Assembly (NCBI RefSeq): GCF_032854445.1
Contig: NC_088301.1
Span: 31,089,630-31,153,629, forward strand
Source: Liolophura sinensis
Lineage: Eukaryota; Mollusca; Polyplacophora; Chitonida; Chitonidae
Length of the DNA stretch: 64,000 nucleotides
Reading direction: 5' to 3'
This document shows, in pieces, positions 1 through 64,000 of the stretch (the first letter of the stretch is position 1; every line of letters begins with the position of its first letter). The notes beneath the pieces were generated by a model. The model did no database searches, was not told where the DNA came from, and was given only the letters and a program-made list of their open reading frames with translations. A program made the translations under genes and the position numbers.

Positions 1-7
1 TGATCAG

Positions 8-81
8 AGTCCGACAGTATGCAAATGTGGAAAGATGACGCCCTTGTTAGCGAAATCTTGAAAGGAGGTTTTTATAACTAA
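8..81 (+). CDS. Possible 3'-terminal coding exon of an unidentified gene
   Basis: The first bases read tgatcag, an acceptable 3' splice site, followed by an open frame of about 23 codons ending in TAA at 79-81. The peptide ends WKDDALVSEILKGGFYN, a composition that looks like a real protein C-terminus rather than random AT-rich DNA. I do not recognise the family. If real, the rest of the gene lies left of the window and the AT-rich DNA that follows would be its 3' UTR. AATAAA motifs occur downstream, for example near 7330, but none can be assigned. The short length makes this uncertain. Confidence 0.4.
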
Positions 82-1035
82 AAGTGACATTTAAATATGA
101 ATAATCATTTTAAAAAGTGGAGTAAGGTACTTTGAGCTGGCCTGTACCCTGTTGTAGACAAGAGGAAGTAAAACTGCTTATCCAGCGTGCATTTGTTTTT
201 CAGTGCTCCTTATATGGAAGGATGTGGTGAATGATCTGGCCTGTACAAACCACTCCCATCAGTCCGGGGGTTATACTCTTAAAGGACTTCATGCTGGACT
301 ACACCAAAGTCATTGTCAGTCATGATTATACTCTACTCTTTAGTGGTGTGTTATTTAAACAGGGTGTATATTTTCACAGATTTTGATGGTATTGTATTAC
401 CTAGATATTAAAACTTACAATCTTACCAAAGCTGGCTGTTTTACACTGTTTCACATTCTCCAGCAACAAAATATTGAAACAAAGCATGTAAAGGACCAAT
501 CATACTTAAGATTGGAATTTTTCAAAACAGCAACGAAATTGTTCTTTTTAGTATCTGTTTCACCTATTAAGTTTTGATAGTTGTTGTGTAGTACAAGGTG
601 AATGACTTTGATATCTTCAACACTAAACATTTGCGATAAGTTGTAAATGTGCTTTAACCTATGTTCACTTCGGCTGATAGATCTTTGGTGGCTGTCTTTG
701 ATTTTTTTTAAATTAAAAATTTTAAATTATTTTTATCCAGTTGTGTTTAAAACAGAACCCATACATGTATTTTCTATATGCTAGAAGTTGTATTCTACGT
801 ATAAATTGATTTGAACTAATTAACATTTTGTTGAGAAAACTAGTTCATTCAAGGAATGAATTAAGGCAGAGATCAATTTTTAGGCTATTTTATTTGAATG
901 TAAAATTATGGTCAGCTTTTTGGAAGCAGCTTGTTTACATCATGTATAACTAAACATGATCTGTTCATGTTTACTGATCGAACATTTCTCCATATATTTA
1001 CTTTTCTGTAAGGTACAGTGTATATATGTATCATT
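82..1035. other. Non-coding AT-rich stretch
   Basis: No open frame with coding character or flanking splice signals is visible. It is either 3' UTR of the candidate exon at 8-81 or intergenic DNA leading into the 70-bp minisatellite. Confidence 0.5.
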
Positions 1036-1039
1036 GTCA

Positions 1040-2010
1040 TGACAACATGTGACTGTGGATGTGGTCCCTAATGTGTACCACCTTTCCACATACATATGTA
1101 TCTCTGTCATTACAACATGTGACTGTGGGTGTGGCCCCTAATGTGTACCACTCTTCCACATACATATGTATCTCTGTCATTTCAACATGTGACTGTGGGT
1201 GTGGTCCCTAATGTGTACCACTCTTCCACATACATATGTATCTCTGTCATTACAACATGTGACTGTGGGTGTGGTCCCTAATGTGTACCACTCTTCCACA
1301 TACATATGTATCTCTGTCATTACAACATGTGACTGTGGGTGTGGTCCCTAATGTGTACCACTCTTCCACATACATATGTATCTCTGTCATTACAACATGT
1401 GACTGTGGGTGTGGTCCCTAATGTGTACCACTCTTCCACATACATATGTATCTCTGTCATTACAACATGTGACTGTGGGTGTGGTCCCTAATGTGTACCA
1501 CTCTTCCACATACATATGTATCTCTGTCATTACAACATGTGACTGTGGGTGTGGTCCCTAATGTGTACCACTCTTCCACATACATACGTATCTCTGTCAT
1601 TACAACATGTGACTGTGGGTGTGGTCCCTAATGTGTACCACTCTTCCACATACATATGTATCTTTGTCATTACAACATGTGACAGTGGGTGTGGTCTCTA
1701 ATGTGTACCACTCTTCCACATACATATGTATCTCTGTCATTACAACATGTGACTGTGGGTGTGGTCCCTAATGTGTACCACTCTTCCACATACATATGTA
1801 TCTCTGTCATTACAACATGTGACTGTGGGTGTGGTCCCAAATGTGTACCACTCTTCCACATACATATGTATCTCTGTCATTACAACATGTGACTGTGGGT
1901 GTGGTCCCTAATGTGTACCACTCTTCCACATACATATGTATCTCTGTCATTACAACATGTGACTGTGGGTGTGGTCCCTAATGTGTACCACCCTTGCACA
2001 TACGTATGCT
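1040..2010. repeat. 70-bp minisatellite, about 14 copies
   Basis: A 70-bp unit, containing caacatgtgactgtgggtgt and gtaccactcttccacataca, is repeated head to tail about 14 times with very few differences between the inner copies. The first and last copies are more divergent (gactgtggat at the left, cacccttgcacata at the right). Open frames across it are by-products of the repetition and are not genes. Confidence 0.95.
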
Positions 2011-3679
2011 ATCAAATGTTTCAGAAGCCATCCACATTTCGAATCTTTCTGGCACTCATGCGGGCTTCAGTGGTTATGCATTTATTTATTGAAACCAGTG
2101 GTATTACATACACGGATTTAGCTTACCTTTAACATCAAGCACCATCAATTCTTATGATATACATGTACACAGGAATGTTTGTATCTCAGTCCTAATCAGC
2201 GGCCAGTGGCATTCTTTATACATTCACACGTTACCATTGGACTCGTTTCTTGGTCATTGTGCCTTTCTTAACTGACGTTTCACAGTATAACCAATCACAG
2301 GAACTTTTCAAGCTTCATGAAGACATCAAAGTTATGGCATTATTTTAAGATCATTAGCCTGTAGGAATTTCATCAGTATTTGTTCATTATAATTGTACCC
2401 CAAACAAATCAATCTTGGTAAATATCGAAGGGGTGATGTGGATAAAAACATGTATATTTAGTTTTGCCTGTAAAATTATTATAATTATTTTAACAATTTG
2501 CAGATTGTGATGCTTAAGAGTCGGCTTTACAACTGACACTACTGTCCTGTAATGACATTAAAATACATCCAGTAATGGCCATGCAGTTTACTTTTCATTT
2601 AGATTACTACATGTAAATAAGGTGTATGTAATTTTCTTTTATCTGCACAGTGCTGACAACTATTATATTAAATTAAATGAAGAATGTGCGAACAAGAAAG
2701 CTGCAAGTACTGTAAAGGTCTGTCAGATAAAAATAAATTGTTTTCTTTTAAAATCCCATAAAATTAAATTAGAGTTTCTAAACCCAAGAAACTTGTCAGA
2801 ACTGTTTCATAGCATTTGAGGTAGTTTAATGTAAAAAAGACACGAAAAGCAAGCATGAATCTCTCACCAATCTGATTTCATAGTATATTATGATATACTG
2901 TCATTCTAGTGGTAGAATCAGGATGTCATCTTGACCTACATATTTATACGTCAAATAACATATTTCATGGGGTCACGTCTTCCGCAAACACCTGCTATAA
3001 ATACTGTGGAACAGATTTAATAGGGTGTTGTTTACTTTTGTCCTTCAGTCTTGGCTGTTCAGCCTTCTTTTGTATTTGGTTACTTATTTGTTGTACTAAA
3101 CATTTTTTGTAAGTCAGCTTCCAGAGCTTGTGCTCAAGTCAACATCGCGGTTTGTTCATGTACTGTACACATGGAGTATAGTAACATTACATCCAGATCA
3201 TGGGAGGGATTTGCATGGTGAGATGTGAAGGGAGGTAACTGTGAACTAAATTGTTGCGTGGCAGGTGAACTTGTGATTTGCTTGAAAAGGACAACTGCCA
3301 AGCACAAGGTTTCATGTTGTGTAGCTTCTATCCACAAGTTTCACCAACTTTCAACAACAGTAAGGCAAGGAAAATGTGCCTAACCGAAGTTAGAAACATA
3401 ACATTGAAAGAATCAAAGTGGTGTTAAGTGCAATATACACTTCTGTGGTAAGAGAACAAATTGCTTCTTCCTCTAAACAGACCAGGACAGTAGTTCTTAG
3501 AATGAAATTGTATTAAAAGCACTGTGATGTGAAACAGCAGTTTGCCATCTTGCTGTCTGAATGAAGTTCTTCCAGATTTTAAATGCTGTATAAATGTTGT
3601 CCTTTAATGCATGTTAATCGAATTTGTGTGGGTTCACCATGATATCTCCATACACTGTAGGTATAATAACTAAAACATT
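2011..3679. other. Gene-poor stretch
   Basis: AT-rich DNA with short frames only and no splice-flanked coding signal or recognisable repeat. Confidence 0.5.
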
Positions 3680-3948
3680 ATTTATTTATTTATTTATTTA
3701 TTTGGTGTTTTAAGCCGTACTCAAGAATATTTCACTTATACGACGGCAGCCAACATTACGGTGGGAGAAACTGGGCAGAGCCTGGAGGAAACCCACGATC
3801 ATCCGCAGGTTGGTGGCAGACCTTCCCACTTACGGCCAGAGAGAAAGCCAGCATGAGCTGGACTTCAGCTCACAGCAACCGCATTGGTAAAGGCTCCTGG
3901 GTCATTACGCTGCACTAGCCTGCTAACCAACTGAGCCACAGAGGCCCC
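3680..3948 (-). mobile_element. tRNA-derived SINE, family 1, near full length
   Basis: Read on the minus strand it starts with a tRNA-like head (gtggctcagttggttagc, resembling a pol III A box), passes a body shared with many copies in this window (catgctggct, gtgggaaggtctg, acctgcggatgatcgtgggt) and ends ataagtgaaatattcttgag, tacggcttaaaacacc and an (AAAT)n tail. The same order recurs at least a dozen times here. Bivalve SINEs with a conserved central/3' domain (described as MetaSINEs) are a possible match that I cannot confirm. Confidence 0.85.
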
Positions 3949-4425
3949 TTAAAACATTTTGAAACCTCTTTAACATTGTGAAAGCAGGCAACATCATTTA
4001 TATGAAAGTCTCAGAACAACATGTCCTGGCCAGAGTTCTTTAAATTCATCTTGGCTATGGCCATGATGTTCATCATGTATAAAAATGGAACGAGATTGCC
4101 TCAAAAGGAACTTATTACAAAGTTATGTTATCCTAGGTATATTTTGATTCTTTCTGTAGCTTTCATACACAAATGTACTGTTGGCTATGTTAGTTTATTT
4201 TCCCTGACTGCATCTGTTATTTAGTACTGATATGAATTCAAGTGTGGGATAAAGATTTTATCTTGAGCTCAAAATTTAACAAAAAAATCTCAAAGTGTAC
4301 AATTCATGCAGTAACTACCCTAAATGACCATAAATTTCCTCTGTGACTAAGTTGTCCATTTTTCCTGATTCTGAGTGTTCTCTTGAGCTTAGAAAGGTGC
4401 ATTGAGTTTGGGATAATATTAGTAT

Positions 4426-4513
4426 TAGGTCATTTGGGGTGAAAGTTTAGGTCATTTAGGGTGGAAGTTTAGGTCATTTAGGGTGAAAGTTTAGGTCATT
4501 TAGGGTGAAAGTT
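4426..4513. repeat. 22-bp tandem repeat, 4 copies
   Basis: Four copies of aggtcatttagggtgaaagt plus two bases, with single-base differences, in non-coding DNA. Confidence 0.9.
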
Positions 4514-6041
4514 GTTTATATGGCGTGTACGTGTACCAGTATATACTGATGTTAGTGTACATGTATATATGAGCAATGTGTATTACATATTAGACTGAAA
4601 ATGTCTATGCGGTACATGTATTTCTTTCTGTGGATGTCCTGTTTCATATGTTAAAATATCATGAAAAATCCCTTGGAACTCCGGAGTGTATTTTGCCCTT
4701 TTAAGAATTTTTTGCATTTGTAACTTTTATACTAGCTACTGCATGTAATTTATTTATGATTTATTTGTATTCTTAAGTATTTGACTTCCTTGTTTTATGA
4801 ATTCTCTGTGCAATGGATATGTGTCAAGTTGAAAATGATGCCCGGTGGTTCAGTCTTAGTTCTGGTCTTAATTTTAGGTTTGTGCAGTAACTTAGTACAA
4901 AGTTCAAATTTTTAGGCAAATATTCCATGTATTGAATGACCAAATTCTCCTCTAATCTGACATACAGCTATATACATGTACATAAATAAAAGACAACACA
5001 AAATTTCCATGGGTCAGTTAATGAACTGTAAGGTATCACTGGAGATGCCAAAGATAAGAAAAATTTCTACTTATTTTGGTAAGCAGTGGGAGACTCGAGA
5101 ATGAGCACCAACAGAAGGCCCAAATGACAGTAGAACGCATTGTTTTCTTTTCTGTGACATTGTAGTGCATGTGAACTTTATGTATGTTTTATGAGCACAT
5201 ATACCGATAACTGGGATGAAATAAAGGAAAGAAGAAATGATTTCAGTTTTGAACTGTATTGATACAGGCGGGAAAGTTTTACATGTTCAGTATAAATAAG
5301 TAAGTTTAAACTCGTCGCTTCATTAAAATGAAGCAGTTCATCTTCACAACTCAGGTTCAGATGAGCTCCACTGCATGATGCAGGTGTGTGGGAAATGTGA
5401 AGTGCTTTATCATGAAAACTCAGATTACTTATACGGAGATTATAGCTAGCCATTTGGTAAGGTTTTTGTATATAGCTCACACTTTATACATGTCAACAGT
5501 GGATTTTGGGGGACGTCATATTCACATTTTTGTGTAATGACAAAATACAAATGTACACGCCACATATGTCAACAAACGAGAAACTGGGTATTAATCCCTG
5601 GGAATCAAGAGCTGCTTGACGGCTAGTACCTAATACTGTACTTCTTACAGCGAAAGGAACTGTAAAAATGAAGTATGTACGAGTATAAAGGCCATGGAGA
5701 AATGTATCAGACAAAAGCTTAATTTACGGTTTTTTTTTTGTATTTTTTTCCAAGGAGTTAATTACCGTCATTTGCAAAAAGACTTCCACTTAATTATTTG
5801 CTCCTGTTACACTAAAGCCGCTATTCAAATACTGTAGTTGTTGAGTGGTATCACAGATAAGCTGGGCAAAGTCAATGCGGTTATTGTGTCTATCAGTAGA
5901 ACATTCACCACGTGGATATAAGGCATTCATGTCAGTAGACCTACAGGCCTCCGCTCATGCTGGTCTCGGGTCCTTTTTGGAAAAAGGCTGAGATCTACAG
6001 TGTACTTGTAGTCGTACTGACTTGCAATTTATGTAGGCACA

Positions 6042-6043
<2 letters not shown>
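4514..6043. other. Gene-poor stretch
   Basis: No coding signal seen. It contains typical TACATGTA-type palindromes and a poly-T run near 5730. Confidence 0.5.

Positions 6044-6094
<51 letters not shown>
6044..6094. repeat. (TA)n microsatellite
   Basis: An uninterrupted run of about 25 TA dinucleotides. Confidence 0.98.
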
Positions 6095-6097
<3 letters not shown>

Positions 6098-6099
6098 CC

Positions 6100-6290
6100 A
6101 GGTAACCCCACTGACCTTTGTCAGGTATCTCTAAGTAGCAGGAGAAAGAGCACAAGCTGGATTCAAAGATACCTAATTGGTTAATAGCCTGATAATAGTT
6201 GCAGCGAGCCAGTACCATGATCATCTGAGCCAGTAAAGCCATTACAAAAATAATTTCATATAAAACGCTTCACAAAATGTTTGTGCCTAT
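6100..6290 (+). repeat. Dispersed repeat, copy 1 of 2
   Basis: The segment containing agcacaagctggattcaaa, cctaattggttaa and gccagtaaagccattacaaa recurs at 7902-8095 with scattered changes over about 185 bp. No terminal repeats or coding capacity are visible, so the class is unknown. Confidence 0.7.
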
Positions 6291-6765
6291 CAGTTGACTT
6301 CTAATTTACACCATTAAGATGACTATGTCAAGGACACATGAGCACATCAAAGTAAGGCAAATGATCTAAAATTTTGCCCAAAACTAAGATACACCTTTTG
6401 CCTGTTTCTTTTAACCTTGGAAAGGTGTTTGCAGGATTGTTTGGAGGTTTTTTAAAGTAGTTTACTATATTACATGTACATGCAGGCAGAAACAGATCAA
6501 GGTTTGATAATAATAATAGCTTATCTTCTATTGGCATATTTGTGTTTTTTGCATGTTTTTTTTTCTTTTTTACAATGTAGTTAAGGGATATTTTAAAGTG
6601 ACTGGCAAATTTGTCTTTAACCTATATTTGGCGTCTTTTTGTGCTATGCAGAACCCTTGACACTTGAAGTCCTTAAAGAGAGAGTTCCAAATACTCTTCA
6701 TGTCCCTATACAAAATGCTGTATTATTGACTCTTCTCTTTTGGAGTACATTCATAATGTAGCATG

Positions 6766-6862
6766 TAATAGCAGGTTATTGGTTCAGCCTAATAGCAGGT
6801 TATTGGTTCAGCCTAATAGCAGGTTATTGGTTCAGCCTAATAGCAGGTTACTGGTTCAGCCA
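6766..6862. repeat. 24-bp tandem repeat, 4 copies
   Basis: Four near-identical copies of a unit beginning taatagcaggttattggttc. It gives a spurious in-frame repeat of eight residues. Confidence 0.92.
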
Positions 6863-7017
6863 AACATGAAATCTCACATGCTGAACCAGTCTAAATACAT
6901 GCATACTTTTCCATGTATACGTGTATATTCAGACGTCTGCCTATGGTTTCTACATTATTGATAAATGCGGGATTCTCATAATTTACGGATGAACATGTTT
7001 GTTTCTGATCTTTTTGA

Positions 7018-7122
7018 CAGACTCCGCCTTGTTTCCTCCCACCACATTGCTGGCCGCCACCCTATAAATGAAATATTCTTGAGTATGTTATAAAACGCTG
7101 ATCAAGTAAAAAAAAAATAACA
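7018..7122 (+). mobile_element. SINE family 1, 3' fragment
   Basis: Only the 3' domain remains: tttcctcccaccacattgct, the aaatgaaatattcttgagta motif and a poly-A tail. Confidence 0.7.
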
Positions 7123-7556
7123 TTTTTGACAGCCATGTTTTTTATAGGCTGGGGATCATAGCCTAAGTAAATATTTGCCTGTCTGTTCACATACTACAAA
7201 TTCCATGTTGTACACGTAATGGTTCCTTGGGTACATGTTTTAATGTTTCCTCGGTTACAGATTATGTTCACTTTATTATGTTCATAATTGCCAGTGTAAA
7301 AATATTGCAGAAATGCTGAAATGTGTTTCAATAAATACAAAATGATACTGTGACAAAACATTTTTGCCTTGTTTTTATTTTTGCTACAGTGTTATTACAA
7401 TGATCCTTTAACAACCAGTGTTAGCCAGTAATGTACTAGCTTTCATGTATGTGTAACAAGACTTGCGGACAGTATCTAATGATATGACTTAAAGGCCAAT
7501 TTATATATTTATTTGATTCATGTTTAACAAACTCTTCACTCATATGACATGTAGAT

Positions 7557-7880
7557 TGCTTCGGTGGCCTAACGGTTACCGCTAGAGCATCCATCATTGA
7601 AGTCAGGAGACCTGAGATTAAACTCAGGTTGGGTCAGATCAAACACTAAAGATGGTCCTTGTTGCTGCCATGTTTGGAGCTGAGCACCGAAAAGACAGAG
7701 CAAGGAAAGAGAACTGGTTTGCCCGGTGTCAGTATGGTGTGTCATGTTTGGTGTCTTCAGCAAGATACATTGTACTTCAGTGGCGACAGCACTTTGACGG
7801 CATGGACTCAGGACACTGTATATGTACACACACCTAACGACTCCTCGTCATCATGCCTGAAAAACTGTTAAATACGCCGT
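7557..7880 (+). mobile_element. tRNA-derived SINE, variant type
   Basis: It starts with a tRNA-like head (ggtggcctaacggttaccgc as A-box region, gattaaactcaggttgggtc as B-box region), has a body of about 200 bp unlike the other families, and ends with cgtcatcatgcctgaaaaac and a degraded form of the tacg-ccgt-aaa terminus. That end resembles the 3' end of the (ACTC)n-tailed SINE family elsewhere in this window, suggesting a shared tail with a different body. Confidence 0.65.
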
Positions 7881-7901
7881 AAATGTACATTTATGCCTAG
7901 A

Positions 7902-8095
7902 GTATCTTTAAGGCACAGGCGAAACAGCACAAGCTGGATTCAAACATGCCTAATTGGTTAAAAGCCTAATTATAGTCAAAGCCAGCAAGTACCTAAATCA
8001 TCTGAGCCAATAAAGCCATTACAAACAATTTCATTCAAAATACTGCACAAAATTTTCACAAAAACGTTTGTCAATCAGTTTTAATATGTCAACTG
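7902..8095 (+). repeat. Dispersed repeat, copy 2 of 2
   Basis: Second copy of the repeat at 6100-6290, sharing agcacaagctggattcaaa, tgcctaattggttaa and catctgagccaataaagcc. Confidence 0.7.
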
Positions 8096-9550
8096 ACACT
8101 GCAAGTTAAAGTTCACATTAGAAATTTGATAGGTCAGGGATAAAACATTCAACAGTTAATCTCCAGGGGAACATGTATCTTTCCAAAGCATGATGTTCAT
8201 GATAACTGGCTCAACAATACCACTTACAATATGTTCAGCTGCTGCAAACGTCAACAAGAATAGAACCCTGTTTACACTAACTGACCTAAAAATTATCTCC
8301 AAAACATGCTTTTTAACTAGAGACAAATAAATGCTGTAAACCATCACTTTGGGTGTTCAAATTTGCACTTTTCCAGTAGCATATCATCATATTTTCCCTA
8401 CAAAGCTCAAAACGCCATTCAGAGTTAGAACTCTCAAGAGTCAGGCAATCTATGATAATTTGTGCTGGGGGAAATATTAGCTCATTTACTGCAACATATA
8501 CGGTGTATAGAGCTGGTCACATGATATGGTGGTCTGGTCATAATGACTCGGGCATTTAACATATAATCAATAGTACATGTACATGTATGATGCAAACTGA
8601 AACAAACAAGAGTTTTAATACTTTAATTAATTAATGTTCACTTTATGATGTTAGAAGTTTGAACTATTATAGACTTGCTAGATTTTATTCCACAGGGCCC
8701 TATGAAACACATTTAATCACATTTAAATTTTTTATCAAAATCAAAGCTGGATTAATTTTTGTGGACTTGACCCCAACTTGCATATGACTAAATCAGCACT
8801 GGCTGGGAAAACAATTTCTTTGTTCCCCAAATAAGTACATGATACCTTTACATGTATATTTAATACATATATTTTCCTCACGTTTCAACAGTCAGGTGTT
8901 TTCATTAAACTTTTGTGGACAGTCACATACGGCCCAGCGTTATCCATTTCAAGACACATGAATACTCGGCATCTTCAATGCCATCTTGTGGAAGACATAT
9001 CAACTACATGCTCATGAAAGACAATGGTAATGTTGGATCAAGCAGTCTTGCAGGTGCTCTGTTAAACTGGCAAATGCTGATGATTCAGGTCTTGTCAGAG
9101 GTTTTATTTCCCATGATCCGTTCTGAAAAACACGAATAGAATACTGCTTGTTAAGAGTCATTAAACCATCATTCACAGACTGCATGACTTGCATTGTAGA
9201 TCTATGGTATGTTAAATGTTGTGATGACAACACAGTATTTTGAGTAATTCTAGACCAGTGACATCCAATAAATTGCATTTAACATCACTGCATTTACATG
9301 AATTGAGCATTTTTTTTTAATAATAACTTATTTCAACTTTTATTTTCTTATTTAATTTCACCTTGTCAAAAGATGTATGTATGGTATCACCTGAAGGATA
9401 CATGAATATATGTGGTCATATGTCAGGGCTTTCTTTGAGAATAAAAGGCTACCACTAGCTGGCTGAGAATGAAAAAATAAAAAAAGGGCTTTTGTCAAAG
9501 TAGATGGCTACCTGACTGAAGTAGCCGGCAACTGCCTTCTAATAAATCTT
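8096..9550. other. Gene-poor stretch, possible 3' region of the TMEM141-like gene
   Basis: No coding exon is seen on either strand. On the minus strand it is downstream of the TMEM141-like gene, and a minus-strand AATAAA (plus-strand tttatt near 9340) could serve that gene. Confidence 0.4.
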
Positions 9551-9851
9551 CTACTTATCCTGCAGCCGATGTCATGTCCGTGTGTGGACAAGATTATCTC
9601 CCTTTGTTGGATCGTGAACTCCTTATGTTCAGTTGTGAAAAACACTGCTGCTGCTGCTCACGCAATTCGCTGACACAATGGCCTTGTGCGCTGAATTTAT
9701 GGGTCTTCTGCCTGATAAATTTGTTACATGGTTACTCCGTGACAGCTGACATCTCACTCAATATGAGGGTTACTAATCACATATATTCCCGTATCCTGTC
9801 ACTGATTAACCATATAACTAATAATATAGGCCAGGTTAAGATGGATTTTAC

Positions 9852-10043
9852 CTTCAGCTGTCTGTAAGCTGGTGTGTTTGTCCTCTAATGCCATCCACAT
9901 TTCCTGACAGATCTTTGTCTGATGACGAATAGCAATGTAACCAGTACAGGATCCGATCAAGATGGACGGTAACAAGAAAGATTTGCGACTGTACCACAGG
10001 TAATTCTTCAGCAGTTCCTGTGATATATAACCTCCTGCAGTTC
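9852..10043 (-). CDS. TMEM141: TMEM141-like internal exon B
   Basis: 192 nt, acceptor tgctttcag, donor gtaaaa. It encodes 63 residues with the second hydrophobic segment and the C-terminal QEMWMALE motif, and leaves one base over. A two-residue end (G then TAA) is possible at 9555-9559. Confidence 0.78.
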
Positions 10044-10400
10044 CTGAAAGCAGAAAATTATTCGGCCATCATCAAAAATATCTTTGTTGGGTGTAATTGA
10101 GGTATTAAAGACTTTTTTCTCTAAATGGTAATTCCTTAAATTTGAAGAGATGTATATGGTTAGAAAAGTGTGTATTTGGTTAGGAAAGGTTGTATGTGGT
10201 TAAGAAAGGGTGCTTGAGGTTAGGAAAAGGTGTAATATGGTATATTTCCATTGCAAAGAACACACTTTAGTACAAGCAAAATGTTGTAATCTCATGTTTC
10301 TGAAATGCTGTTAAACTATAAGTTTATTCATACCTGCCAGCATGGCGAATGTTGAAGTGGCGAAAGCTCTGGACTGGCACTGAGCATATGTCTTGTAGTG
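9852..10400 (-). CDS. TMEM141: TMEM141-like small membrane protein (partial model, two exons)
   Basis: Two minus-strand exons, 10334-10400 and 9852-10043, join through a split glycine codon at consensus splice sites into about 87 residues. The first carries HYKTYAQCQSRAF, matching the conserved EYAxCQSxAF motif of TMEM141; the second has a G-x-x-x-G hydrophobic stretch (FLLPSILIGSCTGYIAI) followed by RHQTKICQEMWMALEDK, equivalent to the family's C-terminal VTRxExxKCxxLWLxLE. Human TMEM141 is about 108 residues and two-pass, with no assigned biochemical function. The N-terminal exon of about 20 codons was not found; it should lie between 10.4 and 11.7 kb. The stop may be a TAA at 9555-9557 after a weak acceptor. 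The gene points away from the dystrophin-family gene, so the two may share a divergent promoter region. Confidence 0.75.
10148..10238. repeat. About 22-bp degenerate tandem repeat, 4 copies
   Basis: Imperfect copies of tgtatatggttagaaaagtg inside the TMEM141-like intron. Confidence 0.7.
10334..10400 (-). CDS. TMEM141: TMEM141-like internal exon A
   Basis: 67 nt, acceptor tgttattcag, donor gtatga. It encodes 22 residues and one base of a glycine codon, including AQCQSRAF. Confidence 0.78.
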
Positions 10401-11703
10401 CTGAATAACATAAGGCAAAGTCTTACAACAGTTACACTTACGGTCACAGTGTGAGGACATTTACATATATTCATTAGGTGACGACCCTCCAACACAGTGC
10501 CCTACTTGAAAGTTTTTATTGGAATTTTTTTTATTGAAAAACTTCACTTTTCCCTAAATTGTTCTCTTTGTGTTATATGTTAATCCTTATGAGTTATATA
10601 CAAAAATTCCTTCCAACTGACCCTATTCTTTTGATAGGCAACCCATAGATGGCTTCAAATGGGTTATGCTCAAAAAAGATTTTTTTCAAGGACAACCTAA
10701 TACAAGATATTACAATTCCTTCAATGCTTTATCCTTAGAAATGATACTTTACTGGGTTATGATTACAAAACTTTGTGTGGTGATTGGAAGGGGAGATGCT
10801 GCAACATGGATTTGACTAGCACCAGAAGTTAGTCGAGTAGTTATTCCTCAACCAACAGTCAATGTACTCGGACTAACATTATGTGTATGTACACCTATCA
10901 AGTTCACTGTACAATTTATCCTATCATTTTGTGATAAATACCAGCATATATATCAAAATGCACCGCCACATGCAGTTCTTTCTTAACGTATAAAAAAAAA
11001 TAACAAAGAAAAACAATGATCAATAAAATTCCTTGACATTCTGAACATGAGCGCCAGTTTGTTCTTGAACTTAAACTGGCTGTTGCAGTTTTGCACATTA
11101 GAATACAGAAGGTAGTGATCGGTAACTGCATCCTAGAGTGTCTTTCCATACACAAAATTAACTTTGTCTTTAAGCGACTAGACACAAAAGTAGAATTAAC
11201 ATTAATACTGGATATTTCTTCGTGTACACATCATGGGATTCGAGGTTGTTCATATTTGCTGAGCTGTGAAGGCCTGTCACCCTCTGTCAAAATGGTGTTG
11301 TGGTTTTTTTAGTTAACACAGTCCTTTCAACGAGCAGGACGGATACGTAGAGAAAGCCCATTCTCTGGACTCGTACCTTTTCCAGTACATTATAAGGCTT
11401 TAGTTATTTCCTTGCTATCATTATTAAGGCGTTCCGGAAAATACGTTGCATATGTATGTCTATCGAATAGGCATCCAGTGTATTGGATTCCAATGATGTC
11501 TTTATCTACAAACACAACCTGTCCAACTCACCTGTCTCGTACAGTCTTAGTGTGTTTTCTGGTCCGCTGGAAGACGGACCCGCCACAAAAGATGAAGGAC
11601 ACAGCCTCGTTATGGGTTAACAGGTACCCTTTTTCAAATTTGAGAAGGTGGTTGATGAAAGCAAAACCTTATCTAACTTCAGTGATTTGTTTTGTGTTTA
11701 ATC
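10401..11703. other. Intergenic or 5' region between divergent genes
   Basis: This region should hold the missing first exon of the TMEM141-like gene and the promoter of the dystrophin-family gene. A minus-strand open segment ends at a good donor (gacag/gtgagt, donor at 11526-11531) but is in the wrong phase for the TMEM141-like exon, so it may be 5' UTR or chance. Confidence 0.4.
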
Positions 11704-11734
11704 ATGTTTCCAAGGACATTAGATGAGATCTATG
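11704..11734 (+). CDS. DYTN: Dystrotelin-like exon 1 (start)
   Basis: ATG at 11704 opens [10 protein letters not shown] and leaves one base before a perfect gtaagt donor. That phase fits the WW exon exactly (split GAT, Asp). An in-frame TGA lies 21 bases upstream (11683-11685), so no longer reading is possible in this exon. The exon was chosen on phase, donor strength and position. Confidence 0.62.
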
Positions 11735-14700
11735 GTAAGTAGTCCACCCAAAGTTTCATGACAACATATGTATTTTCAACCCAGAGATATACAATCAGTA
11801 ACTTCGAAAAGTTGCTTACTTTGCACTACCTGTTCCGTTGTTGCTGTTGCATGTGTTATTGTCATCCTGGGACTATATAGGCCTACTGTATATAACAGTC
11901 CCAACCCCTGGTTTCTTCTACTTCTAGTTAGAAAAGACTAGCTCGACATACCAGAGGCATTAATAGCCTTACAAAGCTATATCAAGAAAAATTATATATA
12001 AAACATGCTCGATAAAGACTTCCTGCGCTCCACATATTTCACAAGAAGTGTATTTTTCAGAATTGAGTTTTAGTGAAATATATTCACTTTTTCTCTAGCT
12101 TATAGCATACTTGTGAGTTTTTTGAACTCCGTATTCAGGATTTTGAATCTCTTAACTACCGTTTAACAATAGTTAAGGTCAACGTCTATGAACCCCTGAC
12201 CTCGTGTCTTGTAGTTGGTTTCTCAATAATTGAACTGCTTGTAAAATTCATACTATTATAGCCAAATTTATTTCAGACAACATGGCCAAATAATATGCTG
12301 ATTGTCATGATAGTCATAATAGTGAGGCCTTAATCTTATCCCCTTTAAGTCGGGGATACACTGGGGGGATTTTTGTGCTTAATCGCTTTCACTTAATCGG
12401 CAGTGAAATATGCTGACAATAATCACAGCATAGTTCCAGACACACGGAAAATTTTCCGTTGATGGTTGTCAGTAGGTTGTGTCATGTGACATAGTAAATC
12501 ATGTGACACAAACAAAATATCACAGGCCAACACAACTCTGCATTGTTTGATTGGTCAGCTCGATTGTCCAGATTGCGGAAATTCGCTAGAGCGGACACAC
12601 TATGCAGACAGAGTGAAATGACCAGCATATTTCTTCACTAGCCTGAGATGTTTGATGCAGGCGAATTTCGGGGTGGACAGTGACCCTGGAGCCTCTCACC
12701 AATATGGTCACTGTGTGTTCAAGTCCATCTGATGCTGCCTTCTTCTCCAGCCATATGTGGGAAGGTCTGGCAAGACCTGTGGATGGTAGTGGGTTTCCCT
12801 TATCTCTACCTGGCTTTTGCGGCATATGTGAAATATTCTTGACTACGGCGACCAATCAGATAAATAAATTGTTATTTTGTGATTTTAAGTTAACCCTGTA
12901 TGATTTCTTGTTTCAGATGTCATTGTTAAAGGTTGGGAGCGAACTGAACAGAGTAATGGTGTACCATATTATCTCAAGTATGTAATATATAATACATGTA
13001 CATGTGTATCACTGTATATTTACATGTAGCAATAATCCATGGGTGTCTCCGTTTGCCATGATGCAAGCTTGTCATCAGATGCTTTTCCTTCATTAAGCTG
13101 GGTGCAAATTGACCTTGCGACTGGGAGCAAACTGGGTTTTTGGCAACTGGAAGCAACTGGGAGCATATGATCAGACGCTGGTTTTAGTTGATCTTTGTGT
13201 GCTTGTGATCATTGACAACTGCTGACTCAGCAGTTGCCCGGAGTTGAACATGTTTTACTTTTCTGCGGCTAGGAGCATCCAGTTGTCCCGAGTTCTGTTG
13301 CTCCCGGTGATGCATTACATGTATGAATTACCCTATGAAACTGGCAATCACCGAGTGAACCGACTAGATGGAAAGTAAGCTTATCGATATGTGGAGGCTT
13401 AGCCCATCCTTGTATGACACATCTTGTAAGGCACAGAATTGGTTCATTAGTTCTGTTTGAACGGGTATAAGTAATATGACTGTACATGATTTCAGCCACA
13501 AAACAGAGCGAACCAGTTGGGACCATCCTTACTATGATAAACTGATGACTGAGTTGAGGGAGATGGACAACATTAAATATGCGGCCTACAGAACAGCAAT
13601 GAAACTGCGACACTTGCAGAAGAGACTCAGACGTAAGTTGTCCTGGTGTCAGCCATTGTCCTTGGTCCTCAGTTTCACCTGCAGTTATCAATTTCCCCAG
13701 GTCTACATGTATTTTGGCATTATGTAAGTAAAGCCATTTTGTTTTAGTGCTTTACAGATGAACCGAGACTAAAAAATCCAAAAATGGAATAAAAAAATAT
13801 TTTTTATATAATAATGATAAATAAAAAATAATTTTTTTGTCCAATTTTAATGATTATTTTCCTGTGTTTCTGTCCTCTGGGATCACATACATGTATCTTT
13901 AATGGGAACAATTCCTGTGACAGTCCTCGCTTTCCAAAAATCAGATGATTTTTCACTTTTATTTTAATACCCTCTTGCGACAAAAAGATCCATTGTGTCC
14001 ATAAAACAAAAAATTAAATTGGCATGGCCTTAGCTACTTGGTTGCATTCTGTACTGTATTTACATTCCTTTCTGTTCCAAATGTATACATGTATGTACAA
14101 TACAAATACAACCAAACAACCATGTGATTAGACTAAGTACTGGTTATGTAATTATATATAAGTATATATCATATACTGCACCTGTACATGTATGTAACTA
14201 CTTATACAATCAAATGATCAAAGTAAATGCAGTATGGCGTCAGTTGGAAACTTAAGATTAGGTGTGATGTAATAGGGCAGTCTCTAGAAATCATTATTTC
14301 AGTGAAGAAAAAAAAAACACCTTCAGAAAGGCTTATGTTACTTACCAAGCACTTACAGGATTGATATTTGAACAGCCATGCTATTAATATTTGGCCTGTG
14401 TCAAGGAAAGCATTGGTTGAAGACAAGATACATGTATTTATGACATGTAAATGTTTGTTAAGTTCAACTATTAACACAGCGAACTGTTTGTTTGTCCCAG
14501 TGTTTATTTTCAGCAGTAATGGTTTTATTATCATATTGTTTTTATTATATTCCTCAAAGAAATTAGGGAAGGGGGCTGCGGCATATACAGGTATCACCCT
14601 GTCAAAAGTTAGTTTGTACACACGATTTTATCCACTCATTTCTTCCTAATTACCTGATTCTTGCCATTCAGGACTGTAAAATTGCTTTTCTGTGTGTTCA

Positions 14701-17700
14701 GATATTGTCCATGCAGCTCTTCCTAAAAGTACTGAACCTATTGAAACTTAGTATTCATGTTTCCTATCAACTAATCTTGTGGATGCTGAAGTTTCATTAC
14801 TATCGGGTCATTACTTTTGTAATGACTGCCTTTCATGTACTTCGTGCAGTAATGGATTTTCATGTACACAGATTTTGTCCATGCCACACCTGCTTAAGCA
14901 TTGCAGACTCTGTGTATATCTTTCATGTCATCCAGACATCTACGTGCTTAATAATAATCACGTTCTGATTATTATTTTCATAGTTTACAGCTAATTGGGC
15001 AAACTGAACACACCTTTCATTATCCTAATATTGTACTCAAAGCTCTGCATTTCAGTATGTATATGTTACCATCTTTTTAGTCAGGTTTTTGGTTTTTTGG
15101 TCAACCCTCATGAGTTGAATCTTCATAGTGTTACATTTTCATGCTTTAATATTTTTTGAAAATGTTGGGGCCATGGCAGGGGGCTATTTCAGATGTCCGG
15201 TTTCTAGTTTCATATCTCAAGTTTGGACGTATTTTGTCTTTCAGTGCATCAAGTACTCTTGGTAACAGCATCAAAGGTCCTCACACAGCATGGCTATCAG
15301 GATAGTGTGGATGCCATCATTGATTGTGACGAGTTGAAATTACTGCTCACTCAGCTGTACAGTAACGTGTCCGAGCTTTCTCAGTCTGATGTGCTTGTGT
15401 ATGCGGAGCTTCTGCAGAATTTCCTGCTGAATGCATATGATGTGTGAGTATGCCAGCCATTATTAAAAGTATCTTTGGCGTAACTTGACCGACGGTATAA
15501 AAAGTTTTTGTTTGATCTTGATAGAAGTGGTGTATATTTTAAATTTTTGTTTTAAATTCTTCAGAAATCTTTTTTCTTTTCCACTGGCCAGATTTAAAAC
15601 CAACCAGCTGTGTAGTTTGTGATGGGGTCTGGTAACACCAAACACCTAACGAAGAATTTTTTAAAAATGGCTGTCGGGTACACGTAGTTGCTTTTGTCTT
15701 AAAGCTGGTTCAAGCTGGCTTCTTCTCAGCATGTATGTGGGAACTTCTGTCAGCAGTCTTGCCTAGTTTCCTTCCACCAGAACGTTGCCACCATCATATA
15801 AATGAAATATTCTTGAGTACGCATAAAACAGTATATCAGCTGATCTTCTGCTGATAGCCCAGGACAAAAGACAGAATACATTGTTGTAGAGCTGATACCC
15901 GTTCCCACAGTAAACTGCGAAGAATCGTTTCATGCAGTCTAGCACGAAGCTGCTGTATTATTTAGATAGAATGGTTTTGTCCTATTTTTGTTGATTTTTT
16001 GGTCATAACATGAAAACATCTTAGAGTGTAAAATAATTTTTGCAGATTTGTAATTGTGATGCCAAAGGGCACCAGATGGTGTGTTTGTGTAATCAGTTTA
16101 GGCAGTTTTAAAAATTGACGTACTTTTCAGCCAAGTTCATTGGTCAGATTTGGCCTTATTTGAATACCTGACTAAAAGTTTTTTACCGTATAGGTAGGGT
16201 AATCCAGCTAAAACTGTAAATGAAAACTTTATCTTGATAGGTTTAGTTGTTTTGGAGAAGAACATTTTTTTAGCTTAGCAATAAAATTGAAAATGGCCGC
16301 TAAATTATGTGACTTGTAAAACTGTACGAAATGTCAAAAGTTGCTTCATATGCTCTTAAGCTTGGTTTTTCTATCTTTACCAGTTTTCGAAATATTGCAT
16401 ATGAGCTAAGAATAATAATCTGAACAATTTCGAGAAGTGTTGCCCTAGGATACTAGCGTGGGCCCCTATTTAATTTGTGACGTAGAAGCAAAGATTGGAA
16501 TTAGTTCTAGGATGAAAACAAAGATTACTTATCTAAGGTTATATGTGTAAAGAGTTCACATATTTGATGTGAACTGCCTCAACCAGATCTGGCGTTCAGC
16601 ATAAAGGGGAGAGTGCAATGTCTGGTTGACCCGTATCAGTATAATGGCTCTGGCAGGGCGGCTTGTTTGCCTTCTGTAAGTTGTCTCAGTGATGCAGCAC
16701 TAGATAAAAGAGCGGTGGAAATCCGTCCTGCTACAAGGCGGTACATTACATGCACTCTAAGGATTCCTTCGTCATCATATGACTGAAAAATCATTGATCA
16801 CGACGTTAAACCCCAAGCACTCACTCACTCACTCACAACCAGATCTGTGCGACTTATTATTATGAACATATACATCATAGACTGTGTTTTTTTTTTCAGT
16901 TTTCAACAAAATGATAAGCAGATTCAACTCATTCATGCTAGCGTGGCCTTATGGTTGGACATAACATTTATGGGCTTATCAGTGAAGTCATGAATCTTGT
17001 ACTAATCTCAGAATCATGTGTGGCAGGGTTACTGGGTGTCAGGGCAAATGCATGTAGAACAACCATGACTTTGTTGTTAGTCTGCAATGATTGAACATGA
17101 CTTATTTGGTTTAAATACCTGACACAATATATAAATATGTTTAGTTACTTGCGTGGCTTGTTGCATGTACATTCTGTGGCAGTAATTATTATAACTTCAA
17201 TGTTTTTCAGGCAACGCCGTGGTCGAATCAGTGTGCTGTCTCTCAAGGTTGCTCTGGGATGCCTCTGCAATGCTCGACTTTCTGAAAAATACAAATGTAA
17301 AAACTAAAGTATCATTATTTAACTGTTCGCTCCAAAGTGCTAAGATTTTGTATCAAATAGATGATGACCAATAATTATTAGCAATTTATAAGTTGTTTGT
17401 GCTTAGGAGAAAACTTTATAATATTCATTCTGGTCAAGCGTAAGATTTGATTTATTTATTTCATTGGTTTTTAACGCCGTAGTCAAGAATATGTCACTTA
17501 TACGATGGCGGCCAGCATTATGGTGGGTGGAAAAACAGGCAGATCCCGGGGGAAACCCACAACCATCCGCAGGTTGCTGCAATACCTTCCCACGTACGGC
17601 CGGAGAGGAAGCCAGCATGAGCTGGACTTGAACTCACATCGACCACATTGGTGAGAGACTCCTGGGTCATTACGTTGCACTAGTGCGCTAACCAGCTGAG

Positions 17701-20700
17701 CCATGGAGGCCCCGCTTAAGATTTGGCGTTGTCAATCTTGGTTCTTAGTCGCTTTATACTGGGTAGCAAAAAACCAAAGTTTTCAGAATGAAACCATAGA
17801 AAATCTGAACTACATGTAATTTGTGAACACATGAAGTAAATGTGTCTTGGTTCTTTTAACTGATTTATTTATACGTATGTTTTTTTGTCTGTGACAGTTT
17901 TTTACCGACAGCTGTGTGATTCTAGCTTCTTCATCAGCAGTAAGATGTTGGGCTCCTTTCTGCAGAACGCTCTCCAGGTGTGAAGGATTCTTTTGTTTCA
18001 GTTATTTATATGCCTATTGTGGACAGAAGAAATTCTTCTTAAATATCTACTTTTGACATATTTTTTGTACATTTTATTTTATTGTATATGCATGCACTAA
18101 AGAGACATTGACTACCTATTTGTGGCACCGTCACAATGTAAACAGTTCTTTTTTGCTTTGCTGCAGATGATACATTGACTGTTTTTCTGTATTTTAGTTC
18201 AACTAGTTTACTCAGTCACCGGCTAGTCATAACTAGGTTATCTAATGAAATTTTCAGTCACGTGTTTATACTGGTCATATTTCTAAATTGAAATTATTTG
18301 TGGATGATATATCAAGAAGGACAATCTGAATAATCTGAGCAGCTCCTTTGCTGTGGCCCTTCATTGGTTGAAACATGTTACATGTACATGTGTTTTAAAT
18401 GAACTTGAACGAGCCCAAATGGTACCAGAATCTACCCTGAAGGGATGAACCGCTGGTACGTGCAAATCGAAAATGAACTCTGGTTGATCACGTTGACTGT
18501 GCAATTCATTTATGTCTCCTCCAGATTCATCTCATTTTTATGATCAGGTGCATTGGTTTCATCCAGGATCATCCAAGTTTCCCAGGCAGGTGCAGTGGTT
18601 TCCTTCAGTCTTTTCCCAGTTTCCTGGACAGGTTCCATGGTTTCCTCTATGCTTTCCACGGTTTCCTCATCCATACGTTGCCTAACTGTATTAGACTTCA
18701 TTTCAACTGAAATATTGTTCAGTTGAGTAATGCCTAAAACATCCTTGAATCAGATAAATGAATGTGATTGTTTTCAGCTGGCGGAGGTAGTGCATGAGAG
18801 GAAGGCATTTGGAGGGAACAATGTGGCTCCAGCAGTGAACAGCTGTATACGTTTGGTAAGACCCCATTCATCTGTCTTCATTTACATATAGCTTTTATTC
18901 AGCTTTATCCCTGTGTTATGTATTTGGAAAGTTAAGCAGATACAAGTTGTGACAAGAAAAAATTAACACACCATGTGTTTTGTGAGGTAAGCTGAGTTCA
19001 TCTGCAACCTTTTCCTGTAATTGAATTCATTATTTAGAATTTGTGCAGTTTATAGTAAAATTGATTTCATTTGTCGCATAAAGGATTTATGCGACAAGAC
19101 TCGAGAACACTTTGTGGAGATTTTTGGCATTCACTTTGGAGCACTTTAAAAATGAAACCAATATAAAAGTGTACTTCAATGGAAAAAAATGTGTGTATCT
19201 GTATGCCATAATGGAATTGCTTACTTCATGAAAATGACAGTGGTCTATAACTTCGTGACTGAGTTAGTTTATGTTTACAGTCTGGACAAGGACCAGGGGT
19301 TAGTGAGGACAGCTTCCTGACTTGGCTGAACAGAGAGCCTCAGACACTGGTCTGGCTACCTACGTTACATCGAGTAGCAGTGTCAGAATCAGGTAACCAA
19401 CTGCACCACTAGCAGTGTCAGAATCTGGTAACCAACTGCACCACTAGCAGTGTCAGAATCAGGTAACCAACTGCACCACTAGCAGTGTCAGAATCTGGTA
19501 ACCAACTGCACCAGTAGCAGTGTCAGAATCAGGTAACCAACTGCACCAGTAGCAGTATCAGAATCAGGTAACCAACTGCACCACTAGCAGTGTCAGAATC
19601 AGGTAACCAACTGCACCACTAGCAGTGTCAGAATCTGGTAACCAACTGCACCACTAGCAGTGTCAGAATCTGGTAACCAACTGCACCAGTAGCAGTATCA
19701 GAATCAGGTAACCAACTGCACCAGTAGCAGTGTCAGAATCTGGTAACCAACTGCACCACTAGCAGTGTCAGAATCTGGTAACCAACTGCACCACTAGCAG
19801 TGTCAGAATCAGGTAACCGCTGCACCACTAGCAGTGTCAGAATCAGGTAACCAACTGCACCACTAGCAGTGTCAAAATCAGGTAACCAACTGCACCACTA
19901 GCAGTGTCAGAATCAAGTAACTAACTGCACCACTAGCAGTGTCAGAATCTGGTAACCAACTGCACCAGTAGCAGTGTCAGAATCAGGTAACCAACTGCAC
20001 CACTAGCAGTGTCAGAATCTGGTAACCAACTGCACCAGTAGCAGTGTCAGAATCCACAAATTGAACAAATACACTATCGCTGTCAGTGATTCAAAAATAA
20101 GCAATTTCCTATGCTATAAGCTTAGGATGGCAATTTTAATCACCCACGCCAACTTTTACTTTGAAGATCACATGGTCACTAATTTGTCTAAAGACCTGAA
20201 CAATATTTCTACAATTGTCCATATTCTTACATGCTTTGTAATAGTAGGCCATGGTGAAACATTTTTAATGATTTCAAATGAAATGACTGTTTCAGCAAAG
20301 CATCATGCCAAGTGTAGTGTTTGCAAAGCATGCCCTATATTGGGATTCAGGTAAGTCAATGGAAAGCCTCAATATAAAGCAGAAATATCTTAACAAAAAC
20401 CTCCATCAGTCACTCTTTGCCAAACTTAAAGGCTACTGCAAAGCAGTTGGTACAGTTTTAACGTAAATGGGGAAAGTTATGAAAGGAAAAAAACTTACTT
20501 TTGAGGCCTATTTTAGATCTCATAATACCTACTCGAAACACTCACTTATTTAGTTATTATGAAAAATTATCAGTGAATGTAAAGATGGTAACAGTCATAC
20601 CATCTACATTGTCTCTAAGCTGTACAGTACCATTAGCAATGAATGTAAAGATGGTAACAGTCATACCATCTACATTGTCTCTAAGCTGTACAGTACCATT

Positions 20701-23700
20701 AGCAATGAATGAAAAGATGGTAACAGTACATTGTTTCTAAGCTGTACAGTGCCATTAGCAATAAATGAAAAGATGGTAACAGTCATACAGTCAAACAATT
20801 TGCATTTCCAGATTCTTTCATCCATAGTAGTACATGATTTAAATTGCCAGTCAAATAAAAACGTTTCATTTAATCCCATGAACAGTTGATATTATTGCTG
20901 AGTTGAATAAAATTGGACACTCTTGAATTGAACATTTTGAACAACAATATATTTATGACATCATTAACTTGCTTCTATCAGAATTATCTGCCTCTACAAA
21001 GTTCTGTTATTTATCTCATCCCCAGGTATCGGTGTCTACTCTGCTTCAGTTTTGATATTTGTCAGCAGTGTTTTCTGGTAGGAAGGACAGGCAAAGGCCA
21101 TAAACTGAAACATCCTATACAAGAGTACTGTCTGCCGGTAAGACTTTCGTCATCAGTTGAATTAGATCAGGGTTTCTGCCTTTCTATGGAATGTAAATCT
21201 GCTAGTTGGTTAGCGCGCTAGTGCAGAGTAATGACCCAGGAGCCTCTCCCCAATGCAGTCGCTGTGAGTTCAAGCCCATCTCATGCTGGCTTCCTCATCA
21301 GCCGTTTGTGGGAAGGTCTGGCAGCAACCGGCGGATGATCTTGGGTTTCTGGCGTGCTCTGCCCAGTTTTCTTCCATCATAATGCTGGCCACCGTCGTAT
21401 AAGTGAAATATTCTGGAGTACGGCATAAAACACCAATCAAATAAATAAACAAATATAAACCTTCTGCAGTATAATTGATGAAAAGTTAGTCTCCAGATCA
21501 AGGAGTACGGCGTAAAACACCAATCAAGTGAATAAATAAATAAATAAATAAATCCTGGGTTGAGTCACACCTAACACTTTAAAAGAGGAAGTTGTAACTT
21601 CCTCGCTTGGCGTTCAGTATGAAGGGGATAGTGCAACGACTGGTTGACCCGTATCAGTTTAATGGCTCGGGCGGGGCAGCTTTCTTGCCCTCGGTAAGTC
21701 GTCTCAGTCAAGCAGCACTAGATAAAAGAGCAGTGGAAATCCGTCCTGCAACAGTGAGGCACACTACATGCACCCTAAGGATTCCTTCGTCATCACATGA
21801 CTGAAAAATTGTTGAGTACGGCGTTAAACCTCAAGCACTCACTCACTGACTCACTCCATGTGTATGTTTTGAGCAATTCTCTCAGGAATCTTTAATCAGC
21901 TACAGCTCATAAAATCATTTAACCTGCATTCCAGTTCTATATTTCATGCTTAATTTGGTTTTGACTGCTGCTTTAAGTGAGGAGGTTTTTCAGGTAGCAA
22001 TTAAAGGCAGTGATTTACTCTGGGTACCATAGAACTGATGGCTGTTATTCAAGTGAAAAATTGAGTCTAATGTTACAACACCAATTAAATAAATGGGTAA
22101 TGTGCATTTCAGACATCTTCAAGAGAGGAGGCTATTGCATTCATGAAAACGGTGAGAAACCAGTTGAGCAAGAAGCACAGGGAGAAGACGAAGCCCAAAT
22201 ATTTGCCAATAGACAGCAATGACTTGTCTGACGTAGATATGAACAGGTAACAGTGTGCTGGAGCCCCACCTGAATTACCTCCACAGTGTATTGGGGGAGA
22301 TGACTGATTTATAACTTGCACCTCCTCATTGCAATGTGTACACACAAGGGTCACAATTATCGCTGGCACGGGGATAGTGAAAGGTGATGAGAAAAGGAAA
22401 TCAGACAGGCCAGCTTAATTTTAAGAGCAGATATAAGCAACAGTCAAAGTAACAGTACAAAATAAAGTTTTATAGGTTTTGAAATGACAGTGCTGTTGGC
22501 AGCTGGTAAGCTTACACTGGTCATTGGTGTATTAACCCTACATGTAGTAAAGTGTACTCATATGCTACACCTGAGGAATTTATATTTGTTGTTTGATTTA
22601 AGGTCATTTGGAGGTATTTTACAAGACAGCACTGTCCAAAATAAAGCCCACTACATTCAAACCCACCAGAAGTATGGCCATAAACCAACAAATCCATCAT
22701 CCAGCAATAGACTTCCCAGTAGTGGCAGTCAGTTCAACAGAAAAGTGCTTCAGGAACTGAAACTGCAGAATGAAAGCAAGGTTTGTGGTTATCACTTTCT
22801 ATAATTGACTTAAATTTCATTAAGCTTCACATGAAGCACCACCTTAAAGATGTTATGGGGTCCCATCAAATTACCTCCCTTGAAGTAACTCTCCCATTTG
22901 AAGGGAATGTTTTAGGAGTGACCTGCTAATGGCTAGTTTTGAAGTTACAGCAGCATAAGTTAGTTCCAGTCCTACATATATCTTTATATAGAATATATAT
23001 TATATATATATAATATAGACAGATTTTAATGTTGGAAAGAATAAGCATTCAATATTTTAAAGATTTTGGAGGAAATTTAAGAATGTACAAAGCTTTGTTG
23101 CGACAAACTGCATGCACATAATGCATACTTCAATAGATGAAGTCCCACTTCTCGTAGTATCACTCCTCAAAACTTAATCTTGCATTTCATCATATCTGCC
23201 GTCATGGGGAAGAGGCCTTCTCTAGCACGAAGATACCATATCACGAATTGAGTTATTATATACATCATTGTCTTGTGTAATGCACTGGTTATGTTATTGT
23301 CATGCATTTAGTAGCCAATCTACTGGTTTTGCCAAATTTTTGTTGCAACAAAAGATTTTCATGTACATGTATACAAGATGAGAATGCATGTACATGGAGT
23401 TTATTGATGACCATTTGTCTCCTTGTGTGTGTACTTATAGTACTGTAATCCCTCAACCTTTTCGCATGTTTGCAAGGTGTTTATTCCAGCATATTCTGAA
23501 GGATTTATTCTGTGTTGACTGATAAAATTATATTTTTGTGAAGCCTGGAAACTGGCCAATCCAACCAATGTAGTTTTGTCTTCTAAAATCAGAATAAAAA
23601 TATGCATAAATTGTACTGAATGTTGCTCTTTTGTATGCAAAAAGTTTAAGGAATTAAGGCAACTCTGAATGTTTCTCTTGGTGTATATATTTGTTTTTCC

Positions 23701-26700
23701 TCATCAACAGGAGAACGCATCACACAGAAATGAGTTAGCCCTCAAGGATGGCAACCAGTTGTCCGTGTCAGTTGAAAATCCTATTAACCTGGAGCAATTG
23801 ATAGGTGAACTGGAGACAGAAAACAGGTGAGCAATTCTACTACTTTTTCTGGAACAGGTGTGTGGGAAGCTATTATGATTTAGGAAAGAGCTCAGAGGTT
23901 GGAACCGTGGAACAGACAAAATGTGGCTTACCATCAGTATCCAGTCTCTAGGAGCTGGCGGAATTCCACACCGGCAGAACAAACTGACCGGAAAGATTAG
24001 ACACATGCTAGGAGTGTTAGTCGGCTGAATGAAGGCAGTCTCAAAGAAGAAATCTTATACTATGTAAATCCAAAGATACATGTATGTCCTGAAAACCAAG
24101 TGCAGCATGTCACAAACAATCAGTTACATGATATATCTGAATTCATGACAGTCTTGTGAAATCAGTGGTTGAACTCATAGATACATATAACAAACACAGC
24201 AGCAGGGGTAAATATGTGCTCTTTTTGTTATTGTTAGATGTAGGTCGACCTGAGCGAAGAGCTTTTGTATTGTGTATTTCCCAGGTTTCTTTACGAGTGT
24301 TTGGCAGAAGTAAGTCAAAGAGAATCCTCAGATACGGAGAGTAATGCATCTTTAACAGAGGCATTGGAAGATGAGAAGGAAGTGTTGGAAGCCAAGAATG
24401 AAGTCCTGGAACATCATAACAGTGTACTGAATCATGAACTCATCCGACTGAGAAATAGTCTGAAGGTTTGTGGACGTGAGCTCATTACATTAAGAAGACT
24501 AAGCTTTTGGAGCCCTGTTCAGTGAGGAATTACATATGGGGTGACTGACCTTCTTTGCTACATATAAACATATCACCAGTCACAATCAGGTTCTCCTAGA
24601 ACAGTTGTTAGGTGGTTTTAATCTAGCGCGTGATGAGGCATATGGTGCTTTTTGTCAAGAGGTTTGTCCGGTACATGCACCTGGCAGCAACCTGCTGATG
24701 GTTGTGGGTTTCCTCCCATCATAATGACGACCTCCGTCGCATAAGTGAAATATTCTTGAGTGGAGGGTTAAGTACCTGTCAAGTAAATCAACATTCCGTT
24801 ATTAAAGTCATGTTAAATATTCCCAAAAAGTGAAAAATTTATGCGTTTTTGACACATTTCTGTATTATGAGCTTACATGCTGAAAAAATCTAATCACTAT
24901 TTAATGTCCTCTAAAACCTTCAATCTGTCCTTTTTCTTCACTAGGATTTTAGTTATTTTTGTCCAACATTTAAGGCTGCCATAAAACTGTGTTAAAGTGG
25001 AAAACTTTCATCATTCAAGAAAGCCTTGTTGTAGATGTCACCATGGTTGAAGAGACGACTGGCACAGGATAAAAGTGACGTGCTTGTGAAGGGTCAAGGA
25101 AGGAATAACTCCTTGTTCCAGCATCAACTTACATCACCCACAGATGTATTCTCAGTGGATCAGACAGACCTCGCGGACGGCTCCCCTGTCACCATCGGGG
25201 ACCTGTGTACCCCTGGGGCAGATGTACATGCTTATCCCCACCGCCAGGACCTGGGCCATTCCCCTGGTCTGGCCTCAATCGGCATGGTCAACAACACGCT
25301 TACGGATGTTGGACAGACCAGTTCAGACAGACTGCCCTTAGCCTGGGATAGTGTGGATAACATTGACATTACCACAGACACAGCCCAGTTCACACTGCCT
25401 TCCTACAGCCAGTCTCACAACTGTCCAGACGCAGAGCGAGAGCTAGACTCAATGGTGCAGCAGATTATCACAGCTTTCCCGTCCAATATCTCTCAGTCTT
25501 GTAAGTAATGTTACTCCTTACATCTCTACATAGACATTAAATGACCTAAAAATTTCGTCATTTACTATTTTGCAGGATTCTGAGAGCTTTATTAATCTTA
25601 ATAGGTGTTTTGGAGTTTGTTTTTTTTTGGAGGATAAGATGATATCCTACTTAAAATATGTAAGTTTCATCTCCAACTAATATTCTATGACATTTATTTG
25701 CCTGTGAAAATGTACTTTACTGGGCAAAATTTTAGGTCCTTTACGGTACTCTTGCTTTGGAAGAAAAACTCAGTGTTTCAGTGTTAAGGTAATCAGCTGA
25801 ATTTGCATAAAAAGAAGTGTCTTCCATAGTTCATACAGGTTTAGGTGGGACAAAGATGGGTCTAAAACGAGGACCTGATATTATGGTGCTCTGTGGGTGA
25901 TGTTGAACTGACTTAATCACTTATGCAAGACCTATGCTCCATCTGGAAAGGACTGGAAAATCATGCCTTTTAGCCTGTTGAGTATATGAGACCCTCCCCT
26001 GTCTCACCCAAACCTGCACAAGACTCCTGAAACTGAAGCTGATTCAGCTTATATGTGAAGGATTAGGCTGTGTCATGGATTATTATGTCATGGACTGATG
26101 CCCACGTAACGATGCCCACGTAACGATGCCCACGTAACGATGCCCATATAACAATGCCCATGTAACTATGTCCATGTAACGATGCCCATGTAACAATGCC
26201 CATGTAACTATGCCCATGTAACGATGCCCATGTAACGATGCCCATGTAACTATGCCCATGTAACGATGCCCATGTAACAATGCCCATGTACCTGTGTACA
26301 TGTAAGGTAAATGATCTAAAGGTTTACACATGAGTTACTGTCGTTTACCTTTGCACAATCTGAGTTGGGGCAAGATGACAGAGGAGAGTGACTATCCCCC
26401 CGCCTGTCTCATTACCCTGCATGGCACTTAGCAGCTCTGGTTGCTAATCCTCGCCACCTGGGGCCAAGTCACTGACAGTGAGGTGTGCAGGTCTCCCGAC
26501 TAGTAGGCCTACATGTACATCTCTAAATAAACCCATGAGTGAAATCGTAGAAAGTATTAAGGCAGGCGATGTCTATTTCAAACCTTTACATTCCAAACAC
26601 TGTCTCAAAGCATGACCACGTCAAACAAAGAATGTACATGAACAGTGTACACCGCACGTGGACCCACGTGGAAGTCACACCGTTATCTGGTGAACAGTTG

Positions 26701-27859
26701 TCTACTGAGAGCTCTCATTATGCAACGAATATGTTTCCAAATGTATTTCAGATAAAAACTAATTTCACTGAGAAATATCAGTCATCAGCATCCTGTGTCC
26801 AGGCAATTCCAATTTAATACTTTTGTGTTAGTCTACACAGACATTTTTTTTTTGTTACAATCGGAAGTGTCCTCCTATTGCAGAAAAGTTAACTTTCCCA
26901 CTTGTTGAAATCGAGAACCCCCCATCAGACACAGAAAACATAGTTTCCTAAAACAACCACGATTAACTCTGACCCATTTTTGGTAGCATTGTGCGCAAGT
27001 CTTGTAGTTCTTAGTTCTCGCTTTAAATGCAGTTTGAGTTATCATCTGCTGGTAATTGGCAAGTAAAGATTTGCTGGGTGCTAAGTTCTATTACAGCTTT
27101 GTACATCAAGAGCTCTGCATGCATATTAACGGATAGTTAACATGCCATTCCACATATGCAAAAGTCCTGGGTGGTCACGCTTATGCTGATCAGTCTCCAG
27201 GGAGCGTTCTCCCGAATTCCCTTTCATCATAAAATGGCATTCATGAAACGATCAAGGTGCGCCTATTGTGAAGTAAACCTTTATGTACTAAATTCATAAA
27301 GATGAAAACTGAGGAAAACATGAACTGTTGGTGGCAGGAGCATGGACTGATAGCTCAGTGAAGCGTGAGCTGGTTTATTACGTTCGGGAACTGTCCATAT
27401 AATCCCCTGACGACCACTGATGCCCTCCCGCAGTGCCCAGTCAGTGAGAACCACAATCAAAGCAATGAATTCTGGATACACTTTGTGAGTCCCAGGGCGA
27501 AACTTTAGGTCAGTTACCGTACTTTTTAGTGCGATGGTTTTGATTACCCCTAAGAGCCATCTTATGGAGTTTCTTCTCTATCAGATGACAGTTATCCAAG
27601 TAGGTACATTACTAGTGATTAGTTGTGGGTTATTCTAACTCAAAGTCTCAACAAATTAATTGATTACCCTTAAAATCATAACTGTTGTCTCCTATATGTA
27701 TATTTATTCAGTTATTCTCAGTGAAATGTTTGTTTTACAGCTCAGTTTGGCCTGTCAAGACTGCTTGGATCCTCTCCTGATGTCTTGGGTGTGGCTGATA
27801 GAGTCGGGGTAGCCTTATCTGAGTTTGTGACAGCTGTGTCAGATCCCCAAGCAAAGTAG
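11704..27859 (+). CDS. DYTN: Dystrophin-family protein, dystrotelin-like, with WW domain (16 coding exons)
   Basis: Sixteen exons join at GT-AG sites with matching phases into 2145 nt (714 residues plus TAG). Domains in order: a WW domain with W17 and W39 ([16 protein letters not shown], then [11 protein letters not shown]); an EF-hand-like region (about 46-261) matching dystrophin's post-WW region, with [35 protein letters not shown] and [13 protein letters not shown]; a ZZ zinc finger (about 262-317) with CSVCKAC, CLLC, CQQC and GHKLKH; a linker; a glutamate-rich coiled coil (about 460-520); and a serine/aspartate-rich tail. Dystrophin relatives link membrane glycoprotein complexes to the cytoskeleton; ZZ and EF modules bind dystroglycan and the coiled coil binds dystrobrevin in the vertebrate proteins. 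Absence of spectrin repeats and the single coiled coil favour dystrotelin; human dystrotelin is about 578 residues. The start rests on a short first exon (see 11704-11734); a longer dystrophin with distant 5' exons is not excluded. Confidence 0.88.
12672..12868 (+). mobile_element. SINE family 1, 5'-truncated
   Basis: Starts at the gaccctggagcctctcacca segment and runs through gtgggaaggtctgg, the gaaatattcttgactacggc terminus and an ataaataaat tail. It lies in intron 1, ending about 50 bp before the WW exon. Confidence 0.75.
12917..12977 (+). CDS. DYTN: Dystrotelin-like exon 2, WW first half
   Basis: 61 nt, acceptor ttgtttcag, donor gtatgt. It encodes [19 protein letters not shown], aligning with dystrophin's GPWERA...NKVPYYIN, and leaves AA to make Asn with the next exon. 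Confidence 0.9.
13496..13632 (+). CDS. DYTN: Dystrotelin-like exon 3, WW second half and helix
   Basis: 137 nt, acceptor gatttcag, donor gtaagt. [11 protein letters not shown] completes the WW domain; [20 protein letters not shown] matches dystrophin's conserved post-WW helix. There is a five-to-six residue insertion (YYDKL) directly after WDHP relative to dystrophin. Confidence 0.93.
13633..15244 (+). other. Intron of dystrotelin-like gene
   Basis: AT-rich intron with no recognisable element; short frames on both strands lack coding support. Confidence 0.6.
15245..15443 (+). CDS. DYTN: Dystrotelin-like exon 4, EF-hand-like region
   Basis: 199 nt, acceptor gtctttcag, donor gtgagt. It encodes 65 full codons, from [12 protein letters not shown] to QNFLLNAYD, equivalent to dystrophin's LLNVYD region. 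Confidence 0.93.
15722..15845 (+). mobile_element. SINE family 1, degraded 3' fragment
   Basis: Contains ttccttccaccagaacgttg, aaatgaaatattcttgagta and cgcataaaaca, the family's 3' domain, in an intron. Confidence 0.6.
16598..16838 (+). mobile_element. SINE family 2, (ACTC)n tail
   Basis: Contains ctggttgacccgtatcagta, gcactagataaaagagcggt, ggattccttcgtcatcatat, gactgaaaaatcattg and cgttaaaccccaagcactca, then an (ACTC)n tail. The tRNA-like head is missing here but present in the copy at 55393-55752. Confidence 0.82.
17211..17296 (+). CDS. DYTN: Dystrotelin-like exon 5
   Basis: 86 nt, acceptor tgtttttcag, donor gtaaaa (weak). It encodes [19 protein letters not shown] and NARLSEKYK, matching dystrophin's GRTGRIRVLSFKTG. 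Confidence 0.92.
17450..17713 (-). mobile_element. SINE family 1, near full length
   Basis: Minus-strand copy from the tRNA-like head ggcctccatggctcagctgg through gaacccac-type centre to an ataaataaat tail at the low-coordinate end. It is inserted in an intron of the dystrotelin-like gene. Confidence 0.85.
17898..17977 (+). CDS. DYTN: Dystrotelin-like exon 6
   Basis: 80 nt, acceptor ctgtgacag, donor gtgtga. It encodes [20 protein letters not shown] then LQNALQ, matching dystrophin's YLFKQVASSTGF...LGLLLHDSIQ. Confidence 0.9.
18778..18855 (+). CDS. DYTN: Dystrotelin-like exon 7
   Basis: 78 nt, phase 0 at both ends, acceptor ttgttttcag, donor gtaaga. It encodes [20 protein letters not shown] then NSCIRL, matching the conserved FGGSNIEPSVRSCF block of dystrophin. 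Confidence 0.94.
19281..19392 (+). CDS. DYTN: Dystrotelin-like exon 8
   Basis: 112 nt, acceptor tgtttacag, donor gtaacc. It encodes [20 protein letters not shown] then HRVAVSES, matching dystrophin's [20 protein letters not shown]. Its last 16 bases and its donor are the founding copy of the 35-bp array that follows, so the exact donor used is ambiguous; this first one gives the correct phase into the ZZ exon, and reading past it meets TAG within eight codons. Confidence 0.93.
19377..20056 (+). repeat. 35-bp minisatellite copied from an exon/5' splice site junction
   Basis: The unit is agcagtgtcagaatcag/gt followed by aaccaactgcaccact, repeated about 19.4 times. The first copy includes the 3' end of exon 8 and its donor; 18 later copies keep a GT in the same context (17 ggtaacc, one agtaact). 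Copies differ at a few sites: tca versus tct before the donor, tgtca versus tatca, and cact versus cagt. Array length is not a multiple of three per unit. Confidence 0.97.
20296..20350 (+). CDS. DYTN: Dystrotelin-like exon 9, ZZ first half
   Basis: 55 nt, acceptor ctgtttcag, donor gtaagt. It encodes [17 protein letters not shown], the first half of the ZZ zinc finger (dystrophin KHQAKCNICKECPIIGF), with both CxxC cysteines present. Confidence 0.96.
20571..20784. repeat. 66-bp tandem repeat, about 3 copies
   Basis: Copies begin aatgtaaagatggtaacagt and contain ctctaagctgtacagtacca; the third copy has a 14-base deletion. It lies in the intron between the two ZZ exons. Confidence 0.92.
21026..21137 (+). 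CDS. DYTN: Dystrotelin-like exon 10, ZZ second half
   Basis: 112 nt, acceptor atccccag, donor gtaaga. It encodes [20 protein letters not shown] then [17 protein letters not shown], with CxxC pairs and the GHxxxH zinc ligands of a ZZ domain. Confidence 0.96.
21203..21455 (+). mobile_element. SINE family 1, near full length
   Basis: Plus-strand copy: head gttggttagcgcgctagtgc, B-box-like gtgagttcaagcccat, body gtgggaaggtctggcagcaa, end gtgaaatattctggagtacg and an aaataaataaa tail. Confidence 0.88.
21500..21556 (+). mobile_element. SINE family 1, terminal fragment
   Basis: Only ggagtacggcgtaaaacacc and an (AAAT)n tail remain, directly upstream of a family 2 copy. Confidence 0.7.
21557..21857 (+). 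mobile_element. SINE family 2, (ACTC)n tail
   Basis: Contains gagtcacacctaacacttta, gcttggcgttcagtatgaag, ctggttgacccgtatcagtt, gcactagataaaagagcagt, attgttgagtacggcgttaa and an (ACTC)n tail. Its terminal tgagtacggcgttaaac is shared with family 1. Confidence 0.85.
22113..22246 (+). CDS. DYTN: Dystrotelin-like exon 11
   Basis: 134 nt, acceptor tgcatttcag, donor gtaaca. It encodes [20 protein letters not shown] then [15 protein letters not shown], matching the post-ZZ basic helix of dystrophin (DFAKVLKNKFRTKR...YLPVQ). Confidence 0.93.
22603..22780 (+). CDS. DYTN: Dystrotelin-like exon 12, linker
   Basis: 178 nt, acceptor ttgatttaag, donor gtttgt. It is in frame with its neighbours and encodes a low-conservation linker rich in Ser, Asn and Gln, ending [13 protein letters not shown]. 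The acceptor is weak, so the 5' edge is less sure. Confidence 0.78.
23444..23656. mobile_element. MITE-like element with terminal inverted repeats
   Basis: Begins cctcaaccttttcgcatg and ends tatgcaaaaagtttaagg, an imperfect inverted pair. Its inside shares gcaaggtgtttattccagca with the copy at 62592. It is non-coding and intronic. Confidence 0.7.
23711..23826 (+). CDS. DYTN: Dystrotelin-like exon 13
   Basis: 116 nt, acceptor catcaacag, donor gtgagc. It encodes [20 protein letters not shown] and ends [14 protein letters not shown], the start of a coiled-coil-prone region. Confidence 0.85.
24285..24465 (+). CDS. DYTN: Dystrotelin-like exon 14, coiled coil
   Basis: 181 nt, acceptor atttcccag, donor gtttgt. 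It encodes 60 codons including [20 protein letters not shown] then [18 protein letters not shown], a heptad-like Leu/Val pattern expected of the dystrophin-family coiled coil. Confidence 0.92.
24620..24797 (+). mobile_element. SINE family 1, degraded
   Basis: Contains cctggcagcaacctgctgat, gtgggtttcctcccatcata, cgcataagtgaaatattctt and a gtcaagtaaatc end. Confidence 0.65.
25035..25500 (+). CDS. DYTN: Dystrotelin-like exon 15, acidic tail
   Basis: 466 nt, the longest exon; acceptor ccttgttgtag, donor gtaagt. It starts [15 protein letters not shown], in phase with the coiled-coil exon, then a Ser/Thr/Asp-rich low-complexity tail ending [12 protein letters not shown]. Higher GC than its surroundings supports coding use. 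Confidence 0.9.
25501..27740 (+). other. Last intron of dystrotelin-like gene
   Basis: 2.2-kb intron containing a 14-bp minisatellite (26096-26290). Small frames elsewhere lack splice support. Confidence 0.7.
26096..26290. repeat. 14-bp minisatellite, about 14 copies
   Basis: Unit cgatgcccatgtaa, early copies with cacg in place of catg and some aca/act substitutions. Translation gives spurious 14-residue periodic peptides on the minus strand. Confidence 0.95.
27741..27859 (+). CDS. DYTN: Dystrotelin-like exon 16, C-terminus
   Basis: 119 nt, acceptor ttgttttacag; splits a Ser codon with exon 15. It encodes [20 protein letters not shown] and ends SDPQAK then TAG at 27857-27859. The stop lies within the first unit of a tandem repeat. 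Confidence 0.9.
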
Positions 27860-28135
27860 AGGTGATTCAAACACAGTGTGAAAGTACTGTCACACCGCTA
27901 GGCAAAGTAGTGGTGATATGAACACAGTGTTAAAGTGCTGTTACACCCCCAAAATACCAGTGATATTAACCCAGTGTGAAAGTACTGTCACCCCCTCAGA
28001 CAGAGTAGTGGTGATATGGAAACAGTGTCAAAGTGCTGTTACACCCCCAAAATACCAGTGATATTAATCCAATGTGAAAGTACTGTCACCCCCTCAGACA
28101 GAGTAGTGGTGATATGGACTTAGTGTTAAAGTACT
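27847..28135 (+). repeat. About 50-bp tandem repeat starting on the stop codon, about 6 copies
   Basis: Copies can be followed by gcaaagtagaggtgat (containing the TAG stop), gcaaagtagtggtgat, then alternating ccagtgatattaacccagtg and agtagtggtgatatgg, with gtgaaagtactgtcac in each. It would be in the 3' UTR. Confidence 0.85.
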
Positions 28136-28229
28136 CTCATGTGGTAGCATCATCTTTTTATGCAACTGTTGTCAAAACCTGAAGGAAGTGGCAGTGACAG
28201 CAGCAAAGTTTAGAGATGTTTTCAGGCAC

Positions 28230-28230
<1 letters not shown>

Positions 28231-28269
<39 letters not shown>

Positions 28270-28322
28270 GAGTGAGAGTGAGTGAGTGAGTGAGTGAGTG
28301 AGTGAGTGAGTGAGTGAGTGAG
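28231..28322. repeat. (GA)n and (GAGT)n microsatellites
   Basis: About 18 GA units followed by gtgagagtgagagtgag and about 10 GAGT units, joined directly to the 60-bp minisatellite. Confidence 0.97.
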
Positions 28323-29890
28323 TTGGTGACAATACCACAGCGAGAGAGTGGCAATGACAACACTACAACTAGAGAGAGGGTTGGTGACAATACCACAGCA
28401 AGAAAGAATGGCAATGACGACACTACAACTAGAGAGAGGGTTGGTGACAATACCACAGCAGGAGAGAGTGGCAATGACAACACTACAACTAGAGAGAGGG
28501 TTGGTGACAATACCACAGCAAGAAAGAATGGCAATGACGACACTACAACTAGAGAGAGGGTTGGTGACAATACCACAGCAGGAGAGAGTGGCAATGACAA
28601 CACTACAACTAGAGAGAGGGTTGGTGACAATACCACAGCAAGAAAGAATGGCAATGACGACACTACAACTAGAGAGAGGGTTGGTGACAATACCACAGCA
28701 GGAGAGAGTGGCAATGACAACACTACAACTAGAGAGAGGGTTGGTGACAATACCACAGCAAGAAAGAATGGCAATGACGACACTACAACTAGAGAGAGGG
28801 TTGGTGACAATACCACAGCAGGAGAGAGTGGCAATGACAACACTACAACTAGAGAGAGGGTTGGTGACAATACCACAGCAAGAAAGAATGGCAATGACGA
28901 CACTACAACTAGAGAGAGGGTTGGTGACAATACCACAGCAGGAGAGAGTGGCAATGACAACACTACAACTAGAGAGAGGGTTGGTGACAATACCACAGCA
29001 AGAGAGAGTGGCAATGACAACACTACAACTAGAGAGAGGGTTGGTGACAATACCACAGCAAGAGAGAGTGACAATGACAACACTACAACTAGAGAGAGGG
29101 TTGTTGACAATACCACAGCAAGAGAGAGTGGCAACGACAACACTACAACTAGAGAGAGGGTTGGTGACAATACCACAGCAAGAGAGAGTGGCAACGACAA
29201 CACTACAACTAGAGAGAGGGTTGGTGATGATACAACAGTTAGAGAGAGTAGTGGTGACAATACCACAACTAGATAGAGTGGTACTGACAATACCACAACT
29301 AGACAGAGTGGTACTGACAATACCACAACTAGATAGAGTGGTACTGACAATACCACAGCAAGAGAGAGTGGCAACGACAACACTACAACTAGAGAGGGTT
29401 GGTGACAATACCACAGCAAGAGAGAGTGGCAATGACAACACTACAACTAGAGAGAGGGTTGGTGACAATACCACAGCAAGAGAGAGTGACAATGACAACA
29501 CTACAACTAGAGAGAGGGTTGGTGACAATACCACAGCAAGAGAGAGTGGCAACGACAACACTACAACTAGAGAGAGGGTTGGTGACAATACCACAGCAAG
29601 AGAGAGTGGCAACGACAACACTACAACTAGAGAGAGGGTTGGTGACAATACCACAGCAAGAGAGAGTGGCAACGACAACACTACAACTAGAGAGAGGGTT
29701 GGTGATGATACAACAGTTAGAGAGAGTAGTGGTGACAATACCACAACTAGAGAGAGTGGTACTGACAATACCACAACTAGACAGAGTGGTACTGACAATA
29801 CCACAACTAGACAGAGTGGTACTGACAATACCACAACTAGACAGAGTGGTACTGACAATACCACAACAAGATAGAGTGATACTGACAATA
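28323..29890. repeat. 60-bp minisatellite, about 26 copies
   Basis: The unit is two related 30-bp halves: gacaataccacagcaagaga gagtggcaat and gacaacactacaactagaga gagggttggt. From 28381 to 28920 alternate copies differ (agaaagaatg...gacga versus ggagagagtg...gacaa), giving a 120-bp higher-order unit. The block around 29041-29340 recurs about 480 bp later with the same marker copies (gatgatacaacagtt). Stop codons are nearly absent in several frames on both strands, which yields long false ORFs. Confidence 0.97.
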
Positions 29891-29997
29891 CATGTCTAAA
29901 CTTTCAACATTATTATGGTCTTTGAAAACTCTTTGCAGTTACTAAGTACTTAAATTATGGTGAGGAATTCCTGATGATCATGATGATTATGATGGCG

Positions 29998-30003
29998 AAT
30001 AAA
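29998..30003 (+). promoter_or_regulatory. Candidate poly(A) signal AATAAA
   Basis: First clean AATAAA on the plus strand beyond the minisatellite. If used by the dystrotelin-like gene, its 3' UTR is about 2.15 kb and contains the 50-bp and 60-bp arrays. Confidence 0.4.
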
Positions 30004-30083
30004 TGACATCTTTATCTTTACATTTCATATTCCTTCTCACCCAAAATGTTTCTTCATCCAACCTTTAGTTGAAATAATATATT

Positions 30084-30315
30084 TATTTATTTATTTGATT
30101 GGTGTTTTACGCCATACTCAAGAATATTTCACTTATACGACGGCAGCCAGCATTTATGGTGGGTGGAAACTGGGCAGACCCTGGGGGAAACCCATGACCG
30201 GAGAGGAAGCCAGCATGAGCTGGACTTGACCTCACAGCGACCGCATTGGTGAGAGACTCCTGGGTCATGACGCTGCACTAGCGTGCTAATCAACTGAGCC
30301 CACAGAGGGCCCTTG
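30084..30315 (-). mobile_element. SINE family 1 with internal deletion
   Basis: Contains tttgattggtgttttacgcc, actcaagaatatttcactta, cagcatgagctggacttgac and a tRNA-like head ending gggccctctgtgggctcag on the minus strand. About 35 bp of the centre are missing compared with other copies. Confidence 0.85.
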
Positions 30316-30637
30316 AAATAATATGGGTTCTGGGTTCAGCTGTTCGAAAGTGTATTAACTAATACTGGTATTAAGTCATATTTTATATTCAAAATTTTAG
30401 CCCAAGTCTGGAGACAATGCAATTCTCCAAAGTCAAAGTACCACAGCAGCAAGTTTAGTTCATATTTCATATACTTGGACACAATTTGTTTTAGGCTTAG
30501 TACAAAATTGGCTTGAAGTTAATCTGGTATTAAATCTTAAAACAGTTTTGAACAAAACCAGACCCTGTATCCTATCAGCTTCCAACAGTTACGAGGGGAG
30601 GCTGAAAAGTTTTTGGCTTAAGGTACTAGGAGTCATC

Positions 30638-30853
30638 CTATATACCCTATTTCTTCAACCTTTTCACATGTTCACCTCATGTTTTAAGCACTGCCAAGAC
30701 AAAAAAAAAAAAAAAGGTAGTTTTTCTCTGAACCCTGATGTTGGCAAACACACCAAAACATAAAAATTCTTGTTATTATCAAAACATTAAGGTCGATGAA
30801 TTACATCTAAAGTTGCCCTCAAACAGTCAAAAAGGTTGAAGAAATAGGGTAGG
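30638..30853. mobile_element. MITE-like element with terminal inverted repeats
   Basis: taccctatttcttcaacctt at the left is the near-perfect reverse complement of aaggttgaagaaatagggta at the right. The inside is AT-rich with a poly-A run and no coding capacity. Confidence 0.78.
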
Positions 30854-30937
30854 AAATAAATGTGTTCGGCAGGTTGCTATATATTACATCAAAATTGAAT
30901 ACAACGTAGGTCCTGTATCGGGTGGTGGGAGGTAGAA

Positions 30938-31022
30938 TCATATGTAGAGTTTTGTCAGCATCCGATCTCCTCCACCAGCATAAATGCGTCCCTCATTATC
31001 AACAGCAAAGAGCACCTGTTTC
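30938..31022 (-). CDS. Possible isolated terminal exon of unknown gene
   Basis: On the minus strand a good acceptor (ccctaactgtcttcag) is followed by 27 codons and TGA at 30938-30940. The peptide KQVLFAVDNEGRIYAGGGDR then MLTKLYI reads like a real, possibly beta-propeller-type, C-terminus. No upstream exons are recognised between here and the PDZ gene, and I do not know the family. It could be a relic or part of a gene with distant exons. Confidence 0.3.
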
Positions 31023-31989
31023 CTGAAGACAGTTAGGGACACTACAAAATATTTCAATAAAATTTAAAGAAAGTTTATTCACATAATTTACAGTTAAGTT
31101 TATGCAACAATACAAGTCACCCTTATATACGTCTTTATATTAGAGAATAACAACATAATTTGTTTTTTAAACTCCATTTACAGTAACAGTCTGAATAAAT
31201 GAAATAAAGCCAGGATATTCACACCTGGCTGTTTACTAATGGCAACAGGTGTGCAATGAAAATGGCACACTAATGGCAACAAGTGTGCAATGAAATTAGC
31301 ACATGCAACAAGAGGCACCACCTGTAGAAAAAAGATCTATAATGTTCATCACAAATATCTGAACGTGGTTCGAATGTAGGGATTGTATCATCACAGCTAT
31401 TGTAAAAATGGAGTACGTTAAAACTAAAACATATGTCTGGAGTCGTCTCTCTTGCTGTCACATTGCATAGACAAAATTAACGAAAAATTTGAATGAATTA
31501 AAGAGCCTCGCTGACCAACTGTGGTACGTGGGTGAGCGTGGCATCATGTCAGTATCTGAGGGTACAGTCCACCTTATTACAACAGGATGGAAATTAGTGT
31601 AGACCAATGCCGTTCATCGTTGCACTGGTTGATGAATATTTGACATACTGGTTTTGAATAACACTAATGAACGATAAGTAGATAACATGTACCTCAATCA
31701 ACTTTCAAGAATCAAAAAACATTGTGGCACATACACATGTAATGTTATTAAAAGACTATATGGAAGCAACACACAATGAAGACCTTAGACACAGCAAACA
31801 TCCAAAAACGAAAATAGAACGAATGCTGACTGCACGAGTAAAACTTTGAACCTACATGTACACAGTGAAGGAAGCATACAGGGAAATATTACAGCAGCTG
31901 AGCAATCTGAGAAATTTCTGATGCGCCCTAGTATTCTGTCTAGGGCTGGTTTTAAGAGATAATTTTAGACTGGGCACAAATCCTTTACC

Positions 31990-32200
31990 TATAGTGAAAA
32001 TAGGTCATACTTGGTTCACCAACTGTGAACATGTCTCGGGCTTGATGATTGACCTACGGTGAAAATAGGTCAGTTGATTCACTAAGTAGAAACAGGACAT
32101 GACAATTCATCAACAATGAAAATAGGTCACATGCCTGATTCGCCTACACTGAAAATAGGTCACACTTGATTCACTGAGTAAAAATAGGTCACACTTTATT
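31990..32200. repeat. Degenerate tandem repeat of gaaaataggtcac
   Basis: Five or six copies of tgaaaataggtca spaced about 30-45 bp with interspersed cttgattcac segments. Confidence 0.7.
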
Positions 32201-33739
32201 GCACACAAGTTTTTTTTTTTTATAGAAGTACAAATAAACCATCTATGCATTATCCTTAAGCTTCACTAGATAATCACCTTAACTTAAAGGGTAAGTCATT
32301 TAAAGTTGATGTTTTGAAGTACCATTTGTTCTACATTTGGCTGCACAGCAATAAGTTAACAACTCTGTGCATGGCATTAATAGTACAGCTATGTAGTGGT
32401 GTCTTTCTCGGGAGTTACCACCTCCTTTATGGCCGACTGGCATAAATTCCTGTCCATCTCAAAGAAATGTCACTGCAATTGTCTTAACATGAGGATTTCG
32501 TAAAAACTTTCGGAATGGTTAGATTTAAAAAAGTGACATTGCACAGTTTTGTTGCATTATATTTCATAGAATTTTCATAGAACTTATGATAATCAGAAGT
32601 TAACTGTCATTTCTTACATGTGTGTATTTAATATGTTTGTCAATATTTGCAGAAAAAACAATATTATATCACTTTTAAGTTACGGCATTTCATTCAAACA
32701 ACCCGAAAAAAGAGTAAACCACAAGAGTGTAATGCAATGTGTACATGATTTTTTTAGCTAATCTGGTGAAATTTTGTTTCCCTAATATGTTGTTATTAGG
32801 CTTAAAGAAAATGGGTATATTTGCCAAATTTGTTCATAATACTGTAGATTCCGTTGTGTAACTAGCAAGTTCTGGGTATATCTCATGCCGTCAACTCTGT
32901 TTCAAATCAGTGTAGCCATGCATGTTTAGGCCAATCACAGACAGTGAACACAGCAGTAAACAGAAAAAAATAACATGCAACACACTTTCTGAATTCACTT
33001 TTTTCTCAAGAAAAGCAGTTTATTTATAAAAATTAAACAACTTGCTAAACATAAGCGAGGTGGAAGGCTTTGCACCAGATAGGTATGATAGACGTGATAC
33101 AGATGAGTATAAAACAACATTAAAATCATAGTGACGACATGAAAAATCTTTTAACTTTTTAACACATGGGCCTGGATCTGAATTGTTCAAATTATTGGTA
33201 TTATTTTATACACGTTCAACAACACCTTTCATTCTACAATCATCCACTTTCATCAGTTTACAGGATCACGCCATGCAAGTTTAACAATCTAGGTAATAAT
33301 AAAATCTGAATATGGTGAAACAGTATTGTGTAAACATTTAAAGGGGAGGGTGCAGAGTGTGTAGTCACCGCTTATACAATTGTCCGCTATTAAATAACAT
33401 ACGTGTAGATCCAGGGTAATACAAAACGGAATGAATATGATCATCACAACCTTGCTATTATTGGCATACTACGAAGAAAAACAAAAATTAATATGGATAT
33501 GTGAATACAACAAACAAAACAACAACAAAAATTGTCTTACTTGTCCCATCTAAAAATACCCAGTGCATGTGAAGTCTGGGCAAATGGTTGCAGGTGTGAA
33601 AATGTGACTGTCCTAGAATACCAGACCAATGCAGCAAACAGTGATGGGGAACATTACCTGACTAAAACAAGTCTGCCTAAGCAGTGGACTACTTCATTTT
33701 TCCTGTAACACATCTCTGTCTCTGTATATCTATTTTTTT

Positions 33740-33845
33740 ATCTGACTGGATGGAGTATTACATCGTACTCAAGAATATTTTACTTATACGCCCTCAACCA
33801 GCATTATGGTCCGAGAAAGCCGAGTTCTGAAACCCACGATCACCG
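33740..33845 (-). mobile_element. SINE family 1, degraded fragment
   Basis: Contains cgtactcaagaatattttac, ttatacgccc and ccagcattatggtccgagaa. Confidence 0.6.
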
Positions 33846-34810
33846 CTTCTGTACAGCTAGTTGTGTATGTACACCCCAGAGACAGTCCACACGCACAGAA
33901 GTATAACAGCACACAATGATGGGTTTTTACACTCCTTGGAAACAGCCTGTATGGACAGGAACTGTTAAACAGTCATGCCAATTCTTTCTGGCTGTCCCTC
34001 AGACCTCCGCTGCTCATGAGTAAATAACTTTTACTAGATATCATTAAGAAAAACATGTTATATAAATAAGCTGACTTAAGTATTTGCAGTTTTCTTGTGC
34101 CAAATAATTAATACCACTAGTCAGATTCCAACCTAAGCGAACCATTTGGCTCTTTTCCAAAGCCCTTTAAACTAACCTTGCATGGACACTGTATTTCGCC
34201 CTAAGTCTGGTATGTAAAAATGGACTTTCAAAAGCACATAAATGATACTTTTGATCCCAAAACTTAACTGTTAGTCATAGCTCAATCAAACTTCATAAAA
34301 AAAAAATCGCTGGCCCAATATTATAGGTGGATGCATCCATCACAATCAAGCAAAATGTTGCACTTGAAAAAACTCCTAAACTTATGGTGAAATTACAAAC
34401 ATAACCGGTTTTCTACAGATATATTTGTTGGTGTGCATCTTCACCCCTGCTTAAAAGGCATTAGGACTGTCCGCTAACATTCCTAACATCAAAGAAAGCA
34501 AAAAGTTAAGTATTGCATTAGGTATTTTTCACTGAATCAAATGCAGAGAGAAGTTTGAATTTTAAGGTGGGTTACAAGGACTACAATGTACTTCATTTTT
34601 GCTGCATTGTTTGTCATGCTTGTCGTTGAACTAAATGCTATAGGTCTTTAATACAGTACAAAAATCTACATTAGTTAAAAGCAGCAATAAACTAACCTGG
34701 GCTGTTCTATGAGTGGTTATATAACAAGGGATATGCTAAAATCTGAAGACTTCTAAGCCAGCCTACTTCCTCATCTTTTCTGAGAGCTCCATGTTTCTTC
34801 TTAAATATAA

Positions 34811-34943
34811 TCTGGCGCCTGTTTCATGAAGCATACTTAATGCTAAGTAGCCCTTAGCTAAGTGCACTTTATATTTCTACAACATACGTTGTCATGGTAG
34901 TTAAGGGCAAACTTAGCTAAGTGAGCTTCATGAAATCGACACT
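34811..34943. mobile_element. Short inverted-repeat element (MITE-like)
   Basis: tgtttcatgaagc at the left pairs with gcttcatgaaatc at the right, and inside it cttagctaagtgcac pairs with the related cttagctaagtgagc region. The whole 130 bp could fold as a stem. No coding capacity. Confidence 0.6.
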
Positions 34944-35822
34944 GGCCCCAATCAAATTGTCCTCCTGTAAGTGTGATTTGATGAACAAGATATTTCACAT
35001 CACCATGGACACACATGCCAAAGCTTGTACTATACATCCATATCTCTTTGAAATGATAACACACTGAATATAAAAATCAAAATTTCGCATGTATATGTAG
35101 ACAAAGATAAAAGTAAAAAGGTAACTTCAACACAAGTCATAAAGATAAAAGCACAACCATAATACCACAGGGGCACAACCGGCCAAAAATAAAATACAAG
35201 CATGTAAAATGTTTCCATAACCAAAAATAATCACTTACGATATGTGTTATTAATAAATATAATACATAGAAAAGATATACAAGAAAAGAAAAACAAACTG
35301 TGGGATAATGTGATCTAGTTTCCAGGTGCACATACACTCATGCATACTGGGGACACCAACACATCCTTGCATTTTCCAGGATGAATTCAAATCTTTAGCC
35401 TACTACATGTATTTGATTTTAACGGACACCACTCAAAGACAAACAGTACATATTATTGCCATATTATTAGTAAAACAAACATCAAACAAAAATAATGATT
35501 GGCTTAGTCCGAATTTGTGATGAATTATCTTCACAAAAACTTGATGCTCTATATATAGTAAGCTTGCTGTAACCATGGCAACAGCATGAATCTTGGTTTC
35601 TACTTAGAAAAAAGGAGATAATAAAAAGTTAACTAAAACATTTTATACACTTCTGTTTGATGTCGTCAATGAAAGAGGAAGCTTGAGAATTGCAAAAGCT
35701 ACTCAAAATACAAAGCAGCAAGGTGATAAAGCCCTGGGTGACTTTTTGTGATGATATTACACAACGCACTCTTGGGGGCTAGTGGACATGCCCCTCAGAG
35801 TGACACTGCACTGTCACCTATA

Positions 35823-36165
35823 GCTTCAGCAGGATACTGACCTCACCAGGAAATCAACCTCACCAGGACATTAACCTCACCAGGGCATTAGCCTCAATAA
35901 GACATCAACCTCACCAGGGCATCCGCTTTATCAAGACCACAGCCTCAGCAGGATATTAACCCCATCAGGGCATCAGCCTCAGCATGACTGTAACCTCACC
36001 AGAATATTAGCCTCAGCAGGGCAGTTACTTTACCAGCACTTAAGCCTCACCAGGACATTACAGTCAGCCGGACATCAGCCTCAGCAGGACTGTAAACCTT
36101 AAGGAAAACAGACTCTTGTACGAGGACTGTAACCTCAAGGAGGTCTACAACCTCACTAAGACAAT
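35823..36165 (-). repeat. About 20-bp degenerate repeat overlapping the PDZ gene stop codon
   Basis: Around 16 imperfect copies of aacctcaccaggacattag. The last copy at the right, acctcactaagacaat, contains the reverse-complemented stop (cta at 36156-36158). In the transcript the unit reads cctggtgaggtt, so the 3' UTR carries many ctg/gtgagg motifs that resemble 5' splice sites. Confidence 0.88.
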
Positions 36166-36429
36166 ACCATAAGAGTCACTGTACCGCTGGCCTGCTTCAA
36201 TATGCTAACAGCCTGCTCATGTGTCAAGCCTTCTAAACTCTCCCCATTCACAGCCATAATCTGGTCCCCTCGTTTCAGTGTCCCATCTTCTGCTGCTGCT
36301 CCTTTCGAAAACACGTTTTTCACATAGATTGGCAAATCTCCATGAGGACTTCCGTGGCCACCGACGATAGAAAATCCCAAACCATCAGCACCTCTATTCA
36401 GGATTATAGTCTTGCACTGGAGCTCAGAC
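36156..36429 (-). CDS. MPDZ: MPDZ-like terminal exon, PDZ13
   Basis: 274 nt, acceptor tactctcag. It encodes the whole of the last [23 protein letters not shown], then [20 protein letters not shown] and the C-terminus VTLMVLS. Stop TAG at 36156-36158. Confidence 0.98.
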
Positions 36430-39400
36430 CTGAGAGTAAAGAAAGAAATAATGCAGATAAGATAATGTGGAATTCAAGGTACATCTTGTACATTGTGCAT
36501 TAAGCCTACATCGATTCCCAGGATTAAGGGAGCATTCTAGGTCATTCTATGACGGTGCAGAACACTAGCTTGACAGCCTTGGTGTGAACACGACAGACAG
36601 ACTCAGTCATTTCTGTACATTCTAAATTTGGAAACTTGATCAGCGCCAAATGGATGAGCTTCCCCCAAAGTTCATTACATTCTACAGGTCATCAGTGAGA
36701 ATGAGAAGAAATATGCCTGACTTACGAGTCCTCCTGAAAGTCATTAGATGTGGCGACATCATAAGATGGTTTATTGCCTGCATCTATACTAGCTGGTTTG
36801 CTTGAGTGACCACTAACACTCACTGTGGTCTCCTCACCTGTTTAGAAGAAAGAAATAAAAATTTAATCTGTCTGTAACAACAGTGCTAGGGTCCAGTGCT
36901 TAATACCGTCTCTAAATGTTACTTTGCTTGTCCTAAATTGTTGAACAATCCATTTATTTAGTCTACTGTGTCTGTCTTTAAACAGCAGCAAAAAGGTACC
37001 ACACAGAGCTAGACCCCAGCATTCAATCTCGTTTTTGGGCCAAAAGAATACAATGTTAACAAGCCTTAAATGAAAGGTAAACTCTGAAACAATGTTGACT
37101 GAAAAAAAATCAGAAGGTTTAAGGTTTCTGTTGATGGCATTCATGATTTTTTTGTGATTTTTAAGCGAGTGATAGTGCACTACACATAGCATGTCTATAA
37201 ATACAAATACTTAAGCGCCACCCTGTTCATTTATTTTAGCTCTTCGGTGTCTGAAGGCAATATTGTACAGCCTTCAACAGATTTCCATAGTCACCTTGCT
37301 CTCTGTTTACTGCCACATGTTCACTACAAGAGGGAGGATGTCTAACTTCCGTGCAAACCCATATCAATCAGTGACATCAGGTAATTTTCATGAAATATTA
37401 TTTAGTTTTAAGTTGTGAAACTTCCAACATGCATTCATAGATTTTTTTCCTGTGTGTGCAGCAACTGATAGCTATTACAAACAGCTAATCATGTTAATAT
37501 TTTCCCATTTTAATTTCAGCCCATTCCAGCCCAAGTTGCATTTCACAAAGCAGCCCTATTATAGCTACATTCTGCTCACTGTGATGCTACATTATGTACA
37601 TCCTGTCAGAAGAAACCAGCTATACTTTACCGTGGGTTACCCGCATCTTTATTGGTCCAGCAGCATTCTTTAAACAAGCAACTGCCTGATCCAACGTCAT
37701 GTTTTCTGTTGACTCTCCATTTATACTTAAAATATGATCTCCAACCTACAAAAAGGGAAGGTTTTAGTCAAAACTGTTAAAAACAACAAGAAACAGGACT
37801 TGTGGCATTATAATTACAAAATTTGACCCCACACAACCATGAAAAAAAAAAAAAACTACAGGAAGCTTCACAATACAATCTGAAACCAATAGAAGATATA
37901 TCTGAAAGTCAGGAGGTTTGCTCAGTACCTTGTTATGGACAGTGTTTTTACTTAGGGCAATCTAATTTGCACATACTTTTCAACAAGCTTTTGTTCGTTT
38001 CATTTTCCGCTTTTAAACTTAGATACACAATATTTATCAAGTTTATACGTGGAGGAAACCAGAGTAAACCACCAGCCTTGGCGGGAATATGGCAAACGTT
38101 CATGTATAGTGGCAGTCAAATTAGCACGAGTTAGACTTGAACCAGGTTAGACAGGGTTCAATCATTTGTGGCAAGATCAATAATTCAGACAAATTCACCA
38201 AAACGCCACGCAAGATGCATTCTGTAATTAATATAATATATATGCATCAGGATCACAAATAATTAATATAACACAAATATTAAATTACAAATATCATTCA
38301 GAGAATCTATCCCATGTTAAAGATACATCACTAATGCACAAATCCAGCTGGTTTTCAAACTTGATCCGAGGTTAAACAAAAACTTTGTGAGCAAAGTTTT
38401 ACCAAAACTACATCGAGCAATTATTGCAGGGTAACCTACACTAAAATTAAAATTATGCTCGTCAGGATCCGTTTGCAATAAGCCGCTTAGCCCAATAACA
38501 GGTCTATGTTAAGCAGTTCAGTAGATATGGAGTTAGCATGAAAACTCAACATACAAGTCTCAACAGTCTGCTGTTGGCATCCATTTTCAATAGAAGGCTG
38601 AGCCAGTGGTAAGTACATCAGCTAATAGCTCTATATAAAGGGAAGTGGTTCTGTAGATTTAGAGCATAAATGCCAAATAGTTTGTGGACAGAGTCAATAA
38701 TGATGGACATACACAGAAAAATATTAGCCAATCAAACATGTAAACAAAGACTCAACACTTATGCTTAATACATAATTTTTGTGGTTTGCCATTAAATCTC
38801 CATATAGCTGGTGATGTACTGTACCTTCAGTTTTTGTGAGCGATTAGCAGGTCCAGTGGGGTTAAGATTGGCCACCATAATAGGTACATCTCCCAGGGGG
38901 CTACCCACACCACCGGCTATACTCAACCCCAGCGAGCCAGACTCATCCCGATTCAGCTGGACAACCCGCACTGTATTCCCATGGACAAGTTTGTCTTCAC
39001 CTTGCATGGACAGACAGATTAGTTCTTGGATAAAAATACTGATACGAAAGTACATCACATTCGCATTGTGGTGTCTGTGATGTCAACCCATTGCTTTTCA
39101 GATGTCATACATATATGCTACATTCACTGTTCTTATTTCCACACAACTTTTCTTTTCAGTTTTTTGTATAAAAAAAACACGGCCAGAACTGTTTAATTAT
39201 AAATTTTGTTTTCTAGTAACCATACATTATTCTGTTTTAATATATCCTGTCATGTAACCTAAGCAATATTAATGCATGCAATCATGGACAGAAATACCTG
39301 TTGCTCTCTTGTCAATAATATTCGTTTCTGTAAAACTAAATATAAATATATAGAAGCAGCTAATTTATGTAAAGTGTATTTATCCTGATAAAACCTTTAA

Positions 39401-42400
39401 AGTGCAGAAATGTCTAATACCATCCAAACCACACTGCTAACTCAAACAAACTAATCACGTTGAGTTGTCTACCTTTAGCAGCTTTCCCTCGCAGTTTGTT
39501 GCTCACATTGGAATCAGATTTACGGAGACCTGTTCCCGTACCAGAATTTCTTCTTGATGAGGCTCTTGAGCCAGCTTTTAACCTCCCCACTGTTAATGAC
39601 ACTTTGCCCATTATTGTCTGAAGACAAAAAAGTTGATGCACATTTAGATTCAGATGGTAAAGAGTGAAAGCATGTATAGATAGCATTAGCCAAATGTACT
39701 GCAGTAAATGACCGAAAATTTCGCCCAAGATTCCAAATTGCTTGATTCTGAGAGTTCTGTTAATCTTAAAAAGAAATCACTTGTTTGGAGTGAGTGAGTG
39801 AGTGAGTGAGTGCTTGGGGTTTAACATCATACTTAACAATTTTTCAGTCATATGACAAAGGAATCCTTAGAGTGCATGTATGTGTAATGTTCCTCCTTGA
39901 TGCAGGACGGATTTCCACCGCTCTTTTATCTAGTGCTGCTTCACTGAGGCGCCTTACTGAAGGCAAGTAAGCCGCTCCGCCCAAGCCATTATACCGTTAG
40001 GGGTCACCCAGTAGTTGCCCTATCCCCTTCATGCTGAACACCACAATTTGTTTGGAAGATGGGATGATATCCCACTCCAAAAATGTACCTCTCAAAACAA
40101 AGAAGTAATATTCTGACATTTATTCTACATTTACTGCAAATTCTGACCCTGATATTTATTTATTAAATGTAGATTTTGAGGCACAAAAAACTAAAAAAGG
40201 CCATTATGTAGAGTCCACTTACAAAGAGAGTTAAAACCTTTAAATAGAAGAATATATTGCCAAAATCAGGGGCAAGAAACATGAATTAAACAACAAATGG
40301 AGTAGTAGCTATAATGTATTTAAAGAATAAACAAAGGTATAAAAATGCGAGAGGAGGTCAGAGCGAAAGTGTGGCTGCACACAAATGTTAGTCTTCTGAT
40401 TAGTGAAAAGAAAAAAAAAAGAAAAAATACATTTTTTTTCATGTAATCATGAACAAGTTAATAAGTTTTGTCAAGGGTGGAAATAAGATAAGATTAAGGA
40501 CTCACCTTGAGCATGGCAGCTGCATAGTCTTGTGTGGCACTGCGGAAGTCATTGCCATTCACAGCCAGTATCTGATCTCCCTGCACCAGTCGCCCGTCAG
40601 CCTCTGCAGCACCACCTTTCACCTGGCCAAAACAACACCTTCAGTCTTTAAATTCAACCGACTAAGTGAAGTATCCAAATTTCCACAGTTCAGACCATCA
40701 ACCCGTAAAACAATATCAAAGTCCAATTCTGCAGTTTCATTAGTAAATTTACAGCACTGCAATCTTTTAAGACATTATACATATATTAAATATGTAATAT
40801 ACGTAAATTTCTGACCAATGACAGAAAATATAATTAAAGTTAAGGGGTAATTATGAGACATTAAAGTTTGCACCAAAAAATGAAACTTTAAAAAAACAAA
40901 AAAAAACAAAAATCATCACAGGAAATGACAATTTTAAATATCAACAAAGCCTGACATGCTATGTATCCACTCACCACATCTGATATGTACACTCCTACGT
41001 CATTCCTCTTTCCAACAATACTGATTCCAAGCCCTTTGCCAGGCTTTTTCACTAATTCCACGGTGAAAATATCATATAAGTCCTCTTCCTTCAACTGGTT
41101 ATCATCCCGAAACACAACCATTTGAATCTTAGCAGGTGTTTGTCTTAAAACCTGGATGGCTCGATCATGTGAGGCTTCACGTAAGTCTTCATAATTCACC
41201 TGTAGCAGTTAAAATCCACACAAAACTTACACATAAAGGGAAATAACTCTTCTTTGTGATACCAATACATTTTACATATTATGTTATATATTCACGGTTT
41301 TTACACTGCCATCAACAAACCTTATCAAAATGGGGCTGACCAACCCTGACAGAAGAAGTCACCAGTAAAAACACATCTGAATCTGTGACAGGTGTGCATC
41401 TATACTATGGATGTTCTTCAGTCCTTGTTAGTGACTGTATTAGTGATAGCATGAGCAGATTTTGTTATCCGGACCCTAAAGTTAGCAATCAGTCTAAAGA
41501 AGTTGTTTACCTCCAGGATTTGGTCCCCAGGTTTAAGGCGGTTATCTCTTGCCGCAGCACCATCAGCATAAACTTCATGAACGATTATAGTTCCCTGTCA
41601 CAAAAACAGTACAAGGAATGAGTAACAATAAATAGGGAAATATGAGTAACAGCAATGAGTACTATACTAAGTAATACTGTAATAATGAAGCCCCTGCAGA
41701 GAATGCTGATAACAGTACTGTACTAAAGGCCACACCAATTTTATTTTGTTGTTTACAGGTGAGCCAACATGAAAAAAGGTAAAAAATGGAATAAAAATAA
41801 AACTGAAAATCCACCTTCATAGTTAATCTGATTCGGATGTTTATGATTTTCCTGATGTTCAAGGCTTTCTGAGATATGTCTTGAACGGGGAAAAATGCTG
41901 AGTATACATTTTCCACAACTTAGAAGATTTTCAAGTTTTATTTTTATACCTTCCTCCGACATTGACAAAATATCTATCCTGCCCATTAAACATGTTAAAA
42001 TTTATGAGGCCTAAGAAAAGCGCATAATGTATTTCTTATTTATTTGATTTATGTTAAGTGCTGTATTCACTTAATTTCACCTATACGTGTACCACCCATC
42101 CTTGCGACCTATCCCACATGTAAACTACACCATATTAGTGGAAAGTAAGCGATCTGTAATGAATGCTAAACTATACAAATGGCAACAGGAGCACCTGGGC
42201 AATCAACAAATTCCCTGTAATGGCCATTAGGTGGGTTTCAATCTGTATCTTTTATCGAAAACAAAGCGATACTGCACTATTCAAACTTTGGACACAATAT
42301 TTACAAACAGTTACGCTGGCTGAACAGTCTAGTTTGCCTCAGTCGTCAATAATAAATTGTTTATTTATCTTGAAATTTTCAAAAAAGCAACATGTGATCT

Positions 42401-45400
42401 TGTAATCATACTGTAAATATTACACTCACCAGCAATGTATCAGCACCTCCAACAATACTCAATCCCAGCCCAGAGGTGCCCTTCTCTATCTCTATCTGAA
42501 CTTCTCGGCCTGGCTCTATAGTACAGGTTTTTGGATCAGGGGGAGGCAACTGTGTTGTGCTTGCAGACTCAACTGGGTCTGTAGTAGACTCCCCTTTGTG
42601 TACAAATGTATACAAATTAATCGCAAGTATAACCAGAAAAATGGTTTCTTTGATCACAAAACCTTCTACAAACAAAAAATGTGACATCTGTGTTTTCCTG
42701 TTATTACTTTTGATAACAAGAACAAAATCCAAGATTATGTGCATGAAACTGTATATCTGACTTAAAAATGTCCCACAATTAACCTGGGCAAAGACTGCAA
42801 ACCACAGCTTTGATAAGAACCACAGCCTTCTGTCATGTACTTGACAAGTCTTCTGAATTACAGCTACAGCTGAACTAGAATCAGATCTGGAGCCTAATTG
42901 GATGGGATCTCCTTGATTTAGAGAGGTTGAGGACAGACAAATGTAAGAGAGGCCGACAAAATAGGACGGCAAGACTTACCTGGAACAGCGTTAAATTTGA
43001 TGACACCTTGGGGTGGAGTGGACGTTTCAGGTAAGGCATGCCCGTTATCAAGCACTTTTAGTTTTACTGTTCCATGGGTTCGCCGCAATGCTTCAATTGC
43101 CTACAAGAAAACCCAGGAAAAATGACAATGTTGGTAAGTTTAAATGCTGAAAAAGTACATCAACAACTGAGGATTGCTCAACCTCAAGAATTTGGGTTAA
43201 GCTCATCTTACTGAAGTTTCATCAATGAACTGCCATGATTTGGTTTAAACTCACCTCATCAGAATGAACATCAACAGGTGAGGTTTCAAGATTTCGCTTA
43301 AGCTCACCTTATCATAATTGACATCAACAAAATGATGTTTCCTCAACCTCCAGGATTTGGTCAAGCTCGCCCAATCATAATTAATATCAACAAATCAGGT
43401 TTCCTCAACCTCCAGGATTTGGTCAAGCTCACCCAATCATAATTAACATCAACAAATCAGGTTTCCTCAACCTCCAGGATTTCGTTCAAGCTCACCCAAT
43501 CATAATTAATATCAACAAATGAGGTTTCCCCAACCTCCAGGATTTGGTCAAGCTCACCCAATCATAATTAACATCAACAAATGAGGTTTCCTCAACCTCC
43601 AGGATTTGGTCAAACTCACCCAATCATAATTAATATCAACAAATGAGGCTTCATAAACTTCCAGGATTTAGGTCAAGCTCACCTAATCATAATGAACATT
43701 AACACATGAGGTTTCATCAACCTCCAAGATTTGGCCAAGCTCACCTTATCATAATGAACATTAACACGTGAGGTTTCATCAACCTCCAGGATTTAGTTTA
43801 AGCTCACCTTATCATAATGAACATCAATCAGTGAAGTTTCATCAACCTCCAGGATTTGGTTTCCCACTTTCAGTGTCCCTTCCTGCAACATGGATAAATG
43901 CTCCATAAATAACATGTGCATACTAAGCAGGAAATCAAAACAAATACACATTTGGTTAAACAAGTACTATGGGATTACAAACAAGGCATTCAGAGAACAC
44001 TGGTGGCTGTTTTTAAAGATGTGATACATTCAAATATTGACCTCCAACCTCTCCCCCGCCCCCCTATAAAAAAAAAAAAAAAAAACCCATAGAATGACAC
44101 TGTCATACACAGATATTATCCTCTAAAGAAACAGTGCTATGATCTTGCCAATAGATAAACAAGAATGACCACAATTATACTGTCACACCTTATACACAAG
44201 GGTTGTAGAACAATGACTTCATATGTTATGGAGTTATAAATCAGTGTGGAGGTAAAAAGACACTGTGGGTGATTTCGTGGAAAATTTTACCACAGAGGTT
44301 TTTGGTATACAAATTGCAAACTGCAACTGGCAATCCACGTACTATGGGTGGCAACTGCAACCCTGTGAATAGCTGAGCAAAATGTTGGGCTTTGAGGTAA
44401 AAGGTTTCCCTTGGTCTTTGATATGCAAATGGATACCGATGATCTGTGTACTATTCGTGGCCACTGCATACCTATGATTGGCCAAAAACTTCAACCAAAC
44501 TGGGCACAGACAGCACCTGATCCACTTCTCACAATATCCCTCCTTACTTCGTAAGGCAAACTAATAAATGCTAAACAATAATTACCTCTGCTGCAACACC
44601 TCCAGGTGTAACATTTTTCACAAATATTCCCAGCTTCCCTTCATCCATGGCTTCGCAAATGGCAAATCCTAACCCTGTTGTACCCTGAATATGAACAAAA
44701 TATGAGTACGTCCATGTATCTGAACCATATTTGTGTATTTCACTCTCTAACTTGAAATCAAAGCTCATAATACTTCCAGACTACATCTATGAACATTCAA
44801 ATCACTGACTTGGTCTTTTCAATATCCACATAACTATTTTTTTCACTCCCCCGGGGTCAGTTATTAGAAAGTGTATTAAAGGATACATGAAAACGAATTA
44901 TAAAACAAAGAATTTTTGTTAAAAAAAAATTCCTTCTGGAGGTATTTTTATACCAGTTAATTACCCGTCTATATTATGCATATTTTCCGTCAACCGTCAG
45001 ACTTTTTCAGAAATTACGTCACAGTTGATCTTACACATGGTGAACACCCCACAAGTACCCCGAGCCTGGTGAACCATGACGCTACAGTGTGGGCAAGGTG
45101 ACCTGTACACAGACACTATATGGCTTCTTCGGGTCAAGTTAGCACCCTCTTTCTGCCCCTACACCATCCCCAATTTGGTCTGTTCCCACACCTCTGCCCC
45201 TATTCAGATGGACCTGTTCGGTCTGTCCCCCACAGAGTTCTTTTTAAACAGGGGTTATCACTAATATCACCAATGCAAGCTACTTAATTTCGGGACTGAC
45301 CGCTGGGGCCTTAAGACAACTGTACTTTGAAGCCATTTTTACCCCCCAAAGTGAAAGTTGCAAAATTTGTCTGTACTGTTATATGATATTACTTTGTTTT

Positions 45401-48400
45401 TGGGCCAAGCACAAAATTGAAGACTTGACTTTAAGTTAAATCTGGTATTAAGTCTTTCAACAATCAGGCCCTAGGCTTTACGCACTCATAATGACATGAA
45501 CTGCAACTGAAATGTTCATGACAGCAGTGTACTATGCAGTCTTTACAATTTCATACCATTTCATATCATTTCTAACCTTTATTAACGAACTGAACATTTT
45601 GGTCTCTATTATTAGTTCACAATACTCTAATTACTACAAACGACCCAAAACATGCCAAATTTGTACACTTTGCCGGCTTCTGAGAGTTCTTGCAATCTTA
45701 GATGTGTTTTGGGGCTTGTTGGTAGGATGATACAAGTTTCAGCACAAATAGTAATCTTTGATGACATCTATCTGCCTCCCAAAATACTCTTTTTTGGGCA
45801 GCATTTCATGTCATTTACATTACCTTATTTATCTACATTTAAAAAGTTTCTTGACCAATCTTTGTACACTCTTCTGAAGAGTGTACCATTTGCATGACAA
45901 AAGTCAAGTTTATGGGTGGGGAAAACAGAGGAAAGTTCCAAGAAAACAACTTCATTTTGACAAGTATTTGACAAATTCCCAGCCGTTTCAAAATGCCTTG
46001 TGTTTTGCCATATCTTGAAACTATCTTTTCTGTTGTTCTCCATATGACTATATTAAATTTACGTCTTTGTCTCTTTAAACCAGAAAAGGTTGAAGGATTG
46101 GTGTATTTATATACCTTTTCCAGATATACAGTCTTGATGTTTGCAGCAGCCTTTTTGTGGTCATCAGTTACTGGAGGGACCAGGGGTGCTGGTACGCTGC
46201 TCTCTGGTGCCGAGCCCTACAACACACATTCACATATGCTGTACATGTATCAATCAAAAAATGAACTCCACACAGAAGATTGTGGGCTATTTGCTTCAAG
46301 TCTTTTAGTCTTGCATTCATTTAAATATTTGATTGGTGTTTTACACGATACTCAAGGTGGTGAGAGGAAGCCAAAAGTTAGTCCACCTTGTAAAACTATC
46401 ACTGAAGATGTTTTTATTTTTTTCCACTTAAACATTTATCATTATTTCTAGCAAAATAATAGTTTTTGAGAAAAGTCTTGGCAATCTAAGTTAAGCAATA
46501 ATTAACTGTCTCTTAAAAAATTGCATTAAAACCTAGACGTACCTGAGTGGGCAAAACTGCCACTAATTTCAGAGGTTTAACTGCCATATGTTCCAGGAAA
46601 TCCTCCCGTCTAAAAGAGAAAACGACAAAAATGTCAGCATGAATACTCTTTCTGATCCAAGTGTTCAATTTTCTGTTTAAAGTTGTATTATGGATACTGT
46701 CAACAAAATATCTGACTTTCAGAAACCAAACACGCCTATGTTTATTTCTTTATCTGAGTGGTGTTTTACGTCGCACTGTAGAATATTTCACTTATACGAC
46801 AGACAGCCAGCATTGTGATGGGAGGAAACCGCGCAGAGTGCAAGGGAACATACCTTTGTGTTCTTTACAAAACCACATACTAATAAATACTATGACACAT
46901 TGCACTTCATCACAAAAGAACAACAAAGTGCATACTGTACAAATGTGAAAATACTTTACCTTAGCAGAACGATCTTGACAGTTGGTGTTGTAAGGCTCTT
47001 GATGATGGCAGAAGCGTTAAGGTGGCTCCTGCCATGAAGCACCTGACCATTTACCTGTGACAGGGGAAAATACAGCAGACAATTACTACCACGTTGACAA
47101 ACACATTTATTGCTTTTTCAAGATGTCATAAACAGTGTTTTACAGACTGTAAGGCATAAATTACATGTTCTGACAGATGCAGAATGCAAAGGTTCATGTG
47201 GCTCATAAGAATCTGTAAAATTCCAAATCAACGGAGGCAAAAGACCTTCATTTTTTATATAATACATGACTAATATCAGAAGAAGAATTAAACTTCAAAA
47301 TTTTTTCCCAACTGTCTGCCATTTAAAGAATCAAAAACTTTCTTTGGTCCTGTCATTTTTGTAACTGGTATGGGACTACAGCATGTGAGGAAAATACAAT
47401 ACCTGATTGGCTAAAATTACTGCAAAGGTCTATGTAGATTTTCATCAGGCCAGTGTATGTATGGGGACGAATGGCATGAGCAAACTGAATGAATCAACGG
47501 ACAGAATTTCTGGAGAAGCCAATAAATCAATCTATGAACTCAAGGCCAACAAATCTGATGAAGACTAAAAGTGCTGCAGACTTATCCCAGGTATATCTAC
47601 CTCGAGTAGTTCATCACCGACTTGGACCCGTCCATCTCTGGCTGCTATGCTCTCGGGCTGGATGCCAGCCACAAACACGCTCATCGTGCTGCGGTCTTTA
47701 TTGCCGGCCAGACTGATGCCTAGGCCTCCACTACTGCGCGGCAGCTCCACCACATGTAACACACCATTCAACTCTCCATACTTCTCCTGCAACGACTCTG
47801 AAAGATGGAAAAACAACCATTTCAACACTGCTGATTTGAAAACCCTTTAGTCCCTGGGCCTGATCTGATATATATACACACACACACGTGGTGTTACTCT
47901 GAAAGACGAAAGCTTCATTTTGACTCAATATTTCAGCATTTTATTTTGCCATCATCACTCAGGAGTATATTGGGTCAAAACGAAGCTTCTGTTTTTCAAA
48001 AGAACAATACTTGCATATTAAGTCAAACTTAGCATTGGTTCTACAGGTTTTAGACACCACCCTTACCCTTATTTGTTGACTGTTCACACATCACCTAATT
48101 AAACGTTTTGAAAAAGGATTCGGAAAACTAGTTTGTGATGGACTGAACCAACATGAATAGTTCCCCTCTGGTACCAGTCTAGAGGACTAAAACACTTTAC
48201 AATTCACCTTTAACATGTTCATGGAAATCTTCTGGGGTTAAACCAGTGGTTTTAGCCATATTATAGATGTGAGGCAATAGGCTTCAATGTGGCACTCCAT
48301 CCGCATGCCCTAGCTGTATTGTTTACCACATATATCAACATTTTCTATTCTACACATATTGAGATCACTACTTTTGATGCAGACGTGGTAATGAGGTCTG

Positions 48401-51400
48401 ACATTTGTAACAGCATACTCATTGGGCAGGAATAAAACTGCTCCACAAAAGACATTCACAGGCCAAAACTTCAGTCATGTCATCTCCACCATAATAAGCA
48501 GATATTCCCTGCAAGTAATCAGCAAGTAAACCAGTAATTAAGGGTGTTCATTACAATCTGGCAGACTGTCAGAGGCAAAGCAGACCACCTACTCAAACTG
48601 ATTCAAAATATCAAAAATATGATGGCGTTGTCCTTGCAAAACTTGACCATTTGTGATAGACTTAATGTAAGTCCATATCAAAAAAAATGTCAGAGTAACA
48701 AGACAATTCTACACAAGGAATAATTTCAATTACATACCTGGTGTATACAGACTACAGTGCCCATTCATACAAATTCAATAAATATTGGGTTGAATTTTAA
48801 ACATTTCAAATTTTACATACTGGTACATCGTTTTGTCACTTTTCTTTCTTTATTTTTTTCTTTAATCTCTCTCGGGTCACAGCACAAGGTATATAACTGG
48901 AATCATGTTCTATTTCTAATATGTGCATGTGCACCACATGTACATCTGCAACTGATCTGCGGACTAGTAAGGTGAGTACAGAAATATTGCGAGAGCCTCT
49001 ACATCATCAAGGGCGGTAGGGGTCTCAGCTAGATGGTCCCAGAGCCTCCTCTCCCGCGGGTCTCACACAGCAGGAGAGGAAGATATCCATCAACTTGAGC
49101 AGTGATGCTGTTGTAAAGGATTTTCAAAACTATTAGACCATGTATATTTGCATGTGCCAACTCGTAGCTGTATCACAAATATATAATGTAGACCAAAAAC
49201 ATAGCCTCCACACCACTTGTACAAAACAAACCTCTCCCATGAGACTTTAGAAATCACTCATTTGAAGTTCAATTAAATACTTAAAAAAAAACAGACTACC
49301 CATAAATAGAGTATGTATCATCTAAAAGACCCAGTTATGTTTATTCCCATGTTATGTTTTATGATTTTATATGGAGAATAAAATGCAGATATAGACTAGA
49401 ATTTCTACAATGTCAAAAAATACCACATCTGGAATCTGCGTGGAATGCATTCAATAATCCCCTGGGTCATAAAACTGAACTGGTCATAAGGTGATGTTCT
49501 ACACTGACCTGATCATTAAGTAATAGTCTACACTGACCTGGTCATTAGGTAATGGTCTACACTGAGCTTTTCATAAAGAAATGATCTACACTGAATTGGT
49601 CATAAGGTAATGGTCTACACTGACCTGGTCATTAGGTAATGGTCTACACTGACCTGATCATTAAGTAATAGTCTACACTGACCTGGTCATTAGGTAATGG
49701 TCTACACTGACCTGGTCATTAGGTAATGGTCTACACTGACCTGGTAATAAGGTAATGGTCTACACTGACCTGGTCATTGGGTAATGGTCTACACTGACCT
49801 GGTCATTAGGTAATGGTCTACACTGACCTGGTCATTATGTAATGGTCTACACTGACCTGGTCATAAAGAAATGATCTACACTGACCTGGTCATCAGGTAA
49901 TAGTCTAATAGGCAAATAACACTGAACTGGCCATAAGCTTATGGTCTACACTTTGAAAATCTAGGCTGTTGAAGGCCTTCACAACAATACATGCCAGCTA
50001 ATGTGTACATGTATATAGGCCTACAGAGCCGGGAAAAAGACTGACCTACCTTGCCAACTGTGTTCTGCTTGCAGTGTCATGGTAACATGTGCATGTACCT
50101 TCATTACCACATTCTTCAGTGTTTCCACATAGTCTGAGCAAGGTGTGCCACTGAGCAGACAGTTAATGACTTACTATATGCACAGTTATTTGGGGAGAGC
50201 TGGCTCAACTAGCCATCTGACTACAAACAGCACAGATTCACAGATGTTTATCAATATTCACACTGATTGCCGATGAACAGATCATCTTCTCTCCATTGAT
50301 TTTCAGGCAATAGGTATCTGCCAAAGCAAACATCTCCAGATTGTGTCCATAACATAAAGTTTCATGCTGTACCATCTAGCATTCAGCCACATGTACTGTA
50401 CATCAAGGGTTGGGTGTTCAGGTTCTCACACTGTTTATGGCTGTAAGACTGATGAGCCGATATTAACACAATAAGCTGATATATAGATGAGCTGATATTA
50501 GCAACATAATCGACAGAAGGTGAACATATACACCTTCCTCAGACAGCCTTTCTCAAGAGGCTTTCAATAATGTTCCGTCAGTTCAACATGAGCCTTATCC
50601 CAATGCTGGTACATTAATTCCAGATTGGTGTGAAGATCTTACACAGCATCTCGTTAGACATATAGGTAGACAGTCTTCCCTGCTGAAGAGACCTATCCTA
50701 GCCATGGGGCGGTGAAAGGTGACAAATAGTAGGGATACAAACGCCGCATCCAGCGCATCACCATGTCTGAGCAGTCCAGGCCTGTTTATAATACATCCAT
50801 AATGAACACACGGGCTGGTGACGCTCGGTGTACGTGTAGCTGCAGGGACAGCGTAACACACAAACCAGCTACATCTTTAACATTTGCCAGGCAACACCCA
50901 ACCAACACTATACCGATGAAGAAACATGGCTGACTGGAATCAGCAGTAGCCTGGGTGACCCGTCTCCTCAGCTCATCCTCCATATGCTGGCCATTTCCAC
51001 ACCTGTTGAAACCTCCCAGAGCGACATGCTTCCACCTACATGCTAACCCCAGCCTGATGAATGCCGAGGATCTAGCCTGGTATTATAGGAATGCCCTGAC
51101 AGATGACATTACGGAAGGTAGCCGCAGATCACTGCCTATGCAATGGTACGTGTGAGGCCCTGGCTAGCCTGCTATTGATTGTCAGCTGTACTAAACACCC
51201 ATTGGCAAATCTATTACTGCACACACATGGGTGCAAGCACCAAGAGGAGCGACATGCAGGCTGAATGTCAGCGCTGGTGAGCACAGGCGACGTACTTCAC
51301 CACTGCACATATCACAGCCACTTGTTTGCTGTCGCACATGCTTTTGTGATGTGCTGTCTCAAAAGCAAATTGGTTCGCCGCGTCAGAAAAGGTTCCAATT

Positions 51401-54400
51401 ATGCATCTTGGTATAACATATCCAAAAAGCGTTTACCAGTGCTAATTATGAAAGAATCATCAACTCCTGAGCGCTGCTTTCATAGGTGTAGATGTTATAT
51501 CCTGAAAAGGTTTTAATTGTGTATCCTTACAGACGAATTTCTCGTGCCAAACACAATAGAACTGAGCAACCAAGGATGGATCAGTTCAGATGTAGCATCA
51601 GATTATTGGACTGGAGATTCTACACTATTAATCCTGCCTGGCTCTATAATGATTTCCTACATGAAGTAGGAGCATGAGGCACATATTACATACCTGCATA
51701 CAGAGCCCATTAAGCTCCTAATTAGCACAGCAACAAGGTGTGATTAATGACTTTTTGAGGGTTATAGAATATCTCATTACCAATGAATGAGCCTGTCCGG
51801 AATTGGATTGATGAATATACACCTATGCCACTGCTCATGCTATTTGCATGTAAAAAGGGATTTTTTTAATAGTATAAAATCCACGAAATTAGAAAAAATT
51901 GTCTTGCATGCCCAATTTTAGCGCAGAACATGCGTTCAATTCAGCAGTGCTGTGTATTGCTCATGTATACTATTACAAAGCTTGTTGGAGCATTCCACTT
52001 GTAGTACTGCAGATCATTCACATGAATCCCAAAAAATGAATTCAAGAAAATGAGAAAAGCAAGCTTGCTTTTGTAAGAAAAATTGCAGGATTCTATATGC
52101 AATGCTGTCCCAATTCCTCAACCTTTTCGCATATGAAAGAACAACTTTCAAGCTATGCACATTTTCAATTTGATTTTGGAGACTAAATTACATTGATTGG
52201 ATTGACCTGCTTCACGACTTGACAAAAAGTATAACTTTATCAGTCAACACAGAATAATGTCATGCACACATGCAAAAAGGTTGAAGGTAAATCACAATCG
52301 TTTCTGGCAGCTTTGGCTATATCTACAACAGAAAACGTTAAAACACCCTAGCAGAATCAGTAGCAAGTAATTTAAGAGTTACCCTTGTTTAGTGATCATT
52401 GTATTGACTGAATTCATAACTCTTGAAAACTTTTAGAAAGCTATATATGCTAAAAGGTTGAAGACTTTTCCCACCCTCAGGTCTATGTGACTACTATTCT
52501 GTCTAAACATGGAAGCATACATGGAAGGTGGAACAACTCGGAGCTCTTCAAAGTGTTCAATGTATAATACCGACACAGGACTCCAGCTTTGTTTCCGGCT
52601 TTGTTTTAACAGGGCATTAGCCTGTCTGCCTTGTGGCAGGTCCTCACGCATGCGCTCTCGAGACTTTAGCAAGTTTGACACCTGAGGTCAAAGGTAATCA
52701 GAATGCACCCAGTTGTGCGTCGCTCGCTCACAACAGAGACCCCTGTTCAGCCAGCGAATAATGAATACAGAACAACAGAATGGATGTCCAACCACTTTGC
52801 CAAATTCCTTGAGGATATCATGTTTAAAAGTAAATAACATTGTGAACAAAAACATGCTACTGGTAGCTGAATAGTAATGACTGCACATGCATGTTTTATC
52901 ACATTTTAACATCCTTGCCAAGCAAATGAAGATATTACATGTACACATATATACAAGCCTATCCTCAATGCAAGAGGTACTCCGCTTATTTTTGTCCAAA
53001 CACATGATGTAAGCTAATAATTCCTGACCATAAACTTGTGTCACAAATGTGTCAGAAATTTCCATCACTGATCACATGAAAATACATCCTTCAATACCGA
53101 AAAGCTACTGTGTTTATTAAAATCTCAGTTCTGACAATACAAGAATGTGTATACTGTATATCAAATTTTCAACATTTCTGACCTGTAAAGCACTTTTTTC
53201 CAGTGGAATTTATGTAAACAAATTGATGTCAAAATGATTTTTTCTTGTCACTAAACACGCAATCTTCAAAACACTGTGGAATTTAGTTCTCTACACTCCC
53301 ATAGTCCTCTCATAGTCCATCTTGTTACAAAATGATTGGTTGCAGTGGCCGTTGAAAAATTGAAGAATTAGGGTAACATGTAGTAATTTTATAAGTTTTT
53401 GTAGGAATATCAGTGAAGACAGAATATATTTCGTTTAAAAAAAGGCAAGAATCAAGATGTCTTCACTGCATTCACAAGGAATGTGGAGTAAAAATAGCAA
53501 ATGACGACTGCTCCAAGTATGTTGCCATAGAAACCATGGCAATAATCCTGAGTTCCACAACACACACCTTGTGCACTTGTGGAAGGACATTCCTACCCTG
53601 CAATTCTGAACAGTGGTCATCATAAGGCCAAGGTTAATATTCTTTTCCCTACCCAAAACCTACAGACTTTTGAATGGCTTTTTCAAGCCTACTTAACAGA
53701 ATATTATAGGACTTTTCCAGGCCTACATATAAATGTAACTCTTTTTTCAAATACAAACAGGAAATAACTAAGACTGCCTTGGCGATACATTTTGTCTGAG
53801 GTAGAAACTTTGGTTACAGTTGTATTTATTCATAAGCTCTATTTCTATATTAATTAATACTGCTGTATTAATTTGGCTCATGTGATTCTATAATGCATTC
53901 CCTATGGCATTTCCACGCCTGTGCATTGACAGCAGCCCTTGACTATATGATTCTACCACTCCGACAACCCACCCTAGCAATAAATCCCCATCATATGCAT
54001 TAACAATGGGACATTTTCCACTCACGCTGCATGAAGACATGCATTTGACAATTTTGCGGTGTGTGGGAAATACCTGGGCACAGTTATATAATTCCCAGTC
54101 TCAGAAGCATCAATCGGGTCATCGCCCACCCCAATCGCATGTCCATGGAAACAGCATTATTTTTCTGTTCATTTTTTTTTTTCCGAGGAGACGCAAGAGA
54201 ACATGCCATAGATACAGTATTAGCATAACTCCTGATGAAGTGTACAAGAACAATATTTGCGAAACTGCATTGTCACAATTCTTTACTGTTCAAAGCCCTG
54301 CTTAACTTTTCAAGATCTTTCAGACACCAGTTTAAAGACCAGTTTCAAAGACGTGCGATAATCGCACATATACAACAATGGTATGGTAAATGACGTGCAA

Positions 54401-57400
54401 AATATTGCATGACAAAAGTACGATAAAAAAATGTCATACTCCGCTTTGTGAAACTGGGTCCTGGCCATGTACAAACCCTGTATGGCTCAGTCATACAAGC
54501 AATATAAGATTTCCAACAAATGTTAATAACATCAACTTTCAATACTTTTTGTTATACATTCAGTATATACTGTATAGGGAAAACTTTGGATTAAATGAAA
54601 GCAATCTGATTATGCTGTCATTCTGCTGACAATCAACTGGATAACAAAGCTCTGCAAAAGATGCCAGTCCATAGAACTACAACACGTATACGTCTCATCA
54701 CCTGCTATTTATTTATTTACTTGATTGGTGTTTTACACCGTACTCAAGAATATGTCACTTATATGACAGTGGCCAGCACTATGGTGTGGGGTAACTAGGC
54801 AGAACCCATGGGAAACCCAAGTTTCTGGCAGACCTGCCCATGTACCACTGTCACCTGACACATAGGAAAAGATAAAGCATGACAGAGACAAAAGGCAACT
54901 GCAAGGAGCCTGTCAAACAAATCAGGTGATTATATATTATGGTTTGGGGTTACACGCATTTCTCAAATGTGTCTTAATAGCCTACAGGATTCTTGCAAAA
55001 GTGTTATTTCAAATGAAGGGTATGGTTTAAAAGAAAGTGAAACATTTACCAATACATAGAATAAAAAATTCCTATTTTAGGCATATTCCTTAATATCCCC
55101 TCAGTTTTATGCTTATATTCCATTCGTGGTCAGGAATATTCATAAATGATGTCCTCAATGAAGATACATGCAACGCGAGAATAGCTTACTGCCACAATTC
55201 AGGCTCTCCAACCAACAAAATTGTTGAGACAGCTAAAAAAATTATCACCACAGCAGCTGGCTACTAAATTTCTGGACCATAGCTGGGGCCTTAGGTAAAT
55301 TGTGATTTAAAGCAATTTTACCCCCCCCCCCCCCCCCCAATAAGACAGATGAAAAGATTTCTTTTATTTTAATATGTTAGGCTTATAGGCCTATGGAATG
55401 AGCGAGTGCTTGGGGTTTAACGCTGTACTTAACAATTTTTCAGTCATATGGTGTCAAAGGAGTCCTTAGAGTGCATGTAATGTGCATCCTTGTTACAACA
55501 CGGGTTTTCACTGCTCTTTATCTAGTGCCTCTTCACAGAGACGGCTTACCGCACGCAAGTAAGCCGCCCCGCCAGAGCCACTGTACTGATACGGGTCAAC
55601 CAGTCATTGCAATATCCCCTTAATGCTGAACGCCAAGCCAGGAAGTTACAAATTCCTCTTTTTTAAGGTCACAGGTGTGACCCGACTCAGGATTGACCCT
55701 GGATCTACTGCCCCTGAAGCAGATGCTCTACCAACTGTGCTATCAGGGCCAGTAGGCCTATTGATATTAAGACTGTAAGATCCAAGTGATTCATGTATCC
55801 TTTAAAGATAACCTAGTGTATTTACAACAAACTAATTTCTTCCCCTTAGTGCATCAATTACTCAAACATGTCATCTTTAATATGTCATGCATGTGTAATT
55901 TCTAAGACCTATCAGGACAGAAAGACACACACACACACGCATACAGAAAACAACAACAGCACAAGAGTTCATGCAGGTGGGTAACAGGCGTGACTTTGTA
56001 CCTCACTCACTTCCTGTAACATGCTGCTGTAAAGTGCATTATGTCTGCCTCATCACTGGGGGTCTGTCGACCACATCTGCACGTTTTCATTGTATGTTCA
56101 GACTTACTCAGCTGCAAAGGCTATCAGCGGGTGCAATATTTTTATTAACTGTTGCGAGCCTAGTGTTGCTTTGAGAAACCATCAAGCATTCTTTGAGCAG
56201 CAGACCACGAGCAGGCCTAACACCGACAGTTCTGATGACCTAAAATTAGCTGTCCTACACCTTGGCAGATTAGACGCAAATCTTACAGCTCCTCCATCTG
56301 ACTTTACAGAGACTAGGTTTCTCAATAAAAACTGAGGGTCAACAAGCGTGCATTTCGTTGTGCGTACAAGTTCAATGTTAGGCTGTCCCATCAATAAATG
56401 ACCCACAGGAAAACTCTGGACAATGAGTTTTAGCTAAATAAGAATCACTTTACATGGAGTTAATTGTTGAAAAATGTTTTCTTCTACATTCAACTGTACA
56501 GTGAGGGTTTTCTCAACCTTTCATTTGCAAAATCAAATCAGCTCAAATCATGTACACTGCTGCTTACATGAATGTTAAGCAAACAACAGGCTCATGCCAA
56601 ATGAATATAATCAGAGAAGACTGTCACTCTTGTCTTTGTCAAATAATATGTCACTTGTACACTGAGTTGACTTTCAACAGCCTTTAGGCCATACGTACAA
56701 TCTGGTATTAGTCTTGAACATAAATTTCACACCCCTTTTAAATATGTCCATGGAAACTTCACTTGTAGAACGGCGGCCAGCGTCATGGTGGGAGGAAACC
56801 AGGCAGAGCCCAGTGGAAAAGACAGGATAATCCTCAGGCTGTTGGCAGACCTTCCCACGCATGGCCGGAGAAGAAGCCAGCATGAGCTGGACTTAAACTC
56901 ACAAAGACCACATAGGTGGAGGCTCCTGGGTCATTGTGCTGCGCTTGGCCACAGAGGCCCCCTGAATTATGATTAAGAATAATTGGTAAAGGAACACAAT
57001 GTGATTAAATACATGCAGATTTAAGGTTACTTACCATAAGAATCTTCCCCTTCGTTGTTTACTTCTGTCTTTGCCTCGTTATTTACTTCAGAAAATGTAA
57101 AGGAAGCATTCTCCTGCAATGCAGAAAAAATGAACACGAACATGTATGAAATTTACCTAGATAGATCCAGCTTACTATACAAACATCAATGGCCTGAAAT
57201 CAAAACTGTAAATAGTATTAATAAATGCCTTTTTTTAATACTTTAGGTTTTGTTTGTTCAAAGGTTTGACAATTCCACGTACATGTGGAGCACACTGACA
57301 TCTAAATACAAATGACTAGTGGGGCTACCTTCAGTTCTTTGATATTTTTTGACTGGTATATTACACCATGCTCAAGAATATTTCACTTCTGCAATGCCGG

Positions 57401-60400
57401 CCATCATTACGGTGGGAGGAAACCAGGCAAAGCCTGGGGGAAATGCATGACCATACACATGTTGCTGGAACACTTTCCCACGTACCGTACCTTCTCAATA
57501 ATTACAGACACATTTTCAGAAACTGTATACAATGATGCCTTGTGAAGGCTGTTGTCTGAAGTAGTAAACTCTCTGTGAGGATTAGGGGATTACTGGTATT
57601 CGATCAGTGAGAACCTGTCCACACGCCTCACCAGCTCAGCAAGAGGGGTAGAGAAACACACTGCCGTTTTTTTTTTCATCATTCACTTTGGTACACTGAA
57701 CGGTTGTAAGAAGAAGGGATGGAAAAAACAACAAAAAAACCCCCCCAAAAAACATGTCGCGTCCATGTTAATGATTTGTTTATTTATTTATTTGATTGGT
57801 GTTTTAAGCTGTACTCAAGAATATTTCACTTATACGACAGCAGCCAGCATTATGGTGGGAGGAAAACGGGGAAACCCACGACCATCCGCAGGTTGCTGGC
57901 AGACCTTCCCACTTATGGGCGGAGAGGAAGGCAGCATTAGCTGGACTTGAACTCACAGCGACCGCATCCATGTTAATGAACTAAGCACACATTTGTAATT
58001 ACCGGCACTGTCCTAGCAAACTGAACCATTACTGGTACTTTTAAAGATGAAACCCTGCCTCCGCCTGTATTTTGGCCCGCACTGTCATAGGCCTACAGGT
58101 CCTGCATTTGACACAATCAACATTCAGACCCTTCGATGAATATATGAAATGGCTAGTGAATAACTGCCTTTGGTCACAGCTCTTTCACTTTTGAGGCCAT
58201 TTCTATCACAACAACATGTGGTGTGGGTTAGCTCCACAATCCTTACATTACATACATGATCAATGTTCTCTCAAGGTCATCTGGTACATAATACAAGTAT
58301 AAAGCCTGGTTTAGCTAATATAAAGACATATATACATGAATGTACGTACATTACTAATTCTTCCTTGAAATATCTGTGGTAACATGTTACAAACTATCTT
58401 TTTAAATCAATCTAAGAAGGGCGTAGCCATCACTCCTCCCCACCCTTATCTGTCAGATTTATGTCATGTTCCCGTCAAAGTAGGCGTGTGGTCAGTAATA
58501 AGTGGGAAGTCAACATACAAGTCAGAGGTGCGTGCTACAGGTGTTTTATCCACACTGTGTTAATTCAATGATCAAATGGCAATCATCCATGTTCCATTCT
58601 TACATGGGCCTCAAACACCAATGGGGAGGAAGATCAGAAGATTCAACACAATCCTGAGGATATAAAACCTAATTGTGTGGAGAGTTCAATGTTCCCCTGT
58701 AAAAATAATACCATCGACTTTAAATATCTGATAGCATAGTTTGTAAAACACAGCCCCGAAAAAGCTGTGATGTGAGTTTTGGGTAGGGAAATGGCAAAGA
58801 GATATTTTCAATATGTTGATGTTCCGGTATCAATATTTTTTGTCTTTTATTTTTTTTTATTATACGAGCATGTATACTGAAAAATGACATTGTGAGTTGC
58901 CATGGACAAGCTGTCAGGAAAGATTGGCCTTAACACCAGGGTAGACTTATACTCTAGGTGGGCTAGATGTCAATATCACCCAGTGTGAGCCCTTCACGGG
59001 TGACTTCTCTGATCTACCCACTTACTTCCAGTGTATCTCAATTAGCAAGTGTTTGTAATTATTGAGAAGGTACCGTACGTCCGGAGAGGAAGCCAGCATG
59101 AGCTGGGCTTGAGCTCACAGCTAGCGACCTTACTGGTGAGCATCCATTCATTGTCTGTAAATGATACAAAACAGACAGCATTCAAATTTAGCAGCCTACT
59201 TGTCCTAGGTATTTCAGCTTCAAAAACGCACACACCCACCTGCATAGAAATTCTGGCTTCTGTCCCATCGCCAGTTGTCTTCTTGTGGCCAGCCACAGAT
59301 AAGCCTTCGTCATAAGACTGGACTGACTTGGAATCTGCCTCCTGCAGATCTCTAGGCTAGAAAGAGACAATAAGTTTCAAATTACACACTTGGTCAAGAA
59401 GAACTGATTTCTCAGGTACATGTATAACAGTCTTTTTAAACTACTTGTTTGCTTTGATTCTATCATTATGCATAAAAACTAAGTTTACATCAACAAAAAT
59501 TTGCTTTGGATAGTAACAAGATAAAGGTGTGAGTCCTCAAAATAAGACACTGACAAACAGGTAGGGGATGTGGTCACCTATTCTTTATCGTTAACACCTT
59601 TGATGTTTTTGTTTAACACCTGATCACTTCTCTACCTGCATGCCAATACCTTTCCTCTAGTTATTATGTAAACCAATAATAATAATCAATCACCTGAAAA
59701 CTTGGCAAGCACCTGTATCGAAATGTTAATAAACTAAGATGTTGTTACCTGTAACAGCTGCAGTTGTTCTTGTTTTATTGTCCAGCCTCATTTCTAAATG
59801 GGTATGAAAGAACTCATTTGTGAATACTCCCATGAAGCTAATGAAATTCTTTTAAAGTTTGTTTACTCACACAGCTTGAATCAACCAGATTTTGAACAAC
59901 AAATTTCACAGGATTCGTTGCTCTGCGTATTACTTCTACAGCTTGGTCATGGGTGGCGTTTCGAAGGTCTACTCCATCCACCTGAGTAATAAGAAGATAA
60001 CATTGTTTATAAAAATATGAAAGAACCATTTGTGGTCCAAATTATTACCCCATAAATGAACCGAGTATAGAAAGATACTGTATCTTAATAATTCTGCATA
60101 AGAAAACTGTAAATAAATTAAGTTACATTCTGTAAACTTCTAGAAAAAATTATACATAATTAAATGATGATATTAAAGTTATGACTCTCCATTACCACTG
60201 CAGCTTTTTTGTCAGTCTGAAAGCAAAGCATATTCTTAATGGACTTTCATGCCAGTAAACACAACAGTTTCGAAAGACCCGTGGAGACCACCAAAATAAG
60301 AACAAGGGAGTTAATTCAAGTACATATATGTACATTCTGACTTTGTCTTCCTAAACCATACAAGTCTTTAAATAGTTAATGACTGAATAAATCCATATTA

Positions 60401-63277
60401 ACAATACACACCTGAGTCTTCAACATATCTGTAGCATCAAAAAAATACAAGACACATATAATGCATTAATCATGTTAAGTATATCACATGATATCTTACC
60501 TCTAGTATACGGTCCCCAGTCTTTAATGTTCCGTTTTTCCCTGCAGGACTGTCCTCCAGCACATGTTTAATGAAGATGCCAGAAATTGTATTCTCCTGGG
60601 CAGCCTGAAATAAATCTACTCGACCACCTGAATTAGAAAAGAAAAGTATCTCAATAAAAATTTGGAAGATAACTTGTTCACGGTGATTTGGTCATCTATC
60701 AAAACATTTATTTGTCTCTAAAAATCCAATTTTGTAGACCAAATTTTAGGTCAACTTGAGTATTTATTTGATTGGTGATTTTTTTGCACTTGTATGAAGA
60801 TAGGAAGGAAAAAGACAACCATTTACCAGAAACCTGACAGATATCCTGACTTAAAGGAGAAGAAAACATAAAAATAATGCCAAAATCAGATGAAAGAGCG
60901 TCAAAACTTATTTGCAAATATGATCTTTAATATTTTGGGGGATTTTTTTTTTTCAAGAGAAAAGGGTATTTGAAAATATTTTTGTATAGGGGGTACTTGG
61001 GACCAACTTTTGGTATTTATTGTTGTTGTATAATAATGTTCTAAATAAGAATGTGATGCTTGTCTAATAAATTTATCTGAATGTAAATTTGTTGTTTATA
61101 TCGAAACATATGTATTTAACTTAAATTATGATAATATTTATGAACATATGAATATGATCCAAATTGAGGTTTAATACATTTGATAGCTGAAAAGAACAAA
61201 TTCTAGAGCCAAAATATTTATTAAACCTGTGTTAAACCTGTGTCCTTATTTATGACATTATTAAACAAAGACTATTAATATCAAAAGGTGGTCCCAAATA
61301 CCCACCATACAAAATTATTTTGAAGTGTCTTTTCCTCCTTGAGGAAAAATCGGAAAAAAGTGAACACCACATTTAGGAATAACTTTTCACAATCTTTCAT
61401 CTGAACTTTGTCATTTTTATGTTTTCTCCACCTTTAAAGCACATAGCAGAAGAAGAGGTGAATTCATTCAGGTGCTGACTGACTGTGGCAAACAAGCCAT
61501 ATGCTGAATTTCACCTAAACTTTAATATGTTTCAGTTGACGTATTATGCTTGAGTCTGATTGAATTGTCCATCTTATAAGGCCACTTTGGATGTTTGGGT
61601 TTTTTTTTATGTGTAAAGTTGCACTAATATCTTTAACAAAAACTGGAGTGTTGGCACCAGAGTATCATTTAAGGTCTTTACATGTTTCTGAAAGTCCATT
61701 TTTACAGGATAAACTTTAGATGAAATACAGTAAGACATCAAGGGCCATAACTTTTGCAAATTGTAACTTGTCATATAAATACAACACTTTTGATTCACTT
61801 TTAGCATTGTTTAGCAGAATCATCAAAAGTGTCATTCCATTCCAGATGCTAAGTCACTAAAATATCATGCTGAAGATCCCATGAAATAGCACCTGTTGCC
61901 AGGACACCAAACAGTCTCTGAATATGCTGCCGCCCAGCAGCTATTACTTGGTCTGGATACCAGGGCTTCCTAAGGACAGACAGATGCACCCTAGCCACTA
62001 GTATGTCAATGTAGGAGTGAAACGCTTTACATATTGGTGTAAAGCAAAAGCAAACACTTCCGTATATTTCACCATCGTTTGATATGCAATAATGCCCATT
62101 CAGATGCATAAGAAGGCCTTTAAAAGCTAGGATACTTGAAGATTTTATGCCAACACTACTTTTTCCCATAAGAAACTAAGCAAACTTCATAAAAATATTA
62201 AGCAGCTTATAAACTTGGTGAATCAATCAGAATCAAGCAAAAGATGTCATTTAAAAGATGCAAATCTTCAGGTGAAATACAGTCAGTCAAATATAAGTGT
62301 TAATATAGATATACATGTATGTATAAAAGTAAGATATTTCTAAAACAAGCATTTTTTAACATCTTTGTATTCGGACACGCCCTTCAACATGCTGTCGAGG
62401 GACGAGATAAACGACAACATGTTCAAAACTGTTGACGTACAAGAAGAACAAAGATAAAGAAAACCCAGATGGGCTTAGTGGTTTATTTTCCAAAGAAAAT
62501 AAAGAAAATCAAATGAATACGTTTGCAGTAAGTATTTTATATAGCAGTGGTCAAGGTTCTGGATAGAGGTGACTATTATACACTATATGGCAATACCGTA
62601 TTTCATCAACCATTTCACATGTTTGCAAGGTGTTTATTCCAGCATTTTCTGAAGGCATTATTTTGTGCAGTATGTGAGATTCAGAGGATAATTTTATCAA
62701 ACGTAGTTTTATCTCGTAAATTTTATTAAAGAATTTGTATATATTGTACTGAAAGTTGCTCTTTCATTTGTGAAAAGGTTAAGGAAGTAGAGTAACTAAC
62801 ATACACTGCCACATAAATGGCAGGCCAGTGACAACTTTGCTGACAAAATTCGCCTACACACCAAAGAAGACAGTGGGTTTATACCTACCTACAATACTTA
62901 TTCCTAAACTTTTGCCAGGGTCCCTCTCTAGTTGAATGACTCTGGCAGGTCCCCAGGTCTGCTCACTTATTGCTGGTGAGCCATCAGCAGCCAGGGATTT
63001 TTGACGAGGTGAAGTTGCAGCAGGTGGTGGAGGTGAGCTCACAGGTGGAGGAGGCGGTGAGCTGACGACTGGTGGTGGCGAATTGGCAGGTGGTGGAGGT
63101 GGCAGAGGTGAACTTGGCGAGGAAGAGCCTGACACAATAGTCTGGTTGACATTAACTTGGATCTCACTGGTAAGCGGCGATACCAAGGAATTCTCCACAT
63201 GGCTGCTTGTCTGAAATCCAGTCTTGCTGGGGGAAGAAACAGGGGGTTCTTTTTTTTGTGATGTGGAAAGCGGTGAA
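36156..63277 (-). CDS. MPDZ: Multi-PDZ scaffold, MUPP1/MPDZ-like (PATJ-related), 3' part: PDZ7-PDZ13 equivalents
   Basis: Twenty-one minus-strand exons join with matching phases into 2992 nt (996 residues plus TAG). Seven PDZ domains follow the order and linkers of human MUPP1 PDZ7-PDZ13, each with its ligand-binding loop: [63 protein letters not shown]. The C-terminus GTVTLMVLS is identical to human MUPP1. MUPP1 and PATJ are cytoplasmic scaffolds at cell junctions and polarity complexes that bind C-terminal peptides of membrane proteins; that role is inferred here. A proline-rich linker precedes PDZ7. The 5' exons (L27 and earlier PDZ domains, if present) lie beyond the right edge. PDZ9 has the least typical loop. 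The count of domains after the PDZ7 equivalent favours MUPP1 over the 10-PDZ PATJ, but the two share this region. Confidence 0.95.
36726..36837 (-). CDS. MPDZ: MPDZ-like exon, PDZ12-13 linker
   Basis: 112 nt, acceptor cttctaaacag, donor gtaagt. Ser/Thr-rich linker ending SNDFQEDS, comparable to human FQDDL before QCK. Confidence 0.92.
37631..37745 (-). CDS. MPDZ: MPDZ-like exon, PDZ12 second half
   Basis: 115 nt, acceptor ctttttgtag, donor gtaaag. It encodes [20 protein letters not shown] then [18 protein letters not shown]. Confidence 0.96.
38825..39000 (-). CDS. MPDZ: MPDZ-like exon, PDZ12 first half
   Basis: 176 nt, acceptor ctgtccatgcaag, donor gtacag. It encodes [20 protein letters not shown], closely matching human PDZ12, and ends RSQKLK. 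Confidence 0.96.
39473..39617 (-). CDS. MPDZ: MPDZ-like exon, end of PDZ11 and basic linker
   Basis: 145 nt, acceptor ttttgtcttcag, donor gtagac. It encodes [20 protein letters not shown], the last PDZ11 strand (human VTLEVGRIKAG) and a Ser/Arg/Lys-rich linker. Confidence 0.95.
39788..40050 (-). mobile_element. SINE family 2
   Basis: Minus-strand copy with a (GAGT)n start, gcttggggtttaacatcata, aacaatttttcagtcatatg, ggaatccttagagtgcatgt, ctcttttatctagtgctgct and ccccttcatgctgaacacca; intronic. Confidence 0.85.
40506..40622 (-). CDS. MPDZ: MPDZ-like exon, PDZ11 centre
   Basis: 117 nt, phase 0 both ends, donor gtgagt. It encodes [20 protein letters not shown] then [19 protein letters not shown]. 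Confidence 0.97.
40975..41199 (-). CDS. MPDZ: MPDZ-like exon, PDZ10 end and PDZ11 start
   Basis: 225 nt, acceptor aactgctacag, donor gtgagt. It encodes [20 protein letters not shown] of PDZ10 and [20 protein letters not shown] of PDZ11. Confidence 0.97.
41511..41594 (-). CDS. MPDZ: MPDZ-like exon, PDZ10 centre
   Basis: 84 nt, phase 0, acceptor tttttgtgacag, donor gtaaac. It encodes [20 protein letters not shown] then KPGDQILE. Confidence 0.96.
42430..42593 (-). CDS. MPDZ: MPDZ-like exon, PDZ9-10 linker and PDZ10 start
   Basis: 164 nt, acceptor tgtacacaaag, donor gtgagt. Linker with [10 protein letters not shown], then [19 protein letters not shown] of PDZ10. Confidence 0.93.
42980..43100 (-). 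CDS. MPDZ: MPDZ-like exon, PDZ9 end
   Basis: 121 nt, acceptor ttcttgtag, donor gtaagt. It encodes [20 protein letters not shown] and a linker to FNAVP. Confidence 0.93.
43160..43807 (-). repeat. About 62-bp minisatellite copied from an exon/5' splice site junction
   Basis: About 10 copies lie just downstream of the 75-nt PDZ9 exon (43808-43882). In transcript orientation each unit carries caaatcctggaggttgatga, then a diverged version of the exon's last 30 nt (gttcattatgataag), then the donor gtgagctt. Copies next to the exon keep ttatcataatgaacat; the central ones have shifted to caatcataattaa; the far ones are most decayed. Confidence 0.95.
43808..43882 (-). CDS. MPDZ: MPDZ-like exon, PDZ9 centre
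   Basis: 75 nt, phase 0, acceptor catgttgcag, donor gtgagc. It encodes [20 protein letters not shown] then VHYDK (human GRLKVGDQILAVDD). It is the founding copy of the adjoining minisatellite. Confidence 0.94.
44586..44684 (-). CDS. MPDZ: MPDZ-like exon, PDZ9 first half
   Basis: 99 nt, phase 0, acceptor catattcag, donor gtaatt. It encodes [20 protein letters not shown] then [13 protein letters not shown]. The carboxylate-binding loop GLGFAI is followed by CEA instead of the usual VGG. Confidence 0.94.
46115..46216 (-). CDS. MPDZ: MPDZ-like exon, PDZ8-9 linker
   Basis: 102 nt, phase 0, acceptor tgtgttgtag, donor gtatat. Pro/Ala-rich linker then NIKTVYLEK, the first strand of PDZ9 (human VQHLELPK). 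Confidence 0.9.
46543..46609 (-). CDS. MPDZ: MPDZ-like exon, linker after PDZ8
   Basis: 67 nt, acceptor ctcttttag, donor gtacgt. It encodes [20 protein letters not shown] then TQ (human NQMAVCPG). Confidence 0.87.
46735..46850 (-). mobile_element. SINE family 1, 3' part
   Basis: Contains ctgagtggtgttttacgtcg, gaatatttcacttatacgac and cagccagcattgtgatggga in an intron. Confidence 0.75.
46960..47054 (-). CDS. MPDZ: MPDZ-like exon, PDZ8 second half
   Basis: 95 nt, acceptor cccctgtcacag, donor gtaaag. It encodes [20 protein letters not shown] then [11 protein letters not shown] (human INGQILYGRSHQNASSIIK). Confidence 0.96.
47601..47797 (-). CDS. MPDZ: MPDZ-like exon, PDZ8 first half
   Basis: 197 nt, acceptor catctttcag, donor gtagat. 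It encodes [20 protein letters not shown], then [20 protein letters not shown], and ends VQVGDELLE. Confidence 0.97.
49482..49905. repeat. 29-bp minisatellite, about 14 copies
   Basis: Unit actgacctggtcattaggta plus atggtctac, with variants cataaagaaatga and catta(a)gtaata. Confidence 0.96.
52108..52290. mobile_element. MITE-like element with terminal inverted repeats
   Basis: tcctcaaccttttcgcat at the left and atgcaaaaaggttgaagg at the right are near-perfect inverted repeats about 18 bp long, around an AT-rich non-coding core. Confidence 0.78.
54708..54850 (-). mobile_element. SINE family 1, 3' part
   Basis: Contains ttgattggtgttttacaccg, tactcaagaatatgtcactt and ggccagcactatggtgtggg. Confidence 0.75.
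55321..55338. repeat. Poly-C tract
   Basis: A run of about 18 C residues flanked by A/T-rich DNA. Confidence 0.95.
55393..55752 (-). mobile_element. SINE family 2, full length with tRNA-like head
   Basis: On the minus strand it begins ccctgatagcacagttggta gagcatctgcttcagg (A-box-like) with gggtcaatcctgag (B-box-like), then ggcttggcgttcagcattaa, ggttgacccgtatcag and agcactagataaag-type body, ending cagcgttaaaccccaagcac. About 360 bp. This copy defines the family as tRNA-derived. Confidence 0.88.
56755..56962 (-). mobile_element. SINE family 1, internal copy
   Basis: Contains cggcggccagcgtcatggtg, cagaccttcccacgcatggc, agccagcatgagctggactt and gaggctcctgggtcatt; the 3' end is lost. Confidence 0.8.
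57035..57113 (-). CDS. MPDZ: MPDZ-like exon, acidic linker before PDZ8
   Basis: 79 nt, acceptor ctgcattgcag, donor gtaagt. It encodes [20 protein letters not shown] then EGEDSY, leading in frame into [12 protein letters not shown] of PDZ8. Confidence 0.87.
57340..57490 (-). mobile_element. SINE family 1, 3' part
   Basis: Contains catgctcaagaatatttcac, cggccatcattacggtggga and agcctgggggaaatgcatga. Confidence 0.75.
57775..57968 (-). mobile_element. SINE family 1, head truncated
   Basis: Contains ttatttatttatttgattgg, gtactcaagaatatttcact, accatccgcaggttgctggc and gacttgaactcacagcgacc; the family's gggcagagcc segment is deleted. Confidence 0.85.
57969..59072. other. Intronic DNA without recognised features
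   Basis: No exon or repeat family is evident. Confidence 0.5.
59073..59135 (-). mobile_element. SINE family 1, short fragment
   Basis: gtccggagaggaagccagca and tgagctgggcttgagctcac correspond to the internal domain only. Confidence 0.65.
59240..59356 (-). CDS. MPDZ: MPDZ-like exon, linker after PDZ7
   Basis: 117 nt, phase 0, acceptor ctctttctag, donor gtgggt. Linker [20 protein letters not shown] continuing to ARISMQ, rich in charged and Ser residues. It is in frame with both neighbours but not conserved with vertebrates, so it could be an alternatively used exon. Confidence 0.78.
59871..59981 (-). CDS. MPDZ: MPDZ-like exon, PDZ7 end
   Basis: 111 nt, phase 0, acceptor cttattactcag, donor gtgagt. 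It encodes [20 protein letters not shown] then [12 protein letters not shown] (human VDGMDLRDASHEQAVEAIRK). Confidence 0.97.
60500..60627 (-). CDS. MPDZ: MPDZ-like exon, PDZ7 centre
   Basis: 128 nt, acceptor ctaattcag, donor gtaaga. It encodes [20 protein letters not shown] then [20 protein letters not shown]. An inner acceptor (tttatttcag, at 60605) would break the phase with the preceding exon, which is why the outer one was chosen. Confidence 0.94.
60628..62888 (-). other. Intron of the MPDZ-like gene
   Basis: 2.3-kb AT-rich intron with one MITE-like element (62592-62794); no other exon recognised. Confidence 0.7.
62592..62794. mobile_element. MITE-like element with terminal inverted repeats
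   Basis: accgtatttcatcaacca at the left against gaaaaggttaaggaagtaga at the right, with gcaaggtgtttattccagca shared with the element at 23444-23656. Confidence 0.68.
62889..63277 (-). CDS. MPDZ: MPDZ-like exon, proline-rich linker and PDZ7 start
   Basis: 389 nt, acceptor gtttcttgcag, donor gtaggt. It encodes about 100 residues of Ser/Pro-rich linker with [26 protein letters not shown] and similar tracts, then [20 protein letters not shown] of PDZ7. Polyproline runs of this type bind SH3, WW, EVH1 or profilin folds in other proteins; a partner here is unknown. The exon starts with one base of a split codon, so the coding sequence continues upstream beyond the window. Confidence 0.93.
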
Positions 63278-64000
63278 CTGCAAGAAACAACAAGCTTAAC
63301 TTAATGTAATGCCAAGAATATTACCTTTGCTTTGTACACAAACATTTGAGCAATGAAAATTCACCCAGGAAATATTTACATGTATATTTACTTATGTAAA
63401 CCTTACAATGTGCATTTTCATTTGTTTCAAACAATCTTTAAAAGGTTTGGAGTGCACCTGTGAAGGACTTGACAACATAAGGTCATTGTGAAAAAATTCC
63501 AAAAGACAGCAGTCAGGCATGCTGTAATGTAGAGTTGCAATGGGTTTCAGCATGCTTTAGGATCTATAAAACCAAAACACAGGCATTTGCTAATAATTGG
63601 AGTTAGTAGTATGTGCAGATTCTTTCATTTCATTCGCTTCATTCGAACTTTAATTAAAGATTACTGCCTAAAGCAAAATGCAAGCTTCTCAAATATCAAC
63701 AGTTTAACTAGTAACACATCTTCCTTTAAATGTCAATGCAGGTGTTTAGGCCATTTTGGAAGATGATGTGAGCTGTAACTAGAAGAATGTAAATTTTAGG
63801 CCTAGGCCAGTCAGAGGTTACACGCTTACAAAAGTGCATATGATTGTTGCTGACTGGAGCTATAATGCACTACAGTGTCACAGCATTTTAGTTTTAAGTC
63901 AACAGGGGAATAGAAATATTCAAAATAAAATGTAGATATTTTATAGTACAAATGTGGACCCAGTATGATGCATAAACATATTGTTTTGCGCGCAAATAAA
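63278..64000 (-). other. Intron of the MPDZ-like gene running off the window
   Basis: AT-rich, no exon recognised; the exon(s) for PDZ6 and earlier domains must lie further right. Confidence 0.65.

Follow-up and report, generated by a model that had tools for sequence, protein, structure and literature searches.

A minisatellite repeats an exon end and its 5' splice site in a dystrophin-related gene of the chiton Liolophura sinensis

A gene related to dystrophin in the chiton Liolophura sinensis carries a minisatellite that extends across an exon-intron boundary and contains the end of an exon together with its splice donor in each of 19 full units. The array lies in a window of 64,000 nucleotides (RefSeq assembly GCF_032854445.1, contig NC_088301.1, positions 31,089,630 to 31,153,629), by which the whole analysed stretch of DNA is meant. 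It had been described in a first-pass annotation and its existence was confirmed. We consider it probable that the array is a near-neutral structure of the kind called "mirage" in amphioxus, in which the donor attached to the exon would be used and the repeats would leave with the intron. For the gene itself the array is most likely harmless.

The plus-strand gene encodes EF-hand_2, EF-hand_3 and ZZ domains and resembles dystrophin. "Dystrotelin-like" and "exon 8", as we presumptively call the gene and the affected exon, are labels retained from the first-pass annotation. The relevant features are the following:

19281..19392, plus strand: exon 8 (112 nt) of the dystrotelin-like gene, in which the EF-hand_3 region ends
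19375..20054, plus strand: minisatellite with a 35-bp unit, 19 full copies and one truncated copy (TRF and unit alignment)
19393..19394, plus strand: authentic donor CAG/GTAACC, first copy (assigned by frame and homology)
19428..20023, plus strand: 18 decoy donors; the first GT is at 19428 (unit 2), the last at 20022 (unit 19)
19393..20295, plus strand: array-bearing intron, 903 nt long when spliced from the first donor
20296..20350, plus strand: exon 9 (55 nt), with which the ZZ domain begins
21026..21137, plus strand: exon with the remainder of the ZZ domain

Within 19375-20054, TRF reported a period of 35, 19.5 copies, 95% matches and a score of 1213, and the repetition is thus not due to chance. 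Each unit consists of 18 nt of exon end (TAGCAGTGTCAGAATCAG) and 17 nt of intron including the donor GTAACC, and the last 18 nt of exon 8 are the exonic part of unit 1. The earlier description of the repeat as an exon end joined to its donor thus holds, but both ends of its span were shifted by two positions and the exonic share, given there as 16 nt, is 18 nt by unit alignment. Unit 13 comprises 34 bp. The 20th unit departs from the 17th base on and is devoid of a donor, while GT is present in 19/19 full units, i.e. in the authentic donor and 18 decoys, in agreement with the approximately 19 copies and 18 decoys previously estimated. Nine of the 18 decoys are identical to the authentic donor over nine nucleotides (CAG/GTAACC), eight read CTG/GTAACC and one, in unit 16, CAA/GTAACT. 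At position -2, A occurs in 11 units and T in eight, in the order ATATAAATTATTAAAATAT. The exonic part of the unit is homologous to dystrophin coding sequence (LHRVAAAETAKHQAKC in dystrophin), indicating that it is ancestral coding sequence and that the end of the exon gave rise to the intronic repeats. By an own-genome DNA search of the assembly (609,464,459 bases in 632 contigs), which skips very common words, no second place for the 35-bp array was found.

The first donor is the only one from which the reading frame continues into the conserved exons of the ZZ domain. Splicing from any of the 18 later donors leads to the same in-frame TAG, the seventh codon past the first donor, after the residues SESGNQLHH; the earlier prediction of a TAG within eight codons was therefore correct. 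As a rule, a stop codon upstream of exon junctions triggers nonsense-mediated decay (NMD), and by analogy this rule is carried over to chitons. Since the dystrotelin-like gene has more exon junctions downstream of the TAG, transcripts spliced at a decoy donor would be expected to undergo NMD.

The genome contains two dystrophin-type loci, of which the dystrotelin-like locus is the more divergent one. Over a stretch of 38 residues, 27 are identical to human dystrophin in the window gene and 32 in a paralogue on contig C1. This paralogue does not possess an intron at the position where the window gene holds the array. Several minisatellites were observed in the introns around an exon of the paralogue (G000:C1:38711105-38714260), none of them across its donor. 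The EF-hand and ZZ exons of the dystrotelin-like gene are open, conserved and flanked on both sides by usable splice sites. Further upstream, in the stretch 17296-18778, a candidate exon near 17900-17980 was picked by eye and judged against the dystrophin sequence; the gene model is partial. A genome search for retrocopies of the spliced exons returned the exons of the window and places of at most 72% identity, and no retrocopy was seen.

Arrays that copy a splice site are not confined to this gene. A second one occurs on the minus strand of the window and a third one elsewhere in the genome, in genes that we take to be MPDZ-like and Dlg-like, respectively:

43808..43882, minus strand: exon of the MPDZ-like gene (multi-PDZ)
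43300..43860 (TRF), minus strand: second donor-spanning array, units of about 62 bp, each comprising 44 nt or more from the end of the exon plus the donor GTGAGC
C12:20399838-20400348 (7-517 of locus L064, C12:20399832-20400972): acceptor-spanning array with a 42-bp unit

The second array contains eight further copies of the donor region within the TRF span, one of them with GCGAGC, and a ninth donor beyond it, at 43254. All nine later donors meet an in-frame stop within the first unit. Taken over about 43250-43860, this array is more diverged than the 35-bp array. In L064, the unit is composed of a pyrimidine tract, CAG and the exon start and is located upstream of a Dlg-like PDZ exon; by our own count there are approximately 12 decoy acceptors.

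A scan of the two window genes for boundary copies revealed them at 2 of 20 donors and 0 of 15 acceptors, these sites having been chosen by eye as part of the full set. For the PDZ exons at 40500-40622 and 37638-37757, both outside the chance counts given below, no boundary copies were found. Among 43 PDZ exons elsewhere in the genome or in the flanks, no copied donor (0/43) and one copied acceptor (1/43) were detected; in place of fixed boundaries, every GT and AG close to the ends of a match was scanned, with no more than 500 bases of flank. These 43 belong to 70 places; the others are five in the window, five with long open frames and 17 more.

Some candidates were rejected. The array at 35826-36099 (minus strand) had been considered as a third donor-spanning array, but the preceding PDZ exon ends in a stop codon after GTVTLMVLS, presumably the C-terminus of the MPDZ-like protein; it is a degenerate 17-bp array just past this stop codon. 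The array at 49474-49907 contains CAG/GTCAGT on the minus strand, but no adjoining exon was recognisable, and the same applies to two arrays with AG-containing units in the stitched 264-kb sequence, at its positions 90044 and 237095. At L052, an array upstream of an acceptor stops short of it. The window also contains a 60-bp array with 26 copies at 28322-29891, which has long open frames on both strands.

Within 264 contiguous kb (the window and 200 kb flanks, L002-L021), 64 non-redundant arrays with a period of at least 10 cover 9.1% of the bases. If arrays landed at random, an edge unit would cover a given boundary with a probability of 1.2%, corresponding to about 1.5 boundary-spanning arrays in approximately 121 boundaries. 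Three were seen (P = 0.19); under two stricter array cut-offs the value was P = 0.06 and thus near significance. The base-rate sample is small, position alone served to locate some of its boundaries, and one of the arrays was the reason for choosing the window. As one of the three arrays prompted the study, the true excess at boundaries is smaller than the counts suggest. In this sample, the boundary-spanning arrays are compatible with random array birth, while a modest excess at boundaries is not excluded. When the genome was scanned for three AGGTAAGT in tandem, 147 + 335 = 482 matches were obtained versus 121 + 137 = 258 for the reversed pattern, a ratio of about 1.9, though the matches are non-independent and dominated by overlaps in long arrays. 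Among the matches listed, which are the first ones, all are on C1. The excess could mean that donors seed arrays or help to keep them, but no conclusion is based on it.

No sign of a function of the 35-bp array was apparent in the conservation of the donor columns or in the order of A and T copies. Of its circular six-column windows, 17/35 equalled or exceeded the donor window in invariance (the 34-bp unit was left out), and in the second array this was the case for 7/51 windows (nine copies used, the tenth left out). Column invariance in the two arrays thus gave no sign of a donor motif kept by selection, each array having few changes. Both the conservation test and the run test are weak for this reason, a homogenised array containing few changes. 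The first-pass annotation had also inferred from alternating tca and tct copies that donor strength varies along the ladder. A pattern of this kind was not borne out beyond chance, since 12 runs were counted versus 10.3 in shuffles (P = 0.28). The T copies scored 1.45 and the A copies 3.55, according to a vertebrate donor table. By the same table, the authentic donor ranked 10th from the bottom among 20 window donors and the GTGAGC donor of the second array third from the top. RNA folding predicted each of the eight T copies to be less accessible than every A copy and most array donors to be partly paired. The predicted fold of the array was only modestly more stable than shuffled sequences (z -1.73; 1/20 shuffles as stable) and is not remarkable; no conclusion is based on these folding results.

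The array probably arose when the exon-intron junction was duplicated in tandem, in a minisatellite-rich genome, and unequal exchange or slippage would have homogenised the units. Most likely, the spliceosome uses the first donor since no other copy is connected with the complete exon and the 3' splice site of that exon (exon definition). On removal of the intron the array would then be lost, and the protein would remain unchanged. We infer the donor used, the neutrality and the mode of birth, and some observations stand against the neutral reading. The first donor is no stronger than nine decoys, with which it shares an identical 9-mer. In duplicated-donor experiments by Reed and Maniatis, the intron-proximal site is said to be favoured in some cases. 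Furthermore, copied AG/GT signals could act as cryptic sites, a possibility raised in the amphioxus work (PMC3087553). The near-significant excess at boundaries under stricter array cut-offs and the surplus of tandem donors over the reversed pattern also count against it.

Of the other readings, the one suggested by the first-pass annotation is that splice choice, NMD or U1 binding in the dystrotelin-like gene depends on copy number. It is conceivable but unsupported, given that the donor columns revealed no extra conservation and that amphioxus arrays are reported not to disturb splicing; nor is the array unique, a second one of this kind being present in the window. Formulated as a rheostat, in which decoys divert transcripts to the common TAG and to NMD and array length tunes the output, it could draw on the GT kept in 18/18 decoys, nine with the authentic 9-mer, and on the shared early stop followed by further exon junctions. 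However, donor-specific conservation was not found, amphioxus arrays of the same kind reportedly leave splicing undisturbed, and the presence of the array can be accounted for by arrays falling on boundaries at random; we therefore regard the rheostat as unlikely. Somewhat less likely still is the wider version, according to which chitons have many hypervariable 5' and 3' splice-site arrays, the present one acting as a length-dependent NMD rheostat with heritable dosage differences by repeat number. Engineered U1 binding downstream of exons is able to rescue them, and the donor CAG/GTAACC has neither G at +5 nor T at +6. It is conceivable, though similarly improbable, that many U1 particles bound downstream of this donor define exon 8 and that the array is beneficial. 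Yet the donor takes a middle rank by score (10th from the bottom of 20 window donors, 18 of which do without arrays), the second array has a donor ranking third from the top, and most array donors were predicted to be partly paired, even if the z value of the fold is only -1.73.

It might also be assumed that the array already harms splicing and that the locus is becoming a pseudogene. The gene is the more divergent dystrophin-type locus (27/38 versus 32/38 residues as in human dystrophin) and its model is partial, with a by-eye candidate as the exon in 17296-18778, but such a decay is improbable in view of its open EF-hand and ZZ exons, which are conserved and bordered by usable splice sites at either end. 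Very improbable is an assembly artefact by collapse or inflation of the repeat. Tandem arrays are generally error-prone in assemblies, but the units of this one carry distinct variants, and the HiFi reads published for L. sinensis (14x, mean length 8.3 kb) are long enough to span its 680 bp.

The near-neutral reading has implications beyond this gene. The three boundary-spanning arrays, two at donors and one at an acceptor, suggest that such structures originate in any genome with plentiful minisatellites and are tolerated by the splicing machinery. With its 19 near-identical donors, the intron constitutes a natural experiment on exon definition versus nearest-site choice. At both the donor and the acceptor arrays, protein would be made only if the exon-attached copy wins, which would fit exon definition, while simple nearest-site choice would not predict this outcome.

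A search of the literature by titles and abstract openings, with few subscription journals, found no mirage outside amphioxus, which is no proof of absence. Two other systems are more distantly comparable. The human ABCA7 VNTR is, by the title of the report (PMC5954066), an intronic tandem array that affects splicing. For the potato RdRp gene, intron gain by tandem duplication is reported (PMC4974935), and as in the chiton a duplication within a gene is the source of splice sites, but in the chiton an existing boundary was multiplied and no new intron was shown.

The closest parallel is provided by the mirages of amphioxus, minisatellite-like tandem duplications of exon-intron boundaries described in the Adh3 and globin genes (PMC3087553) and also in TnC and PGBD5 (PMC3902484). 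In amphioxus, RT-PCR suggests normal splicing (PMC3087553, PMC3902484); the Adh and TnC mirages are reported not to give rise to aberrant mRNAs, which is suggested for PGBD5 as well (PMC3902484). As in the chiton, the tandem unit reaches from exon into intron and carries a copy of the splice signal, and such arrays occur at both 5' and 3' boundaries. The units of the Adh3 mirage are given as 10-72 bp, a range that includes the 35 bp of the chiton unit, and in both animals variants shared among units suggest concerted evolution. The host differs, the chiton being a mollusc and its array known from one assembled copy, and so does the size, with 19 units compared to six and three reported for the haplotypes of amphioxus BflGb6. 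In the chiton, a tandem unit lies across the exon-intron boundary (19375-20054), the AG/GT signal recurs in the extra copies (GT in 18/18 decoys) and several loci are affected, at 5' (43300-43860) as well as 3' boundaries (L064). In anatomical terms these arrays are mirages, a mollusc case of the kind known from lancelets.
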